Below are positions 1 through 64,000 of a stretch of DNA of 64,000 bases, piece by piece. The notes under the pieces are model-generated. The model saw only the letters and a list, made by a program, of their open reading frames with translations. It was not told where the DNA came from and did not search any database. Position 1 is the stretch's first letter. Every line of letters starts with the position of its first letter. The translations under genes were made by a program, and so were the position numbers. This stretch comes from Myxococcus dinghuensis (GTDB taxonomy: Bacteria; Myxococcota; Myxococcia; Myxococcales; Myxococcaceae): NCBI RefSeq assembly GCF_024198235.1, contig NZ_JAKCFB010000041.1, forward strand, positions 1 to 64,000, in the 5' to 3' direction.

Positions 1-805
1 CGTCCCGCTCGCGGACCTCGCGCGCCGCCTGCCGGGGGCGCAGGCGCAGCGCCCCCGAATCCACCTCCGGCGCGCGCCCGGCCCGGGGCCCCGCCGTCAC
101 CGGACGCGCCGCCCGGGGACGCGCCCGCGCCCGGCGCTCCAGGAACGCGAGCACGCGCTCCCGGTGGGTGTCGTGGTAGCGGCGCGGGTCGAAGTCCGTG
201 GCGCGCGCGGAGATGAGCCCCAGCGCGGCGTCCAGCTCCTGGGGCGCCGGCTCCGGGGCGGACAGCGCCAGCTCCGGCAGCGCGTCCTGGGACACCACCT
301 CGTCGGCGTAGTGCAGCGTGGTCAAGAGCAGGCCCCGGCCATGGGGAGCGACCAGGCACAGGTGTCCCTTCTGGTGCAGCACCAGCTCCCCCACCCCGGC
401 CCGCCCCGCGGAGCGCAGCGCCTGCGTGAGCAGGGCGTAGGCCTGCTCCGCGCCCTCCGCCGGCACCAGGTGGTAGGAGGTGTCCAACAACACCGGGTCC
501 ACGGAGGACGGGTCCACGAACTGCGTCAACTCGATGACACGGCGGGCCTGGGGGTCCAGCGCGTCCAGTTCGCCACTCGTCACCGCGACGTGGCCTCCGC
601 CGTCCAGGGCGTAACCCCGCACGACGTGCTCCAGCGCCACCTCCTCGCCATCCACGGCGCACACGCGGCGGTTCTGGACGCGCCCGCCGTCCGCGTCGTG
701 CAGCAGGTGGAAGCGCACCTGGCGCGAGGCGACGGCGCCGTGCAGCCGCACCGGCAGCGTCACCACGCCGAAGCTCAGCGAGCCGACCCACACGGGACGC
801 GACAT
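1..805 (-). CDS. ku: Ku family DNA end-binding protein (3' end outside window)
   Basis: Reading leftwards from ATG at 805 gives MSRPVWVGSLSFGVVTLPVR, the typical N-terminus of bacterial Ku. It continues through family segments such as VIELTQFVDP and LLLTTLHYADEV. About 268 residues are visible and no stop is reached, so the C-terminus lies beyond the left edge. Bacterial Ku is a homodimeric ring that binds double-strand DNA ends and recruits ligase LigD in non-homologous end joining; it acts on the nucleoid. The visible tail from about residue 225 is Arg/Ala-rich and poorly conserved, like the variable C-terminal extension of other bacterial Ku proteins. It is divergent from the M48 protease, sharing a 279-bp intergenic space. 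No ligD is visible here. Identification is firm; only the end is unknown. Confidence 0.93.
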   Translation of the reverse strand, partial: MSRPVWVGSLSFGVVTLPVRLHGAVASRQVRFHLLHDADGGRVQNRRVCAVDGEEVALEHVVRGYALDGGGHVAVTSGELDALDPQARRVIELTQFVDPSSVDPVLLDTSYHLVPAEGAEQAYALLTQALRSAGRAGVGELVLHQKGHLCLVAPHGRGLLLTTLHYADEVVSQDALPELALSAPEPAPQELDAALGLISARATDFDPRRYHDTHRERVLAFLERRARARPRAARPVTAGPRAGRAPEVDSGALRLRPRQAAREVRERD

Positions 806-1084
806 GACGACCTCCTCCCCCGGAAAGCTCCGTCCCGGCCGGGCGCGTCGCAAGCGCCGCCGGCGGGCGCTCCGGTGGACGCGCGGGCGTGGCGGGCCCC
901 GCGCCGCCCGAGGCCCTGCGCGCCCCCGGGTCACCCCGTCTCCTCCTGCCCGCTCCCACCGGCGGCGAGTGTCCCCTCCCGGCATCGACGACTCGGGACT
1001 TGCCGCCGGGCCCGACGCTGCCCAAGAGTCCGGGCGGTCGCTTCCTCGACGGACCCCACAGGCACAAGAAAGGCATCCTCGGCC

Positions 1085-1903
1085 ATGCAACGGATTCTCA
1101 CGGCGGTACTGGGCCTCTCCCTGGCCCTGACGGTGGGCTGCACCACCCAGCGCGTCCAGGCGGAGAAGGCGCTGGCGAAGACCTTCGTCTCCGACGAGCA
1201 GGAGGAGGAGATCGGCCAGCAGGTGAAGAAGGAGCTCGAGACGAAGGAGGGCATCAAGTACGTGCAGGACGCCGCCGTCGTCGACTACGTGCGCAACCTC
1301 TCCGCGCCCATCATCCGCCAGGCCACCAAGGACCGGCCGGGCGTGAAGTGGAAGATCAACGTCATCGACGACCCGAAGACGGTGAACGCGTTCGCCACGC
1401 CGGGCGGCTACCTGTACGTCTACACCGGCCTCATCCTCGCCTCGGACACGGAGGCGGAGCTGGCGGGTGTCATGGCGCACGAAGCGGGCCACGTGGTGGG
1501 CCGGCACTCCGCGCGGGCCATGGTGAACCAGATGGGCATCCAGACGGTGTCGCAGCTCGCGCTGGGCCAGAACCCGGGCGCGGCCGCGCAGGTCGCCGCG
1601 CAGCTGGTGGGCGGCGGCGCGATGCTGGCGCACAGCCGCAGCGAGGAGTCGGAGGCGGATGAGTACGGCGCGCGCTATTCGTCCGGCGCCGGCTACGACC
1701 CGCGCGGCCTCATCACCTTCTTCGAGAAGCTCCAGAAGGAGCAGGGCAGCACGCCGGGCGTGATGAAGTGGCTCAGCACGCACCCCACCAACGAGAAGCG
1801 CATCAAGGACCTGCAGGCGTTCATCCAGAAGAACAACCTGCGCGGCAACAACGACAGCCCGGGTCAGCTCCCCGCCATCAAGCAGAAGCTGGGCGCCAGG
1901 TAG
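1085..1903 (+). CDS. M48 family metalloprotease lipoprotein
   Basis: The 272-residue product begins with a lipoprotein signal peptide ending at Cys19 (TVGC), so it is probably anchored in the periplasm or outer membrane. The zinc site HEAGH lies at residues 132-136, and the third-ligand region SRSEESEAD at about 184-192, both diagnostic of peptidase family M48 (BepA/LoiP/HtpX type). The sequence before it, NAFATPGGYLYVYTGL, is the conserved substrate-strand segment of the soluble periplasmic M48 proteins. Family members degrade misassembled envelope proteins. The ATG at 1085 was chosen because it starts the signal peptide; the open frame upstream of it is the complement of Ku. It ends 13 bp from the convergent BrkB gene. 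Confidence 0.92.
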   Translation: MQRILTAVLGLSLALTVGCTTQRVQAEKALAKTFVSDEQEEEIGQQVKKELETKEGIKYVQDAAVVDYVRNLSAPIIRQATKDRPGVKWKINVIDDPKTVNAFATPGGYLYVYTGLILASDTEAELAGVMAHEAGHVVGRHSARAMVNQMGIQTVSQLALGQNPGAAAQVAAQLVGGGAMLAHSRSEESEADEYGARYSSGAGYDPRGLITFFEKLQKEQGSTPGVMKWLSTHPTNEKRIKDLQAFIQKNNLRGNNDSPGQLPAIKQKLGAR

Positions 1904-1916
1904 TCACCGCGCCACC

Positions 1917-2966
1917 TCAATGCAGCGTGGGCGGAGGGCCTTGTTGCTGCTCCGCCCCGCTCGGCTCGGGGGACTGTCCCCGGGCCACGCGCCGGCGCCA
2001 GCGCCAGAAGGCCAGGCGGGAGCGCCGCGCGCTGCTGGCGCTCTTGGCCGCGCCGGGCGTCTTGAGGGGCGGCTCCAGGGGAGGCGGCTCGTCGAAGTCG
2101 CGCGCGCCCTTCGCCTTCCCCTCCGCGGAGGCGTGCTCGAGGATGGCGTTGAGCTCGCCGCCGCAGATGAACACCAGCCCGGAGATGTAGAGCCACAAGA
2201 GCAGGACCACCACGCCGCCGATGGAGCCATAGGTGACGTTGTACTTGCCGAAGTGCTCCACGTACTGCGTGAAGCCCCACGTGCTCCCCATCCACACCAG
2301 CGTGCCCAGCACGGAGCCCGGGGTGATGTACTTGAAGCGCTGCTTCACGTCCGGTAGCAGGTAGTAGCAGAGCGACAGCACCAGCATCACCAGGCCCGCG
2401 GTGAACGGCCAGCGCAGCCAGGACCACACCATGTGGAAGGCCTCCTGGACGTGGAGGCGCTCCGCCAGCCACACGCCCAGCCGGCCTCCCAACAGGAAGA
2501 CGGCGAAGGACAGCGGGATGAGCAGCGTGCCGACGAGCGTCACCACCACGGCGAGCCCCTGCGTCTTCCAGTATGGGCGCGACTCCGGGACGTCGTAGGC
2601 CAGGTTGAGCGCCTTGCGCAGGGCGTCCACGCCGCGCGACGCCGTCCACAGCGCCACCACGAGACCCACCGTGAGCAGCCGGGGCCGGGGCTGGTCCACC
2701 AGCGACGTCAGGTGCTGCGTCACCACGCCCAGCGCGTCCGCGGGCACCAGCGGACGGATGCGGTCCAACATCGCGTCCACCGCCCCCGGCGCGAACGGGA
2801 GGTAGGCCACCAGGGTGACGAGGAAGAAGAGGAACGGGAACAGCGAGAAGAGGAGGTAGTACGACAGCTGCGCGGCGATGTCCGTGACGGTGTCTTCCTG
2901 GAACTCCTTCACGAAGCGCCGCGTGAACTCGCGCCAGGTGATGTACTTGAGCCGCGGCAGCCGCAT
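1917..2966 (-). CDS. YihY/BrkB family integral membrane protein
   Basis: This 349-residue protein has a soluble N-terminal stretch containing the family signature around AAQLSYYLLFSLFPFLFFLV (residues 31-50), then about six hydrophobic helices. It closes with a basic, proline-rich cytoplasmic tail from roughly residue 290. The YihY/BrkB family was once misnamed ribonuclease BN; its members are inner membrane proteins of uncertain, possibly transport, function. A purine-rich GAGGAGGGGAGG lies directly before ATG 2966 and supports the start. It lies 90 bp downstream of the phosphorylase gene on the same strand, so co-transcription is possible. Family assignment is firm, the biological role unknown. 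Confidence 0.9.
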   Translation of the reverse strand: MRLPRLKYITWREFTRRFVKEFQEDTVTDIAAQLSYYLLFSLFPFLFFLVTLVAYLPFAPGAVDAMLDRIRPLVPADALGVVTQHLTSLVDQPRPRLLTVGLVVALWTASRGVDALRKALNLAYDVPESRPYWKTQGLAVVVTLVGTLLIPLSFAVFLLGGRLGVWLAERLHVQEAFHMVWSWLRWPFTAGLVMLVLSLCYYLLPDVKQRFKYITPGSVLGTLVWMGSTWGFTQYVEHFGKYNVTYGSIGGVVVLLLWLYISGLVFICGGELNAILEHASAEGKAKGARDFDEPPPLEPPLKTPGAAKSASSARRSRLAFWRWRRRVARGQSPEPSGAEQQQGPPPTLH

Positions 2967-3056
2967 CCTCCCCTCCTCGCTCCCGACCTGCGGGTAACGG
3001 AAGGTGGGGTCCGCGATGGACGATGGCAGCAGCCGGGCGGCCGGGGGCTCGTCCGG

Positions 3057-3944
3057 CTAGACGACGTTCGGCGGGAGGTACCTGCCCAGGAGGGGACGCA
3101 GCCGGGAGCGGACCTCCTCCGGGATGCGCGAGCGCTCCGTCCACAGCGCGAGCGTCAGCGCGGAGTCGCAGCGGCACACCGCCTTCGCCTCCGCGATGCG
3201 CGGCAGCGCGCGGCGGACGAGCGCCGCGCCCCGGGTGGTGACGGCCTGGACGTTGTGGGTCAGGCGGGCCAGGAGCGCCTCGTGCTCGTGGCCCTCGGAC
3301 CGGGGCTGCCAGGAGTCGTGGTCCGTGGGCAGCGCGAGCAGGGCGTAGTGCAGCTCCGCCTCGCGGGCCAGGCGCGCCTCGGGCATGGCCGTCATGCCCA
3401 CCAGGTCCGCGCCCCACGCGCGGTACAGCAGGCTCTCCGCGCGCGTGCTGAGGGAGGGCCCCTCCACGCAGACGTAGGTGGCCTGGGGGGCCACGGCGAC
3501 GTTGCTGGCGAGCCCCGCGTCCACGAGCACCTGGCGCAGCGTGCCGCAGAAGGGCTGGTCCATCTCCACGTGCACGGCGACGTCGTCGTAGAAGGTGCAG
3601 GGCCGCCGGTAGGTCCGGTCGATGACCTGGTCCGGCACGACGGGCCGCAGCGGCGGCAGGTGCTCCTGGAGGCTGCCCACGGTGCCGGTGGCCAGCACGT
3701 GCGTGACGCCCAGGAGCTTCAGGGCGAAGAGGTTGGCGCGGTAGGGCGCGCGCGTCGCGTTGAAGACGTGTCCGGCGCCATGCCGGGGGACGTAGACGAC
3801 GGGAACGCCGTCCAGCTCTCCGCTGATCAACGGCCCCGCGTGCGGGCCGAACGGCGTTTCGAGGGTGTGGGTTTCCAACCGACCAGCGAGCCCCAGATGC
3901 TGCTCCAGCCCGTGGCTCCCGATGATGCCCACCCTGACAGCCAT
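3057..3944 (-). CDS. mtnP: S-methyl-5'-thioadenosine phosphorylase / purine nucleoside phosphorylase family
   Basis: The 295-residue cytosolic enzyme shows the PNP/MTAP family II landmarks: GIIGSHGLE at the N-terminus, VPRHGAGH near residue 52, TGTVGSL near residue 86, EGPSLSTRAE near 155 and GMTAMPEA near 175. The purine-site loop reads TDHDSW. Two aspartates there, rather than Asn, favour an adenine-type substrate, so 5'-methylthioadenosine is the likely substrate. It would yield adenine and methylthioribose-1-phosphate for methionine salvage. Start ATG 3944 is preceded by GGAGG at correct spacing. No other methionine-salvage gene lies nearby. The specificity call is inferred from those two residues. 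Confidence 0.82.
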   Translation of the reverse strand: MAVRVGIIGSHGLEQHLGLAGRLETHTLETPFGPHAGPLISGELDGVPVVYVPRHGAGHVFNATRAPYRANLFALKLLGVTHVLATGTVGSLQEHLPPLRPVVPDQVIDRTYRRPCTFYDDVAVHVEMDQPFCGTLRQVLVDAGLASNVAVAPQATYVCVEGPSLSTRAESLLYRAWGADLVGMTAMPEARLAREAELHYALLALPTDHDSWQPRSEGHEHEALLARLTHNVQAVTTRGAALVRRALPRIAEAKAVCRCDSALTLALWTERSRIPEEVRSRLRPLLGRYLPPNVV

Positions 3945-4042
3945 GTGCCTCCTTCGCGTGCGCGCCGGCCGCGCCATTCCTGGACCATAGCGCGGCCCCC
4001 TGGCGCCGGGAGGTGGGAAGACTGGTAGTTTTCCTGATTGCC

Positions 4043-4924
4043 ATGCGTCTCGTTCCCGTCCTGCTCATGGCGCTCGCCGCCGGCCCCGCCGCCGCGCAGA
4101 GCGCTCGCTCCGTCCCCTCCGGCTGTCAGGAGGACTACGCCACCTGCAAGGAAGACTGCTCCATCGAGTTCGGCGGCAGTGGACGCACCATCAAGCAGCT
4201 CACCCAGTGCCTCGGGGAGTGCCAGGAGAACCGCGCCAACTGCGCCGACCGTCACTCCGCGCTGCGCGGGCTGCCCCCGGGAGTGGCCGCCGACGAGCCG
4301 CGTCCGCGCAAGCGCCCGGGCGGGAAGAAGGTGGACCGCGAGGAGGATCCCTTCGGCGACTCCGACAGCGGCGCGCGCCGCACCACCAACCGCGACGAGG
4401 ACCCGTTCGGGGACGGACAGCCGGAGAGCCGCTCCATCCGCGCCGGGCACCGCAACACGGGCCGCACCGATGAGCCCCCGCCGCCGCTCGACACGGGCCG
4501 CGCCCCCCAGGAGGCGGCCCCCGCGCCGGTGGACACCTCGCCGCCACCGCCCCCCGTCTCGCGCCAGGGCGTCTATCGCGCGTCCCAGTCCGACCCGGAG
4601 CCCGCGCCCACGCCGAGCCCGGCGTCCACGTCCGGGCTCGAGGACCTGGAGCCGATGGACGCTCCACCTCCCGCCGCGCCCACGGCCGCCGCGAAGGCAC
4701 CGGTGAAGCCGGAGCCCGCGAAGCCCCCGCCCCCCCGCCCCACGGCCGCGTCGCTCACCGACGAGAAGGACCCGCTGCTGGACGAGGACGCGCCCGCGGC
4801 CCCCCCGCCTCCGCCGCCCACGGCCAAGAAGCCGCCGCCCCCGCCGCCCTCGAGCCCGACGCGACCGGCCCTGCCTCCCGAGCCGAAGCACGACATCTCC
4901 GAGTGGGACCCGAACGGGGACTGA
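4043..4924 (+). CDS. Secreted Cys-hairpin / proline-rich protein of unknown function
   Basis: I do not recognise the family. The 293-residue product starts with a cleavable signal peptide (MRLVPVLLMALAAGPAAAQS). A short Cys-rich module follows at about residues 27-72 with mirror-symmetric spacing C-x6-C-x3-C and then C-x3-C-x6-C, suggesting an antiparallel helical hairpin clamped by disulfides. The rest is low complexity: acidic DPFGDxxSG-type stretches (two copies of EDPFGD), then long proline/alanine-rich tracts. A periplasmic or surface role is inferred. An alternative ATG at 4013 would spoil the signal peptide, so 4043 was chosen. It diverges from the phosphorylase gene. The composition of the tail fits an extended spacer. 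Confidence 0.72.
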   Translation: MRLVPVLLMALAAGPAAAQSARSVPSGCQEDYATCKEDCSIEFGGSGRTIKQLTQCLGECQENRANCADRHSALRGLPPGVAADEPRPRKRPGGKKVDREEDPFGDSDSGARRTTNRDEDPFGDGQPESRSIRAGHRNTGRTDEPPPPLDTGRAPQEAAPAPVDTSPPPPPVSRQGVYRASQSDPEPAPTPSPASTSGLEDLEPMDAPPPAAPTAAAKAPVKPEPAKPPPPRPTAASLTDEKDPLLDEDAPAAPPPPPPTAKKPPPPPPSSPTRPALPPEPKHDISEWDPNGD

Positions 4925-5091
4925 GCAGGACTCACGGACGGGCGCCCCGTTCCGCGCCGAGGGCCCCTCCGGGGTCCTCGTGAAGCCGCGTGCACGGGGC
5001 TGCGTGCAAGCCGTTGCTCACCGGCGACGACGGGAGCGCGCGGCCAGGGCTCGGACGCGCGGGCATGTGGCTTGCTCAGGCACCTGGCCCC

Positions 5092-5340
5092 ATGCACGCT
5101 CGTCGCAAGGACGCCATCGTCCACGGCCTCTACATCACCGGCGTGGTGCTGCTCATCGGGATGGTCGGCTTCGCGATTCCGCTGGCGGTGGGGCTCCACC
5201 TCCAGGCGCGAAGCGGTCACGATGAAGGCGGACTCAACGGCCTCCTCGTCTTCGCCGGGGGAGCGGTGGGCCTCGTCGTCGGGCTCGTGTCGGCGGCGGT
5301 CACCCTCGCGCTCCTGCTGCTCGAGCGGCCGCAGCGGTGA
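5092..5340 (+). CDS. Small two-helix membrane protein
   Basis: An 82-residue protein with a short basic N-terminus (MHARRKDAIVHGLY) and two strongly hydrophobic segments, at about residues 10-32 and 48-75, separated by a polar loop. Second-helix glycines (GGAVGLVVGLVSAAV) suggest tight helix packing. No family is recognised. An in-frame ATG at 5065 would add nine residues and is possible; neither start has a strong ribosome-binding site. The downstream neighbour on the opposite strand is a truncated ATP-grasp gene, so there is no informative context. Codon use is normal for the genome, which is the main reason for believing the gene. Confidence 0.5.
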   Translation: MHARRKDAIVHGLYITGVVLLIGMVGFAIPLAVGLHLQARSGHDEGGLNGLLVFAGGAVGLVVGLVSAAVTLALLLLERPQR

Positions 5341-5367
5341 GGCCCGGCGAAGGACGCGCCCGCCGCC

Positions 5368-5721
5368 TCACCGGCCGGCTTCGCGCATGGGGTCCTTCGC
5401 GTAGACCTCCATCGCGGCGCGGAACTGCTCCGGCCCCTCGATGATGGAGAGCGACTTGCGATGCCGGCGGGTCTGCCGCTCGCCCTTCACGAACACGGGC
5501 CACCCCAGCGCGGCCTCCACCGTCGCCGCATCCGGCCGCTCGTCGAACCAGACGCTGCGCGGCGTGAGGCGCGGGTACCAGTGGGGCAGCTCCGTGGCCA
5601 GCAGGTGCTGCTCCGGTGAGTACGTGTCGAACGCGAAGTCGTAGATGGCCTTGCCCGTGGGCGCGCTCAGCACCCGGAGCCGCTCTTCCACATGAAGCAG
5701 GTCTTCCCCCGGACGGAACAT
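5368..5721 (-). pseudogene. Truncated ATP-grasp domain protein (N-terminal half only)
   Basis: The 117-residue reading frame starts MFRPGEDLLHVEERL and contains AELPHWYPRLTPRSVWFDE-like and GWPVFVKGERQ segments. I recognise these as the N-terminal half of an ATP-grasp family found in various proteobacteria; VFVKG carries the first ATP-binding lysine. The frame stops abruptly after AMEVYAKDP with the unrelated residues MREAGR. The second half of the ATP-grasp fold, with the metal-binding acidic residues, is absent in all frames downstream, where a small membrane protein gene ends on the other strand. I infer a decayed or truncated gene; a genuine short product cannot be excluded. It would lack ATP-dependent ligase activity. 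Confidence 0.55.
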
Positions 5722-5819
5722 GCACGGGAGTGTGAGGCCCGTGCCCCGGCATGCGGGGGTTTCAAATTTCCAGCGGGGGCCAAGCCGACTGCTCTATCGC
5801 GCAGCTCAGCGTCCAGACA

Positions 5820-5833
5820 GGAACGAATGTTCC
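5820..5833. promoter_or_regulatory. Perfect palindrome GGAAC-N4-GTTCC, operator candidate
   Basis: The sequence GGAACGAATGTTCC sits in the 244-bp space between the truncated ATP-grasp gene (minus) and the GH114 lipoprotein (plus). Its core also fits the GAAC-RNRY-GTTC pattern of Gram-positive type LexA boxes. The published myxobacterial LexA motif is different, so LexA binding is only a possibility. Confidence 0.35.
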
Positions 5834-5965
5834 AACGCGAGGAGGAATGCCGCGCGCCGAGCGTGAGTTCGCGTTGCTGCCTCCGAACCCCTGACGTTAA
5901 AGCCGCCGCGTTCGCGGAGCCCCTCGCCCCAGGGCGAAGCCCGGCTCCAGCGCAAGGGAGAGCAC

Positions 5966-7471
5966 ATGCGATTCGCGGTAGCAGGGTGGTCGAGCTTGGG
6001 GTGTGTCGCGCTGTTCGCCTGCGGCGGGTCCTCCGACAGCGGGGACGGCCCGGAGCGCAGCGGCAACGCGGAGGTGCTCGCGAACGCCCGCACGCTGACG
6101 TGTGGAAACCTCCAGGTGGAGAGCGGCTCCATCGGCGCGGGGCAGACGGTCCAGGGCCTGCACACGCAGACGCTGTCGGGCACGCAGGACCGGTGGGCGG
6201 AGTACGTCGAGTTCGCGCCCGGCACGTCCATCACCTGCACCTACGCGCTGCCCGCGGACGTGCGCGCCGCGGACGTCGTCGCCGCCGAGCTCGGCGTCAA
6301 CTACCGTGGGCCGCTGAAGTCGGAGATGCGCTGGCTGTTCGAGGCGTGGGACTACGCCGCGGGCGCCTGGGTCCTCGTCGGTGACAACACCTTCGCCCAG
6401 TCCTGGAAGTGGACCGCCACCTCGCTCGCGCTGGGCTCCCCGCAGCGCTTCGTCAGCGGGGGCCCGGTGAAGCTGCGCTACCGCACGACGTCCTCGGCGG
6501 ACGCCTCGCTGCTGGACCTGCTCGTGGTGCGCGTGCAGCCCGCGGCCACGGACGCGGGCACCCCGGGCGACGCGGGCACCCCGCCGGACTCCGGTACGCC
6601 CGGTGACGCGGGCACGCCCTCGGACGCGGGGACCTCCACCGACGCCGGCACGCCCGTGCCGTGGGAGGGCGTCAGCAGCTTCACCTACCAGCTCACCAAC
6701 TACCCGCAGGGGAAGCTCGACACCCTCGCCAACTCGAAGTTCAACCTCGCCGTCGTCGAGCTGTCGCGGGACGGCCACTCCGACTGGTTCACCGCCGCCG
6801 AGATCTCCGCCCTGAAGTCGCGCGGCAAGCAGGTGCTCGCGTACTTCGAGATTGGCGCCATCGAGGAGTACCGCCCCGAGTGGTCCCAGGTACCCGCGGA
6901 CCTGAAGCTCGGCCCCGTGGATGGCTGGCCCGACGAGCAGTACGTGAAGTACTGGGACGAGCGCTGGTGGCCCATCGTCAAGGGGCGCATCGACCAGGCG
7001 CTCGCCGCGGGCTTCACCGGCTGCTACCTCGACATGGTCGTGACGTACGAGGAGATTCCGGCGGACGCGGCCGGCACCCACCGCGCGGACCTCGCCAAGA
7101 AGATGGTGGCCCTCATCGCGCGCATCAACCAGTACGCCAAGGCCCGCAACCCGGCCTTCAAGGTGATGCCACAGAACTCCCCGGAGCTGGTGGACGACCC
7201 GGCCTACCTGCCCGCCATCGACGGGCTGGGCATGGAGGACATGTACTGGTCCGACGACACCGCCTGCAGTGAGTCCTGGTGCGAGGAGAACCGCGTGAAC
7301 GCCGCCCGGGTGCGGGCCGCGGGCAAGCTGGTGCTCACCGTCGACTACGCCACCCAGGCCTCGCACGTGGCGGACGCCTATACGCGCTCGCGCGCCGCGG
7401 GCTTCGTCCCCTACGTCACCGTGCGCGCGCTGGACCGGATGACGGTGAACGCGGGGTGGGATCCGCAGTAG
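5966..7471 (+). CDS. GH114-type (TM1410-like) endo-alpha-1,4-polygalactosaminidase family lipoprotein
   Basis: A 501-residue lipoprotein: signal peptide with Cys19 (LFAC), then an uncharacterised domain to about residue 190. A hinge of tandem D-A-G-T-P type repeats follows (about 194-232), then a TIM-barrel domain from VSSFTYQLTNYP to the end. The barrel shows GH114 features: QVLAYFEIGAIEEYRPEW near residue 290, GCYLDMV near 352 with a catalytic-type Asp, and GMEDMYW near 422. GH114 enzymes cleave galactosaminogalactan-like polymers, so the protein may process an exopolysaccharide at the cell surface. That substrate is inferred from the family. GGAGAGCAC precedes the ATG. It stands alone, convergent with the EamA gene. 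Confidence 0.82.
   Translation: MRFAVAGWSSLGCVALFACGGSSDSGDGPERSGNAEVLANARTLTCGNLQVESGSIGAGQTVQGLHTQTLSGTQDRWAEYVEFAPGTSITCTYALPADVRAADVVAAELGVNYRGPLKSEMRWLFEAWDYAAGAWVLVGDNTFAQSWKWTATSLALGSPQRFVSGGPVKLRYRTTSSADASLLDLLVVRVQPAATDAGTPGDAGTPPDSGTPGDAGTPSDAGTSTDAGTPVPWEGVSSFTYQLTNYPQGKLDTLANSKFNLAVVELSRDGHSDWFTAAEISALKSRGKQVLAYFEIGAIEEYRPEWSQVPADLKLGPVDGWPDEQYVKYWDERWWPIVKGRIDQALAAGFTGCYLDMVVTYEEIPADAAGTHRADLAKKMVALIARINQYAKARNPAFKVMPQNSPELVDDPAYLPAIDGLGMEDMYWSDDTACSESWCEENRVNAARVRAAGKLVLTVDYATQASHVADAYTRSRAAGFVPYVTVRALDRMTVNAGWDPQ
6548..6661 (+). repeat. Tandem 15-bp repeats encoding Asp-Ala-Gly-Thr-Pro linker
   Basis: About seven imperfect copies of a GACGCGGGCACSCC-like unit encode TDAGTPGDAGTPPDSGTP and so on between the two domains of the GH114 lipoprotein. 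Such DAGTP hinges are common in myxobacterial surface lipoproteins and are likely to vary in copy number. Confidence 0.8.
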
Positions 7472-7475
7472 CGGC

Positions 7476-8441
7476 TCACGCCGCCCGGCGTCCCTCCACC
7501 GGAGCGAGGGGCGCCGACGGCGCCGGAGCCGTCACCCGCTGCGTGAGCCGCACCCCCGCGAGCACGAGCGCGCCACCCACGGCGATCTCCCAGTGCAGCG
7601 CCTCGTCCAGCAGCGCCCACGCGGCCACGGCGGTCGCCGCGGGCTGGAGGTTGGAGAAGATGGCCACCTTCGAGGCGGACACCTTCGACAGCGCGTAGAA
7701 CCAGAGCAGGTACGCCACCACCGACGTCAGCAGCCCCAGGTAGCCGATACACGCCTTGGCCGCTCCGCTCGTCGCCAGCAGCGCGCCGACGTCGCCGTAG
7801 AAGGGCGCGAAGGGCAGCATCAGCACCGAGCCCATCACCATGCACCACGCCGTCGCGTGCAGCGGGCCGTAGGTCGCGACGAGCGGCTTGCCCTCGGTGG
7901 TGTAGGCCACCCACGCCAGCACCGCGAAGAGGATGAGCACGTCGCCCACCACCGAACCCCGCGCGTCCGCCAGTCCGCGCCCCAGCAGCAACACCACCAC
8001 GCCCACGAACGCGATGGCGATGCCCGCCAGCGTCCGGCCCGACGAGCGCTCCTGGCCCCGCGCCAGGCTCAACAGGTAGACGCCCAGCGGGGTGAGCGCG
8101 TAGAGCAGCGCCCCGTGCGCGGCGGTGGAGCGCGCCAGCCCGCTGAAGAAGAACACCTGGTTCACCGGCCCCGCGAGCAGGCCCAGCATCACCACGCGAC
8201 CCCACGCCTCCCGCGGGGGCAGCTTGCGCCCCGGCAGGAACGCCAGCATCAGCGCGAACACGACACCGCTCAGCAGGAAGCGCCACAGCACCACGCTGAG
8301 CGGCGGCAGCTCCGTCATGGCGCGCTTGGCGGTCAGGTACGTGCCGGCGCTGATGAGGACCTGGAGGAGGAGCGCGGCGTACACCCCACCGAGCGAAGGC
8401 GCGGCGGGGGAAATCAGGGGTCGAGCTGGCGAAGCGCCCAT
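7476..8441 (-). CDS. EamA family (DMT superfamily) transporter
   Basis: A 321-residue integral membrane protein with ten hydrophobic segments arranged as two five-helix EamA repeats. TYLTAKRAMTELPPLSVVLWRF in the first repeat is the typical EamA start, and the second repeat carries ATAVAAWALLDEAL near the C-terminus. Members export or import metabolites such as amino acids, nucleosides or vitamins by proton exchange; the substrate cannot be read from sequence. Its start overlaps the end of queG by 28 bp, so it is translationally coupled to the third position of the adenosyltransferase-queG operon. A role in handling a queuosine- or corrinoid-related metabolite is possible but speculative. Confidence 0.88.
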   Translation of the reverse strand: MGASPARPLISPAAPSLGGVYAALLLQVLISAGTYLTAKRAMTELPPLSVVLWRFLLSGVVFALMLAFLPGRKLPPREAWGRVVMLGLLAGPVNQVFFFSGLARSTAAHGALLYALTPLGVYLLSLARGQERSSGRTLAGIAIAFVGVVVLLLGRGLADARGSVVGDVLILFAVLAWVAYTTEGKPLVATYGPLHATAWCMVMGSVLMLPFAPFYGDVGALLATSGAAKACIGYLGLLTSVVAYLLWFYALSKVSASKVAIFSNLQPAATAVAAWALLDEALHWEIAVGGALVLAGVRLTQRVTAPAPSAPLAPVEGRRAA

Positions 8442-9427
8442 TGCGCGGCGCTACGTACCAAGTCGCTCGGGTCGCCGCAGAGCTTTTCGATCAACGCCCG
8501 CGAGTCCGCCTGCCTGGCGACGCCCAGTGCGTACACGGCGTTGCGCCGCAGACCGTCATAACGCGCGCGGGCCAGCGCCGTACCGGGGATGAGCTGCTCG
8601 TACTGGGTGAGCGTCAGCCCCGCCAGCTCCCGGGTGCCCAGCTCCGCCACCGCGCGGGGCGCGAAGCGTGGATGCGCCGCGAACACGGGCTTGCGGTTGA
8701 GCGGACACACCTGCTGGCAGATGTCGCACCCGAAGATGAGGTTGTCGAACTTGAGCCGGAAGGGCTCGGGCACCTCCTGCTCGCGGTTCTCGATGGTCTG
8801 GTAGGACAGGCACGCCCTCGCGTTCACCCGGCCGTTGCCCACCAGCGCCCCCGTGGGACACGACACGAGGCAGCGGCGGCACGCGCCACACCGGTCCGCC
8901 GCCGGGCCGTCCGCGTAGTCGTCCACCTCCTTGTCGAGCACCAGCGTGGCCAGCAGCACCCACGAGCCGTAAGGCTCCGTGATGAAGCACCCGTTCTTGC
9001 CCACGTAGCCCAGGCCCGCGCGCGCGGCCCACACCTTCTCCATCAACGGCGCGCTGTCCACGCCGCCATACGTGCCCAGCCCCGGGTACATCACCGTGAT
9101 GGACTTGCGGAACGCCTTCATCCGGTCGCGCAGCGTGGAGTGGTAGTCCCGCCCCCGCGCATACCGGGCGATGGGCGAGCCCACCGACTGCGCGTCGTCA
9201 CGCCAGTAGTTGTTCGCGAAGGAGATGACGGTCTTCGCGCCGGGCAGGAGCCGTCCCACGTCCAGCCGCTCGTCCGCCCGTTCCCCCATCCAGTCCATGT
9301 CCGCGGCGAAGCCCGCCTCCAGCCACTCCATGAGGAAGGAGGGCGGGATGGGCTCCGCGCGAGCGAAGCCCACCAGGTCGAAGCCGACGGCACGGGCGAG
9401 GTCGCGGAGATGGGCGGTGGGCAACAC
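8414..9427 (-). CDS. queG: Epoxyqueuosine reductase QueG
   Basis: The 337-residue cytosolic protein catalyses the last step of queuosine synthesis, reducing epoxyqueuosine at the tRNA wobble position (GUN anticodons). It carries two 4Fe-4S cluster sets: Cys180, 183, 186 and 190 (CGACRRCLVSC), and Cys206, 234, 237 and 241 (CDICQQVC). QueG enzymes bind cobalamin, and the family segment GVDSAPLMEKVWA lies near residue 122. A HEAT-like C-terminus (LRRNAVYALG) ends the protein. The start is GTG at 9427, in the frame that gives a full-length N-terminus. It lies 24 bp after the cobalamin adenosyltransferase gene and overlaps the EamA gene by 28 bp. Confidence 0.95.
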   Translation of the reverse strand: MLPTAHLRDLARAVGFDLVGFARAEPIPPSFLMEWLEAGFAADMDWMGERADERLDVGRLLPGAKTVISFANNYWRDDAQSVGSPIARYARGRDYHSTLRDRMKAFRKSITVMYPGLGTYGGVDSAPLMEKVWAARAGLGYVGKNGCFITEPYGSWVLLATLVLDKEVDDYADGPAADRCGACRRCLVSCPTGALVGNGRVNARACLSYQTIENREQEVPEPFRLKFDNLIFGCDICQQVCPLNRKPVFAAHPRFAPRAVAELGTRELAGLTLTQYEQLIPGTALARARYDGLRRNAVYALGVARQADSRALIEKLCGDPSDLVRSAAQWALRQLDP

Positions 9428-9451
9428 GAGACGGGAGACCCCGGAGGACGA

Positions 9452-10015
9452 TTAGGACGCGGACGGCTTCTCCGGAATCCACTTCACGTCCTGCACGCCC
9501 GCGCGGTGGTTCGCCACGCGCGCCATGACGAAGAGCAGGTCCGACAGGCGGTTGAGGAAGACCACCACGTCCTGGGGAATCTTCCCGTCGCGGAGCAGCG
9601 GGATGGCCCGTCGCTCGGCGCGGCGGCAGACGGTGCGCGCCAGGTGCAGCGCGGCGGCGCCCTGCGTGCCTCCGGGGAGGATGAAGTGCGTCATCTTCGA
9701 CAGCTCCGTGTCGAAGCGGTCCATGGCGTGCTCCATGTCCTCCGCCCACGCGGCCTTCAGCTCCGGGATGTACGAGGACGCCTTCGTCCCGGTGGGCGTC
9801 GCCATCACCGCGCCCACCGTGAACAACTGGTCCTGCAGACGCTGCAACATCGCGTCCAGCTCCTGCGGCAGGGAGAACGCCCGCGCCATGCCCAGCGTCG
9901 CGTTCAACTCGTCCACCTCGCCGTACGCATCCACACGCTCGTCGTCCTTGGCGACCCGTCCACCACCGAACAGGCCGGTCTCTCCCGCATCGCCACTCTT
10001 CGTGTAGATCTTCAT
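9452..10015 (-). CDS. Cob(I)alamin adenosyltransferase, PduO type
   Basis: The 187-residue protein has the PduO-type ATP-binding N-terminus IYTKSGDAGETGLFGGGRV (residues 3-21), the DELNATLG segment, and RTVCRRAERRAI near residue 130 with the conserved R-x2-R-x2-E motif. Enzymes of this family transfer the adenosyl group of ATP to cob(I)alamin, forming adenosylcobalamin in the cytosol. The gene is first in a minus-strand operon with queG, a cobalamin-dependent enzyme, 24 bp downstream. A perfect 23-bp palindrome lies just upstream of the ATG and may control it. Similarity to the human MMAB type is equally good, so no gene symbol is given. Confidence 0.93.
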   Translation of the reverse strand: MKIYTKSGDAGETGLFGGGRVAKDDERVDAYGEVDELNATLGMARAFSLPQELDAMLQRLQDQLFTVGAVMATPTGTKASSYIPELKAAWAEDMEHAMDRFDTELSKMTHFILPGGTQGAAALHLARTVCRRAERRAIPLLRDGKIPQDVVVFLNRLSDLLFVMARVANHRAGVQDVKWIPEKPSAS

Positions 10016-10030
10016 GGCCGCGCTTCTAGC

Positions 10031-10053
10031 CCAGATACGACACGCGTATCTGG
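10031..10053. promoter_or_regulatory. Perfect 9-5-9 palindrome in divergent adenosyltransferase / thyA promoter
   Basis: CCAGATACG (10031-10039) is followed by five bases and then its exact complement CGTATCTGG (10045-10053). It begins 16 bp upstream of the adenosyltransferase ATG and ends 36 bp upstream of the thyA ATG, a position suited to a dimeric repressor of either gene. AT content at the arms is higher than in the surrounding sequence. The binding protein is unknown. Confidence 0.55.
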
Positions 10054-10088
10054 AATCTACGGGCCACCTGCGCTAGACGCCTGCCCCC

Positions 10089-10883
10089 ATGCAGCCCTAC
10101 CTGTCTTTGCTCGACCAGGTCTTGAAGCACGGGACGAAGAAGGGCGACCGCACCGGCACGGGCACGCTCAGCGTCTTCGGGCCGCAGCTCCGGTTCGACC
10201 TGACGCAGGGCTTCCCGCTGGTGACGACGAAGAAGCTGCACGTGAAGTCCATCCTGCACGAGCTGCTGTGGATGCTCGCGGGGGACACCAACGTGCGCAC
10301 GCTCCAGGCCAACGGCGTCTCCATCTGGGACGAGTGGGCCAACGCGGAGGGCGAGCTGGGCCCCGTCTACGGACACCAGTGGCGCTCGTGGAACACCCCG
10401 GATGGCGGCCACGTCGACCAGATGAAGACGCTGGTGGAGGGGCTGAAGAAGAACCCGGACTCACGCCGGCACATCGTCAGCGCGTGGAACGTGGCGGACC
10501 TGCCCGCGATGAAGCTGCCGCCCTGCCACGTGCTGTTCCAGTTCTACGTGGCGGATGGGAAGCTGTCCTGCCAGCTCTACCAGCGCAGCGCGGACCTGTT
10601 CCTGGGCCTGCCCTTCAACATCGCGTCCTACTCGCTGCTGACGATGATGGTGGCGCAGGTGACGGGGCTCGTGCCGCACGAGTTCATCCACACCCTCGGC
10701 GACGCGCACCTGTACCTCAACCACGTGGAGCAGGCGCGGACACAGTTGGCCCGCGAGCCCCGTACCCTGCCGCGCATGCGCCTCAACCCGGACGTGAAGG
10801 ACCTGTTCTCGTTCCGGTACGAGGACTTCACGCTCGAGGGCTACGACCCGCACCCGGCCATCAAGGCCCCCGTGGCCGTATGA
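10089..10883 (+). CDS. thyA: Thymidylate synthase ThyA
   Basis: At 264 residues it matches the length of Escherichia coli ThyA, and the catalytic cysteine falls at Cys146 in [10 protein letters not shown], as in that enzyme. Other invariant segments are [12 protein letters not shown] (20-31), the folate/dUMP region GPVYGHQWR near 91, and [18 protein letters not shown] near 164. It methylates dUMP to dTMP using methylenetetrahydrofolate and releases dihydrofolate. The stop TGA overlaps the ATG of folA, so the two are translationally coupled and the product dihydrofolate is handled by the next enzyme. It diverges from the B12 adenosyltransferase gene. Confidence 0.98.
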
Positions 10884-11359
10884 AGCTGTCAGCCATCGTC
10901 GCCCTGGCGTCCAACCGCGTCATCGGCGCCGACAACCAGTTGCCCTGGCGACTGCCCGCGGACCTCGCGCGCTTCAAGCGCCTCACCATGGGCCACACGC
11001 TCATCATGGGGCGCAAGACATACGAGTCCATCGGCCGGCCCCTCCCCGGTCGGCACTTCATCGTCGTCACGCGCCAGCCGGACTACGCCCCCGAGGGGGT
11101 GACGGTCGCCCACTCCGTGGAGCAGGCGCTCGGGCAGGCGCGCGCGCGCGCGGACGACGAGGTCTTCGTCATCGGCGGCGCCGACCTCTACGCCCAGACG
11201 ATGCACCTGCTCCACCGCCTGTACCTGACGCGCATCGACCGCGAGTACCCCGGCGACACGTATTTCCCCGACGTGGACCTGTCCGGCTGGCGGTGCGTCG
11301 AGGAGGAGCGGCACCCGGAGTCGGAGCCTCCGTTCGAGTTCATCACCTTCGAGCGCTGA
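10880..11359 (+). CDS. folA: Dihydrofolate reductase
   Basis: A 159-residue enzyme with the DHFR landmarks [18 protein letters not shown] (residues 6-23), catalytic Asp28 in [25 protein letters not shown] near residue 44 and the NADPH-site segment [10 protein letters not shown] near 95. It reduces dihydrofolate to tetrahydrofolate and so closes the thymidylate cycle with ThyA. Its ATG overlaps the thyA stop in the ATGA arrangement, and the upstream frame continuing from thyA was rejected for that reason. No resistance-type features are seen; it is an ordinary chromosomal DHFR. Confidence 0.97.
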
Positions 11360-11417
11360 GACGCGCGCGCCTGCGGCCAGGGGCTCCCCTCCTCGCACGG
11401 TGACGGCACCGGGGGTG

Positions 11418-11852
11418 ATGCCCACCTGCAACGGCATGCGCACCCTCCTGCCTTTCCGAATCCCGGGCGTCGTCGCGACGCCGAGCCCCTGGCGGCCCCT
11501 GGCCCTCGTCGGCGCCGCCACCCTCCTCACCGCCAACACCGCCGCGCTCACGCTCGGCCCCCGGCGGCACGCGGCCCTGCATCGACGCCGCGCCCATACG
11601 CCTCGCGCGCTCGGCCCCAGGGCCCTGCCCGCGCTCGCCCTCGGCGCCGCCGCGGTGGGAGGCTTCGCCGTGGGCGCACTGTCCATCGGCGCGCTCGCCA
11701 TCGGCAGCCTCGCCATCGGCAGCCTCGCGGTGGGCCGGCTGCGTGGCCGGGACTGGCACCTCGCCCAACTGCGCATCGATTCCTTGGAGGTCGGACAATG
11801 GACAGGCGCTGGCAATCCGTCCGCGCCACCCCCCATGTCTTCGCAGGCTTGA
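11418..11852 (+). CDS. Small protein with AIGxL solenoid-like repeats
   Basis: The 144-residue product (start ATG 11418; ATG 11436 is also possible) has a hydrophobic N-terminal segment (LALVGAATLLTANTAALTL) that may be membrane-inserted. From about residue 70 it carries five-residue repeats of the form A-(V/I)-G-x-(L/F): AVGGF AVGAL SIGAL AIGSL AIGSL AVGRL. It ends in LRIDSLEVGQW. Similar short hypothetical proteins with I-G-x-L periodicity occur in many bacteria and are thought to form a small beta-solenoid; no function is known. It lies between folA and the Fur-box-preceded iron permease, 58 bp after folA, and could be the last gene of the thyA-folA unit. Confidence 0.6.
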   Translation: MPTCNGMRTLLPFRIPGVVATPSPWRPLALVGAATLLTANTAALTLGPRRHAALHRRRAHTPRALGPRALPALALGAAAVGGFAVGALSIGALAIGSLAIGSLAVGRLRGRDWHLAQLRIDSLEVGQWTGAGNPSAPPPMSSQA

Positions 11853-11863
11853 AACGCCAATTT

Positions 11864-11878
11864 TGAGATTGATTCTCA
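11864..11878 (+). promoter_or_regulatory. Fur box upstream of FTR1 iron permease
   Basis: TGAGATT-G-ATTCTCA is a 7-1-7 inverted repeat differing by two bases from the symmetric TGAGAAT-G-ATTCTCA form of the Fur box. It lies 39 bp upstream of the ATG of the iron permease and is embedded in a short AT-rich stretch, unusual for this genome. Iron-responsive repression is the natural reading. Confidence 0.75.
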
Positions 11879-11917
11879 GGATTGATGCGGCCTTTCGCGG
11901 CTGGTACACGGGAGGCC

Positions 11918-13774
11918 ATGAATCGTGCGGTCCCGGTCCTCCTCTGTCTGTTGGCGTCCCTGTCCACCTCGGCCCTGGCGGAGGAGGGCGGCGGCGGGAC
12001 GGACGAGCGGACCTGGCACCGGCTGGTGGGCATCCTCCAGTACCTGGAGGCGGACTATCCGGCGGCCATCGCGTCGCAGTCCGAGTTCGAGCTGGCGGAG
12101 CAGAAGAGCTTCGCGGCGGAGGCGCTCTCCGCGGCGCGGGACCTGGGGCCCGCGGCGGAGCAGTTCGTGCCGCGCGTGAAGGCGGTGCAGGCGCGCGTGG
12201 ACAGCGCGAGCGACGCGGAGGGCGTGAGCCGGGACTGCGGCGCGCTGGTGGAGGACCTGGTGCTCGCCGGTGGCCTGGCGCGCAGCCCGCGGCACCCGCC
12301 GGACCTGAAGCATGGCGAGGCGCTGTTCCAGACCAACTGCGCGGCCTGCCACGCCGCGGACGGCAGCGCGAACGTGGCCATCGCGGCGACCATGGAGCCG
12401 CAGCCGGCCAACTTCCGGGACCCGGAGCTGATGGGCGGCCTGACGCCGTACAAGGCGTTCAACACCACCAGCTTCGGCGTGCCGGGCACCGCGATGCCGG
12501 CCTACCCCACGCTGACGGAGGACGAGCGCTGGTCGCTGGCGTTCTTCGTCTTCACGATGCGCCTGCCCCCGTGCGAGGGCCGCTCGCCGGGCGCGTCGCT
12601 GGAGCGGCTGGCCAACGCCACCGACGACGACCTGGTGAAGGCGTTCGGCGAGGACAAGCTGGCGTGCCTGCGTCGCGACCTGCCGCAGGTGGACGAGGAG
12701 CGCTCGCTGCTGGCGGCGCGAGACAGCGTGCAGGAGGCGCTGCGCCGGGCCTCGGCGGGTGACGGGGCGGGCGCGAAGGCGGCGCTGATGGACGCGTACC
12801 TCAACGGCCTGGAGCCGGTGGAGCCCAAGCTCAGCTCGCGCGACCCGGCGCTGGTGCGCAAGCTGGAGACGGCCTTCCTCCAGGCCCGACACGCGGCGGA
12901 GAAGGGCAGCCCCCACCTCCAGGACGAGGGCCGGGAGCTGGTGTCGCTCCTGGACCAGGCGCGCCGCGGCAGCGGCAGCGCCGCGGACCTCATGTCCACC
13001 CTGTGGCTGACGGTGCTCATCCTCATCCGCGAGGGCTTCGAGGCGACCATCATCGTCGCCGCGCTGCTGGCGGCCCTGAAGAAGATGAAGGCCACCGAGC
13101 ACGTGCGCGTGGTGCACGCCGGCTGGACCTCCGCGCTCGTCGTCGGCGCGGTGGCCTACGTGCTGGGCCGGCACCTGCTGGCGGGCGCGCAGCGCGAGTG
13201 GATGGAGGGCGTGGCCGCGCTGGTGGCGGTGGGCATGCTCATCTACGCCGCGCTGTGGCTCAACGCGCGCTCCAACATGAGCCAGTTCATGGGCGAGCTG
13301 CGCCAGAAGATGCAGGGCGCGCTGGGGCGCGGCAGCATGTTCGGCCTGTTCTTCATCGCCTTCACCGCGGTGCTGCGCGAGAGCTTCGAGACGGCCATCT
13401 TCCTCCAGGGCCTCGCGCTGGACTCCCCGGCGGGCGTGGCCTGGGGCTCGCTGGTGGGCGCGGTGGTCATCGGCGTGCTGGTGCTCTTCATCAACCGCCT
13501 GGGCTTCCGGCTGCCCATGAAGACGCTCTTCAACATCTCCACCGGGGTGCTCGTCGTCACCGCGGTGATGCTGCTGGGCAAGGGCCTGCACTCGTTGCAG
13601 GAGGTGGGCGCGCTGCCACTGGTGCCCGTGCCCTTCGTCACCGTGGACCTGCTGGGCCTGTATCCGGACGCCGTGTCGCTGCTGCCCCAGGCCGTGCTGG
13701 CGGCCGTGCCCCTGGCGCTCGCCCTGCGGCGCCGCTCGCGCACGCCGCGTGTCACCGAGGCCTCCGCGGGTTGA
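11918..13774 (+). CDS. Cytochrome c - FTR1 family iron permease fusion
   Basis: The 618-residue protein begins with a signal peptide (MNRAVPVLLCLLASLSTSAL). It then has an alpha-helical periplasmic region and a c-type cytochrome domain with heme motif CAACH (141-145) and probable axial Met193 in GTAMPAY. A further helical linker leads to a C-terminal seven-helix FTR1/EfeU permease. The permease carries the iron-binding REGFE motif at 371-375 and a second copy, RESFE, at 487-491. FTR1 proteins take up ferric iron after oxidation at the membrane surface; the fused cytochrome could accept the electron. A Fur box 39 bp upstream and GGAGG at 11911 support regulation and start. Confidence 0.92.
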   Translation: MNRAVPVLLCLLASLSTSALAEEGGGGTDERTWHRLVGILQYLEADYPAAIASQSEFELAEQKSFAAEALSAARDLGPAAEQFVPRVKAVQARVDSASDAEGVSRDCGALVEDLVLAGGLARSPRHPPDLKHGEALFQTNCAACHAADGSANVAIAATMEPQPANFRDPELMGGLTPYKAFNTTSFGVPGTAMPAYPTLTEDERWSLAFFVFTMRLPPCEGRSPGASLERLANATDDDLVKAFGEDKLACLRRDLPQVDEERSLLAARDSVQEALRRASAGDGAGAKAALMDAYLNGLEPVEPKLSSRDPALVRKLETAFLQARHAAEKGSPHLQDEGRELVSLLDQARRGSGSAADLMSTLWLTVLILIREGFEATIIVAALLAALKKMKATEHVRVVHAGWTSALVVGAVAYVLGRHLLAGAQREWMEGVAALVAVGMLIYAALWLNARSNMSQFMGELRQKMQGALGRGSMFGLFFIAFTAVLRESFETAIFLQGLALDSPAGVAWGSLVGAVVIGVLVLFINRLGFRLPMKTLFNISTGVLVVTAVMLLGKGLHSLQEVGALPLVPVPFVTVDLLGLYPDAVSLLPQAVLAAVPLALALRRRSRTPRVTEASAG

Positions 13775-13793
13775 ACTGACGAGGCCCCCCGCC

Positions 13794-14570
13794 ATGCGGT
13801 ACCGTGCGGGGGTGAAGTTCGCGCGCACCTGGCCTCCCCTCCTCGTCCTCCTGCTCCTGTCCGGACCACGGGGAGCCTGGGGTCAGGAGGCGACGGAGGC
13901 CGAGGAGGCCCGCGTCCCCGCGCCGGAGCTGACGCCCCCTCCGCTCGTGCCCATCTCCCCCGGCGACGCCGCGAGGCAGGCGCCGGAGGACGACGACGAC
14001 GCGCGGGAGGCGCCCGCCCGTCCGGCGGTGGGTGAACACGCCCTGCCCCGCCGCGAGCTGGCCACGCGGGGCGAGGACCCCGTCCCGCGCATCGCCGTGG
14101 AGGCGGTGGGCGGCGTCGCCGGAGGCGCGGTGGGCGGCACCCTGGGACTGGTGGCGGGCTACCTCCTGGGCGCGCCCACCGTGGGGTGCGACGAGTGCCA
14201 CGTGGTGTCGCTGGTGGGCGGCCTCGCCGGCGTGCTCGTGGGCATCCCCGCGGGCACGTGGGTGGGTGGGAAGGTCATGGGGGGCAAGGGGACGTTCCTC
14301 GCCACCACCGCGGGCAGCCTCGTGGGCTGGGGCGGCGCGCTGCTGGGCTCCGCCGTGCTGGGCCTGGGTGACGACGACAAGACGCTCGCGGCCCTGCTCC
14401 TGATTCTCCCCCTGGCGGGCGCCACCACCGGCTACGAGCTGTCCCAACAGGACGCGCTCCTCCAACCGCCGCCCACGCCGGTCCCCACCCACCAGAAGGC
14501 CGTGCGGGTGATGCCGCTGGCGGGGATGACCGAGCACGGCCCGCGCCTGGGGTTGATGGGCCGCTTCTGA
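13794..14570 (+). CDS. Glycine-zipper exported protein of unknown function
   Basis: A 258-residue protein from ATG 13794; a GTG at 13812 (giving MKFARTWPPLLVLLLL) may be the true start and yields a cleaner signal peptide ending at GAWGQ. After an acidic, proline-rich spacer (about residues 35-95) come glycine-rich hydrophobic segments with regular GxxxG spacing, such as VGGVAGGAVGGTLGLVAGYL and VSLVGGLAGVLVGIPAGTWV. These suggest membrane insertion or glycine-zipper packing. A CDEC pair sits near residue 129. It follows the iron permease by 19 bp and may be co-transcribed with it, but no family or function is recognised. Confidence 0.65.
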   Translation: MRYRAGVKFARTWPPLLVLLLLSGPRGAWGQEATEAEEARVPAPELTPPPLVPISPGDAARQAPEDDDDAREAPARPAVGEHALPRRELATRGEDPVPRIAVEAVGGVAGGAVGGTLGLVAGYLLGAPTVGCDECHVVSLVGGLAGVLVGIPAGTWVGGKVMGGKGTFLATTAGSLVGWGGALLGSAVLGLGDDDKTLAALLLILPLAGATTGYELSQQDALLQPPPTPVPTHQKAVRVMPLAGMTEHGPRLGLMGRF

Positions 14571-14588
14571 AGCGGCCCGCCCCGCTTC
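14569..14588. terminator. Hairpin between convergent genes
   Basis: GAAGCGG and CCGCTTC pair across a six-base loop, overlapping the stop codons of both converging genes. There is no T-tract, so it may act as a bidirectional GC-rich terminator. Confidence 0.4.
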
Positions 14589-16119
14589 AGCCCTCCACGC
14601 GGAAGTACTGGAGCGACTCCTCTCGCACGCGGCCCTCCGCCACCAGCTTCTCCAGCGTGGCCAGCGCGCTGCGCTCGGCCACCGGGTGCATCAAGGGCGG
14701 CGTGTCCGCGTAGGCCACCTCCACCACCTTGGCGAGCGAAGCCCCCTCCACCGGCACGGCCTGGAGGATGAGCGCCTCGCGCTGGGCGCGGTGGTTCAGG
14801 TACTCCTGCAACTTGGCGGGGCCGTCGAGCAGCGGCTGGCCGTGCGCGGGGTACAGCGTGGAGACGGGCCAGTCCCGCAGGCGCGCCAACTGCGCCAGGT
14901 AGTCCCGCATGTTGCCCTCCGGCGGGTCGATGACGATGCTGCCCACGCCCGCCACCATGTCGCCCACCACGGCCGCGCGGCTGCGCTCGTCCACCAGGCA
15001 CAGGTGCCCGCGCGCGTGGCCGGGCGTGTGCAACACCCGCCAGCGCTGCGGCACGTCGCCCGCCAGCTCCAGCACCTCGCCGTCCTCCAGCAGCCGCTCC
15101 ACGGGGAAGTCGAGCCACCGCGCCGTCTCCGCGTGGCACCACAGCGGAATCCCCAGCCGCTCCTTCACCGCGCGCGCGCCGCCCACGTGGTCGCCGTGGT
15201 GGTGCGTCAGCAGCACCGCCACCGGACGCAGCCCCTCCGACTTGAGGCCCGCCACCAGCGACAGCAGCTTCGCGTACTGCTTCACGTCACCGGAGCCCGG
15301 GTCCACCAGCAACAGCTCGCCGTTGCCCAGCACGTACGCGTTGGTGTGCGTGGCCGGCGGCAGCGTGGGCGTCTCCAGCGCCACCACGCGGATGCCCTGC
15401 TGGAACTCGATGCGCTGGGCGACGTAGCCGGGGCAGTAGGGCGGCGTCGTCAGCCGGGCGCGCGCGTCCGCCTCGTCCTGGAAGGCGCCGAGCACCTGGA
15501 GCGCGTGCAGCGCGGGCGGGTGCAGGAGCGCCGTGCCCTGCCCCCAGCGAGCGAGGCCCACCGCGGGGGAGATCCACGCGCCCTCCGACAGCTCTCCCGG
15601 CCACAGCTCCGTGCGCGCGTGCGCGGGCATCTCCACCAGGTAGAAGTGCGTGTCGAAGCGCACCGGCACCGACGGGGGCGTAATCCAGCGCCCCGCCGGC
15701 CGGAAGTCCTCCGCCCGCAGCGCCAGCCCCTCCTCCTTCAGCAGCGCGCCCCAGCCACGCTCCCCGGCCAGGAGCGCCCGGCGCAGCGTGTCCACGCGCT
15801 CCTGGGACAGCCCCTCCGCGCCCTCCGCGACGAGGACCCCCGCCTCCTCGAACAGCTCGCGCGCCGCCGCCGAGCGCAGCGCGGCCTCCTCGCCGCTCGC
15901 GCCCCGCACGGGCACGTCCGCGTCCGCCGCGTCCAGCTTGCCGCCGGGGAAGGCGTAGAAGCCGCCCGCGAAGGACAGGGCCTTGCCCCGCTTCACCCAG
16001 AACACCTCCACGCCCGCGCCGACGCGGCGATACAGCAGCGCCACGGCGGAGCCACGGGGCTCCACGGGGACGTGGGTCAGGTCGAGACCGAGGCCGAGGC
16101 CTGGAAGTCGCTCGCTCAT
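14587..16119 (-). CDS. Nudix hydrolase - metallo-beta-lactamase fold fusion
   Basis: The 510-residue cytosolic protein fuses two hydrolases. Residues 20-215 are a Nudix domain with RELFEEAG at 87-94; the preceding part of the Nudix box has Asp in place of the first Glu and an insertion of about 13 residues, as in CoA-pyrophosphatase-like (NUDT19-type) members. Residues 245-470 form a metallo-beta-lactamase domain of the LACTB2/glyoxalase II group with THHHGDH at 305-311, and a C-terminal winged-helix-like tail follows. Substrates are not evident; cleavage of a nucleoside diphosphate linkage followed by hydrolysis of a thioester or phosphodiester is conceivable. Its ATG overlaps the HD-protein stop by 4 bp. 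Confidence 0.86.
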   Translation of the reverse strand: MSERLPGLGLGLDLTHVPVEPRGSAVALLYRRVGAGVEVFWVKRGKALSFAGGFYAFPGGKLDAADADVPVRGASGEEAALRSAAARELFEEAGVLVAEGAEGLSQERVDTLRRALLAGERGWGALLKEEGLALRAEDFRPAGRWITPPSVPVRFDTHFYLVEMPAHARTELWPGELSEGAWISPAVGLARWGQGTALLHPPALHALQVLGAFQDEADARARLTTPPYCPGYVAQRIEFQQGIRVVALETPTLPPATHTNAYVLGNGELLLVDPGSGDVKQYAKLLSLVAGLKSEGLRPVAVLLTHHHGDHVGGARAVKERLGIPLWCHAETARWLDFPVERLLEDGEVLELAGDVPQRWRVLHTPGHARGHLCLVDERSRAAVVGDMVAGVGSIVIDPPEGNMRDYLAQLARLRDWPVSTLYPAHGQPLLDGPAKLQEYLNHRAQREALILQAVPVEGASLAKVVEVAYADTPPLMHPVAERSALATLEKLVAEGRVREESLQYFRVEG

Positions 16120-17411
16120 GGTTGCACCGTCTGGCCGAGGAGCCGGCCCATCAGCTCGTGCGCGGCGTCCGCCTGGTCCGGCCGCACGTACAGCCGGCTC
16201 AGGCGGACGGCTCCACTGTAGCGCTGATAGAGGGCCGTGTAGCGCGCCACTTCCGTCAAACGGCCCGTGGACGCGTCGATGATGTAGAGGCTCGGCCCGG
16301 AGCCCTTGGGACCCGAGGTGTACTTGCTCAGGGCGTTGACCGACTCGACGACGTAGTGCTCGTAGCCCGACGTGACGAGTGCGCTGCGCAGCACGTCCAG
16401 GTCATACCCGGCATCGCGCTCGGTGAACTGCGCCAGCAGCTTGAAGCCCTGGCGCGTGCTGATGCGCTCCGCCCACTTGTTGCGGGAGCGGCGCAGCGTG
16501 TACCAGAGCGCCGCGTCGTCACAGAGCAGGAACGCCTCCGGGTCCGCCGGAATCTCGAACTCGCCCGGCGACTCCTCGTAGTAGCGCCGCAACATGTAGT
16601 CGAAGTTGACCGACGTGTGGTGGAGGTACACCGACACGAACATGTGGTACCGGCTGAGCAGGAAGTCCTCGAAGGCGAACGCCGCCGCCCGGCTCAGCGC
16701 GAGGTAGGCGCGCCCGTCCTTCACCGCCGGGTTGAGGTTGTTGATGATCCAATCCATGTCGTACCGGCCGTAGTTGACCCCCGTGTAGAAGGAGTCGCGC
16801 AGCAGGTAGTCCATGCGGTCCGCGTCGAGCTCTCCGGAGACGATGGCGCGCAACAGCGGCGTCCAGTCCACGCCCTGCCAGGTGAAGCCCGGGTCCTTGG
16901 GCGGGCGGGCGCCGGTGATGAGCGCCACCGCCGCCATGGGGGTGATGCCCCGGGGGCCGAACTCGCGCTCGATGATGGGCGTGAGCGAGCTGTCCAGGAG
17001 GATCTTCGCGGTGAAGTCCTCGTGGGTGGCCTGCTCCCCTTCCGCCACCGCGTCCAGCCAGCCCGGCAGCCGCAGGAGCGAGCGCCGGGGGGCGATGCGC
17101 TCCGAGGCGTGCGACAGGGGCATGTGCCCCAGGTCGTGGCAGAGCACCGTCAGCCGCACCGCGGCACAGAAGTGCTCCCGGACGTCCTCCGGCAGGGCGG
17201 AGCGGGCGGCCACGGCCTGGAACACCCGGGACGCGACGTGCATGGCGCCCAGCGAATGGATGTGGCGCGTGTGGGTGGCGCCCGGGAAGGCCAGGTCTCC
17301 GAAGCCGAGCTGCCGGACGTACCGCAGCCGCTGGTAGTGCCGGCTGTCGATGACGGCCTTCTCCGAATCACTCACCGGGATGGTGCCGTGAATGGGGTCT
17401 CGGATGCGCAT
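16116..17411 (-). CDS. HD domain phosphohydrolase (dNTPase-like)
   Basis: A 431-residue protein starting MRIRDPIHGTIPVSDSEK, the usual N-terminus of SAMHD1/YdhJ-like HD proteins. Metal ligands are visible: His50/His52 in THTRHIHS, the HD pair His92-Asp93 in CHDLGHMPLSH, and a later Asp in ELDADRMDYLLRD near residue 213. Relatives hydrolyse deoxynucleoside triphosphates or related nucleotides. The ATG at 17411 was preferred over an in-frame start 47 codons upstream because family members begin with this segment. The stop overlaps the start of the Nudix-MBL gene, so the two hydrolases form one operon and may act on related nucleotides. It diverges from the ATP-grasp gene. Confidence 0.86.
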   Translation of the reverse strand: MRIRDPIHGTIPVSDSEKAVIDSRHYQRLRYVRQLGFGDLAFPGATHTRHIHSLGAMHVASRVFQAVAARSALPEDVREHFCAAVRLTVLCHDLGHMPLSHASERIAPRRSLLRLPGWLDAVAEGEQATHEDFTAKILLDSSLTPIIEREFGPRGITPMAAVALITGARPPKDPGFTWQGVDWTPLLRAIVSGELDADRMDYLLRDSFYTGVNYGRYDMDWIINNLNPAVKDGRAYLALSRAAAFAFEDFLLSRYHMFVSVYLHHTSVNFDYMLRRYYEESPGEFEIPADPEAFLLCDDAALWYTLRRSRNKWAERISTRQGFKLLAQFTERDAGYDLDVLRSALVTSGYEHYVVESVNALSKYTSGPKGSGPSLYIIDASTGRLTEVARYTALYQRYSGAVRLSRLYVRPDQADAAHELMGRLLGQTVQP

Positions 17412-17558
17412 GATGCCCTTTCCATACTCCTGGATACCCCTGACCGGAGTAGTCCACCGTACTTCATACCCCTCCGAGAGGTAGCCCAGGAGGTAACCAA
17501 CCGTCACGTGCGGACTGTGCTCGCGCGAGGGGACGTGGTAACCCTCCGCCACCTACGA

Positions 17559-18638
17559 ATGCACATCATCCTGCTGCACAACCGCGACCACGACCTCCTC
17601 CAGGACGACCCGGGGCGGGAGGCGCGTGAGGACGTGGTGCGCGTCGCCTCTTCGCTCGCCGAGGCCCTCACCCGGGGGGACACCGTCGCCGAGCCGCTGG
17701 CCATCGAGGGCGACCGGCTGGACTTCGTGGACACCCTGCGCCGGCGCCAGCCAGACCTGGTCGTCAACCTCTGCGAGTCGCTGGCGGCCGACAGCCGAGG
17801 GGAGATGGCGGTCCCCTGCCTCCTCGACGCGCTGGGCCTGGCCTACACCGGCTCGTCCGCCCTCTCGCTGGGGCTGGCGCTGCACAAGCCCAAGGCGAAG
17901 GAGGTGCTCACCGCGCGGGGCGTGCCCACGCCCGGCTTCCGCGTGGTGGAGCGGCTCGAGGACGCGCTGGCGGTGGACCTGCCCTGGCCGCTCATCGTCA
18001 AGCCCGCGCGCGAGGACGCCAGCGTGGGCGTGACGGGGGACTCGGTGGTGCACGACCGCTCCGCCCTGGTGCGCGCCTGCGAGACGGTGCTGCGCACCTA
18101 CCACCAGCCCGCGCTGGTGGAGCAGTTCATCCCCGGCCGCGAGATCTACGTGCCGCTGCTGGGCAACCAGCCGCGCCGCGCGTTGCCGCTGACGGAGATC
18201 CATTTCGGCCGGACCTTCGAGGACCGGCCCAACATCGTGTCGTACAGCGCCAAGTGGGAGGTGGGCTCGCCCGAGTACCGGGACACGCCCACCGGGCCGT
18301 GCCAGGTGGACGCGGCGCTGGAAGCTCGTTGTGTGCAGGTGGCGCTGGAGGCGTTCGCAGCGCTGGACTGTCAGGACTATGGCCGGGTCGACCTCCGGGT
18401 GTCTCCGGAGGGCGTGCCCTACGTCATCGACATCAACCCCAACTGCGATCTCCACCCGGGCGCAGGGTTCGCCAGGGCCGCCGCCGCCGCGGGCATGGAC
18501 TACCCGACACTGGCCGCCCGGCTGGTGGAGGTCGCTTCCGAAAGAGCCCATGGACATCCGTCCCATCGAAGGAAAGGACCGGGAGCCCCTCGCCGCGCTG
18601 ATTCGAAAGATCGAAACCTTCTCGCCGCAGGAGGTTGA
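17559..18638 (+). CDS. D-alanine--D-alanine ligase-like ATP-grasp enzyme
   Basis: The 359-residue frame starts MHIILLHNRDHDLLQDDPGR. It shows an N-terminal substrate domain with LVVNLCESLAADSRGEMAVP, the TGSSALSLGLALHKPKAK loop, and ATP-grasp residues: IVKPAREDASVGV, VEQFIPGREIYVPLLG, and DYGRVDLR with VIDINPNCDL for the metals. It resembles Ddl but the motifs diverge, so it more likely ligates another amino acid or peptide. The final 89 bp overlap the GNAT gene, and the last 30 residues are basic and not family-like; the sequence past about residue 330 is probably unconstrained. The overlap shows translational coupling with the acetyltransferase. Confidence 0.85.
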   Translation: MHIILLHNRDHDLLQDDPGREAREDVVRVASSLAEALTRGDTVAEPLAIEGDRLDFVDTLRRRQPDLVVNLCESLAADSRGEMAVPCLLDALGLAYTGSSALSLGLALHKPKAKEVLTARGVPTPGFRVVERLEDALAVDLPWPLIVKPAREDASVGVTGDSVVHDRSALVRACETVLRTYHQPALVEQFIPGREIYVPLLGNQPRRALPLTEIHFGRTFEDRPNIVSYSAKWEVGSPEYRDTPTGPCQVDAALEARCVQVALEAFAALDCQDYGRVDLRVSPEGVPYVIDINPNCDLHPGAGFARAAAAAGMDYPTLAARLVEVASERAHGHPSHRRKGPGAPRRADSKDRNLLAAGG

Positions 18639-19017
18639 GGTCGCCATCGAGCTGGCGGGCATCACGCTCACGCCGGGCAACACGGACTACGCCATCCTCG
18701 TCGCGGACCGCGGCGGGGAGCTGGTCGGCTACATCTGCTACGGCCCCACGCCGATGACGGAGGACACGTACGACCTGTACTGGATCGCCTCCTCGCCGGA
18801 GGTGCGTGGCCAGGGCGTGGGCGCCGCGCTGGTGTCCGCCATGGAGGGCGACCTGCGCCGCCGCAACGGCCGGCTCATCCGCGTGGAGACGAGCGCCACG
18901 GAGGCCTACGGCCCCACACGCGGCTTCTACGCGTCCATGAAGTACGGCGAGGAAGCGCGCATCCGCGACTTCTACAAGGTCGGCGACGACCTCATCATCC
19001 TCACCAAGCGGCTGTAA
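18550..19017 (+). CDS. GNAT family N-acetyltransferase
   Basis: The 155-residue protein MDIRPIEGKDREPLAALIRK has the GNAT core: strand pair DYAILVADRGGELVGYICYG, LYWIASSPEVRGQGVGAALV with the acetyl-CoA pyrophosphate loop (about residues 77-96), and a C-terminal ARIRDFYKVGDDLIILTKRL. The preceding ATP-grasp gene overlaps it by 89 bp in another frame, so both products are made together. A plausible scheme is that one enzyme makes an amide or peptide and the other acetylates the substrate or product. The substrate is unknown. ATG 18550 is the first start and matches family length. Confidence 0.9.
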   Translation: MDIRPIEGKDREPLAALIRKIETFSPQEVEVAIELAGITLTPGNTDYAILVADRGGELVGYICYGPTPMTEDTYDLYWIASSPEVRGQGVGAALVSAMEGDLRRRNGRLIRVETSATEAYGPTRGFYASMKYGEEARIRDFYKVGDDLIILTKRL

Positions 19018-19081
19018 TCCGCTGGGAGCGGGGTGGGGGCGGTTGAAGACAAAGGCCGCCTCCCCCGTTAGAAGGGGCGTG

Positions 19082-20566
19082 ATGACCCGCACGCCCCGAC
19101 CGATGTCCCTGGCCCTCGTGTCCCTGTGCGCCCTGCTGGTGGGTGCCTCGTCCGCCCTGGCCGCCGCGCCCGCGGCCACCGCCGAGCTGTCCGACGCGGT
19201 GAAGGCCCCCCGCCCCAAGGGCGGCGAGTACTTCGGCCTCTACCTCATGGACAAGAAGGTCGGCTGGCTCTTCACCGACCTGGAGCCGCTCCCGGGCGAC
19301 CCCACGAAGGTGAAGGTCACCAACCAGCTCACGTTCAAGGCCCTGGTGGGCACGCGGCTGTCCGAGCGCACGCACCGCGAGGAGCGCATCTACGAGGCGA
19401 AACCGCAGGGGCGGCTGCTGTCCTTCACCGTCGTGCAGCGGGGCGACGGCGGCGACCAGGAGCTGCACGGCGCGGCCACGCCGGACGGGGTGAGCGTGGT
19501 GCGCAAGCGCGTGGGCCACGCGGACGAGACGCTGCCGAAGCAGCCGCCCGCCAAGGAGCACGTGGAGGACGCGGACCAGGCCCGCGTGGCGCTCTTGCGC
19601 AAGGCGAAGGTGGAGGGCTTCAGCCTGGATGGCATGGACCTGGAGACGTACGGGATGGCCACCACGGTGGAGCCCGCCGAGCAGCGCACGCTCAACGGCG
19701 TGAAGGTGAAGCTGGCCAAGGCGAGCACGCTCTCCCAGAAGGAGAAGGTGCCGGTGGTGTCCTACGTCACGCAGCGCGGGGACATGGTGCTGGTGGAGTT
19801 CGGCCAGACGATGCAGGCGCGCAAGGAGACGGAGGCCGTCGCCAAGCGGATGGACCTGGTGGAGGTGTTCGGCTTGACGCGCGTGGTGCTGCCCAAGCCG
19901 CTGCCGGAGTCCGCGCGGGCGGTGCCCGGGACGGTGAAGCTGCTGGTGCAGGGGCTGCCGGAGAAGTTCCGCGTGGACTCCTACCGGCAGAAGTACGAGG
20001 CGCAGCCGGATGGCAGCGTGGAGGTGACGCTGCTGGCCAACGCGCCGTCCGCCGCCAACCGCAAGCCGCGACCGCTGGCGGACCCCGAGGGCGGGGAGAA
20101 CCTCAAGTCGACGCTCATGGTGGAGAGCGACACGCCCGTCATCCGCGAGCAGTCGAAGAAGATTGTCGGCGACGAGAAGGACGCGTACCGGGCGGCGCAG
20201 AAGGTGAACACGTGGGTGGCCACGCACCTGGAGAAGGACTACGGCGCGAGCGCGGACCGGGCGACGGACGTGCTGCGCCAGAAGCGCGGGGACTGCACGG
20301 AGCACTCGCTGTTGTCCGTGGCGCTGCTGCGCGCGGCGGGGATTCCGGCCCGGCGCGTGGACGGGGTCATCTACATGGTGAACCAGGACGGCGTGCCCGC
20401 GCTGTACTGGCACGAGTGGGTGGAGGCGTTCGTGGGTGAGTGGACGCAGCTGGACCCCACGTTCAACCAGCCCGTCGCGGACGCCACGCACTTCGCCTTC
20501 GGGCGCGAGGGCAACGCCGAAATCACGCCCCTCATCGGCACGCTGAAGGTCACCGAGGTCCGGTAG
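19082..20566 (+). CDS. Exported transglutaminase-like protein
   Basis: A 494-residue protein with signal peptide (MSLALVSLCALLVGASSALAA, after a short basic lead). A long beta-rich N-terminal region follows, then a C-terminal transglutaminase-like domain. The catalytic triad is visible: Cys405 in KRGDCTEHS, His444 in YWHEWVE and Asp458 in QLDPTF. Bacterial secreted members are usually proteases or peptidoglycan/protein cross-linkers rather than true transglutaminases. The export signal and genome type suggest a periplasmic or surface role. ATG 19082 follows AAGGGG and was preferred over a start 13 codons upstream that precedes the signal. It is 64 bp after the GNAT gene and probably separately transcribed. 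Confidence 0.88.
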   Translation: MTRTPRPMSLALVSLCALLVGASSALAAAPAATAELSDAVKAPRPKGGEYFGLYLMDKKVGWLFTDLEPLPGDPTKVKVTNQLTFKALVGTRLSERTHREERIYEAKPQGRLLSFTVVQRGDGGDQELHGAATPDGVSVVRKRVGHADETLPKQPPAKEHVEDADQARVALLRKAKVEGFSLDGMDLETYGMATTVEPAEQRTLNGVKVKLAKASTLSQKEKVPVVSYVTQRGDMVLVEFGQTMQARKETEAVAKRMDLVEVFGLTRVVLPKPLPESARAVPGTVKLLVQGLPEKFRVDSYRQKYEAQPDGSVEVTLLANAPSAANRKPRPLADPEGGENLKSTLMVESDTPVIREQSKKIVGDEKDAYRAAQKVNTWVATHLEKDYGASADRATDVLRQKRGDCTEHSLLSVALLRAAGIPARRVDGVIYMVNQDGVPALYWHEWVEAFVGEWTQLDPTFNQPVADATHFAFGREGNAEITPLIGTLKVTEVR

Positions 20567-20577
20567 GCCCCCAGGGA

Positions 20578-20605
20578 GAGGGCCCGTCGAAGCTGACAGG
20601 CCCTC
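20578..20605. terminator. Hairpin between convergent transglutaminase and DUF255 genes
   Basis: GAGGGCC (20578-20584) and GGCCCTC (20599-20605) pair around a 14-base loop in the 42-bp convergent gap. There is no T-run; it is judged a bidirectional terminator from position. Confidence 0.45.
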
Positions 20606-20608
20606 GCC

Positions 20609-22690
20609 TCACCCGACGTCCGGCGCCGAGAGCCGCTCCGCCAGCCCCCTCGCGTCCGTGCGTGGACGCTCGCAGGCGAAGCGCTGGCACACGTACGCCG
20701 CCGCCTTCCCGCCCACGGGCTCACGCGCCTCGAACAGGTCCTTCAGCAGCGCGGGCACCGGCGCCCCCGTCGCGTTCCACCCGAAGGCATAGGTCGGCGC
20801 GTAGACGGCGTTCGCGTCCCGCAGCAGCGGCGCGACCGCGTCCTTCGTCCCCGCGAACGTGACGCCCGCGGCGCCGTCGAGCAGCGCGTCCGCCGCGAGC
20901 CCCAGGTGGCCATACCCCATGGCATTGGAGACCAGCCCCTCGCGCATCCGCGACACGTACTTCTCCGCGAGGTCCAGGTGGCGCTTGTCGCCCGTGAGCG
21001 CCGCGAGCGCCACCTGCGCCTCCGTCAGCGTGGACGCCCCGGAGGGGAACGCGTTGTCGAACAAGCCATACGTCGCGACCACCAGGTCCTTCTGTCCGCG
21101 CGGAGCCGTGAGGTACGCCCCCTTCTCCTCGTCCCAGAACAGCTCCGCCGCGCGCCGCGCCAGCGCGTCCGCCGCCTCCAGGTACTTCACGTCGAACGTC
21201 GCCTGGTAGAGCGCCGTGAGCCCCGAGGCCAGGTCCCCGTAGTCCTCCAGGAAGCCGTCGATGCGCGCCTGTCCCTCCTGGTACGAGCGCGCCAGCCGCT
21301 GGCCGTTCCACAGCTTCGCCAGCACGAAGTCCGCCGCCGTCACCGCCATCCGCGCCCAGTCCGGCCGGTCGAACACGCGCGCCGCCAGCGCCAGCCCGCG
21401 AATCATCAACCCGTTCCAACCCGCGAGGATCTTGTCGTCCCGCCCCGGCTTCACCCGCAGCTCGCGCGCCTCGAACAGCGCCCGGCGCGCCTCCACCAGC
21501 TCCCGCTCCACCGACTCGCCGCGCTCCTTCGCCAGCGTCTCGACGGGCGTCACCACCTCCAGCACCGTGGCGCCGTGCTCGAAGTTGCCTCGGGGCGCGA
21601 AGTGGAAGTGCCGCTTCACCAGGGCGGCGCGCTCCGGTGACAGCACCCGGTCGACCTCCTCGGGCGTCCAGACGAAGAACTTCCCCTCTTCACCCTCGCT
21701 GTCCGCGTCCTGCGCCGCGTAGAAGCCGCCGCCCGCGTCCGTCATCTCGCGGCGCACGTACTCCACGCTCTCCTCCACCACCTTGCGCCACAGCGGCCGG
21801 GGCTCCACCTGCTGCGCCTCCGAATACAGGTGCACCAGTTGGGCGTTGTCGTAGAGCATCTTCTCGAAGTGGGGCACCAGCCACCGCTCGTCCACGGAGT
21901 ACCGGTGGAAGCCGCCGCCGAGCTGGTCGTAGATGCCCCCCAGCGCCATCCGCTCCAGCGTGAGGAACACCGCGTCCTTCAGCGGCGCGCCGCCCCCACG
22001 TCGCCACGCGCGCAGGAGGAGCGAGAGGTTCATGGGGTTGGGGAACTTGGGCGCTCCGCCGAAGCCGCCATTCACCGGGTCCACCTGCCGCGCCATGCGC
22101 TGGCCCATGGCCACCACGTCCGCGGGGACGAGCGTGCCCGGCGCCGCGTCGAGCCCGTACGCGGCCAGCACCCCGAGCCCCTCCTCGAACTGCGCAGCCT
22201 GACGCAGCACCTCCTCGCGCTTGTTCGCCCACGCGTCGCGCAGCGCCCCCAGGAGGCGCGCGAAGCCCGGCCGGCCATGACTGTCCACGGGTGGGAAGTA
22301 GGTCCCCCCGAAGAAGGGCCGCAGGTCCGGCGTCAGGAACACCGTCAGCGGCCAACCCCCACCCTGCCCCATGAGCTGCACCACGCCCTGGTAGAGCTGA
22401 TCCAGATCCGGACGTTCCTCGCGGTCCACCTTGATGTTGACGAAGCCCTCGTTCATCCACCGGGCAATCTCCGGCGACTCGAACGACTCATGGGCCATGA
22501 CGTGACACCAATGACACGCGGAGTAGCCCACCGACAGCAGGATGGGCTTGTCCTCCGCCCGCGCGCGCGCGAGCGCCTCCTCGCCCCAGGGGAACCAGTC
22601 CACCGGATTGTCCGCGTGCTGCCGCAGGTACGGCGAGGGCTCCTGGGCCAGTCGATTCGAGCCACCGGAAGACGGGGGGTGGGAAGCCAT
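20609..22690 (-). CDS. DUF255 / YyaL-type thioredoxin-domain protein
   Basis: The 693-residue protein starts [20 protein letters not shown] and contains [20 protein letters not shown]. The thioredoxin-like motif [17 protein letters not shown] follows near residue 60, then [11 protein letters not shown] and [11 protein letters not shown]. This is the signature of the DUF255/SPATA20 family. Residues from about 200 on form an alpha/alpha-barrel resembling glycan epimerases or glycosidases ([20 protein letters not shown]). The CHWCH site differs from the CxxC of oxidoreductases and its activity is unknown. There is no signal peptide, so it is cytosolic. It is divergent from the GT39 gene with 123 bp between them. 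Confidence 0.92.
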
Positions 22691-22813
22691 GCGGACTCCG
22701 AGCGAGGGGATGCACCGGGGAATATGGAGCACGGGAAAACAGGGCAAGTCCAAAGGACGCAACCCTTCGCTGGCCAACGGGTGCGCTGGTACGCTCCCCA
22801 CCCCGACGCGCGA

Positions 22814-24184
22814 ATGGTCTCTCCCGCACCCGCCCCGCCATCCCCCGCTGGCCTTGGACTGAAGTGCTCCCTCGTCGTGGTGGGTGTCGCGCTGGTGCTC
22901 CGCGTCGCGCTCGCGCTGGGCACGAACGTCTACTTCGACACGGCGTACTACTGGCAATGGGCCCGCCACCTGGCGTGGGGCTACTACGACCATCCTCCGC
23001 TGGTGGCGTGGCTCATCGCCCTGCTGGGCATCCACGGCACCGCGCTGGGCTGCGGCGCCGCCACCGTCGCCGCCGTCTGGGGGCTGGCGCGCGACGTGTA
23101 CGGCGACCGCGCGGCGGCGTGGCGCGCGGCGGCGCTGTGGAGCGTGGTGCCAGGGGGCATGGTGGCGGGCACGTGGGCGACGCCGGATTCGCCGCTGCTG
23201 CTCTTCTGGACGCTCGCGCTGTGGGCGCTGTGGCGCGAGCGGTGGGTGCTCGCGGGCCTCGCCTGTGGCCTGGCGCTCCTGTCGAAGTTCCCCGCGGTGC
23301 TGCTGGGCGCCGCCTTCCTCCTCACCGCGCTGGCCACGCGACGGTTCCCCCGGCGCGCCTGGGGCACCGCCGCGCTCGCCGCCACCTGCGTCACCCCCGT
23401 GCTGCTGTGGAACGCGGGCCACGACTGGGTCGGCGTCGCCTTCCAACTGCGGCACGGGCTGGACGGCCAGGGCGGCTGGTCGACGCTCGGCGAATTCGTC
23501 GGCGGACAGTTCATCTTCGGGGGCCTGGTCCTCTTCCCGCTCGCGTGGGTGTACGCGGCGCGAGGCCCTCGCGCGCACCTGCTGCTGCGCATGGCCGCCG
23601 TGGTGCCGCTGCTCTTCTTCGGCTACGCGGCGGTGCGAGCGCGGGGCGAGGCCAACTGGCCCGCCATGGCGTACGTCTCCGTCTGCGTGGGCGTGGCGGG
23701 CATGCGCCCCCCCTGGCAGCGCGTCGCGGTGTTCACCAACCTCGCCCTGGTCCTGGCCGTCGTCTCGCACCTCTTCTTCCCGGTGCTGCGCCTCGAACGG
23801 GACACCGCGCTGTGGCGCACCCAGGGCTGGGACGTGCTCTCCGCACTCGCCACGCCCCACACGCTCTTCCCCGACATGAAGCCGGGGGACGTGGTCGCCG
23901 TCTACACGGGGAACTACCAGCTCGCGTCACAGGTGGCCCGCTACGCGGGAGTCCCCGTGGGCACCGCCGGCCCCGTGCGCTTCAGCCAGTACGACCTGTG
24001 GCCCCCGCCCGCCGTCGCCCCCGGCCAGGACGTGCTCTGGGTCGAGGAGGATGGCCCCTTCGCCCCCAGCACCCTCACCGACCGCTTCGGCGCCATGGAC
24101 GACCCCGCCTACCTGTACGGGACCTATCAGGGGCGCGTCCTCCACACCTTCCGCGTGTGGTGGATTCGCGACGCGAAGCCCTGA
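22814..24184 (+). CDS. GT39-type integral membrane glycosyltransferase (ArnT/PMT-like)
   Basis: A 456-residue protein with about eight to ten hydrophobic helices and a C-terminal soluble domain (from about residue 345). The first periplasmic loop reads [20 protein letters not shown], with the catalytic-type acidic residue and [10 protein letters not shown] motif of the ArnT/PMT group. [20 protein letters not shown] in the third segment is also family-typical. These enzymes use polyprenyl-phosphate sugars to glycosylate lipid A, proteins or glycans on the periplasmic side. The acceptor here is not known. No partner gene for the lipid-linked donor is adjacent. ATG 22814 gives a correct short cytosolic N-terminus. 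Confidence 0.85.
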
Positions 24185-24285
24185 AAGGGTGTCAGGACCA
24201 CCCCTCCCTCCAGGGCGAGACAACCTGATTTTCCCAATCCCCGACAACACGAGAGTCTGGTTTTTCTCGTTTAGCGGGGGTTCAA

Positions 24286-24975
24286 ATGTCTGGTGTCTCT
24301 GCCACGGGTTCGCGACGCGTCGCCACCACCGCCACCTCCAGCACGCCCCCCACGGTGCGCGAGGGCGCCAAGGGGGCCACGGTGACGGACCTCCAGAAAC
24401 GCCTGGCCGCCGCCGGGTTCAACCCGGGGCCCGTGGACGGCCTCTTCGGTCCGAAGACGGAGAAGGCGGTGAAGGCGTTCCAGAAGGCGAAGGGCCTGGC
24501 GCAGGACGGCATCGTGGGGCCGAAGACGTGGGGCGCGCTGAAGGCGGGAGGGGTGAAGCCGCCCACCGGCAAGCCGCCGCAGGGCAAGGGCTCCGTGGAG
24601 ACGTTCGTCCAGAAGGCGCTCGCGCAGGCGGGCGACAAGTACATCTTCGGCGCGGAGACGCGGCTGGACGACCCGAACCCGAAGGCGTTCGACTGCTCGG
24701 AGCTGGTGGAGTGGGCGGCGGCGCAGGCGGGGGTGCACATGCCCGACGGGACGATGAACCAGGTGCCGTACTGCAAGCAGAAGGGCACCACGCTCTCCGT
24801 CGCGGAGGCGCTGAAGACGCGCGGCGCGCTGCTGTTCAAGCCAGGGCACGTGGCCATCAGCCTGGGCGACGGCCGCACCATCGAGGCCAAGGGCAGCGCC
24901 TACGGCGTGGGCATCTTCAGCGCCAAGGGGCGCGGCTGGACGTCGGGCGCGCTGGTGCCCGGCCTGAAGTACTGA
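24286..24975 (+). CDS. Peptidoglycan-binding domain - NlpC/P60 hydrolase
   Basis: A 229-residue protein. After a short polar N-terminus without a recognisable signal peptide comes a PG_binding_1 domain (about residues 24-85: GATVTDLQKRLAAAGFNPG with the DGLFGPKTEKAVKAFQ motif). An NlpC/P60-type cysteine peptidase domain follows with Cys in AFDCSELVEWAA (about 147) and His in PGHVAISLG (about 188). It probably cuts peptidoglycan stem peptides. The lack of a signal suggests export by another route or action on prey walls after lysis; that is inference. A small ACGAGA/TCTCGT hairpin (24249-24270) lies just before the ribosome-binding site in an AT-rich leader. Confidence 0.88.
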   Translation: MSGVSATGSRRVATTATSSTPPTVREGAKGATVTDLQKRLAAAGFNPGPVDGLFGPKTEKAVKAFQKAKGLAQDGIVGPKTWGALKAGGVKPPTGKPPQGKGSVETFVQKALAQAGDKYIFGAETRLDDPNPKAFDCSELVEWAAAQAGVHMPDGTMNQVPYCKQKGTTLSVAEALKTRGALLFKPGHVAISLGDGRTIEAKGSAYGVGIFSAKGRGWTSGALVPGLKY

Positions 24976-24985
24976 GCGGCGCGAG

Positions 24986-25043
24986 GCCGCCTCGTCCCCC
25001 TCCGAGGCGGCGACCCCCGCGGGCCGGGCACCGCGCCCGGCCC
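24986..25043 (+). terminator. Two tandem GC-rich hairpins
   Basis: First stem GCCGCCTCG/CGAGGCGGC (24986-24994, 25003-25011, 8-base loop); second stem GGGCCGGGC/GCCCGGCCC (25021-25029, 25035-25043, 5-base loop). They lie 11 bp after the NlpC/P60 stop, so transcription of the downstream DUF350 gene is likely to be independent. Confidence 0.6.
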
Positions 25044-25100
25044 CCCACGTCCGTGGCGAGCGGTGCCCGGGGCGCGGCGATATAGAGTACGGAGCCCTGC

Positions 25101-25643
25101 ATGGACCCCGTCCTCTTCCTCGTCGGACTCGTCAAGGTGGTGCTGGGCGGCCTCGTCGCCGCGCTGGGCATCTGGCTCGCGTTGAGGGGCCTGAGCCGCA
25201 TCCTCGGCAGCCAGCCGGTCGAGGAGTTGAAGCAGGGCAACGTCGCGGCCGGCATCGTCCACGCGACGAGCCTCGTCGCGCTGGGCATGCTGGTCCAGCA
25301 CGCGGTGCTGGCCACGTCCGACGCGGTGGACCTGACGGTGCGGGCGTCGTCCTTCCAGCCGATGATGGTGGGCCGGCTGCTCCTCGTGGCGACGTTGCAC
25401 GTGGGCCTGTCGCTGGGCGTGGGCGTCGCGGTGCTCGGGCTGGGCATCCTGCTCTTCGACCGGATGACGCCCGGCATCGACGAGCTGGCCGAGGTGCGCA
25501 AGGGCAACGTCGCCGCGGCGCTCATCCTCTCCGCGATGCTGCTGGTGCTCGCCCTCCTGACGGCGCCCGGCCTCCAGTCCGCGCTCGACGGCCTCATCCC
25601 CTTCCCCCAGCTCCCCGAAGGGACGCTGCGCGCGCCGTCGTGA
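25101..25643 (+). CDS. DUF350 family membrane protein
   Basis: A 180-residue integral membrane protein with four hydrophobic helices and an internal duplication. The segment PVEELKQGNVAAGIVHATSL (about residues 39-58) is repeated as DELAEVRKGNVAAALILSAM near 130-149, each followed by a helix. DUF350 proteins are small inner membrane proteins of unknown function. The next gene, an exported transglutaminase-like protein, starts 4 bp after the stop, indicating one operon and perhaps joint work at the cytoplasmic membrane. The first codon ATG 25101 directly begins the first helix, as usual in the family. Confidence 0.88.
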   Translation: MDPVLFLVGLVKVVLGGLVAALGIWLALRGLSRILGSQPVEELKQGNVAAGIVHATSLVALGMLVQHAVLATSDAVDLTVRASSFQPMMVGRLLLVATLHVGLSLGVGVAVLGLGILLFDRMTPGIDELAEVRKGNVAAALILSAMLLVLALLTAPGLQSALDGLIPFPQLPEGTLRAPS

Positions 25644-25647
25644 GCCG

Positions 25648-26529
25648 ATGACGTCCCCCGCGCCCAGCTCCCGCCGGACGGTGCTCCAACTGCTCGTCGT
25701 GTGCCTCTGCGTCGTCGGCGGAGTGTCCGTCGTCGCCCTGGGCACGGTGGACCGCTGGGTCGAGCCGGGCCCCACGACGGCCGCCGTCGCCCCCCTCGCG
25801 GAGGGCGAGGACGCGGAGGAGCTGGGCGCGGTGCTGCTGCCGCCCGACACGCCCCTGGAGCAGGCGCAGACGTACGACTGGACCACGGAGAGCCTCCGCC
25901 CGCCCCGGCACCGCGTGACGTATGGCCTGGGCACCACGCTGGATGCGTGGCTCGAGGACCAGCACCGCGCCTTCGCGCGCCGGCTGCGCTACCGCTCCCT
26001 GGGCGACGAGCGCTTCACGTATCAGGCGCCGCGCGGCTGCTCCGCGGACATGCGGTGCATCTACGAGGAGCTCATCCGCAGCAACGCCGGGCCGGTGAAG
26101 GCCCTGGGCGAGCGCTTCGAGGCCTCCATCCGCGAGCGCGACCTCGACGCCGCCCAGGCCGCGCAGCTCATCCTCGGCTTCGTGCAGCGCATCCACTACG
26201 AGCTGCCCCGGGACGAGCCCTTCGGCATCGTCCCGCCCGCGCTGGTGCCCGCGCGCAACCGAGGCGACTGCGACTCCAAGGCGGTGCTCGCGGTGATGCT
26301 GCTCCAGCAGGTGGGCATCGACGCGGTGGTGCTGTACTCGGACCCGCTCGCCCACGCGGCGGTGGGCGTGGACCTCCCGGGAGGGCGCACGCGCCTTCGA
26401 TACGGCGGGCGCAGCTACCAGTACGCGGAGGTCACCACCGACGGCTGGCCGCTGGGCATGATTCCGCCCCGCTACGACAAGCCCCACCTGTGGGTCGTCC
26501 TGCCGGTGGGGCCGGGCGTCAACGGCTGA
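25648..26529 (+). CDS. Membrane-anchored transglutaminase-like protein
   Basis: A 293-residue protein with an uncleaved N-terminal membrane anchor (LLVVCLCVVGGVSVVALGTV, residues about 14-33) and a periplasmic domain. Near residue 210 the motif RNRGDCDSKAVLAVMLL carries the Cys of a transglutaminase/cysteine protease-like core; the His is in PLAHAAVGVD. The aromatic-rich strand RSYQYAEVTTD could supply the acidic third residue. It is coupled to the DUF350 gene by a 4-bp spacing. The substrate is unknown; proteolysis or amide hydrolysis is more likely than cross-linking in such proteins. It converges with the ADOP permease gene after a 12-bp gap. Confidence 0.8.
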   Translation: MTSPAPSSRRTVLQLLVVCLCVVGGVSVVALGTVDRWVEPGPTTAAVAPLAEGEDAEELGAVLLPPDTPLEQAQTYDWTTESLRPPRHRVTYGLGTTLDAWLEDQHRAFARRLRYRSLGDERFTYQAPRGCSADMRCIYEELIRSNAGPVKALGERFEASIRERDLDAAQAAQLILGFVQRIHYELPRDEPFGIVPPALVPARNRGDCDSKAVLAVMLLQQVGIDAVVLYSDPLAHAAVGVDLPGGRTRLRYGGRSYQYAEVTTDGWPLGMIPPRYDKPHLWVVLPVGPGVNG

Positions 26530-26541
26530 GCCCCGCACGGC

Positions 26542-28974
26542 CTACTCCGCCCGCAGCGCGATGATGGGGTCCACGCGCGTGGCCCGCCGCGCCGGCAGCC
26601 ACGTGGCCACGAACGCCACCGCGCCCAGCAGCGCCGCCACGCCCACGAACGTCCACGGGTCGCGGGCCGTCACGCCGTACAGCAGCGGCCCCAGCACGCG
26701 GGACAGTCCCCAACTCAACGCGAGCGACAGCCCCAGGCCCACGACCATCCCCAGCGCGGTCAGCCGCAGGCCCTGCCCCAGCACCAGCCGGAGCACGTCC
26801 ACCCGCGCGGCGCCGAGCGCCATGCGGATGCCCATCTCCCGCGTGCGCTGCACCACCATGAACGCGATGACGCCGGAGATGCCCAGCGCCGCGAGCAGCA
26901 GCGACACGCCGGCGAACAGCCCCATCAACAACGCCGACAGCCGCCGGGAGCCCGTGGCGTCGTCCATCAGCCGCGCCAGCGTCGTCACGTCGAAGAGGGG
27001 CACGTCCTCGTCCACGTCGCGCAGCACCGCCTCGACCCCCGCGCGCACCGCCTCCGGCGCCCCCGACACCGGCCGGACCACCAGCCCCAGGTTGGACGAG
27101 GGCCGCTGCGCCAGCGCCCAGTACGCGGTGGGCCGCGCGGGCAGACCCGGGTTGGCTTCACGCAGGTCCTCGACGATACCCATCACCGTCGCCCACTGGG
27201 CGCCCTGCGCGTGCAGCTTCAGCCGCTGCCCCAACGCGTCCCCCTTCGGCCAGTAGAGGTCCGCGAACGTCCGGTTGACGACCAGCACCCACGGCGCGCG
27301 GGCGTCATCCGAGTCCTGGAGCATGCGGCCCTCGCGCAGCCTCACCCGCAGCGTCCGCAGGTAGCTGGCGGACACCGCGCGGTACTGCACCGCGGGCAGC
27401 CGCTCGGCGGAGTCCAGCTTGCGCCCCTCGATGTCGAAGGTGTTGTCCCGCTGCCCGGACAGCGGCAGGAGGTTGGCGAGCCCCGCGGACTCCACCCCGG
27501 GCAGGGCGTGCAGCCGCGTCAGCAGGTCCTCCTGGAAGGCCGCCTGACGCGGGGCCCCCGCGTAGCTGGCCTCGGGCAGGGAGAGCTGGCCGACGAGCAC
27601 GCCGTCGGACCGGAAGCCCGGGTCCACCTCGCGCAGCGCGAGGAAGCTCCTGCCGAACAGGCCCGCGCCCACCAGCAGCACCAGCGCGAGCGCCACCTGC
27701 GCCACCACCAGGCCGCCCCGCAGCCGCCCCGTCGCGCCATCCGCCGTCCCACGCGCGCCCTGGCGCATCGCCAGGTCCAGGTCCACGCGGCTCGCCCGGA
27801 GCGCGGGCACGAGCCCGAACACCCCGCCCGTCACCAGTGACACGCCCGCGGTGAACAGGAGCGACGCTCCATCCAGCCGCACCTCTCCGGCCCGCGGCAG
27901 CGCGTCCCCCACCAGCGCCAGCAGCGCGTCCATGCCCCACACCGCGAGCAGCACGCCGAGCACGCCCCCGGCCACGGCCAGCAGCAGGCTCTCCGTCAGG
28001 AACTGCGCCACCAGCCGGCCCCGGCCCGCGCCCAGCGCCGCGCGGATGGCCACCTCGCGGCCACGCGCCACGCCGCGCGCCAGGAGCAGGTTGGCCACGC
28101 TCGAGCACGCCACCAGCAGCACGAAGCCCACCGCCCCCAGGAGCAGCCACAGCGTGCCGCGCACGCCGCCCACCGTCCGCTCCTCCAGCGACTTGAGGGA
28201 GATGGACCAGCCCGCGTCCTTGTAGTGCGCCGGATGCGCCTCGCCGAGCACGCGTGACGCGCGCGCCAGGTCCTCGCCCGCGCCCTCCACCGACAGGCCG
28301 GGCTTCAACCGCCCCAGCACGGACAGGTAGCGCGCCCCCCGGTAGGTCTCCGTGAAGTGCTCGGCAGGAGGCGCCAGCGGCATGAAGACGTCCGTGTCGA
28401 CCGGGTAGATGCCCTCTTCCGGGAGCACGCCCACCACCGTGTAGGAGTCTCCATCCAGCCGCAGCGTCCGGCCCAGCACCTCCGGGTCCCCGCCGAAGTG
28501 CGCGCGCCAGGCCTTGCGCGTGAGCACCACCACCTGCGCGTGGCCCACCCGCTCCTCCTCCGCCGTGAAGGCGCGGCCCAACGTGGGGGCCACGCCGAGC
28601 ACCTGGAAGAAGGAGGCCGTGGCCTGCGTCACCACCAGACGCCGGGGCTGCGCCCCACCGGTGAGCGTCGCGTTGCCCTGGACGAAGGCGCCCAGCTCCG
28701 AGAAGGCACGCAGCTGCTCGCGGAAGCCCTGGTACTCCGGCACCGACGAGGAGACCTCCGCCAGGTCCCACGCCCGCAGGTTGGTGTAAACGCGCATGAG
28801 CCGCTCGGGCTCGCGGAAGGGCAGCGGCCGCAGCAGCACGCCGTTCACCACGCTGAAGACCGCGCTCGTGGCGCCGATGCCCAACGCCAACGCGAGCACC
28901 GCCATGAGGGTGAAGCCGGGGCTGTTGCGCAGGGTGCGCAGCGCGTACTTCACGTCCTGCGGGAAGGTCTCCAT
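26542..28974 (-). CDS. ADOP-type ABC transporter permease (MacB/FtsX-like)
   Basis: The 810-residue protein begins [20 protein letters not shown], the typical start of the 'acidobacterial duplicated orphan permease' family. It contains two copies of MacB periplasmic domain plus FtsX domain: first helix about 20-42, periplasmic region to about 265, then three helices; the same layout is repeated with the last helices at about 690-800. [16 protein letters not shown] closes the protein as in MacB. The duplication means one chain could form the full permease, working with an unlinked ATPase. Substrates of ADOPs are unknown. No ATPase gene adjoins it. The upstream space holds a kinase/Thg1 chimera. 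Confidence 0.92.
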
Positions 28975-29050
28975 GGCGGCGGAGGCAAAGCGAGCCCCGT
29001 GCCAGCACCGCCATCCTCCAACTCCCCGGAATCACGAAGTCCCGGGCGGA

Positions 29051-29097
29051 GAGGCTGTTCGATTGCGCGCAGCGCGGTCCCACGACCGAACAGCCTC
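29051..29097. other. Perfect 11-bp inverted repeat
   Basis: GAGGCTGTTCG (29051-29061) and CGAACAGCCTC (29087-29097) are exact complements separated by 25 bases. It lies 76 bp upstream of the ADOP permease ATG and at the 3' end of the chimeric pseudogene. It could be a terminator for the former thg1 gene or an operator; no T-tract is present. Confidence 0.5.
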
Positions 29098-29119
29098 CCG
29101 AGAGCGAGGCGACTCGAGG

Positions 29120-29709
29120 CGCCTCGGGGAGCGGACTGGCGAGCACCTCGCGCAGGTACCGCGCGAAGCCCTCCTTCATGGGCAGGTCCGCGTCCACGCC
29201 CAGCCGGCGGCGCGTGGTCCGCGTGCGCGAGCCGTCGCGCGGGTCCACGCCCTCCTTCGTGGAGCGCTCCCAGCGGATGAGCGAGCCGCGGCGCTGCCAC
29301 GCCGGCAGCTCGTCGAAGTGGATGCCGCGCTGGAAGAGCAGCTCGTGCTCGAAGGCCACCGGCCGCCCGTCCAGTTCGCGCGTGGCCTGCGCCGCGGAGA
29401 GCCCCTCCTTGCGCAGCGTCCAGTAGCACCAGCCCTGCAACGCGCACCGGGTGCCGTCCGACTGGCGCCATGCGAAGGAGTCCAGCACCGCGCGCGCGTC
29501 CGCGCCCAACCACACGCGCCCGTCGAACATCGCCGGCACGCCCGCCCCGCCGACAGCGCCTCCTCCACGACCCGCCGCTGACGCGCTTCCTCGTCTCGCG
29601 CGCTCGGCCACAGGTCCTTGCCCACCAGCACGTGGCTCGACGCGAAGCGCTCGCGGAAGAAGCTGCTCTTGCCCGAGCCCTGCAGCCCGATGAACACGAC
29701 GAGTTCCAT
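29120..29709 (-). pseudogene. Chimera of P-loop kinase start and Thg1-like 3' half, out of frame
   Basis: From ATG 29709 the frame reads MELVVFIGLQGSGKSSFFRE, a Walker A loop, and continues to about 55 residues (VVEEALSAG), like the start of a small P-loop nucleoside/polynucleotide kinase. Near 29545-29560 the kinase similarity ends. In a different frame, MFDGRVWLGADAR and FAWRQSDGTRCALQGW follow, with LLFQRGIHFDELPAWQRRG, then TTRRRLGVDADLPMKE. That is the C-terminal half of a bacterial tRNA-His guanylyltransferase-like (Thg1/TLP) protein. The kinase remainder and the Thg1 N-terminal catalytic half are missing, the two parts are out of register, and the Thg1 frame reaches no stop until deep inside the ADOP gene. 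Deletion between two adjacent genes is the simplest inference. Confidence 0.72.
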
Positions 29710-29774
29710 GGCCAGCGCCTCCGGACGCGCCGCGGACCGCTGACGCTCGCGCCGCGCCGCGGACCGCGTTCGCG

Positions 29775-29804
29775 TTGACACGACCCGCTCGTCGCCGTTA
29801 TCAA
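29775..29804 (+). promoter_or_regulatory. Sigma-70-like promoter of the subtilase gene
   Basis: TTGACA (29775-29780) is followed after 18 bp by TATCAA (29799-29804). Downstream is an AT-rich patch with CTTG-TTTT-CAAG (29820-29831) ending about 80 bp before the subtilase ATG. The patch stands out in this GC-rich window. Confidence 0.45.
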
Positions 29805-29911
29805 GTTTATCTCGTTTTACTTGTTTTCAAGAGATGTCGTAATCCGCCGCCCCTACTGGAGGCAGGCGGCGGAGGCAGCAGCACGAAGCGCAACCCGAGC
29901 AGGAGACACGC

Positions 29912-32224
29912 ATGACCTCGTCATTCTCGTCGTATGCGGGACGCTGGCGTCGACTCTCTGTCATGGCCCTGGGCTGGGGCCTCATCGCACCGCTGCCGGT
30001 GCTCGCGGCGGCGAAGGACACGCCGAGGCCCGGCGCCGCGCGGAGCGCCTCGGCGCGCGTGGTGGAGGCGGCCACGGCGCTCGCGGCGAAGCCCATCTCC
30101 GGGCTGGCCGCGGCTGCGACGGGCCGTTTCGCGCTCGTGACGAGCGCGGGCCTCGTCTTCCACCGCACGGACGCCACGGTGCAGTCGCTGAAGACGCTCC
30201 AGGTGTCGGGCTCGGCGCTCCAACTGCACACCTGGGAAGAGGTGGACGCGGACGGACGGCGCCAGGACTTCTTCGCCTACAGCCGGGGTGGGACGCAGCT
30301 CGCCGGGCGCGTGCAGGCCACCACGTACCAGGTGCGGCTGGAGCACCTCCAGTTCGACCCGCTGCGCGACGCCCAGCCCCTGGTGTCCGGGCTCCTGATG
30401 GCGGACGCGAAGAACACGCTCCAGTTGGTGCAACTGGCGGCCACGCCCGTCCCGGAGATGCGCGAGGCGCTGGAGCGCGAGGGCAAGGTGCTGCGCTTCC
30501 TCACGGACCACACCTTCCTGGTGGAGCTGGACGCGGACGCGCGCAAGCGCGTGGCGGAGCTGCCCTTCGTGCGCTGGGTGGGCCCGTACCACCCGGAGTA
30601 TCGCGTGGAGCCCGTCCTGCGCGCGGCCCTCCTGGGTCGCGCGGCGGCGCTCGCGCCGCAGCGCTACTCCATCATGGTGGGTGAGCGCGGCGCGGCGCGG
30701 CAGGGCGAGGTCGCGGACGCGGTGAAGGCCCTGGGCGGCGCCGTGGAGCTCGTCGAGCCGGGGGGCCTGCGCGTCGAGGCCACGCTCTCCCAGCCCCAGT
30801 TGGAGCAGCTCGTGCGCTCCAACGCCGTGCAGTACATCGACCGCTGGGGTGGCCCCGGCGAGGTGGACATGAACAACGTGCGCCTCGTGGGCGGCGCCGC
30901 CGCGCTCGAGACGCTCGAGGGCTGGACGGGTCAGGGCGTGCGCGGTGAAATCTTCGACACCGAGCTGCGCACCACCCACCAGGAGTGGGCCACCCCGCCC
31001 ATCATCCACAGCACCTCCAGCGCCGGCTCCGCCCACGGCACCAGTTGCTACAGCATCAACTTCGCGCGGGGCGTCGACGCCAACGCGCGCGGCATGCTGC
31101 CCTCCGGCCAGGGCATCTTCTTCCTCTACAGCCAGTCCACCCAGTTCGGCGGCGCCAAGTCCCGCTACGACATCAACCGCGAGCTGACGGACCCGGCGGG
31201 CCCCTACCGCGCGGTGTTCCAGACGTCGAGCGTGGGAAGCACGCTGACCACCGCGTACACCACCATCTCCGCGGAGGTGGACGACTACCTGTTGCGCGCG
31301 CCCATCCTCAGCACCCAGTCGCAGAGCAACGCCGGCTCCACCAGCTCGCGTCCCCAGGCGTGGGCCAAGAACATCGTGTCCGTGGGCGGCATGTACCACT
31401 ACGACAACGCCGACCGCCCGGATGACCGCTGGAACGGCGGCGCCAGCACCGGCCCGGCCGCCGACGGCCGCATCAAGCCGGACCTGTCGTACTTCTACGA
31501 CGGCATCCGCGCGGCCAACAACACCAGCAACACCTCGTACTACAACTTCAGCGGCACCAGCGCGGCCACGCCCCAGACGTCGGGCCACTTCGGCCTGCTG
31601 TTCCAGATGTGGCACGAGGGCGTGTGGGCGGGCTTCGGCGGCAAGGCGGACGTCTTCGAGAGCCGCCCGCAGATGGCCACCGCCAAGGCGCTGATGATCA
31701 ACATGGCGTACCGCTACAACTGGCTCGCGGGCGGCTCCAACGGCGACCTGACGCGCGTGCGCCAGGGCTGGGGCACCGCGGACCTGAAGCGGCTGTACGA
31801 CCGCGCCGCGGTGACGAGCATCATCGACCAGACGGACACGCTGCTGCCGCTGGGCATCAACGAATACAAGGTCGTGGTGGCCGCCGGCGAGAAGGAGCTC
31901 AACGTCACCCTCGTCTTCACGGACCCCGCCGGCACGGTGGGCGCCGCCCAGGCGCGCATCAACGACCTGACCCTGCGTGTCACGTCGCCCGCGGGCATCG
32001 TCTTCTACGGCAACAACGGCCTGTCCGCGGGCAACACCTCCACGGCCGGGGGAACCCCCAACAAGGTGGACACGGTGGAGAACGTCTTCCTCGCCGAGCC
32101 CCAGGCCGGCGTCTGGAAGGTGGAGGTGCTGGGCGATGAAATCGTCCAGGACGCCAAGCTCGACACCCGCGTCATCGACGCCAACTACGGCCTGGTGGTG
32201 AGCGGCGGCATCATCCAGAAGTAG
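29912..32224 (+). CDS. S8 family serine protease (subtilase), exported
   Basis: The 770-residue precursor has a signal peptide (LSVMALGWGLIAPLPVLAAA, about residues 15-34), then a propeptide-like region to about 330. The subtilisin domain shows Asp349 (GEIFDTE), His375 (SAHGTS), oxyanion Asn473 (SQSNAGS) and nucleophile Ser550 in GTSAATP. The C-terminal 150 residues form a beta-sandwich resembling a P-domain (LNVTLVFTDPAG, VENVFLAEPQAGVWKVEVLG). It is likely a secreted protease for feeding on prey or protein debris. AGGAG at 29901 precedes the ATG. The His lies unusually close (26 residues) to the Asp, as in kexin-unlike bacterial subtilases with short insertions. Confidence 0.9.
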   Translation: MTSSFSSYAGRWRRLSVMALGWGLIAPLPVLAAAKDTPRPGAARSASARVVEAATALAAKPISGLAAAATGRFALVTSAGLVFHRTDATVQSLKTLQVSGSALQLHTWEEVDADGRRQDFFAYSRGGTQLAGRVQATTYQVRLEHLQFDPLRDAQPLVSGLLMADAKNTLQLVQLAATPVPEMREALEREGKVLRFLTDHTFLVELDADARKRVAELPFVRWVGPYHPEYRVEPVLRAALLGRAAALAPQRYSIMVGERGAARQGEVADAVKALGGAVELVEPGGLRVEATLSQPQLEQLVRSNAVQYIDRWGGPGEVDMNNVRLVGGAAALETLEGWTGQGVRGEIFDTELRTTHQEWATPPIIHSTSSAGSAHGTSCYSINFARGVDANARGMLPSGQGIFFLYSQSTQFGGAKSRYDINRELTDPAGPYRAVFQTSSVGSTLTTAYTTISAEVDDYLLRAPILSTQSQSNAGSTSSRPQAWAKNIVSVGGMYHYDNADRPDDRWNGGASTGPAADGRIKPDLSYFYDGIRAANNTSNTSYYNFSGTSAATPQTSGHFGLLFQMWHEGVWAGFGGKADVFESRPQMATAKALMINMAYRYNWLAGGSNGDLTRVRQGWGTADLKRLYDRAAVTSIIDQTDTLLPLGINEYKVVVAAGEKELNVTLVFTDPAGTVGAAQARINDLTLRVTSPAGIVFYGNNGLSAGNTSTAGGTPNKVDTVENVFLAEPQAGVWKVEVLGDEIVQDAKLDTRVIDANYGLVVSGGIIQK

Positions 32225-32232
32225 GCGTCCCG

Positions 32233-32267
32233 GCGGGCCGGTGCCCCACCCGGGCGCACCGGCCCGC
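32233..32267 (+). terminator. Terminator hairpin after the subtilase gene
   Basis: A perfect 12-bp stem GCGGGCCGGTGC (32233-32244) / GCACCGGCCCGC (32256-32267) with an 11-base loop, 8 bp after the stop. It has no T-run but a very stable stem, separating the protease from the helicase gene. Confidence 0.65.
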
Positions 32268-32333
32268 TCCCCACGCGACGGCGGCCCCACGCAGACACTG
32301 GCCGCCGCCGCGCCCAGGTGGCATGACGGGCCC

Positions 32334-34247
32334 ATGGCCCGTGACGTCTCCTTCTTCGACCAGCTCGGCAAGCTCCTCTCCCAGGAGCGCGAGGCCGAGA
32401 AAGCCCGCATGGCCACGCTCGCCGAGGGCCTGTCCCTCCACGAGCGCGAGGAGCAGGGCCTGTCCGTGCTCGACCTCGAGTCCATCGAGGAGGAGGTGGG
32501 CCTGGGTGGCCGCGTCCTGCTCACCCTGGCCCGCGCCGACCGCCGCCCCCTTCCCGCCCGCCTGCACAACGGCGACCTGGTCGCCGTGCTCCCCCGCCGG
32601 GCCGAGGTGAACGAGCCCGCCCGCGCGCTCATCTCCCGCGCCTCCGCCACGCGCCTGCAGCTCGCCTTCGACCGCTCGCCGCCGCCCTACGTCCACGAGG
32701 GCCTCCTGCGCCTGGACGTCGTCCCCAACGACATCACCTACGAGCGCATGCGCGCGGGCCTCCAGCGCGTGAAGGCCCTGGACAAGGGCGTCGAGCGCCA
32801 CAAGCGCGAGGTGCTGCTGGGCAACGAGCCGCCGCGCACCGACACCGCCCGCCCCTTCGAGCCGGGCCGCCCCCTCAACCCCGAGCAGTTGGACGCGGTG
32901 GGGCGCGCGCTCGCCGCCGAGGACTTCTTCCTGGTCCACGGCCCCCCGGGCACCGGCAAGTCCACCGTCCTGGCGGAGGTCGCCGCGCAGGCCGTGGCGC
33001 GCGGACAGCGCCTGCTGTGCACCGCCGCCAGCAACGCCGCGGTGGACCACCTGCTGGACCTGTGCCTGGGCCAGGGCCTGCGCGCGGTGCGCGTGGGCCA
33101 CCCCGCCCGCGTCGCGCCCCGCTTCCAGGAGCACACGCTGGACATCGTGGTGGAGGACCACCCCGACCGCGTCGTCTCCCGCGACCTCTTCGACGAGGCC
33201 TTCTCCCTGCTGGGCTACGCCCGGCGCCAGCGCACCCAGGGCCGCAGCCGCGCGCGCTTCGCCAACGCCCGCGCGTCCACCACGGAGGCCAAGGCCCTGC
33301 TGGACGAGGCCCGCGCGCTGGAGCGCAAGGCGGTGCGCTCGGTGCTCGCCAACGCGGACGTCGTCTGCGTCACCCTGGCCAGCCTCGACTCCGGCGTCCT
33401 CACCGGGGAGCAGTTCGATCTGGCCCTCCTGGACGAAGCCACCCAGGCCACCGAACCGCTGGCGCTCCTGGGCTTCCTGCGCGCGCCCATCGTCATCCTC
33501 GCCGGTGACCCGCAGCAGCTACCGCCCACCGTGCTGTCCCAGGAGGCCGCGCGCGCGGGGCTCGCGGTGAGCCTCTTCGAGCGCCTGCTCGGCGACCACG
33601 GCGACGGCGTCAAGCGCATGCTGCGCGAGCAGTACCGGATGCACGAGCGCATCATGGCCTTCCCCTCGCGCGAGATGTACGGCGGCCAGCTTCGCGCCCA
33701 CCCGTCCGTGGCCCACCGCACCCTCGCGGACGTCCTCACGCCCGGCGCGGACGTGGACGCCCCGCCCGTCCTCTTCCTCGACACCGCCGGCAAGGGCTTC
33801 GAGGAGGAGGTCGAACCCACCACCCGCAGCCTCTTCAACACCGGCGAGGCGGACCTGGTGGAGGCCCGCGTGCGCGCCCTGCTCGCCGCCGGCCTGCCCC
33901 AGCGGGAGCTGGCCGTCATCACCCCCTACAGCGCCCAGGCCCTGCGCCTGCGCGAGCGGCTGGAGCCCTTCGCCCCCGAGGTCGAGGTGGACACGGTGGA
34001 CGCCTTCCAGGGCCGGGAGAAGGACGCCGTCCTCGTCTCCCTCACCCGCTCCAACACGGCGGGGCAGTTGGGCTTCCTCACCGACCTGCGCCGCATGAAC
34101 GTCGCCCTCACCCGCGCCCGCCGCCACCTCTTCGTCGTGGGGGACTCCGCCACCCTCAGCGGCCACGCCTTCTACGCCCGCTTCATCGAAGGGACTCAAA
34201 CGGACAGCGGCTACCGCTCCGTCTGGGAATGGCCAGACGCCCTCTGA
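32334..34247 (+). CDS. Superfamily 1B (UPF1/IGHMBP2-like) helicase
   Basis: A 637-residue cytosolic ATPase. The N-terminal 190 residues form the OB/stalk part seen in IGHMBP2-like proteins (VLDLESIEEEVGLGGRVLL). Helicase motifs follow in order: Walker A GPPGTGKST (203-211), motif Ia TAASNAAVDHL, Walker B LLDEATQ (Asp367-Glu368), motif III AGDPQQLPPTV, motif IV REQYRMHERI, motif V VDTVDAFQGREKD, and motif VI NVALTRARRHLFVVGD. It likely unwinds RNA or DNA 5' to 3'. ATG 32334 begins the usual MARDVSFFDQL segment. The gene stands alone between hairpins. Its physiological role in bacteria is not established. Confidence 0.93.
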   Translation: MARDVSFFDQLGKLLSQEREAEKARMATLAEGLSLHEREEQGLSVLDLESIEEEVGLGGRVLLTLARADRRPLPARLHNGDLVAVLPRRAEVNEPARALISRASATRLQLAFDRSPPPYVHEGLLRLDVVPNDITYERMRAGLQRVKALDKGVERHKREVLLGNEPPRTDTARPFEPGRPLNPEQLDAVGRALAAEDFFLVHGPPGTGKSTVLAEVAAQAVARGQRLLCTAASNAAVDHLLDLCLGQGLRAVRVGHPARVAPRFQEHTLDIVVEDHPDRVVSRDLFDEAFSLLGYARRQRTQGRSRARFANARASTTEAKALLDEARALERKAVRSVLANADVVCVTLASLDSGVLTGEQFDLALLDEATQATEPLALLGFLRAPIVILAGDPQQLPPTVLSQEAARAGLAVSLFERLLGDHGDGVKRMLREQYRMHERIMAFPSREMYGGQLRAHPSVAHRTLADVLTPGADVDAPPVLFLDTAGKGFEEEVEPTTRSLFNTGEADLVEARVRALLAAGLPQRELAVITPYSAQALRLRERLEPFAPEVEVDTVDAFQGREKDAVLVSLTRSNTAGQLGFLTDLRRMNVALTRARRHLFVVGDSATLSGHAFYARFIEGTQTDSGYRSVWEWPDAL

Positions 34248-34308
34248 GACTGCGTGTTTTCCCTGTCTCAGCTCAGGTCGAGAGAGACCCAGCCCTGGGG
34301 TACTACGC

Positions 34309-34363
34309 AACATTTGTCAGGGTCGTGATCCAAAATTTGTCGCAAACCCGAGCGAAAATTGTC
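34309..34363 (+). promoter_or_regulatory. Three phased AT-rich ATTTGTC-type repeats
   Basis: Near-identical elements aacATTTGTC (34309-34318), aaaATTTGTC (34332-34341) and aaaATTGTC (34355-34363) recur every 22-23 bp, about two helical turns, in the 224-bp leader before a 59-aa protein gene. The flanking sequence is ordinary GC-rich DNA. They look like sites for an activator or repressor binding one face of the helix. Confidence 0.45.
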
Positions 34364-34471
34364 ACCCCGGCTGTCGCTTGCGGGCCGCGGCTCCGGAATA
34401 TCAAGCATTTGGCTCAAAGCCGGTTGTCGGGCACGAGACGTGCTTCTGCCCCCGGGTGGGGAGGAACCGCC

Positions 34472-34651
34472 ATGTCTCAACGTCCGAACGTGACGAAGGA
34501 AAACGACGTCTGGGTGCTCCGCATCGAGAAGGAGAACGGGAAGGTGCAGGAGTACCGGTGCGCCACCGAGAACCAGGCGCGCCAGTTGGCGCTGGTGATG
34601 TCCAAGCCGGACAGCGGCGGCCCCCCGCGGCCCCCCGCGCAGCCCCGCTAG
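34472..34651 (+). CDS. 59-aa basic-polar protein, hypothetical
   Basis: The small protein MSQRPNVTKENDVWVLRIEK continues with GKVQEYRCATENQARQLALVM and a proline-rich tail. The two-strand/one-helix pattern (WVLRIEKENGKVQEYRCATENQA) resembles tiny beta-beta-alpha phage or stress proteins such as YegP/DUF1508 half-repeats, but I cannot assign a family. GAGGAA at 34461 is a good ribosome-binding site 6 bp before the ATG. The preceding phased repeats suggest dedicated regulation. The alpha/beta hydrolase starts 46 bp downstream with a GTG and may share the transcript. Confidence 0.65.
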   Translation: MSQRPNVTKENDVWVLRIEKENGKVQEYRCATENQARQLALVMSKPDSGGPPRPPAQPR

Positions 34652-34697
34652 GCGGGCCCGCGACAACCGGCTAAGGCACGGGAGGCAGGAGCCACCC

Positions 34698-35555
34698 GTG
34701 TCCCCATCCCTCGAAATCCTCTCCGTCGATGCCCAGGGGCTGCGTCTCCAGGTGCGCCACCGTCCGGCGCCCGAGGGCGCGCCCGCCGTGCTGTTCCTCC
34801 ACGGCTGGCTGGACCACTCCCACACCTTCGATGCCCTCCTCGAGCACGTGCCGGCGCACTGGCGCCTGGCGCTGCTCGACTTCCGGGGCATGGGCCGGAG
34901 CGCGCACGCCCCGCCGGAGGCCCACTACCAGATGGCGGACCACGCGCTCGACGTGGAGGCCGCGCTGGACGGCCTGGGCCTGGCGCGAGCGCACCTGGTG
35001 GGCCACTCGCTGGGCGGCATCGTCGCGTTGATGTACGCCGCCGCCCGGCCCGAGCGCGTGCACGGCGTGTCCCTCATCGAGAGCCTGGGCCCCACGGGCG
35101 GCGAGCCGCGGGTGGCGCTGGAGCGGCTGCGCGCCTTCCTCGACGACTCGCGCCGGCCGCCGAACCGCAAGCGCTACCCGGACGTGGCGACGGCCGCCGC
35201 GCGCCTGCGGGAGAACAACCCCTCCCTGCCGGAGGCCGCCGCGCTGCACCTGGCACAGCACGGCACCGAGCCCCTCGAGGGCGGCGTGGCCTTCACGTTC
35301 GACCCGCGCCACCGCCGCCGCTTCGCCCACGGCTTCGACGAGGCCCAGTGGCTGGCCATCCAGGCGGCCGTCACCTGCCCGGTCCAACTGGTGCGCGGCG
35401 CCGAGGGCCTGACGCCCGCCCCCGAGCGCCTGCGCTCCCGCCTGGAGGCGTTGCCCACCCTGGTCGGCGCCCCGCACGTGTTCCCCGGCGGACACCACGT
35501 GCACATGGAGCAGCCCTCCGAGGTGGCCCGGGTGTTGGCCACCTTCATCCGCTGA
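34698..35555 (+). CDS. Alpha/beta fold hydrolase
   Basis: A 285-residue cytosolic protein with the alpha/beta-hydrolase oxyanion motif LFLHGWLDHS (about residues 31-41), DFRGMGRS, nucleophile elbow VGHSLGG (Ser about residue 103), and the late catalytic His in GGHHVHMEQPSEV (about 269). It resembles epoxide hydrolase/esterase-type members of the MhpC group; the substrate is not predictable. The start codon is GTG 34698, 12 bp after a GGAGGCAGGAG stretch. It follows the 59-aa gene by 46 bp and is followed by a strong hairpin. Confidence 0.88.
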   Translation: MSPSLEILSVDAQGLRLQVRHRPAPEGAPAVLFLHGWLDHSHTFDALLEHVPAHWRLALLDFRGMGRSAHAPPEAHYQMADHALDVEAALDGLGLARAHLVGHSLGGIVALMYAAARPERVHGVSLIESLGPTGGEPRVALERLRAFLDDSRRPPNRKRYPDVATAAARLRENNPSLPEAAALHLAQHGTEPLEGGVAFTFDPRHRRRFAHGFDEAQWLAIQAAVTCPVQLVRGAEGLTPAPERLRSRLEALPTLVGAPHVFPGGHHVHMEQPSEVARVLATFIR

Positions 35556-35573
35556 CCCTCCACCGCCCGGTCA

Positions 35574-35616
35574 GAACGCGGGGAAAACTCTTGCCCCTTC
35601 CAGGGCACCCGCGTTC
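35574..35616 (+). terminator. Nested hairpin after alpha/beta hydrolase
   Basis: Outer stem GAACGCGGG (35574-35582) / CCCGCGTTC (35608-35616); inner stem TGCCC (35592-35596) / GGGCA (35603-35607). It starts 19 bp after the stop codon. Likely a terminator; the nested form could also bind protein. Confidence 0.55.
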
Positions 35617-35776
35617 CCAGCCGCCGCTGGCACGGCCACTTCGCATCTCAACCCCTTGAATTCAGGACACCGTCCTCGGCCTCTCGGGTTGGTATGCGAA
35701 TTGATTGTAGCGGGGTGGGTGGATCACGCGCCGGACCCAGACGGGTGCGTGTCGGGAGAAGGGTGAGGAGCGGACA

Positions 35777-38700
35777 ATGGGGATGGGGCTGAGGGGGCGA
35801 GTCCTCGCGTTGGCGGTGCTCGTCACGACCGCGATGGGTTGCCACGAGGGGGATGAGACCCGCTCCGTACGCGCAACCGCGGTCGTGGACCAGGACGTGC
35901 TCGACTTCGGCGAGGTGCCGGTGGGCGAGTGGCGGGAGCGCGAGGTGCGCATCCGCAACGTCGGCTACGTGCCCTTCTTCGCCATCGAAGCCCTGGCGCT
36001 CATCGGCAACCCCTCCTACGAAGTGGAGCTGGCGGAAGGGGGCGGCCGGGTGATGCCGGGCGAGTCGCACCTGGTGCGCGTGCGCTTCCATCCCCTGGGG
36101 GAGGGCATCTCCGAGGAGATGGTGCACGTGGCCACGGACGCCAACCAGGGCTCGCAGGCCCAGGTGCGGGTGACGGGCCTGGGCACGCCCACGCAGATAG
36201 GCATCGAGCCGCCGCTGCTCGACTACGAGACGCTGGAGGTGGACAGCGAGCGCACGCTGGAGGTCACCATCATCAACCCGGTGGACCTGCCCCTGTCGCT
36301 GACGGTGCGCGGCGACTGGCCGGACCCGTTCACCGCGGACACCATCACCATCCCGCCCCAGTCCTCGCGCAAGGTGGCGACGAAGTACCTGCCCCGCGCG
36401 CTGGGCGCCATGGGCGCGCGGCTGGAGATCCGCTCGTGCGAGGACTGCACCCCGTCCGTGGTGGCCCTCCAGGGCAACTCGGTGGCCAGCGCCTTCGTGT
36501 TCGACCCGGCGCCGGTGCCGTTCGACCAGATTCCGGTGCACGAGCGCACGCAGTCGTTCACGCGCGCGCGCAACATCACCTGGCGCCCGGTCACCATCTC
36601 CCGGCTCGAGACCAGCGACTTCGCCTTCGTCCCGCTGTCCAAGCCGGAGGGCTCCATGGTGAAGCCGGGCGAGGTCGTGGAGCTGCCCATGGAGTTCGCC
36701 GCGCGCTTCTCCGGCCCCAACATGGGCGACCTCGCGGTGCACTACGCCTCCGACAAGGACCGGCAGTCCAAGGTCATCCTGGACGCGCGCGGCGGCCGGC
36801 CCACCCTGGCGGTGACGCCGGTGACGCTCGACTTCGGCGAGCTGCCCGTGGGCGGGAAGACGGAGCAGATCATCCGCATCACCAACGCGGGCACCAACGG
36901 GTCGCTGCGCTTCGTGGGAGTCACGGCGGACGGCGCCAGCCCGCAGTTCAGCGTGGGCGTGCCCACGCGCGGCACGCAGGCCTACCCATGGACGGCGGGC
37001 GCGTGGCCCACGCTGGAGTCCGGCGGGCTGGAGATCGCCCCGGGGGACGACGCGCTGGAGCTGAAGGTCTACTTCGAGCCCACCGCGGAGGGCAGCTTCC
37101 TGGCGCGGCTGCGCGTGCGCTCGGACGACCTGTTCAACCCGGAGCGGGAGGTCATCCTCACCGGCCGCGCCCGCACCAGCGGCCCGTGCGAGTTCGAGCT
37201 GCGGCCCCAGCCGGAGATGAACTTCGGCAACGTGGTGCCCGGCCGCGGCGCGGTGCAGGGCTTCTACTTCCGCAACCCCGGACGGGGTGAGTGCGCGGTG
37301 AAGGACGTCCACCTCTCCAACGACGCGGGCGGCGCCTTCTTCATGCCGGGCGGCGCGCTGACGGGCGGCGTGGTGCTCTACGACACCGCCTTCAGCGCCA
37401 TGGTGGCCTTCCGGCCCCAGGCCGAGGGCAGCTACACGGGCGAGCTGAAGCTGACGGTGAACAACCCGGCCCACCCCACGGTGACGCTGCCGCTCAAGGG
37501 CGTGTCGCATACCAGTTGCCTCGTCGCCGCGCCGGCCTACGTGGACTTCGGCCCCATCCGCTTCGACTGCGCCGCCGCGCCCCGCAAGACGTACCTCTCC
37601 AACCGGTGCAGCACGCCGCTCACCGTCACGAGCGCGGACATCGGCAACGGCACCAGCGGCCAGTTCTCGCTGCTGACGCCCGTCCTCCAGCCGCGCACGC
37701 TCCAGCCGGGCGAGGGCTTCGAGCTGGAGGTGGACTACGCGCGCGACGTCCTGGGCCAGCACTTCTCGCCGCTGTACGTGCGCGTGGCGAACGAGCCCTC
37801 GCCCTTCCTCGTCCCGTTGATTGGCGAGACGAACCACGAGGGCATCCAGGTGGACCGCTACACGCAGGGCACCGACAGCCAGCTGGACGTGCTCTTCGTC
37901 GTCTCCAACACCACGACGATGGGGCCCTACCAGTCGCGCCTGAAGTCCGCGGTCCCCGGCTGGCTGGAGTACGCGCGACAGCAGGGCGTGGACGTGCGCC
38001 TGGGCGTCACCAGCACGGGCCTGGTCGCGCGCGGCCCGCAGTGCGGCGGCGGGGCCGACGGCGGCGAGGCCGGGCGCCTGTTCCCCGTGGACGGCAGCCG
38101 CGCGCGCGTGCTGTCGAGCAACAGCGCCAACGCGGCCGCGGGACTGCAGGCCAACCTGGACGTGGGCATGTGCCACAACCTGGTGCAGGGCCTGGAGACG
38201 ATGCGCCAGGCGCTGTCGGCGCCCCTGTCCGAGCAGACGGACGACCCGCGCACCGCGCAGCCCAACGACGGCAACTGGGGCTTCACCCGCCCGGCGGCGC
38301 GCATGGCGGTGGTCGTCCTGGCCGACGAGGACGACAACTCCGGCTTCGCCCCGGACAGCTACATCCAGTTCCTCCAGACGCTCAAGGGCACGGGCATGTC
38401 CCACCGCAGCCAGCTCTACGCCCTGGTGCCCACCGACAACCGCTGCACCACCGCGGGCGGCGTCGCGGCCCGCTTCCTGGCCGTGGCGCGCGGCACCGGC
38501 GGCCGCACGGCGTCCATCTGCGAGGGCGACTACCGGCCCCTGCTCGACTCCGTCATCCAGCGCGCGGGCGACCTCCAGGCGGACTTCCCGCTCACCGCCG
38601 AGCCCACGGGCCAGGCGGAGCTGAGCGTGCGCGTCCAGGGCCAGCCCGTGCCGGAGGCCCAGTGGACCTACGACGCCGCCGCCAACGCCATCGTCTTCAA

Positions 38701-38782
38701 CGGCGCCGCGGTGCCCCGGCCGGGACAGGCGGTGGAGGTGCGCTACCGCAGTGTGTGCAAGGCGCCCGCGCCAGCGCCCTGA
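35777..38782 (+). CDS. Choice-of-anchor D domain lipoprotein with VWA-like C-terminus
   Basis: A 1001-residue lipoprotein (Cys22 in TAMGC). About six ASH/choice-of-anchor-D beta-sandwich repeats follow, recognisable by DVLDFGEVPVGEWRE, PLLDYETLEV, VTLDFGELPVGGK, EMNFGNVVPG and AYVDFGPIRF (residues about 35-690). From about residue 695 (QLDVLFVVSNTTTMGPYQ) comes a VWA-like region with VVVLADEDDNSG. The metal-site motif normally reading DxSxS is here SNTTTM, so metal binding looks lost. The last 80 residues form another beta domain. Such proteins are outer-surface components of myxobacteria with unknown ligands. It is flanked by a terminator and by a protein kinase. Confidence 0.86.
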   Translation: MGMGLRGRVLALAVLVTTAMGCHEGDETRSVRATAVVDQDVLDFGEVPVGEWREREVRIRNVGYVPFFAIEALALIGNPSYEVELAEGGGRVMPGESHLVRVRFHPLGEGISEEMVHVATDANQGSQAQVRVTGLGTPTQIGIEPPLLDYETLEVDSERTLEVTIINPVDLPLSLTVRGDWPDPFTADTITIPPQSSRKVATKYLPRALGAMGARLEIRSCEDCTPSVVALQGNSVASAFVFDPAPVPFDQIPVHERTQSFTRARNITWRPVTISRLETSDFAFVPLSKPEGSMVKPGEVVELPMEFAARFSGPNMGDLAVHYASDKDRQSKVILDARGGRPTLAVTPVTLDFGELPVGGKTEQIIRITNAGTNGSLRFVGVTADGASPQFSVGVPTRGTQAYPWTAGAWPTLESGGLEIAPGDDALELKVYFEPTAEGSFLARLRVRSDDLFNPEREVILTGRARTSGPCEFELRPQPEMNFGNVVPGRGAVQGFYFRNPGRGECAVKDVHLSNDAGGAFFMPGGALTGGVVLYDTAFSAMVAFRPQAEGSYTGELKLTVNNPAHPTVTLPLKGVSHTSCLVAAPAYVDFGPIRFDCAAAPRKTYLSNRCSTPLTVTSADIGNGTSGQFSLLTPVLQPRTLQPGEGFELEVDYARDVLGQHFSPLYVRVANEPSPFLVPLIGETNHEGIQVDRYTQGTDSQLDVLFVVSNTTTMGPYQSRLKSAVPGWLEYARQQGVDVRLGVTSTGLVARGPQCGGGADGGEAGRLFPVDGSRARVLSSNSANAAAGLQANLDVGMCHNLVQGLETMRQALSAPLSEQTDDPRTAQPNDGNWGFTRPAARMAVVVLADEDDNSGFAPDSYIQFLQTLKGTGMSHRSQLYALVPTDNRCTTAGGVAARFLAVARGTGGRTASICEGDYRPLLDSVIQRAGDLQADFPLTAEPTGQAELSVRVQGQPVPEAQWTYDAAANAIVFNGAAVPRPGQAVEVRYRSVCKAPAPAP

Positions 38783-38825
38783 GACCTTTCGCGCGCCGCG
38801 TCGAGATTCTCGGGCCCCTCTGGAA

Positions 38826-40235
38826 ATGAGGGGAAATGACGCGGCGCGGTCTTCCGCATGTGGGCCCCTGGGCGCTATCGTGTCGGACGACGTGGAGACA
38901 TTCGGCCGCTACGAACTGCTGCGGAAGATCGCCATCGGCGGGATGGGCGCTGTCTATCTGGCGCGGCAGAAGGGGCCGGTCGGGTTCCAGAAGCTGCTGG
39001 TGGTGAAGCGGCTGTTGCCCCACCTGTCCGAGGACGACGAGTTCATCGAGATGTTCCTCGACGAGGGGCGCATCGCGGCGCACCTCAACCACCCGAACAT
39101 CGCGCAGATCTACGACCTGGGCGACGTGGACGGGCAGTACTACATCGCCATGGAGTACGTGCATGGCGAGGCGGTGGGGCCGCTCGGCGTGCGCGCCCAG
39201 CAGCGCAAGGTGGCGATTCCGCTGGGGCTCAAGTGCCGCATCATCGCGGACGCGGCGGCGGGGCTGGACGCGGCGCACAACGCGCGCAGCCCCTCCGGGC
39301 GGCACCTGGCGTTGATCCACCGGGACGTGTCCCCGCAGAACGTGCTCGTGGGCTACAACGGCGGGGTCAAGCTCATCGACTTCGGCGTGGCCAAGGCGTC
39401 CGGGAAGTTCTCCCAGACGGTGGTCGGCACCATCAAGGGCAAGCACGCGTACATGTCCCCGGAGCAGGCGCGGGGCGAGCCGTTGGACTCGCGCTCGGAC
39501 GTGTTCGGGCTGGGCACGGTGTTCTACGAGCTGCTGACGCACCAGCGCCTGTTCAAGCGCGAGACGGAGATCGCCACGCTCAAGGCGGTGGTGGGCATGA
39601 AGCTCATCCCGCCGTCGGAGGTGGTGCCGGACATCCCCAAGTCGCTGGACGCCATCGTCCTCAAGGCGCTGGCCCGCAAGCGCGACGAGCGCTTCTCCTC
39701 CGCCGGCGAGGTGCAGTTGGCGCTCGACGAGTTCCTGCTCCAGCAGAAGCTGCACGCGACGCCCGCGCACCTCGCGGCGTTCATGCAGGACATGTATTCG
39801 GAGGAGCTGGAGGAGGAGCGGCTCGCCGCCGAGCCCACCGTCATCCACTACGACCCGCGCATCGCCGCGCGCCAGCAGGCGGCCGCCGCCGCGCAGGAGC
39901 AGAAGGCCGCGCCCCGCACCACGCCCGGGGGCTCGACGACGGCGCCCATGTCGCCCAAGGCCGCGGCCAACGCGCCCCGGCCCCAGGGGACGGGCACGGG
40001 CTCCTCGCCACTGGCGGCGCCCGCCCGCCGCACGGGCACGGGCTCCTCTCCCGCCACGATTCCCATGACGGCGGCCCCGCAGCCGACGCGGCCCCGCAAT
40101 CCGGACACCGGCTCCGGCAAACCACCGACCGCGCCTCCCGCGAGGCAGGGCGTGGCGCGGACCGCGAAGCCGGACGACGGCTCCGCGCCCAAGCGCGCCC
40201 CGTCACGCGCGGCCGACGAGGAGCCGGAAGGCTAG
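38826..40235 (+). CDS. Serine/threonine protein kinase (Hanks type), cytosolic
   Basis: A 469-residue protein whose kinase domain (from FGRYELLRKIAIGGMGAVYL, about residue 24, to 300) holds all essential residues: catalytic Lys61 (VVKR), HRD with Asp167 in HRDVSPQNV, DFG Asp185, and SPEQARGE as activation-segment end. The C-terminal 150 residues are Ala/Pro/Thr/Gly-rich (GTGTGSSP repeats) without a transmembrane helix. Myxobacteria encode many such eukaryote-like kinases for developmental signalling. ATG 38826 is listed; GTG 38880 (VSDDVETFGRYELL) is an equally plausible start since neither has a strong ribosome-binding site. No cognate phosphatase or substrate gene is adjacent. Confidence 0.93.
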   Translation: MRGNDAARSSACGPLGAIVSDDVETFGRYELLRKIAIGGMGAVYLARQKGPVGFQKLLVVKRLLPHLSEDDEFIEMFLDEGRIAAHLNHPNIAQIYDLGDVDGQYYIAMEYVHGEAVGPLGVRAQQRKVAIPLGLKCRIIADAAAGLDAAHNARSPSGRHLALIHRDVSPQNVLVGYNGGVKLIDFGVAKASGKFSQTVVGTIKGKHAYMSPEQARGEPLDSRSDVFGLGTVFYELLTHQRLFKRETEIATLKAVVGMKLIPPSEVVPDIPKSLDAIVLKALARKRDERFSSAGEVQLALDEFLLQQKLHATPAHLAAFMQDMYSEELEEERLAAEPTVIHYDPRIAARQQAAAAAQEQKAAPRTTPGGSTTAPMSPKAAANAPRPQGTGTGSSPLAAPARRTGTGSSPATIPMTAAPQPTRPRNPDTGSGKPPTAPPARQGVARTAKPDDGSAPKRAPSRAADEEPEG

Positions 40236-40355
40236 CCTTGGCGCTCGGCGCGCACGCGAGGCTCGACAACGGCCCCGCGCCCCGGGCGCATCCCGTCTCC
40301 TGGGTGAGGCCCCCGTCGGGCTGCGCGGGCGAGCACCGACGCCCCGCCCCCACCC

Positions 40356-40721
40356 CTAGAAGCTGCGGCCGTCGACCGGCATCGTCTTGAGGGCCGCCGC
40401 GTCGACGCCGTCCAGGCAGCGGGCGTTGATGGCGATCATCGCCTTGCCGTCCGGCGTGGTGCCGCGCGCGAAGGAGCGCACGCCACACGAGGAGCAGAAC
40501 AGGTGGTGGATGACCTTCTTGTTGAACTGGTAGTCCGTCAGCGCGTCCTGCCCCGAGCGCAGCGTGAACAACTCCGTCGGGACGAAGGTCAGCATGCCGC
40601 CGGACTTCTGACAGATGGAACAGTTGCAGGTGATGACCGGCTGCGACAGGTCGAGCTTCACCTCGTACCGCACGCGCCCACAGTGGCAACCGCCCTCGTA
40701 GCTCTTCTGGGTCTCGCTCAT
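40356..40721 (-). CDS. GFA family (glutathione-dependent formaldehyde-activating-like) zinc protein
   Basis: A 121-residue protein with the GFA/CENP-V zinc motifs GGCHCGRVRYE (about residues 10-20), CNCSICQKSG (about 33-42) and FCSSCGVRSF (about 75-84). These supply cysteine ligands for two zinc ions. The family binds glutathione adducts or has uncharacterised roles; a formaldehyde function is not shown. The start at 40721 gives the standard N-terminus; ATG 40730 is also possible. The gene is 86 bp downstream of the PhnD-like gene on the same strand and could be the tail of the ttcA operon. Confidence 0.88.
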   Translation of the reverse strand: MSETQKSYEGGCHCGRVRYEVKLDLSQPVITCNCSICQKSGGMLTFVPTELFTLRSGQDALTDYQFNKKVIHHLFCSSCGVRSFARGTTPDGKAMIAINARCLDGVDAAALKTMPVDGRSF

Positions 40722-40807
40722 GCGCGGCATCCTGCCCCGCGCGCCGGGAGCGTCCACCCGAAATCGCCCGCCGCGTCGCGACATGCGCGGCGCGGCGTCA
40801 CGCGGCC

Positions 40808-41632
40808 CTACAGGCTCGCGAGCGCCACGCGGTACAGCGCGCGGTAGCCCATGCGCGGCGCCGGCTCGAAGCGCTCCGCGTTGAAGATGTCCTTGAGCAG
40901 CGCCACGCCCTCCGGGGAGCCCTGCAGCCCCTGGAGCGTCGTCTCCAGCGCCGTCACCAGCTGCGGCGGCAGCCCCATGGCCACCGGCACGCCGTCGTTG
41001 GGCGCCTCGTCCGTGTAGGCGATGAGGTCGAAGCGCCGGCCGGAGCCCGCGCCGAGCACGTCGTCCACGCCCGTGGCGTACGTCAGCCCCGTGGAGGCCG
41101 GCGGGCAGAACACGCTCGTCACGTCCGCCTTGCCCTCCAGCACCGCCTCCAGCGCGCCCCGGTAGGAGCCCGTGAAGTGCTGCGCGAAGAAGGCCCGCGT
41201 CGGCTCCAGGCCCTGCGCCTTCAGGTACGCGGTGGGCAGCAGGTAGCCCGCCACCGAATCCCGGTCCACCCACACCGCGGTGGTGCCCTTGAGCCGGTCG
41301 ATGGACAGCCCCGTCCCCGCCCGGCACACCAGCGCGGAGCGGTAGGACGACATGCCCCGCCGCACCCCGCGCACCACCACCCGCACGCCCATGGCCTCCA
41401 TCCGGGCGCACACGAAGGGCGGCGCCCAGGCCGCGTCCGCGCGGCCGGAGAGCAGGTCCTTCGCGAGCGTCTCGTAGCTGGTGGCGACGTTCACCTCCAC
41501 CAGCTTCCCCAGCGCGCGCTGGAGGAACGAGGCCAGCCGGTCCGCGCGCTCCCGCGCCGTCTCGCTGCCGAGGGACGGAGGAAGACCGAAGCGGAAGGAG
41601 TGTCTCGGCGCGTGGGGGCTTTCCAGGGTCAT
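40808..41632 (-). CDS. PhnD-like phosphate/phosphonate-type substrate-binding protein
   Basis: A 274-residue protein with the PBP2 fold of PhnD: FRFGLPPSLG at the start, VNVATSYETLAKDLLSGRADAAWAPP (about residues 46-71), AVWVDRDSVAGYLLP near 120 and VLEGKADVTSVFC near 165. It has no signal peptide, unlike transport PBPs, so it may act in the cytosol as a ligand sensor, or signal secretion may be missing; a start further upstream gives no signal either. It lies 13 bp after the TerB-like gene, in the ttcA operon. No ABC permease or ATPase is near, arguing against classical phosphonate uptake. Confidence 0.8.
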   Translation of the reverse strand: MTLESPHAPRHSFRFGLPPSLGSETARERADRLASFLQRALGKLVEVNVATSYETLAKDLLSGRADAAWAPPFVCARMEAMGVRVVVRGVRRGMSSYRSALVCRAGTGLSIDRLKGTTAVWVDRDSVAGYLLPTAYLKAQGLEPTRAFFAQHFTGSYRGALEAVLEGKADVTSVFCPPASTGLTYATGVDDVLGAGSGRRFDLIAYTDEAPNDGVPVAMGLPPQLVTALETTLQGLQGSPEGVALLKDIFNAERFEPAPRMGYRALYRVALASL

Positions 41633-41644
41633 GCAGGCCCCTAA

Positions 41645-42469
41645 CTACCCCTCCCTGCCCAGTCGCGCCACTTCATCGTCGGCCAGACCGAACGTCGCCT
41701 GGAGCATGTCGAGGATTCGTTGCTCGGCGGAGCTGGGCTCGCCCCCCGCGTGGGCGATCTTCGTGGCCAGCCGGAAGGCCTTCACCCGCTGGGGGTGCGT
41801 CGTCAGGCCGTGGGCCAGGACTTGGAGTCGCTGTGGCAGCCCCTCCGCGGACAGGGCCACCACCGCCTCGCTGACGAAGCTCTGGGCCCGCTCCGGGCTG
41901 ACGTTCTCGAAGAGGGGGTCCGCCGCGAAGCTCTCCACCAGCGCCCGGGCCTCCGCCTCCTTGAGCCGGCCGTCCGCCGCGCTCACCAGCACCATGACCT
42001 CCGCGTAGAGCCGCTCCAGGGGCTCGCCCAGGGCCTCCGCCAGGCTGCCGCCGTTCTCGATGACGTCGATGATCTGCGCCACCTCGTCCTCGGAGATGCC
42101 CAGCGCCGCCTGGAACGTCTTGAGCAGCCCCAGCTCCGTGCGCGTGGCCCGCTGGTCCGCCAGCGCCACCGCCGCCGCCAGCCCGAAGGCCAGCATCCGG
42201 TTCTTGTGGTCCGGCAGCCGCCGCCGCAGCGACGCCAGCACGTCCTCCAGGTTGCGCGCCTCCGAAAGACGCGCCGCGCTGGATTCCACCAGGGCGTTGA
42301 GCTCCTCCGGACGGGTGCCCTCGAACTCGGGCCGCTCCAGCACCCGGCTGATGAGCGTGGTCATCTCCCGCTGCGAGACACGGCCGTCGGCCATCGCCGC
42401 CAGCAGCATCACCTCCACCAACGCGGCATTGCGCTCCTTGCGCGCGCTCACTGCCTGCTCTCGAGCCAT
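41645..42469 (-). CDS. Double TerB-like domain protein
   Basis: A 274-residue all-alpha protein, [26 protein letters not shown]. Two TerB-like (DjlA/tellurite-resistance) modules are seen, each starting with a hydrophobic helix and an acidic ADGR-x-E segment: [19 protein letters not shown] (about residues 21-39) and [20 protein letters not shown] (about 159-178). The acidic surface of TerB binds metal and membrane-associated partners in tellurite/stress systems, but no Ter operon is present here. Its start overlaps ttcA by 22 bp and it is followed closely by the PhnD-like gene. The functional role is unknown. Confidence 0.75.
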
Positions 42470-43305
42470 GGACTGGCTCCCCCTTGCGTGTCCTGCGTTT
42501 CGGTCTTCGGCGCCGCCGCCGCGTCCACCGCGTTGAGCGGGTCCGGGTTGAGCGAGCGGTCCAGCAGATGTGTCGGTCGCACGTTCGCCATCGCGTTCAG
42601 GATGCTCTGTCGGACGTTCGGAATCTCCTTGCCCAGGTCCTCCACCAGCTTCTGCATGCGCTTGCGCTGCAGGTTCTCCTGGGAGCCGCACAGGTCGCAG
42701 GGGATGATGGGGAAGCCCTTCAACTCCGCGAACCTCGCGATGTCCTTCTCCGGCGCGTAGCACAGCGGCCGGATGACCACGTTGCGCCCGTCGTCGCTCC
42801 GGAGCAGCGGCGGCATCGCCTTGATGGAGCCGGCGAAGAACAGGTTGAGCATCAGCGTGTGGATGAGGTCGTCGCGGTGGTGCCCCAGGGCGATCTTCGT
42901 GCAGCCCATGTCCACCGCGGACGTGTAGAGGATGCCCCGGCGCATGCGCGAGCAGACCGCGCACTGCGTCTTCCCCGGCGGCGTCTTCTCCAGGACGATG
43001 CTGTAGGTGTCCTCCTTCAGCATCTTGTAGGCGTACCCCTCCCGCTGGAAGTACTCCTCCAGGATGTGCCCGGGGAATCCCGGGTGTCCCTGGTCCAGGT
43101 TCACCGCAAGCAAGTCGAACTTCACCGGCGCGCGACGCTGGAGCTCCCGGAGCAGGTAGAGCAGGGTGTAGGAGTCCTTGCCTCCGGACACACCCACCAT
43201 GATGCGGTCCCCGTCCTCGATGAGGCGGTGGTCCGCGATGGCCCGGCCCACGTGGCCAAGCAGAGTCTTTTCCAGGCGCTGGACGTCGTTCATCGGCGTG
43301 GCCAT
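42448..43305 (-). CDS. ttcA: tRNA 2-thiocytidine(32) synthetase TtcA
   Basis: A 285-residue protein with PP-loop [13 protein letters not shown] (about residues 39-52), the cysteine pair [10 protein letters not shown] (about 115-124) that coordinates a 4Fe-4S cluster, and CDLC near residue 204. [20 protein letters not shown] is another TtcA marker. It thiolates cytidine 32 in certain tRNA anticodon loops, using ATP. The C-terminal 35 residues extend beyond the family core. The gene is first in a minus-strand operon; the TerB-like gene starts inside its 3' end. It diverges from the RNase D gene. Confidence 0.94.
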
Positions 43306-43370
43306 CCTAGCGGCGGCCCGGGAAAAAACACGTCATTCAGGCGGTCCGGTCCGCTAGCCTGCCCACCGCG

Positions 43371-44537
43371 ATGCCAACCTACCCGCAGGGTGATGTGGAC
43401 GTGGTGGATGACGCTGGAGCCCACAGCGCCATCCTGAAGCTGGAAGGCACGAGCGAGCTGGCCGTGGACCTGGAGGCCGACTCCATGCACGCCTTCCGCG
43501 CCCGGCTGTGCTTCATCCAGGTCGGCACCGACCACGACGTCTTCCTCTTCGACACGCTCCAGCCCGGCGTGGAGGCGCGGCTGCTCGCCCCGCTGCTGGG
43601 CGACCCGCAGCGCACCAAGTTCTTCCACGCGGCCCAGGGCGACCTGCAGTTCCTGGCGGAGGTGGGCGTGCGCGTGCGGGGCCTGTTCGACACGCACCGC
43701 GCCGCCACCCTGCTGGGCTGGCCCAAGGTGGGGCTGGCGGACATCGCCCGCGAGAAACTGGGCGTGGAGCTGCCGAAGGAGCATCAGCAGTCCGACTTCT
43801 CCCTGCGCCCCCTGCCGCCGGGGATGCACGCGTACATCGCCAACGACGTGCGCTACCTCTGCGAGCTGGGCCGCCAGGTGCGCGTGGCCTGCGACGAGGC
43901 CGGCATCCTGGAGGAGGTGCTGCTCGACTGCGAGCGGCTGTGCGACGAGGCCGTGGCGCGCCCGGACGTGGGCGCGGACTTCAAGCCCAAGCTGCCGCGC
44001 TCCGGGCTGTCCGCCGCGCAGCAGGCGCTGGCCCACGCCATCGCCCACGCGCTGCACCGCAAGCGGCTGGAGTGGGCGGAGAAGGAGAACGTCCCCATGG
44101 GGCGGATGCTCTCCAACATGGCGCTGGCGGACATCGCCACGCGCCTGCCCTCCACCCCCCGAGACCTGGCGCGCGCGGCGGGTGTGCGCGGCGCGTTCGT
44201 GCGGGCCCACGGCGACGAGGTGCTCGCCATCGTCCGCGAGCAGCAGGAGAAGTCCGCCCGGGGGGAGCTGGCCCCGGAGCGCGAGGCCAAGGGCCCCAAG
44301 GACACCAACCGCCGCAAGCGCGAGGACCTGCTCAAGGCGTTCCGCGTGGAGAAGGCCACCGAGCGCAAGGTGACGCCGAGCGTGGTGCTCACCAACCCGC
44401 TGATGGAGGCGCTCATCGCCCACCCGCCCCGGAACCTCGACGAGCTGGCCCGGCTGCCCTACTTCGGGGACAAGCGGCTGAAGCTCTACGGCGCCGCGCT
44501 CGTCGAGCTGCTCGCCCCCTACCCCGTCCAGGGCTGA
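43371..44537 (+). CDS. rnd: Ribonuclease D
   Basis: A 388-residue protein with the DEDDy 3'-5' exonuclease core: LAVDLEADSMHAF (about residues 30-42; Asp and Glu of motif I), FFHAAQGDLQFL near 84 with the motif II Asp, and AYIANDVRYLCELG near 155 (motif III Tyr/Asp). Two HRDC-type helical regions follow (about 205-290 and 310-380, ending LPYFGDKRLKLYG). RNase D trims 3' ends of tRNA precursors and other small stable RNAs. It diverges from ttcA with a 65-bp spacer. The start ATG 43371 is near the expected family length. Confidence 0.93.
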   Translation: MPTYPQGDVDVVDDAGAHSAILKLEGTSELAVDLEADSMHAFRARLCFIQVGTDHDVFLFDTLQPGVEARLLAPLLGDPQRTKFFHAAQGDLQFLAEVGVRVRGLFDTHRAATLLGWPKVGLADIAREKLGVELPKEHQQSDFSLRPLPPGMHAYIANDVRYLCELGRQVRVACDEAGILEEVLLDCERLCDEAVARPDVGADFKPKLPRSGLSAAQQALAHAIAHALHRKRLEWAEKENVPMGRMLSNMALADIATRLPSTPRDLARAAGVRGAFVRAHGDEVLAIVREQQEKSARGELAPEREAKGPKDTNRRKREDLLKAFRVEKATERKVTPSVVLTNPLMEALIAHPPRNLDELARLPYFGDKRLKLYGAALVELLAPYPVQG

Positions 44538-44672
44538 AGCGCGGCGCGCCCGCCACCCGGCCGCGTCACTCCGGACCCCGCCGCGAAGCGCTACCGCCCA
44601 CGGGACGTCGGTGGTGGAATGGCCGGCGAGCCACCGGTCGGTCCCCGACGGGTGGAGGGAGAGGGCCTCGCG

Positions 44673-47396
<2,724 letters not shown>

Positions 47397-47408
47397 CGCG
47401 CACGCGCC

Positions 47409-48050
47409 TCAGCGCTTGCGCGCCAGCAGCATCCCGTCGCGCACCGTCAGCAGCACCTGCTCCACGCGCGGGTCCGCCGCCACCTTCGCGTTGAAGGCCA
47501 CCACCGCGTGGTCGTCCGGCGCCTCCGGGCTCAACACCCGCCCGGACCACAGCACGTTGTCCGCCACCAGCAGCCCCCCGGACCGCACCTTCGGCACCAC
47601 CGCGTCCCAGTACGCCCCATACCCACCCTTGTCCGCGTCGATGAACACCAGGTCGAACGGCCCCCGCAGGCTCTCCAGGGTTTCCAGGGCAGCCCCGAGC
47701 CGGAGCTGGATTTTCCGGCCATGCGGACTCTTGTCGAAGAAGCGCTGCGCCACCTCCGCGTGACGGGGGTTGACGTCGCAGGTGACGAGCTCGCCGTCGT
47801 CCGGCAGCGCGCCCGCCATCATCAGCGCCGAGTAACCCGTGAAGGTTCCTAGCTCCAGCACCCGCCGGGCCCCCGTCAGCGCGACGAGCAGCCGCAGGAA
47901 GGTGCCCGCGGTGACGCCCACCTGCATCCCCGCCCCGGGCATGTGGGCGTAGGTGAATTCCTGGAGCTCCGCGAGAAGCGGCTCCGGGGGCGTGGTGTGG
48001 GCGAGCGCATACTCTTCGATTGCGGGCGGGATGAGGGTGAGCTTGGCCAT
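47409..48050 (-). CDS. SAM-dependent O-methyltransferase (COMT-like family 3)
   Basis: A 213-residue class I methyltransferase: motif I VLELGTFTGYSALMMA (about residues 63-78), CDVNPRHAEVAQRFF near 92, FDLVFIDADKGGYGAYWDAV near 135 (metal-binding Asp), and GGLLVADNVLWSGRV near 164. These match the cation-dependent catechol/caffeoyl-CoA O-methyltransferase group, so a catechol-like substrate is expected. ATG 48050 was preferred over an in-frame GTG six bases upstream. It stands as a single gene; divergent from the Cys-rich small protein gene. Confidence 0.92.
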   Translation of the reverse strand: MAKLTLIPPAIEEYALAHTTPPEPLLAELQEFTYAHMPGAGMQVGVTAGTFLRLLVALTGARRVLELGTFTGYSALMMAGALPDDGELVTCDVNPRHAEVAQRFFDKSPHGRKIQLRLGAALETLESLRGPFDLVFIDADKGGYGAYWDAVVPKVRSGGLLVADNVLWSGRVLSPEAPDDHAVVAFNAKVAADPRVEQVLLTVRDGMLLARKR

Positions 48051-48144
48051 GGTCACCGTTTAACAAGTACCTGACGGCCTCTCACTTCCAGTTGCTGCCG
48101 CGCGCGGGATGCATACCCTTATGGTCCCCCAGGAGGTGCAATCC

Positions 48145-48501
48145 ATGACGGGAGCCAGGCTGGGAGGTGCCAGAGGAGACCTGACTCGCTGCATCGATGC
48201 GAGCCTCCAGTGCCAGGCCGCGTGCGAGGCCGGCATGGCGCGCCTCGTGGCCCGCGGGGAGGCGCTCAGCAGCGAGGCCGTGCGCACGCTGCGCCAGTGC
48301 GCGGAGCTGTGCGAGCTGAACGCGCGCGCGCTGCGCAAGGAGAGCCGCCTGGCCCGCCGCACCGCCAGCCTCTGCTTCGAGCTGAGCAACCAGGTGGCGC
48401 GCACCGCGTGGCTGGACGCGGAGGACCCGGGCTCCCACACGCTCGCCCGGGACGCGCTGCGGCTGGCCCGCGCCTGCCGCCCGCTGCTGTTCTCCTTCTG
48501 A
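48145..48501 (+). CDS. Cys-rich helical protein resembling four-helix copper-binding (DUF326-like) proteins
   Basis: The 118-residue product MTGARLGGARGDLTRCIDAS has cysteines at 16, 23 and 27 (C-x6-C-x3-C). More follow in RQCAELCELN, TASLCFEL and ARACRPLL, spread over four predicted helices. This resembles the small copper-storage DUF326 bundle proteins, but several of the usual Cys/His are replaced (ASLQ for the common ACLxC), so metal binding is uncertain. AGGAGGTG precedes ATG 48145 at good spacing; an upstream ATG at 48109 was rejected. It is divergent from the O-methyltransferase gene and convergent with the M32 gene. Confidence 0.7.
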   Translation: MTGARLGGARGDLTRCIDASLQCQAACEAGMARLVARGEALSSEAVRTLRQCAELCELNARALRKESRLARRTASLCFELSNQVARTAWLDAEDPGSHTLARDALRLARACRPLLFSF

Positions 48502-48525
48502 CGGACCGACGCCGCGGCGCCCCCG

Positions 48526-50031
48526 TCAGAGGGCCACGCCGTGGAGCGCGCCGTACTTGCCACGCAGGTACGACAGGAAGTCCGTATCGGTGAGCCCCTG
48601 CCCCGTCACCCGCCGCACCCGCTCCTCGGCGGGGAGCCGGAAGCCGTGCTGGTGGACGTGGGCGCGCAGCCAGTCGCGCAGGGGGCGCAGCTCGCCCCGG
48701 CGCAGGTGGCCCTCCAGGTCCGGGAGGTCGCGCGCGGCGGCGCGGTGCAGCGAGGCCGAGTAGAGGTTGCCCAGGGAGTACGTGGGGAAGTAGCCCAGCT
48801 CGCCCCAGGCCCAGTGGATGTCCTGGAGCACGCCCCGCGCGTCGTCCGGCGGCGTGACGCCGAGGTAGCGCGCCATGCGCTCGTTCCACGCGGCGGGCAG
48901 GTCCTCCAGCGGCAGCGCGTCGCGGAGGAGCAACAGCTCCAGCTCGTAGCGCACGGCGATGTGGAGGTTGTACGTCACCTCGTCCGACTCGATGCGGATG
49001 AGCGACGGGCGCACACGGTTGACGGCGGCGAGGAAGCCCTCCAGCGACACGCCCGCCAGCGCCTGGGGGAAGTAGTCGTCGCGCAGGAGGGGGAAGTAGT
49101 GCTCCCAGAAGGGGCGGCTCCTGCCGATGATGTTCTCCCACAGGCGCGACTGGGACTCGTGCAGCCCCATGGAGGGCGCGGCGGCCAGCGGGGTGCGGTG
49201 CAGCTCCGGCGCGAAGCCCTGCTCGTAGAGGCCGTGCCCCGCCTCGTGGATGGTGCTGAAGAGCGCCGACAGCGGCTGGGACTCGTCCACGTGGGTGGTG
49301 AGGCGCACGTCCAGCGGGTGGGTGCCCCCGGTGAAGGGGTGGATGCTCAGGTCCTGCCGCCCCGCCTCCAGGTCGAAGCCGAGGTCCTCCAGGAGCCGCA
49401 GCGTGAAGCGCCACTGGGCGTCCTTGTCGTAGCGCCGGCCGTCGAACAGGTCCGGCGCCTCCGGGGCGCTCGCGGTGAGCCGGCCCACCATGGGGATGAG
49501 CGCCTCGCGCAGCGCGGTCAGCACGGGGGTGAGGCGCGAGACGCGCATGCCGGGCTCGTAGCCCTCCAGGAGCGCGTCGTAGCGCTCGCCGTCGTGGCCG
49601 TACGCGTCCGCCTGCTCGCGGCGCAGCGTCAGCAGGCGCTGGAGGGCGGGCTGGAAGCGGGCGAAGCGGCGCTCCTTGCGCGCCTCGCGCCAGGCGTGGA
49701 GCGCGTGGCTCTGGGCCTCGGCCAGGGCCTTCACCAGCGCGGCGGGCACGCGCACCTCCCGCTCCCGCTCGCGCTGGAGGGTGGCCACCATGGCCCGCTC
49801 GTCGTCGGACAGGCCCGCGGCGCCGGCCTGGGCGAGCGCGTCCCCCAGGCGGGGGTCGACCAGGCGCTCGTGGTGGATGCCCTGGAGTGTCGCCAGCTGG
49901 TGGGCGCGGGCCGGGGCGGCGCGCGCGGGCAGGTACGTCTCCTGGTCCCACGTGGCGAGCCCGATGAGCCCTTGGAGGTCCTTCAACTCCTGCATCCGGG
50001 ACAGCAGCCAGGTATCCATGCCCGACTTCAT
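48526..50031 (-). CDS. M32 family carboxypeptidase (thermostable carboxypeptidase 1 type)
   Basis: A 501-residue cytosolic zinc metallopeptidase. It shows HEAGH with His262 and His266 (in [15 protein letters not shown]), the [13 protein letters not shown] segment near residue 290 providing the third ligand, and [14 protein letters not shown] near 350, all M32 markers. These enzymes are dimeric and remove C-terminal residues from peptides. The ATG at 50031 was chosen between a GTG at 50043 and ATG at 50019; none has a decisive ribosome-binding site. It diverges from the 180-residue hypothetical gene with a 57-bp spacer. Confidence 0.93.
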
Positions 50032-50088
50032 AACCCGCCTCACCCCGGGCTTTCACGGCGGGAGGCACAAGGGTATGAGGGCCGGGCA

Positions 50089-50631
50089 ATGGCCAATGTC
50101 ATCCAGTTCTTCATGACCCCCGACGACGAGGTCGCCTTCTTCCGCTTCCTGGAGCGCTTCGTGCTGGAGGTGTACCCCCGGCGCGTGCCCGAGGACTGGG
50201 AGACCTTCCGCGCCAACCCGGCCAACCTCGAGCGGCTCCCCACGGAGGAGCTGTACCTGGTGGCCAGCGAGCTTGGCCCCGCCATCGTCGACAAGATGAA
50301 GCGCGGCCCGGACAAGGGCTCCTGGCGCGTGGACGAGGTGCGCTCCCCCGTCATCTTCATGGAGCGCTGCCACACCAACGAGGAGGGGGAGCTGGTCAGC
50401 GGTCAGCTCTGGGCGGAGCTGGACATCACCGCGCAGACGGGCCGCAAGAACGCCGCGCCCGACCGCTTCCGGAGCCTGTTCCTCGAGATCGAGGAGTACG
50501 TGAAGAAGACGTTCCGCCGGGGACAGCCCAAGGACTTCTTCGTGGGCCCCAAGGCGGCGCGCCTCTACAAGGAGGGCCTGGTGCTGCGCAACTCCGAGCA
50601 CCGGGGCGGAACGGTGGACGTCTTCAAGTAA
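50089..50631 (+). CDS. Conserved-type hypothetical protein, 180 aa
   Basis: I do not recognise the family. The 180-residue cytosolic protein MANVIQFFMTPDDEVAFFRF mixes alpha and beta segments and many charged residues. It contains FLERFVLEVYPRRVPEDW, VRSPVIFMERCHTNEEGEL and a C-terminal VKKTFRRGQPKDFFVGPKAA stretch. The ion-pair-rich surface and lack of signal suggest a cytosolic soluble protein. It is divergent from the M32 peptidase gene and converges with the RF3 gene after 29 bp. GGAGG at 50061 is too far upstream to act as a ribosome-binding site, so the start is based on coding statistics. Confidence 0.7.
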   Translation: MANVIQFFMTPDDEVAFFRFLERFVLEVYPRRVPEDWETFRANPANLERLPTEELYLVASELGPAIVDKMKRGPDKGSWRVDEVRSPVIFMERCHTNEEGELVSGQLWAELDITAQTGRKNAAPDRFRSLFLEIEEYVKKTFRRGQPKDFFVGPKAARLYKEGLVLRNSEHRGGTVDVFK

Positions 50632-50660
50632 GCGCCACCGCCCCCCGGGAGGGCCGCCCG

Positions 50661-52283
50661 TCAGCTCGCGGCGGCCTCCGCGAGCTTGCGCAGCTGCGGG
50701 GCCTCGTTGAGGAACTTCAGCTCCGGGTGCTTGTCCTCGGCGTGCTGGAGCGCCCAGTCGTCGCGGAAGAGGACCAGCGGCAGCCCGTCGCGGTCCTGCA
50801 CCGTCTGGCGGTTGCCCTCCCAGTCGAAGGACTTGGGGTCGAAGTTGGGCCCCACCACCCAGCGCGCGTGGCTGAAGGGCAGCCGGTCCAGGGCGATCTT
50901 CGCGCCGTACTCGTGCTCCAGCCGGTACTGGAGGACCTCGAACTGGAGCGCGCCGACCACGCCCACGATGGGGTCCTTCATGCCCATGGCGAGCTGCTGG
51001 AAGATCTGCACCGTGCCCTCTTCCGACAGCTGCTCCAGGCCCTTCTCCATCTGCTTGCGGCGCAGCGGGTCCTTGGAGCGCACCACGGCGAAGTACTCCG
51101 GGCTGAAGCGCGGCACGCCCTCGAACTCCACGTCCTGGCCCTCCGCCAGCGTGTCGCCGATGCGGTACTGCCCCGGGTCGAACAGGCCGATGACGTCCCC
51201 CGGCCACGCGTCCTCGATGGCGGTGCGCTCGGCGGCCATGAACTGGCTGGGCTTGGCCAGGCGCACCTCCTTGCCCAGGCGCGAGTGGAAGGCGTTCATG
51301 CCCTTCACGTACCGGCCGCTCACCACGCGCATGAAGGCGATGCGGTCGCGGTGCGCCGGGTCCATGTTCGCTTGAATCTTGAAGACGAAGCCCGCGAACT
51401 TCGGGTGGGTGGGCTCGCGCGGGCCCTTGGTCGTCTGGCGCGAGGTGGGCGCGGGGGCCAGGTCGAGGAACGCGTCGAGGAACGGGCGCACGCCGAAGTT
51501 CGTCATCGCGCTGCCGAAGAACATGGGCGTCAGCAGGCCGGAGTCGCTCTTCTCGCGGGTGAACTCGTCACCGCCGATGTCGAGCAGCTCGATGTCCTCG
51601 TGCAGCTTGGCCAGCTCCGTGTCGGTGAGCACCGTCTTGATTTCGTCGGAGTCGATGGACACCGAGCGCTCGGCGACCTCCGACTCGCCGTGGGATCCCT
51701 CGGCGGAGAAGACGTGCACCACGCGGTTCTGCCGGTCGTAGACGCCGCGGAACTCCGGCCCCATGCCGATGGGCCAGTTCATCGGGTAGGAGCGGATGCC
51801 GAGCACCTGCTCCAGCTCGTTCATCAGCTCCAGCGGCTCGCGGCCGTAGCGGTCCAGCTTGTTGACGAAGGTGAAGATGGGGATGCCGCGCATGCGGCAG
51901 ACCTTGAAGAGCTTCTTGGTCTGCGGCTCGACGCCCTTGGCCGCGTCGATGAGCATCACCGCCGCGTCGGCGGCGGCCAGCGTGCGGTAGGTGTCCTCGG
52001 AGAAGTCCTGGTGGCCCGGGGTGTCCAGCAGGTTGACGGCGTGGTCCCGATAGGTGAACTGGAGCACGGACGACGTGACGGAGATGCCGCGCTCCTTCTC
52101 CAGCTCCATCCAGTCGCTGGTGGCGTGGCGTCGTGCCCGCTTGGCCTTCACGCTGCCGGCCAGGTGGATGGCGCCGCCGTAGAGCAGCAGCTTCTCCGTG
52201 AGCGTGGTCTTTCCCGCGTCGGGGTGGGAGATGATCGCGAAGGTGCGCCGCCGGGCGACCTCCCTGTCGAGCTCGTTCGTCAT
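50661..52283 (-). CDS. prfC: Peptide chain release factor 3
   Basis: A 540-residue translational GTPase. G-motifs are visible: SHPDAGKTT (G1, about residues 19-27), DTPGHQDF (G3, about 84-91), NKLDRYGRE (G4, about 138-146) and GSAMTNFGV (G5 area, about 255-263). The family-specific segments RRHATSDWMELEKERGISV and FKIQANMDPAHRDRIAF follow. RF3 removes RF1/RF2 from the ribosome after peptide release and dampens peptidyl-tRNA mismatches. Family length is 525-545. ATG 52283 begins the canonical MTNELDREVARRRTFAIISH. It diverges from the Rid-family gene with 116 bp between. Confidence 0.96.
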   Translation of the reverse strand: MTNELDREVARRRTFAIISHPDAGKTTLTEKLLLYGGAIHLAGSVKAKRARRHATSDWMELEKERGISVTSSVLQFTYRDHAVNLLDTPGHQDFSEDTYRTLAAADAAVMLIDAAKGVEPQTKKLFKVCRMRGIPIFTFVNKLDRYGREPLELMNELEQVLGIRSYPMNWPIGMGPEFRGVYDRQNRVVHVFSAEGSHGESEVAERSVSIDSDEIKTVLTDTELAKLHEDIELLDIGGDEFTREKSDSGLLTPMFFGSAMTNFGVRPFLDAFLDLAPAPTSRQTTKGPREPTHPKFAGFVFKIQANMDPAHRDRIAFMRVVSGRYVKGMNAFHSRLGKEVRLAKPSQFMAAERTAIEDAWPGDVIGLFDPGQYRIGDTLAEGQDVEFEGVPRFSPEYFAVVRSKDPLRRKQMEKGLEQLSEEGTVQIFQQLAMGMKDPIVGVVGALQFEVLQYRLEHEYGAKIALDRLPFSHARWVVGPNFDPKSFDWEGNRQTVQDRDGLPLVLFRDDWALQHAEDKHPELKFLNEAPQLRKLAEAAAS

Positions 52284-52399
52284 GACCCGGGGCCAACTAC
52301 CACGGGCCGTGTTTCCTTGCAGCCCACAAGCGGCCCTTGGCCCTCCGACCGGGGTCCATGGGAGGCTGCCACCCACCCGCCGTCCTCCCGGAGAACGCC

Positions 52400-52807
52400 A
52401 TGGAACGCACCCTCTACGCCACGGGTACCCCCTGGGAGCCCCGGGTGGGCTACTCCCGCGCCGTGCGCGTGGGGCCCTTCATCGCCGTCTCCGGGACCAC
52501 CGCCACGGACGAGGCGGGCCGCATCGTCGGGGGCACGGACGCCTACCTGCAGACGGTCCAGGTGCTCCGCAACATCGAGTCCGCCCTGAAGGCCGTCGGC
52601 GCCGGCCTGGGGGACGTGGTGCGCACCCGCATGTTCGTCACGGACATCTCCCGCTGGGAGGAGGTCGGCCGGGCGCACGGCGAGGTCTTCGGCGCCATCC
52701 GGCCGGCGACCTCCATGGTGGAGGTGAGCCGGCTCATCTCCCCGGAAATCCTGGTGGAGATCGAAGCGGACGCCATCGTCGCGGAGGCCGTGACGAAGCC
52801 GGGCTGA
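52400..52807 (+). CDS. RidA/YjgF-family protein lacking the deaminase arginine
   Basis: A 135-residue protein with the Rid fold: [20 protein letters not shown] (about residues 24-43), [20 protein letters not shown] and the C-terminal [15 protein letters not shown]. True RidA enamine/imine deaminases have an essential arginine in a P-A-R-S motif; here the equivalent is R-P-A-T-S, so Arg is replaced by Thr. This matches the Rid subfamilies thought to lack imine deaminase activity. A function cannot be stated. No substrate-linked gene adjoins it; it is followed by the HhH protein after 70 bp. Confidence 0.86.
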
Positions 52808-52877
52808 GGCCCTGGCGCTCCCCCGCCCGCCCGGTGGGTCGACGTCGCGCACCGGACGCTCCAACTTCCTGGGAGCC

Positions 52878-53780
52878 ATGGGCGTCTCGTGGAAGGACAA
52901 CATCACCCTCGCGGACACGCTGGAGCGCGTGGCGGACCTGCTCGAGGCGCAGGACGCGATGCCCTTCCGGGTGTCCGCGTATCGGAAGGCGGCGCGGAGC
53001 ATCGCGGAGTGGCCCCGGTCCGTGGCGGAGCTGCTCGCGGAAGAAGGCGAGGCGGGGCTGCGCGCGCTGCCCGGGGTGGGCAAGAGCATCGCGGCGGCGG
53101 TGGCGGAGCTGGTGCGCACCGGGCAGCTCGGCCTGCTCCAGCGCCTGGAGGACGAGTCCTCCCCCGAGCGGCTGCTGGCGAGCGTGCCCGGCATCGGCCC
53201 GGAGCTGGCGCGGCGCATCCACGAGGAGCTGGGGGTGCGCACGCTGGAGGCGTTGGAGCAGGCGGCGCACGACGGGCGGCTGGAGGCGGTGGAGGGCTTC
53301 GGGCCGCGCCGGGGGCAACAGGTGCGCGAGCTGCTGGAGGCGCGGCTGGGGCGGAGCCGGCGTGGACAGGCGCGGCTGCGCGAGGGCGCGGGGGAAGGAC
53401 CGCGGCCGGACGTCGGGCTCCTGCTCCAGGTGGACGAGGAGTACCGGCGCAAGGCGGCGGCCGGTGAGCTGCGCACCATCGCGCCCCGGCGCTTCAATCC
53501 CTCCGGTGAGGCCTGGCTGCCGGTGATGCGGCGCACGTTGGACGGCTGGGGCGTCCGGGCGCTGTTCTCCAACACGGCGCTGGCGCACCAGCAGGACGCG
53601 ACGCGCGACTGGGTGGTGCTGTACTTCGAGAAGGACGGCGACGAGGGCCAGTGCACCGTCGTCACCGCGCACGGCGGTCCGCTGGACGGCCGCCGCGTGG
53701 TGCGCGGGCGCGAGGTGGAGTGCCTCGCGTACTACGGCGTCGAGTCCGAGGAGACGGAAGCGCCGCGGCCCGGGGCGTGA
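52878..53780 (+). CDS. Helix-hairpin-helix protein resembling the PolX N-terminus
   Basis: A 300-residue protein whose first 150 residues match the 8-kDa/fingers part of family X polymerases. LADTLERVADLLEAQDAMPFRV is followed by HhH motifs LPGVGKSIAAAVAEL (about residues 64-78), VPGIGPELARRIHEEL (about 98-113) and GFGPRRGQQV (about 135-144). The polymerase palm with its Asp residues is absent; instead a C-terminal domain (about 175-290, TIAPRRFNPSGEAWLPVM) with a conserved beta character follows. It likely binds DNA ends or gaps, but catalysis is not evident. It converges with the lipase gene after 31 bp. Confidence 0.78.
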   Translation: MGVSWKDNITLADTLERVADLLEAQDAMPFRVSAYRKAARSIAEWPRSVAELLAEEGEAGLRALPGVGKSIAAAVAELVRTGQLGLLQRLEDESSPERLLASVPGIGPELARRIHEELGVRTLEALEQAAHDGRLEAVEGFGPRRGQQVRELLEARLGRSRRGQARLREGAGEGPRPDVGLLLQVDEEYRRKAAAGELRTIAPRRFNPSGEAWLPVMRRTLDGWGVRALFSNTALAHQQDATRDWVVLYFEKDGDEGQCTVVTAHGGPLDGRRVVRGREVECLAYYGVESEETEAPRPGA

Positions 53781-53811
53781 CGGCGGTCCCGAGTGTCATC
53801 GCGGACCGTCT

Positions 53812-54918
53812 TCAGTCGTTCACCGCGATGTAGTGGATGACGGCCGCGTAGAACTCCGGCTCGTCGAACGTGTCGGGCCCCACGCCCACCACGTCCATGT
53901 GGTCTTGATTGACGATGCTGGACATGGAGGTGCTCGCGAACGGGCCGGGTGAGTTGAGGTTGGTGACGACGGGCACGGACATGTCGTTCGTCACCGTGTC
54001 GAACCCGAGCACCACGTCCGTGTAGCGCAGCCGCCGGCCCATCTGCTGGGAGTTGATGCCCACGAGCCCGTCGTCGTCCAGCTCGACCCTCACCCCGTCC
54101 CCCGCCCCGCCCGCGCCGTCGTTGTCGCAGTCCTCCTCGCAGTAGCCGTCACCGTCGATGTCGAAGAAGAACTCCTTGAGCAGGTACAGCGCCGGGTTCA
54201 CGTTCGGGCCGAACTGCGCGGTGATGAGCGAGGCGTAGTACCCCACGTCGCTGCTGTTCATCGGGTAGTTCAGGTTGAACGCCCGGGCCCCCGTCGTCAC
54301 CCCGTCGGTCGCCGAGTAGTCGTTGTAGACGACCTGCTTGAGCGCCGCGTACGCGTCGTTGCCGGCCCGGTAGATGCTGTCGCCGTAGTACTTCGCCAGG
54401 GCCGCGACGACGCTGGAGACGCCCGGGCCCAGGTCCAGCACGTACTTGGCCACCGGCGACCCCCGATGCGGCGTCGACAGGCTCACCAGCACCGCCACCA
54501 CCGTCGCGCCCTTGCGCTCCCGCAGCACCCGCGCCGCCTTGCGCCCGTCCATGCCGCCTTGCGAGTGGCCGAGGATGTTCACCTTCGACGTCCCCTCCGT
54601 CGCCATGTACCCCTCGATGTCGTTGGCCAGGTCCAGCCCCCGCACCTCCGAGGAGTGGAACGCCGGCACCTGCGCCACGAAGGTGCGCTGCCCCACGTCG
54701 ATGTCCGGGTTGCACGCGACCTCGAACAGCTCGTCGCACGGGTCGCCCACGAACTGTCCGTAGTCGTCCCCCCAGTAGTTGAAGCCCAGGATGTCGTCGA
54801 ACCCACCCATGCCGTGCGCGAACACCACCGGATATGTCGTCCGCGTCGCGCCCGCTCGCGCCTCGGGCCCGAGCCACAACACACCCATCACCACCAGGAA
54901 CGCGTGAAACCTGGGCAT
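53812..54918 (-). CDS. Secreted triacylglycerol lipase/esterase with acidic Ca-type loop
   Basis: A 368-residue protein with signal peptide (FHAFLVVMGVLWLGPEARAG). It has the lipase oxyanion region FAHGMGGFDD (about 33-42), nucleophile elbow LGHSQGG with Ser119, and STPHRGSPVA near 150, as in family I lipases. A calcium-like motif DIDGDGYCEEDCDND (about 250-264) is followed by the Asp/His region VNQDHMDVVG near the end. It probably hydrolyses acyl esters outside the cell. ATG 54918 is preceded by GAGGAG. It does not have an adjacent foldase gene. The gene is followed downstream by the HhH gene in convergent orientation. Confidence 0.88.
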   Translation of the reverse strand: MPRFHAFLVVMGVLWLGPEARAGATRTTYPVVFAHGMGGFDDILGFNYWGDDYGQFVGDPCDELFEVACNPDIDVGQRTFVAQVPAFHSSEVRGLDLANDIEGYMATEGTSKVNILGHSQGGMDGRKAARVLRERKGATVVAVLVSLSTPHRGSPVAKYVLDLGPGVSSVVAALAKYYGDSIYRAGNDAYAALKQVVYNDYSATDGVTTGARAFNLNYPMNSSDVGYYASLITAQFGPNVNPALYLLKEFFFDIDGDGYCEEDCDNDGAGGAGDGVRVELDDDGLVGINSQQMGRRLRYTDVVLGFDTVTNDMSVPVVTNLNSPGPFASTSMSSIVNQDHMDVVGVGPDTFDEPEFYAAVIHYIAVND

Positions 54919-55034
54919 CACCAACTCCTCTCATCGGGGGAAGCGGTGCATCCAGGTCATGGCGAACACGGGGAATCAATCATCGCGAGACAGCGAGACA
55001 CGGCACTGTCCACGGGACTGCGCTCCCCCAGACA

Positions 55035-55071
55035 CCACCTGCTCGCGGAAGAACAAAGCGCGAGCAGGTGG
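55035..55071 (-). terminator. Strong hairpin after kelch lipoprotein gene
   Basis: A perfect 12-bp stem CCACCTGCTCGC (55035-55046) / GCGAGCAGGTGG (55060-55071) with a 13-base loop starts 12 bp beyond the minus-strand stop at 55084. No long T-run is seen, but the stem and position fit a terminator separating it from the lipase promoter. Confidence 0.65.
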
Positions 55072-55083
55072 AGACCCGAAACG

Positions 55084-57261
55084 TCAGGGTGCGGGCGTGT
55101 ACAGGTCCACCGCGGACGTGGAGCCGTTGGACCCCAGGCCCCCGACGATGAGCAGGCGACCCGTGTCCGCCAGCCGCGTCACGGCGGTGTTCGTCAGCGC
55201 GTGGGTCATCGCGCCACCGGAGGTCCATTGTCCCGTCGCGGGGTCGAAGACCTCGGAGGAGGCCAGGAGCCCCACCGAGGCCCCCGCATCTCCACCGAGC
55301 ACCAGCACGCGGCCTGTCCCCAGCACCGACGCCACCGCGCCATAACGGCTGTTCGTCATGGGCGCCACCGTCGTCCACGTGCCCATCGCGGGGTCGTAGA
55401 TCTCCGCCGTCGCCAGCGCGCCGCCCTGCCCCCAGCCGCCAGCCACCAGCACCTTGCCGCCGGGGAGCGACACGGCGATGTGTCCGTAGCGCGTGGCCGC
55501 CATGGGCCCCGTCAACGTCCACTGCCCGGTGTTCAGGTCGTACAGCTCCGCGGTCGCGGTGTCCCCCGACGGCGTCGTGCCTCCCGCGACGAGGATCCTC
55601 CCCGACAGGAGCGGCGTGGCCGTGTGGTTCACGCGTCGCACGTTCATGGTGCCCGTGGCGCGCCAGGTGCCGGACGCGGGGTCGTACAGCTCCGCGGTGG
55701 CGAGCGTGCTGCTGAAGCTGGTCGTCTGCCGGCCTCCCGTCACCAGCACCTGCCCGGAGTCGAGCAGCGTCGCGGTGTGACGCGAGCGCGGCGTGGCCAG
55801 CCCGTTGGTGCTCGCCCAGGTCCCCGACGCCGGGTCATACACCTCCGCGGACGCCAGGTAGAGCGAGGACGTGGACTGCCCGCCCGACACCAGCACCCGC
55901 CCTTGCGACAGCTTCGTCGCCGTGTGGAGGAAGCGAGGCGTGACGAGGCTCCCCGTCGGCGTCCACGTGGCCAGGTGCTCGCTGTAGAGCTCGGCGGTGC
56001 CCAGCGCCGCGCTTCCCGTGGCGGTGCCTCCGACGGCGAGCACCAGGCCCGAGTCGAGCAGCGTGGCCGAGTGGTTGTAGCGCGCGGAGACCAAGGCCGT
56101 CGTCGACCGCCACGGCGGCGTGGGCACGGCGAAGCGCTCGGCCGTGGCGGAGCGCTGCACGCCATCCGGGCTCCCGCCCGCCACGAGCACGTCCCCCTGG
56201 GGGAGCAGCGTCGCGGTGTGCCCCAACCGGCTGGCGCTCATCGGCGCGGCGCTCGTCCAGCGCGAGAGCGTCGGGTCGTAGAGCACCGCGCTCTGGAGAT
56301 AGGGGTCGCCCCCATCCGTGCCGCCCGCGAGGAGCACCTCGCCCGAGTGCAGCAGCGTCGCGGTGTGCTGCGCGCGCGGCTCGGGCAGGAGCTGCGACAC
56401 GGGCGTCCACGTGTTCGCGCTCACGTCGTACAGCTCCGCGTTGCGCGAGGTGGTGATGTCGTCCACGAAGCCCGCCGCCACCAGCACCCTGCCCGACAGC
56501 AACAGCGTGGCGCTGTGACCGGAGCGCGCGGTGAGCATGCTCGCCACCGTCGTCCACACGCCCGTGGCCACGTCATACACCTCCGCGTCCCGCAGGAAGC
56601 TTCCCCGGGGGCCGTTGCGCCCTCCCACCACCAACACCAGTCCGTTGGTCAGCAGCGTCGCGGTGTGCCCCACCCGCGCCCGGCGCAGGCTCCCCGTGCC
56701 CGTCCAGGTCCCCGTCGCCGGGTCGTAGAGCGCCGCGGTGGCGAGCCCCGCCCCCGCGCCGTTCTCCCCGCCCACCACCAGCACCCGCCCGTTGCCCAGG
56801 AGCGTCGCCGTGTGCCCGGAGCGCAGCGTGTCCAGGCTGCCCGTCGACGACCAGCCGTTCGTCGACGCGTCGTAGATCTCCGCCGTCCCCGTGGGAGCCG
56901 CCGCGGAGTCGCCCCCCACCACCAGCACCCGCCCGTCACCCAACAACGTCGCGCTGTGACGCCGCCGGGTCGCGCCCATCGTCCCCGCGGCGATCCACCG
57001 CGAGCCGCTCGCGTCATACAACTCCGCGTTCGTCGCGGATTGGCCACCGGCGACCAGCACCAGGCCGGAGCGCAGCAACGTCGCCGTGTGCTCCATCCGC
57101 TGGAGCGCCATGCTCGCCGTGCCCGTCCAACCCTGCTCCAGTTCCAACCGTGAAACATCTGCTACGTCCGCCGGACCTACAAAATCCTCGTGTGAGCAGC
57201 CCGCCTGGACGAGCGCCATCGACAGCACGGCCAGCAGGCCGAGCCCGGAACATCGATTCAT
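55084..57261 (-). CDS. Kelch-repeat lipoprotein with fourteen motifs
   Basis: A 725-residue lipoprotein (VQAGC, Cys22). After a 35-residue leader it consists of fourteen kelch-type repeats of the form ...RHTATLLxxGxVLVVGG... followed by AELYDPATGTW-like strands, about 48 residues each. Fourteen could build two seven-bladed beta-propellers. Kelch lipoproteins are frequent in myxobacteria and may bind glycans or proteins at the surface, sometimes as galactose-oxidase-like folds without the copper site; the Tyr-Cys pair of galactose oxidase is not visible here. ATG 57261 follows AAGGACC. The gene is isolated by a terminator on its 3' side. Confidence 0.9.
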   Translation of the reverse strand: MNRCSGLGLLAVLSMALVQAGCSHEDFVGPADVADVSRLELEQGWTGTASMALQRMEHTATLLRSGLVLVAGGQSATNAELYDASGSRWIAAGTMGATRRRHSATLLGDGRVLVVGGDSAAAPTGTAEIYDASTNGWSSTGSLDTLRSGHTATLLGNGRVLVVGGENGAGAGLATAALYDPATGTWTGTGSLRRARVGHTATLLTNGLVLVVGGRNGPRGSFLRDAEVYDVATGVWTTVASMLTARSGHSATLLLSGRVLVAAGFVDDITTSRNAELYDVSANTWTPVSQLLPEPRAQHTATLLHSGEVLLAGGTDGGDPYLQSAVLYDPTLSRWTSAAPMSASRLGHTATLLPQGDVLVAGGSPDGVQRSATAERFAVPTPPWRSTTALVSARYNHSATLLDSGLVLAVGGTATGSAALGTAELYSEHLATWTPTGSLVTPRFLHTATKLSQGRVLVSGGQSTSSLYLASAEVYDPASGTWASTNGLATPRSRHTATLLDSGQVLVTGGRQTTSFSSTLATAELYDPASGTWRATGTMNVRRVNHTATPLLSGRILVAGGTTPSGDTATAELYDLNTGQWTLTGPMAATRYGHIAVSLPGGKVLVAGGWGQGGALATAEIYDPAMGTWTTVAPMTNSRYGAVASVLGTGRVLVLGGDAGASVGLLASSEVFDPATGQWTSGGAMTHALTNTAVTRLADTGRLLIVGGLGSNGSTSAVDLYTPAP

Positions 57262-57387
57262 GAGTGGGGGTCCTTTCCTTGGGGGGGAGTGCCGCGACAG
57301 GCGCACGCGGCGGCCCATACCCCAGACCCGAAGACCGAGGCCAATCCCTGTCAGGAAAAGATGAGCACCCACCCGACCCGACAGATG

Positions 57388-57402
57388 GGGTTGATACAAC
57401 CC
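57388..57402. promoter_or_regulatory. Palindrome GGGTTG-ATA-CAACCC between ABC operon and kelch gene
   Basis: A perfect 6-3-6 inverted repeat lies 45 bp after the stop of the second ABC permease and about 127 bp upstream of the kelch ATG. It could be a terminator stem or a dimer operator; no T-run follows it on either strand. Confidence 0.3.
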
Positions 57403-57446
57403 ACTGAGTCCGTCTCGTGACGCACGCTCACCCAGCGTGCGAGCGA

Positions 57447-58250
57447 CTAGCTGCTGGCGGAGGTGTAGTGGCCGATGGAGTAGCGCCAGACGCGCCGCGC
57501 CAGCCACGCGAACACGAGCGAGCCACCCACGGCGCCCACGAGCGAGAGCAGCGGGAGCCGGCCCAGCATGGCCTCCGCGGGGAACGTGGTCATCAACGCC
57601 AGGGGGATGATGTACGTGAAGAGGAACGTCAGCGAGCCCCGCGCCACGCCCTTGAACACGCTGGAGGGCCAGCGCGCGAAGTCGAAGATGGACGTGAACA
57701 GGTAGGTGAGGTTGTCCACGCGCACGACGAAGAAGGCGGCGCTCACCGTGAGGATCCACAGCGAGTACAAGAGCAGCGTGCTCGTGCCCAGGAGCACCAC
57801 GGACGCCAGCATCCCCGTGAGCGACGGCGGCCGGCCCAGGAGCCAGAACGCGTAGGCGAACAGGGCCACGCCGGTGAGCACGTTGAAGGCGCGCCAGGGC
57901 AGGAAGCGCTGGGTGGACACGAGGAACTGCGCGTCCGCGGGCTTGAGCAGCACGAAGTCCAGCGTGCCCTTGCGGATGTGCTCCACCACGCCGGTGAGGC
58001 TGGGGTTGATGGCCCCCTCCAGGAGCCCCTGCAGCAGCGTGAACCAGCCCACCACGAGCAGGGCCTCGCCGAAGCTCCAGCCCTCCACCTCCGGCCGCTT
58101 GCCGTACACGACGAACAGCGGCGCCAGCGCGGTGAAGATCCAGAAGAGAGACGTCACCCCCTCCGTGAAGAAGTCCGCGCGGTACTGGAGGGCCTGGAGC
58201 CCCGAGGCCTTGAGCTGCACACCGAGCAGTCGCAGATAGCGCCGAACCAT
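57447..58250 (-). CDS. ABC-2 type transporter permease (DUF990-like), second subunit
   Basis: A 267-residue integral membrane protein with six hydrophobic helices. The N-terminus MVRRYLRLLGVQLKASGLQA and GTLDFVLLKPADAQFLVS near residue 95 resemble the ABC-2 permeases in DUF990 operons; similar segments occur in the other permease. It lies third in an operon after the ATPase and first permease, 4 bp downstream of the latter. The three proteins form a heterodimeric-permease exporter of unknown substrate. ATG 58250 begins a standard cytosolic N-terminus. Confidence 0.9.
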   Translation of the reverse strand: MVRRYLRLLGVQLKASGLQALQYRADFFTEGVTSLFWIFTALAPLFVVYGKRPEVEGWSFGEALLVVGWFTLLQGLLEGAINPSLTGVVEHIRKGTLDFVLLKPADAQFLVSTQRFLPWRAFNVLTGVALFAYAFWLLGRPPSLTGMLASVVLLGTSTLLLYSLWILTVSAAFFVVRVDNLTYLFTSIFDFARWPSSVFKGVARGSLTFLFTYIIPLALMTTFPAEAMLGRLPLLSLVGAVGGSLVFAWLARRVWRYSIGHYTSASS

Positions 58251-58254
58251 GCCC

Positions 58255-59058
58255 CTACCCTCCGAACGCCGCGAAGCGCTTCACGCCGTGGCGCCACAGC
58301 CCCATCGCGATGACGAACATGGCCACCACCCACGCCCACTGCCGCGCGAGCAACCCCAGCGCCGTGGGCAGGTCGTGCGCCCCGGTCATCATCTCCACCG
58401 GCAACCCCATCTGATAACGGAACGGCAGCCAGTCGATGACGGCGCGCAACCCGCCGGGCAGCAGCTCCACCGGGAACATGTAGCCGGAGCAGACGAAGAA
58501 GAGGACCATCCACACCTCCATCATCTTCTGGCTGCTGTCCATGAAGAGGCTCAGCGCGCCCAGCGCGATGTTGGCCATGAAGGTGATGGCCCAGCCGCCC
58601 ACCAGGGCGACGAGGAACAGACCCCAGCCCAGGGCCGTCTGGGGAATGGCCTTGGCGCCCACCAGCACCACGCTCGTCACCACGACGGGCGCGGCCACGA
58701 CCAGGCGCATGGGGATGCCGGCCACGTTCTCCGACGCGTAGGCCCACAGCGGGGAGATGGGGCGCAACAGGCGCATGGACAGCGTGCCCTGCTTCACCTC
58801 CCAGTTGATGAGCCACGCGGCCCACGCGCTGGTGAGCTGACGCACCGCGAAGGTGGCGAGGAAGTAGCCCACGAAGTCCTCTCGCCCGTAGTTCCCCACC
58901 GGCGCGGTCTTCGCCACCGCCATCCACAGCACCATGTTCACCAGCGGCATGGTGGTGGACAGCACCCACACGAGCATCTCCGCGCGGTAGGCCACCGCCT
59001 CCGCGAACCCCACGCGCAGCATGGTGGGCAGGGCGCGCGCCACGGTCCGCAGGCTCAT
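58255..59058 (-). CDS. ABC-2 type transporter permease, first subunit
   Basis: A 267-residue membrane protein with six helices, paralogous to the next gene. MSLRTVARALPTMLRVGFAE, then the elbow helix, and GTLSMRLLRPISPLWAYASEN near residue 95, matching the position of GTLDFVLLKP in the partner. MFPVELLPGGLRAVIDWLPF near 205 is the loop before the last helices. Its start overlaps the ATPase stop by 4 bp, so it is translationally coupled. With its neighbour it would form the membrane channel of an exporter. Confidence 0.9.
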   Translation of the reverse strand: MSLRTVARALPTMLRVGFAEAVAYRAEMLVWVLSTTMPLVNMVLWMAVAKTAPVGNYGREDFVGYFLATFAVRQLTSAWAAWLINWEVKQGTLSMRLLRPISPLWAYASENVAGIPMRLVVAAPVVVTSVVLVGAKAIPQTALGWGLFLVALVGGWAITFMANIALGALSLFMDSSQKMMEVWMVLFFVCSGYMFPVELLPGGLRAVIDWLPFRYQMGLPVEMMTGAHDLPTALGLLARQWAWVVAMFVIAMGLWRHGVKRFAAFGG

Positions 59059-60083
59059 GCCGGCACCGACTCCCCGGCGGAGGCCGCCTCCGCCTCCGCC
59101 TGCTGCCTGCGCGCCTTGTTCTCCGCGAACAGCTCGCTCATGACCTCCTCCAGCGGCGCGTTCTCCACCGTGAGGTCCGTCACCGGCAGGCCGGACAGGG
59201 CGCGGGAGATGGTCGCGTTGACCGCGTCCTGCCGCACCTGGAGCACCGCCGTCCCCGCCTCGTGTGTCACCACCTTGCCCAGGGGGGCCAGCCGCGCGCC
59301 GTCCACCTCCTCCGCCAGCCGCAGCACCACGCGCTTCTCCGGGCGCACCCGCTGCACCAGCGCGTCCAGGCTGCCGTCGTAGGACAAGAGCCCCTTGTCG
59401 ATGACGATGACGCGCGGGCACAGGGCCGCCACGTCGTCCATGTAGTGGCTGGTGAGGATGAGGGTGGCGCCGTACTTCTCGTTGTACTCCTTGATGAACG
59501 TCCGCATGGTGGCCTGCATGGAGACGTCCAGGCCGATGGTGGGCTCGTCGAGGAACAGCACCCGGGGCCGGTGGATGAGGGCCGCGGCCAGCTCGCACTT
59601 CATGCGCTCGCCCAGGGACAGCTGCCGGGTGGGCTTGCCGATGAGGTCGCTTATCTCCAGCAGGGACACCAGTTCGTCCAACGTCTGCTTGTATTGGACG
59701 GCGGGCACGTCGTAGATGGCGCGATTGAGTTCGAACGTCTCCGCCGGCGGCAGGTCCCAGAGGAGCTGCTGCTTCTGCCCCATGACCAGCATGATCTTCT
59801 TGAGGAACGCCTCCTCGCGCAGCCGGGGCACGTGGCCATCCACCCGCACCTCGCCCTCGGAGGGGTGGAGCAGGCCGGAGAGGACCTTGAGCGTGGTCGT
59901 CTTGCCCGCGCCGTTGGGCCCCAGGAAGCCCACGCGCTCGCCGGGGCGGATGTCGAAGGAGATGCCATCCACGGCCTTGACGGTGGAGTAGGTCCGGTGG
60001 ACGAGCGAGCGCAGGGCCGCCTTGAGGCCTGGCGGACGCTTGTGGACTTTGTAGTGCTTGCGCAGGCCGTGGACGGAGATCAT
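59055..60083 (-). CDS. ABC transporter ATP-binding protein
   Basis: A 342-residue ABC ATPase: Walker A GPNGAGKTTTLK (about residues 55-66), Q-loop in MGQKQQLLWDLP, signature QLSLGERMKCELAAAL (about 154-169), Walker B VLFLDEPTIGLD (about 176-187) and H-loop TSHYMDD. The C-terminal 100 residues form a regulatory domain typical of DUF990-linked ATPases. It is the first gene of a three-gene exporter operon and overlaps the first permease by 4 bp. ATG 60083 is listed; the ribosome-binding site is weak. It diverges from the Rsm22-like gene. Confidence 0.94.
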   Translation of the reverse strand: MISVHGLRKHYKVHKRPPGLKAALRSLVHRTYSTVKAVDGISFDIRPGERVGFLGPNGAGKTTTLKVLSGLLHPSEGEVRVDGHVPRLREEAFLKKIMLVMGQKQQLLWDLPPAETFELNRAIYDVPAVQYKQTLDELVSLLEISDLIGKPTRQLSLGERMKCELAAALIHRPRVLFLDEPTIGLDVSMQATMRTFIKEYNEKYGATLILTSHYMDDVAALCPRVIVIDKGLLSYDGSLDALVQRVRPEKRVVLRLAEEVDGARLAPLGKVVTHEAGTAVLQVRQDAVNATISRALSGLPVTDLTVENAPLEEVMSELFAENKARRQQAEAEAASAGESVPA

Positions 60084-60212
60084 GTGCGACAAGGGTTTAA
60101 CGCGGACGCCCCCGGGTGGCGATCGCGGAGTTGAGGGAGTGGTGGTGCGACAACGGGTTGACACGAGCGCCGACCGGGAGGCGCTCCCTGGGATGGATGA
60201 AGGCCTGGCGGG

Positions 60213-61421
60213 ATGAGCAACGCATACAGCAAGGACCTGGAGCGGTGGATGCCGCGGCTCATCGCCGTGTGGCGCGCCTCGCGCGGCCGGGGTGACGGAC
60301 CGGAGACGCGGCTGACGCCCCAGGAGGTGAAGGAGGTCGCCGCGGGCGTGCGGCAATTGTCGCTCGGGTTGACGCGGGAGCGGCAGTTGGCGGGCGCGCG
60401 GTACATGGACGACCCGAAGCTCCTGGGCGCCTACCTGCTGTTCTACTGGCCGGTGTCCTATGCCCAGGCCCGGCAGGTGCTGGGCGAGCTGCCGAACCGG
60501 CCCCGGCAGGCCCTGGACCTGGGCAGCGGCCCGGGCCCGGTGGCCTTCGCCGCGCTGGACGCGGGCGCGGGCGAGGTGACGGCGGCGGACCGGAGCAAGG
60601 CGGCGCTCAACCTGGCGCGCGCGCTGGCCACGGAGGCCGGCGAGGCCCTGGCCACCCGTGAATGGGACCCGACGAAGAAGGCCGCCGCCCTGCCGGAGGG
60701 ACAGTTCGACCTCGTGACGATGGGGCACGTGGTGAACGAGCTGTACGGCACGGGCGACGCGGCGACGGCGCCCCGCGCGGCGCTGCTGGAGGCGGTGCTC
60801 GCGAAGGTGAAGCGCGGCGGCAGCCTGCTGGTGATGGAGCCGGCGCTGCGCGAGACGAGCCGGGGCCTGCTGCACGTGCGCGACGCCATGGTCGCGAAGG
60901 GCTACGCGGTGCGCGCGCCGTGCATGTACCGGGGCCCGTGTCCCGCGCTGGTGAAGGAGTCGGACTGGTGCCACGCGGAGCGGGCCTGGCCCATGCCGCG
61001 CGTGGTGGAGGAGCTGGCGCGCGCGGCGAGCCTGCACAAGGAGGCGCTGAAGATGAGCTACCTCGTGCTGGCGCCCAAGGACGAGGACTGGCCGACGCTG
61101 CCCCCCGGCAAGCTGTTCCGCATCGTCTCCGAGTCGCTCGAGGGCAAGGGGCGCCAGCGCTACATCGGCTGCGGCCCGGACGGCCGCGTGGGCCTGGCCA
61201 TGCAGGAGCGCCACCGCACGGAGAAGAACGACCGGTTCTTCCAACTCAACCGCGGCGACGTCATCGCGGTGACGCAGACGGAGCCCAAGGGCGACGGGCT
61301 CGCGCTGGACGACCGCTCGGAGGTCCGCATGGTCGCCGCCGCGGGCCGGGGCGTGCCTCCGTCCCCGAAGGAGGAGACACCACCGACTCCCCCGACGACG
61401 ACGGACAGCTCCACCCGCTGA
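60213..61421 (+). CDS. Rsm22-like SAM-dependent methyltransferase
   Basis: A 402-residue protein. Motif I is ALDLGSGPGPVAFAALDAG (about residues 99-117), with DLVTMGHVVNEL near 165. Residues about 190-255 carry the Rsm22 signature LVMEPALRETSRGLLHVRD, then APCMYRGPCPAL and SDWCHAERAWPMP, with a Cys cluster (two in CMYRGPC, one in DWCH) that in the family ligates an iron-sulfur cluster. Rsm22 proteins are tied to mitochondrial small ribosomal subunit assembly; bacterial homologues are uncharacterised. The C-terminal beta region ends in a proline-rich tail. It diverges from the ABC operon and is followed by a bidirectional terminator. Confidence 0.88.
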   Translation: MSNAYSKDLERWMPRLIAVWRASRGRGDGPETRLTPQEVKEVAAGVRQLSLGLTRERQLAGARYMDDPKLLGAYLLFYWPVSYAQARQVLGELPNRPRQALDLGSGPGPVAFAALDAGAGEVTAADRSKAALNLARALATEAGEALATREWDPTKKAAALPEGQFDLVTMGHVVNELYGTGDAATAPRAALLEAVLAKVKRGGSLLVMEPALRETSRGLLHVRDAMVAKGYAVRAPCMYRGPCPALVKESDWCHAERAWPMPRVVEELARAASLHKEALKMSYLVLAPKDEDWPTLPPGKLFRIVSESLEGKGRQRYIGCGPDGRVGLAMQERHRTEKNDRFFQLNRGDVIAVTQTEPKGDGLALDDRSEVRMVAAAGRGVPPSPKEETPPTPPTTTDSSTR

Positions 61422-61476
61422 GGGCGGTGCTGGGTCCGCGGGCATGCCATCCGGAGCGTGCCCACCCGGAAGCAGG

Positions 61477-61509
61477 CGCGGTCGACGAAGTCCCTCGACG
61501 TCGACCGCG
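61477..61509. terminator. Perfect 11-bp hairpin between convergent genes
   Basis: CGCGGTCGACG (61477-61487) and CGTCGACCGCG (61499-61509) pair round an 11-base loop, in the gap between the Rsm22-like gene (plus, ends 61421) and a small minus-strand gene (ends 61524). A bidirectional terminator role is likely. Confidence 0.65.
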
Positions 61510-61523
61510 CGGTGCGGAGCGGC

Positions 61524-61715
61524 TCAGGCGCGGTGCTGGGCGTAGGCGCCCGTGAGCACGTCGCGCATGTGGCGGAACGCCTTCACGCTGTCCTCCATGG
61601 CGCTCAGCGTGCCCTGGAGCAGGACGGTGGCCTGGACCCGGATGACCTGGATGCGACCGGGACGGGGCGTGGCGTCGGCGGGAGGCGGGGTGTTCATGAG
61701 GGAGGCGATGTTCAT
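61524..61715 (-). CDS. 63-aa hypothetical protein
   Basis: The small protein MNIASLMNTPPPADATPRPG continues with RIQVIRVQATVLLQGTLSAM and EDSVKAFRHMRDVLTGAYAQ, predicted to form one amphipathic helix with an N-terminal disordered lead. No family is recognised. GGAG lies about 9 bp before the ATG at 61715, and the coding statistics fit the genome, so I keep it. A longer frame with earlier start (61766) is less likely. It has its own 253-bp upstream region shared divergently with the peptidase gene. Its size suits an adaptor or regulator, but that is speculation. Confidence 0.5.
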   Translation of the reverse strand: MNIASLMNTPPPADATPRPGRIQVIRVQATVLLQGTLSAMEDSVKAFRHMRDVLTGAYAQHRA

Positions 61716-61968
61716 GGGGCACTCCAGGGGCGTGGGTTCGCGAGACAGCATCCATCCCTCCCGCAAACGCCGCGTCGCACCCAGGCAACTTCGCCGTCAC
61801 ATCCCACTCGCACGCCTCCCGGGGCGGCATGCGTGTGGCGTGCTCGACAGTCTCCCACGCGGACGTCCAGGCGCGGGGCGCCGGCGACCCCGCACCGCCC
61901 CACCCGTGGGCCGTGCCAGGGAACGGCTCTGGTAGGTTCCCGCGGGAACACGCCGTCACGGAAGGCGC

Positions 61969-62937
61969 ATGTCCGAGTCCAGCCCGTCCCCGAGAGCCCT
62001 GTATCCCCCCCTCGAGCCCTATCGGATGGGGCGCCTGCGGGTGTCCTCCCTCCACGAGCTGTACTTCGAGGAGTGTGGCAATCCCCGGGGCAAGCCCGCG
62101 CTCTTCGTCCACGGGGGGCCGGGTGGCGGCACGGACGCGCGGCAGCGGCGCTTCTTCGACCCGGCCGCGTACCGCATCATCCTCTTCGACCAGCGGGGCT
62201 GTGGCCGCAGCACGCCCCACGCGAGCCTCGAGGAGAACACGACCTGGGACCTCGTCGCCGACATGGAGAAGCTGCGCGTCCACCTGGACCTCGAGCGCTG
62301 GCAGCTGTTCGGCGGCTCCTGGGGCAGCACCCTGGCGCTGGCCTACGCACAGACGCATCCCGAGCGCGTGTCGGAGCTGGTGCTGCGCGGCATCTTCCTG
62401 CTGCGCCAGCAGGAGCTTGACTGGTTCTACCAGCGCGGCGCCAGCGCGCTGTTCCCGGACGCGTGGGCGCACTACCTGGCCCCCATCCCGCCGGAGGAGC
62501 GCGGCGACCTGCTCGGCGCCTACCACCGCCGGCTGACGGGCGCGGACCCGGTGGCGCGCCAGGAGGCGGCGCGGGCCTGGAGCATCTGGGAGGCCCGCAC
62601 CAGCTACCTGCGCCCCAACGCGGAGCTGGTGGCGCGCAACGCCGGGGACACGTTCGCCCTCGCGTTCGCGCGCATCGAAAGCCACTACTTCGTGAACCGG
62701 GGCTTCCTGCGCTCCGACGCGCAGCTGCTCGACGACGTGCACCGCATCCGCCACATCCCCGGAGTCATCGTCCAGGGCCGCTACGACGTCGTGTGCCCCA
62801 TGGAGAGCGCCTGGGCGCTGCACGAGGCCTGGCCGGAGGCGGAGTTCGTCGTCGTCCCGGACGCGGGCCACTCCGCCAACGAGCCGGGGACCACGTCCGC
62901 GCTGCTCGACGCCACGGACCGGTTCCGCGCGCGCTGA
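61969..62937 (+). CDS. pip: Proline iminopeptidase
   Basis: A 322-residue alpha/beta hydrolase with the prolyl aminopeptidase hallmarks YFEECGNPRGKPALFVHGGP and the oxyanion HGGPGGG (about residues 44-50). DQRGCGRSTPH follows near 75, nucleophile elbow GGSWGSTLALAYAQ (Ser about 113), and the Asp/His pair in VQGRYDVVCP and DAGHSANEPG. It removes N-terminal proline from peptides in the cytosol. The size matches the family I proline iminopeptidases. ATG 61969 begins the protein. It is followed by the DUF697-like gene after 58 bp. Confidence 0.94.
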   Translation: MSESSPSPRALYPPLEPYRMGRLRVSSLHELYFEECGNPRGKPALFVHGGPGGGTDARQRRFFDPAAYRIILFDQRGCGRSTPHASLEENTTWDLVADMEKLRVHLDLERWQLFGGSWGSTLALAYAQTHPERVSELVLRGIFLLRQQELDWFYQRGASALFPDAWAHYLAPIPPEERGDLLGAYHRRLTGADPVARQEAARAWSIWEARTSYLRPNAELVARNAGDTFALAFARIESHYFVNRGFLRSDAQLLDDVHRIRHIPGVIVQGRYDVVCPMESAWALHEAWPEAEFVVVPDAGHSANEPGTTSALLDATDRFRAR

Positions 62938-62995
62938 GCGGCGCGGCGGTGATGGGCTATGGTGGGCCGTGAACCCTGGAACGGGAGCACGACCC

Positions 62996-63442
62996 ATGTC
63001 CGCAGAGAAGAGCGCTCGTAGCTGGGTGGAGGAGAGCGCCCTGCGCGCCGCCGGCGCCGCCGCCATCCCCATCCCCGTGCCGGGCGCGCACACCGCGCTC
63101 ACGTCCGCCATCGAGGCGTACATGATCTACCACGTGGCCGGCATCTACGGAGAGAAGCTCAGCCTGGGCGAGTCGCTCGGGCTCATCCCCACGCTGGGCG
63201 CGGGCATCGTCGCGCGCAAGGCGGCGAGCGCCGTCGTGGGCGAGACGGTGGGCTGGATTCCCGTCGCCGGCTGGCTGCTCAAGGGCGCCGCCAGCGGCGG
63301 CACCGCGTTCGCCATGGGCGTCGCCGCCGTGAGCTACTTCGAGAAGAAGTACCCGGGCCGCGAGGCCATCCCCTTCGACACCGTGTCCATCAAGGACTGG
63401 GTCAAGGCGGCGCTCACGCACCTGGGCGTCAAGGCGAGGTAG
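62996..63442 (+). CDS. DUF697-like small hydrophobic protein
   Basis: The 148-residue product MSAEKSARSWVEESALRAAG has glycine/alanine-rich hydrophobic segments at about 17-38, 72-104 and 108-118. The motif AIPIPVPGAHTALTSAIEAYMIYHVAGIYGEKLS recalls the DUF697 domain found near YcjF and Era-like GTPases. Family proteins associate with membranes and are of unclear function. GGGAG precedes ATG 62996; an earlier ATG at 62969 was rejected. It ends 6 bp from the convergent M20 gene. No GTPase gene is adjacent. Confidence 0.68.
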   Translation: MSAEKSARSWVEESALRAAGAAAIPIPVPGAHTALTSAIEAYMIYHVAGIYGEKLSLGESLGLIPTLGAGIVARKAASAVVGETVGWIPVAGWLLKGAASGGTAFAMGVAAVSYFEKKYPGREAIPFDTVSIKDWVKAALTHLGVKAR

Positions 63443-63448
63443 CCGCCG

Positions 63449-64000
63449 TCAGCCCCGCGGCACCAGCACCCGCGCCAGCTCCTCGTAGAGGTGGATGGCG
63501 CCGCGGATGGACTTCTCCCAGTCTCCCACGTGCAGGCTCTCGTTCTCCGAGTGGGCGTACGTGTACGGGTCCTCCACGCCGATGAGCAGCGCGGGCACAC
63601 CGCCCAGCTCCCGCGCGAACGGCTCCACGAAGGGGATGGACGCGCCGCAGCCGACCGCCACCGCCTTCGTCCCGAAGCCCTTCTCCAGCGCGCGGAACGC
63701 CGCCTGGAACGCCGGATGCGACGGGTCCGTGTACCACCAGCCCGACGCACCCTCCGTCTCGAACGACACCTCCAGGCCCCACGGGCACTCCTCGCGCAGG
63801 TGGTCCTTCAGCCGCTGCTCCACGTCGCGCGGCTCCAGGTCCGGGACGATGCGGATGCCCACGCGCGCCCAGGCCGCGTCGCAGATGATGTTGCGCGCGT
63901 CCTTGCGGTTGCTGGCCTGGATGGCGTTGATGGCGATGCTCGGGTGGCGCCAGTTCAGCTCGTACGGGTGACGCCCACCGCCCAGCCGCTCCGCGCCCGG
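63449..64000 (-). CDS. M20 family metallopeptidase (N-terminus outside window)
   Basis: The C-terminal 183 residues are visible. Reading from the right edge, [20 protein letters not shown] leads into the dimerisation domain strands ([17 protein letters not shown]), then [20 protein letters not shown] and the late zinc-ligand segment [20 protein letters not shown] with a catalytic-type His and Glu. This matches M20 peptidases of the M20A/carnosinase-like group (PF01546/PF07687), which remove amino acids from dipeptides or acyl-amino acids. The catalytic N-terminal half is beyond the edge. Confidence 0.88.

What the first reader, a model, noticed from the sequence alone, without database searches (positions are those of the whole stretch)
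29120..29709. Chimera of a P-loop kinase and a Thg1-like tRNA-His guanylyltransferase
Seen: 55 residues of a kinase start with a good Walker A are followed, out of frame, by the C-terminal half of a bacterial Thg1-like protein; both genes lack their other halves. Known: Thg1-like proteins add or repair nucleotides at tRNA 5' ends, and a kinase could prepare such ends. Inference: a tRNA 5'-end repair pair once lay here in tandem and one deletion fused the remnants. The intact version in related genomes would be an understudied RNA repair system.
Basis: partly seen in the sequence, partly recalled or inferred. Interest (0 to 1): 0.6.

Follow-up and report, generated by a model that had tools for sequence, protein, structure and literature searches.

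The report
Broken kinase and Thg1 repair genes
This is the wreck of two neighbouring genes, an RNA-end kinase and a Thg1-like tRNA repair enzyme, fused by one deletion of about 635 bases; close relatives keep both genes intact, and the pair has been in print since 2010, so the find is real but mostly ordinary.

Summary
On the minus strand, 29709-29545 encodes the first 55 residues of a polynucleotide-kinase-like P-loop protein; from 29548, out of frame, follows the C-terminal half of a Thg1-like protein (about residues 113-256). The nearest relative (G011) has both genes intact and overlapping at this place; the window lacks 635 nt relative to it, with GGGG at the junction. Of 27 genomes of the genus, 22 have both genes intact and overlapping; 5, the window's included, carry five different lesions. 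The window's genome showed no second Thg1 and no second close kinase. Of 80 fetched Thg1 loci (the best 80 of 90), 62 have the kinase upstream on the same strand. The intact pair is not new: Anantharaman et al. 2010 (PMC2904730) described bacterial Thg1 next to a P-loop polynucleotide kinase and proposed this mechanism. The window copy is a pseudogene pair. Repeated loss inside one genus, often keeping the kinase, is the one point that my searches did not find in print.

The parts
29545..29709 (-). Remnant of polynucleotide-kinase-like P-loop protein, residues 1-55 with Walker A GLQGSGKS; residues 56-157 of the intact G011 protein are gone
   Evidence: intact protein PF13671 AAA_33 9.2e-16 and PNK kinase domains in PDB
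29545..29548 (-). Deletion junction: GGGG stands at both ends of the missing stretch in G011 (7301 and 7936 of L033), 635 nt missing
29117..29548 (-). Remnant of Thg1-like protein, about residues 113-256; N-terminal catalytic part (D33, K47, D78, E79 in G011 numbering) gone, stop codon lost, frame differs from the kinase
29912..32224 (+). Flanking subtilase-family protein (Peptidase_S8), divergently oriented; synteny anchor, not part of the pair
26542..28974 (-). Flanking MacB/FtsX-type permease downstream of thg1; matched at this place in 1 (G011) of 19 relatives' loci compared; not part of the pair

Best explanation
The locus is a dead copy of a two-gene bacterial unit, pnk-thg1. In intact relatives the first gene makes a small 5'-OH polynucleotide kinase of about 157 residues; the second, whose start overlaps the end of the first, makes a Thg1-like 3'-5' polymerase of about 255 residues. 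Inferred working: the kinase puts a phosphate on a damaged 5'-OH RNA or tRNA end, Thg1 activates that 5' phosphate with ATP or GTP and rebuilds missing 5' nucleotides against the 3' strand of the acceptor stem. In this strain one deletion of about 635 nt, probably by recombination or slippage at a short GGGG, removed the kinase C-terminus and the Thg1 catalytic N-half and fused the rest out of frame, so that neither enzyme can be made from here. Shown by sequence: anatomy, intact relatives, deletion. Inferred: the biochemical coupling, and the cause of the deletion.
For: Alignment to G011 with breakpoints. 22 of 27 genus genomes with both genes uninterrupted, kinase end overlapping thg1 start by 8-17 nt. 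Conserved flanks. Families: AAA_33 and the kinase domain of polynucleotide phosphatase/kinase chains; PF04446 + PF14413 and Thg1 structures. 62 of 80 fetched Thg1 loci with the kinase upstream on the same strand, 54 of them within 30 nt or overlapping. Other lesions in G013, G017, G021, G024. No second copy found in the window's genome. A G is encoded just before the tRNA-His gene, opposite C73 (my reading), so that loss of G-1 addition would be tolerated.
Against: No reads to rule out an assembly error. The remnant shows little extra wear: window-G011 dN/dS over the Thg1 half is 0.36; 2 of 54 invariant positions changed; 5 synonymous to 10 nonsynonymous changes on the window branch against 6 to 8 on the G011 branch; in the kinase piece 2 to 4 against 1 to 2 and 1 of 15 invariant positions changed. 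So the deletion is recent or the test too weak. The enzymatic coupling was not tested. 17 of the 80 Thg1 loci have room upstream but no such kinase, and some relatives keep the kinase without Thg1, so the pair is not obligatory.
Confidence: 0.93

Rival explanations
1. Assembly error: the strain really has both genes and the contig joined two GGGG-containing stretches wrongly.
For: The genome is a draft of 124 contigs and the junction lies in a short G-run of a high-GC region.
Against: A 4-nt repeat is short for a misjoin of unique sequence (general knowledge); searches of the genome with the intact kinase and Thg1 found no other good piece (next best E 0.27 and 0.19); the thg1 stop is also gone; lesions with other breakpoints exist in four other genomes, two of which (G017, G021) are listed as single contigs.
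Confidence: 0.04
2. A working fusion: the remnant is translated, by a frameshift or an internal start, into a kinase-Thg1 or a short Thg1 C-terminal protein with a new role.
For: The Thg1 frame stays open from 29611 to 27305, and the remnant is still 81% identical to G011 with dN/dS 0.36 between them.
Against: The frames differ; the kinase part lacks two thirds of its fold and the Thg1 part lacks the conserved carboxylates and lysine; the frame without its stop runs into sequence read in another frame by the permease gene; other genomes lost different pieces.
Confidence: 0.03

Closest known systems
Bacterial Thg1 + P-loop polynucleotide kinase neighbourhood (Anantharaman, Iyer and Aravind 2010, PMC2904730)
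   Same: Same two families side by side; [quoted passage not shown]
   Different: The window copy is broken. The paper also reports macro-domain and RNA-ligase neighbours in a subset; the neighbouring window genes that I scanned (four) are not of these kinds.
Bacterial Thg1-like proteins (TLPs), e.g. Bacillus thuringiensis (PMC3701042, passages) and M. xanthus TLP (PMC6471195, passages)
   Same: The intact G011 protein matches PF04446/PF14413 and the Thg1-like chain 4kgk.
   Different: The window remnant lacks the N-terminal half with the metal-binding carboxylates.
Pnkp kinase domain (polynucleotide phosphatase/kinase chains 3u7g, 1yj5; chains 4gp6, 4jst, labelled Metallophosphoesterase)
   Same: The intact 157-aa kinase aligns over residues 2-133 to the former and 2-143 to the latter.
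   Different: Stand-alone kinase without phosphatase or ligase modules; the window remnant has only the first 55 residues.
Pnkp1-Rnl-Hen1 RNA repair complex (PMC4411300, start of abstract in a listing only)
   Same: Also pairs a 5' end-healing protein with an RNA-end enzyme.
   Different: Uses a ligase and Hen1, not a 3'-5' polymerase; not seen among the window neighbours scanned.

Membership tests
Thg1 / Thg1-like protein | Thg1 catalytic domain (PF04446) with metal-binding D and DE and the activation lysine | tested here: not met
   The window remnant begins at about residue 113 and has no PF04446 match (one search gave only two sub-threshold matches, E 0.65 and 0.89, elsewhere in the genome). 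Met in G011; D33, K47, D78, E79 invariant in the 9 relatives aligned
Thg1 / Thg1-like protein | C-terminal Thg1 region | tested here: met
   PDB Thg1 chains match the remnant; G011 hits PF14413. The remnant itself does not reach PF14413 at E<=1
Thg1 / Thg1-like protein | 3'-5' nucleotide addition to tRNA 5' ends | not testable with these tools
   Needs an enzyme assay on an intact relative
Polynucleotide 5' kinase (PNK, AAA_33) | Walker A P-loop | tested here: met
   GLQGSGKS in the window; AAA_33 E 0.00069, 20.4 bits, below the cut-off of 27, over 41 residues
Polynucleotide 5' kinase (PNK, AAA_33) | Complete kinase domain | tested here: not met
   Residues 56-157 missing in the window; met in G011 (58.9 bits against cut-off 27)
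pnk-thg1 gene pair | Kinase directly upstream of thg1, same strand | tested here: met
   Order kept in the remnant; intact in 22 of 27 genus genomes and seen in 62 of 80 fetched loci

The most novel reading that the evidence does not exclude
In this genus the pnk-thg1 unit is being lost again and again: five different lesions in 27 species-level genomes, three of which remove Thg1 while sparing the kinase wholly or nearly so, and one of which breaks the kinase while sparing Thg1. Together with relatives that keep the kinase without Thg1, this would mean that the two enzymes are not an obligate couple, that the unit is a conditional (stress or conflict) RNA repair function under patchy selection, and that the small kinase has a job of its own.
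Probability: 0.4. Interest if true: 0.4.

Novelty: already known. Interest (0 to 1): 0.22.

Why it matters
As a gene pair it supports, with more genomes, a 2010 prediction whose role in the cell is, as far as the passages I saw say, still open. The natural series of intact, Thg1-less and kinase-less congeners offers comparison strains for asking what bacterial Thg1-like proteins do in the cell. The remnant itself has no expected function.

Tried and rejected
Thg1 by Pfam and NCBIfam on the remnant alone: no hit at E<=1; replaced by comparison with intact relatives and PDB sequences. Phage relatives: no tblastn match of the remnant at E<=1e-5 in 50,697 phage records. Relaxed selection as a sign of age: weak, and partly against decay. 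Another P-loop protein upstream of the 17 kinase-less Thg1 loci: one (L131) has a long ORF with a P-loop that does not look like this kinase, none of the others showed one within 700 nt. A pattern for the P-loop was written wrongly and printed False in every row; that column is disregarded, and the P-loops are seen. The first tRNA-His pattern was mis-spaced and found nothing; the corrected one found the gene. A hairpin after the remnant folds well in the window (z -2.1) but not in G011 (z +1.1), so no conserved terminator is claimed.

Full report
What is there. Read on the minus strand, an ATG at 29709 opens MELVVFIGLQGSGKSSFFRERFASSHVLVGKDLWP..., the start of a P-loop kinase, and from about 29548 a different frame reads ...FDGRVWLGADARAVLDSFAWRQSDGTRCALQGWCYWTLRKEGLSAAQATRELDG..., the C-terminal half of a Thg1-like protein.

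Intact relatives. A search of 100 genomes (the window's own and 99 relatives) with the Thg1 remnant matched 30, own genome included; 25 of the 27 of the genus matched. Regions around 19 of these matches (a twentieth region, the start of the window's own contig, was not used) were compared with the window's genes. In 16 of the 19 the start of the kinase was found upstream of thg1; L040 (G017), L041 (G054) and L051 (G029, a 4.5-kb contig) gave no match to the first 56 residues. Where both genes are whole, the kinase start lies about 450-480 nt before the thg1 start. The pair lies beside the subtilase-family gene (window 29912-32224) and an ORF that I labelled tgl (25648-26529; no Pfam hit, the label is only my impression). 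A MacB-type permease gene lies between thg1 and that ORF in the window and in G011, and had no match in the other 18 regions.

The deletion. Against G011, the closest relative by the match, window similarity runs from the kinase start to 29545 and resumes at 29548 with about residue 113 of Thg1. The stretch between, 635 nt in G011, is missing, and GGGG stands at both of its ends. Lost are kinase residues 56-157 and Thg1 residues 1-112, which hold D33, K47, D78 and E79, invariant in nine aligned relatives. By position these correspond to the metal-binding carboxylates and the activation lysine described for BtTLP and human THG1 (passages of PMC3701042; the correspondence is mine, from the alignment to human THG1). 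The stop codon of thg1 in G011 has no counterpart in the window, where the frame stays open to 27305.

Families. The intact G011 kinase hits PF13671 AAA_33 (9.2e-16) and, in the PDB, polynucleotide phosphatase/kinase chains (best 3.8e-11) and the chains 4gp6 and 4jst (4.5e-9 and 6.1e-9). The intact G011 Thg1 hits PF04446 and PF14413 and Thg1-family structures, best 5axk at 8.8e-34.

State of the pair in the genus. The genus group holds 27 genomes, the window's included. In 22 of 27 both genes are uninterrupted, kinase 155-158 aa and Thg1 252-256 aa as counted from the aligned starts, and they overlap by 8-17 nt. In 5 of 27 they are damaged: the window's own (both genes); G013 (470 nt lost from thg1 after its first codons, kinase whole); G017 (140 nt lost from the kinase, P-loop part included, Thg1 whole); G021 (633 nt lost, only about the last 41 Thg1 residues left, kinase whole); G024 (two gaps of about 308 and 438 nt, Thg1 gone but for a scrap, kinase tail altered). 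The breakpoints differ in all five. The aligned pieces overlap by 5 to 8 nt at the junctions of G000, G013 and G021, a sign of microhomology, and not in G017. No PF04446 match at E<=0.001 remains in G000, G013, G021 or G024. The flanking tgl and S8 genes are present in G013, G017, G021 and G024. For comparison, a 496-base query from the start of the S8 gene found no match at this place in 2 of 27 (G010, G019).

Wider picture. PF04446 matched in 33 of 100 genomes; the kinase in 38 of 61, the window's own remnant counted. Several genomes have a kinase match but no PF04446 match: G034, G036, G071, G081, G082 and G083. I looked at the surroundings of the kinase in five of these (not G082) and in G061, which has a Thg1 gene on another contig: no Thg1 lay near the kinase (best tblastn E 0.35) and no common partner was evident. 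G080 has a partial kinase match directly before its Thg1 match. A scan of species genomes with the Thg1 alignment gave 90 confirmed loci, of which the best 80 were kept; they include several of the same genomes. Of these, 62 of 80 have the kinase upstream on the same strand, 54 of them within 30 nt or overlapping; 18 have none, one of these cut by a contig end. Organism names span myxobacteria, cyanobacteria, actinomycetes and planctomycetes among others. The choice favours sequences close to the myxobacterial query, so 62 of 80 is not a rate for all bacterial Thg1 genes.

Selection. Over the Thg1 half, window and G011 differ with dS 0.227 and dN 0.081, dN/dS 0.36. At 54 positions invariant in all 28 other sequences, the window remnant differs at 2; when each of the 28 is left out in turn, 24 differ at 0, with L018 (2), L002 (1), L025 (1) and the distant L030 (11) as exceptions. 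Polarised changes were 5 synonymous and 10 nonsynonymous on the window branch, 6 and 8 on the G011 branch, 16 unresolved. In the kinase piece they were 2 and 4 against 1 and 2, 7 unresolved, with 1 of 15 invariant positions changed. L024 (G013) was left out of the Thg1 test because it is truncated, and L025 (G017) out of the kinase test. The signal of decay is weak, which fits a young deletion.

Why the loss is bearable. In this genome a G stands directly before the tRNA-His gene called by ARAGORN, opposite C73 (the reading of position -1 is mine), so Thg1 should not be needed to add it (inference from general knowledge of bacterial tRNA-His). The searches found no other close kinase or Thg1 in the genome.

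Compared with what is known. [quoted passage not shown] PMC6471195 (passages) notes that M. xanthus TLP appears limited to a single G addition. The listings (10 to 20 shown of up to 67 papers) held no title on repeated loss of the pair in myxobacteria; only open-licence papers are held, and I did not read those listed.

Verdict. Observation confirmed, inference supported, system already known, window copy very probably non-functional. The modest new point is the repeated independent loss inside one genus and the partial independence of kinase and Thg1.

Noticed in passing
L037 (G013) 7579-8321; L040 (G017) 7698-8823; L060 (G021) 6200-6828; L061 (G024) 5990-6519: Four other genomes of the genus carry different damage to the same gene pair, three sparing the kinase wholly or nearly so and one sparing Thg1.
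   Followed up: partly
L062-L067, kinase near the middle of each: Kinase relatives stand without Thg1 beside them in more distant genomes of the family and order; no common partner gene was evident.
   Followed up: partly
window 29052-29096: A 10-nt perfect inverted repeat (AGGCTGTTCG/CGAACAGCCT) just beyond the thg1 remnant folds into a strong hairpin, but the G011 sequence does not fold likewise.
   Followed up: partly
window 26542-28974: MacB/FtsX permease gene between thg1 and the 25648-26529 ORF, matched at this place only in G011 among 19 relatives' regions.
   Followed up: no
L084, L089, L090, L097, L109, L113, L118-L122, L128, L129, L131, L136, L138, L143: Thg1 genes of cyanobacteria, actinomycetes and others without the upstream kinase; what replaces it, if anything, was not determined.
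   Followed up: partly
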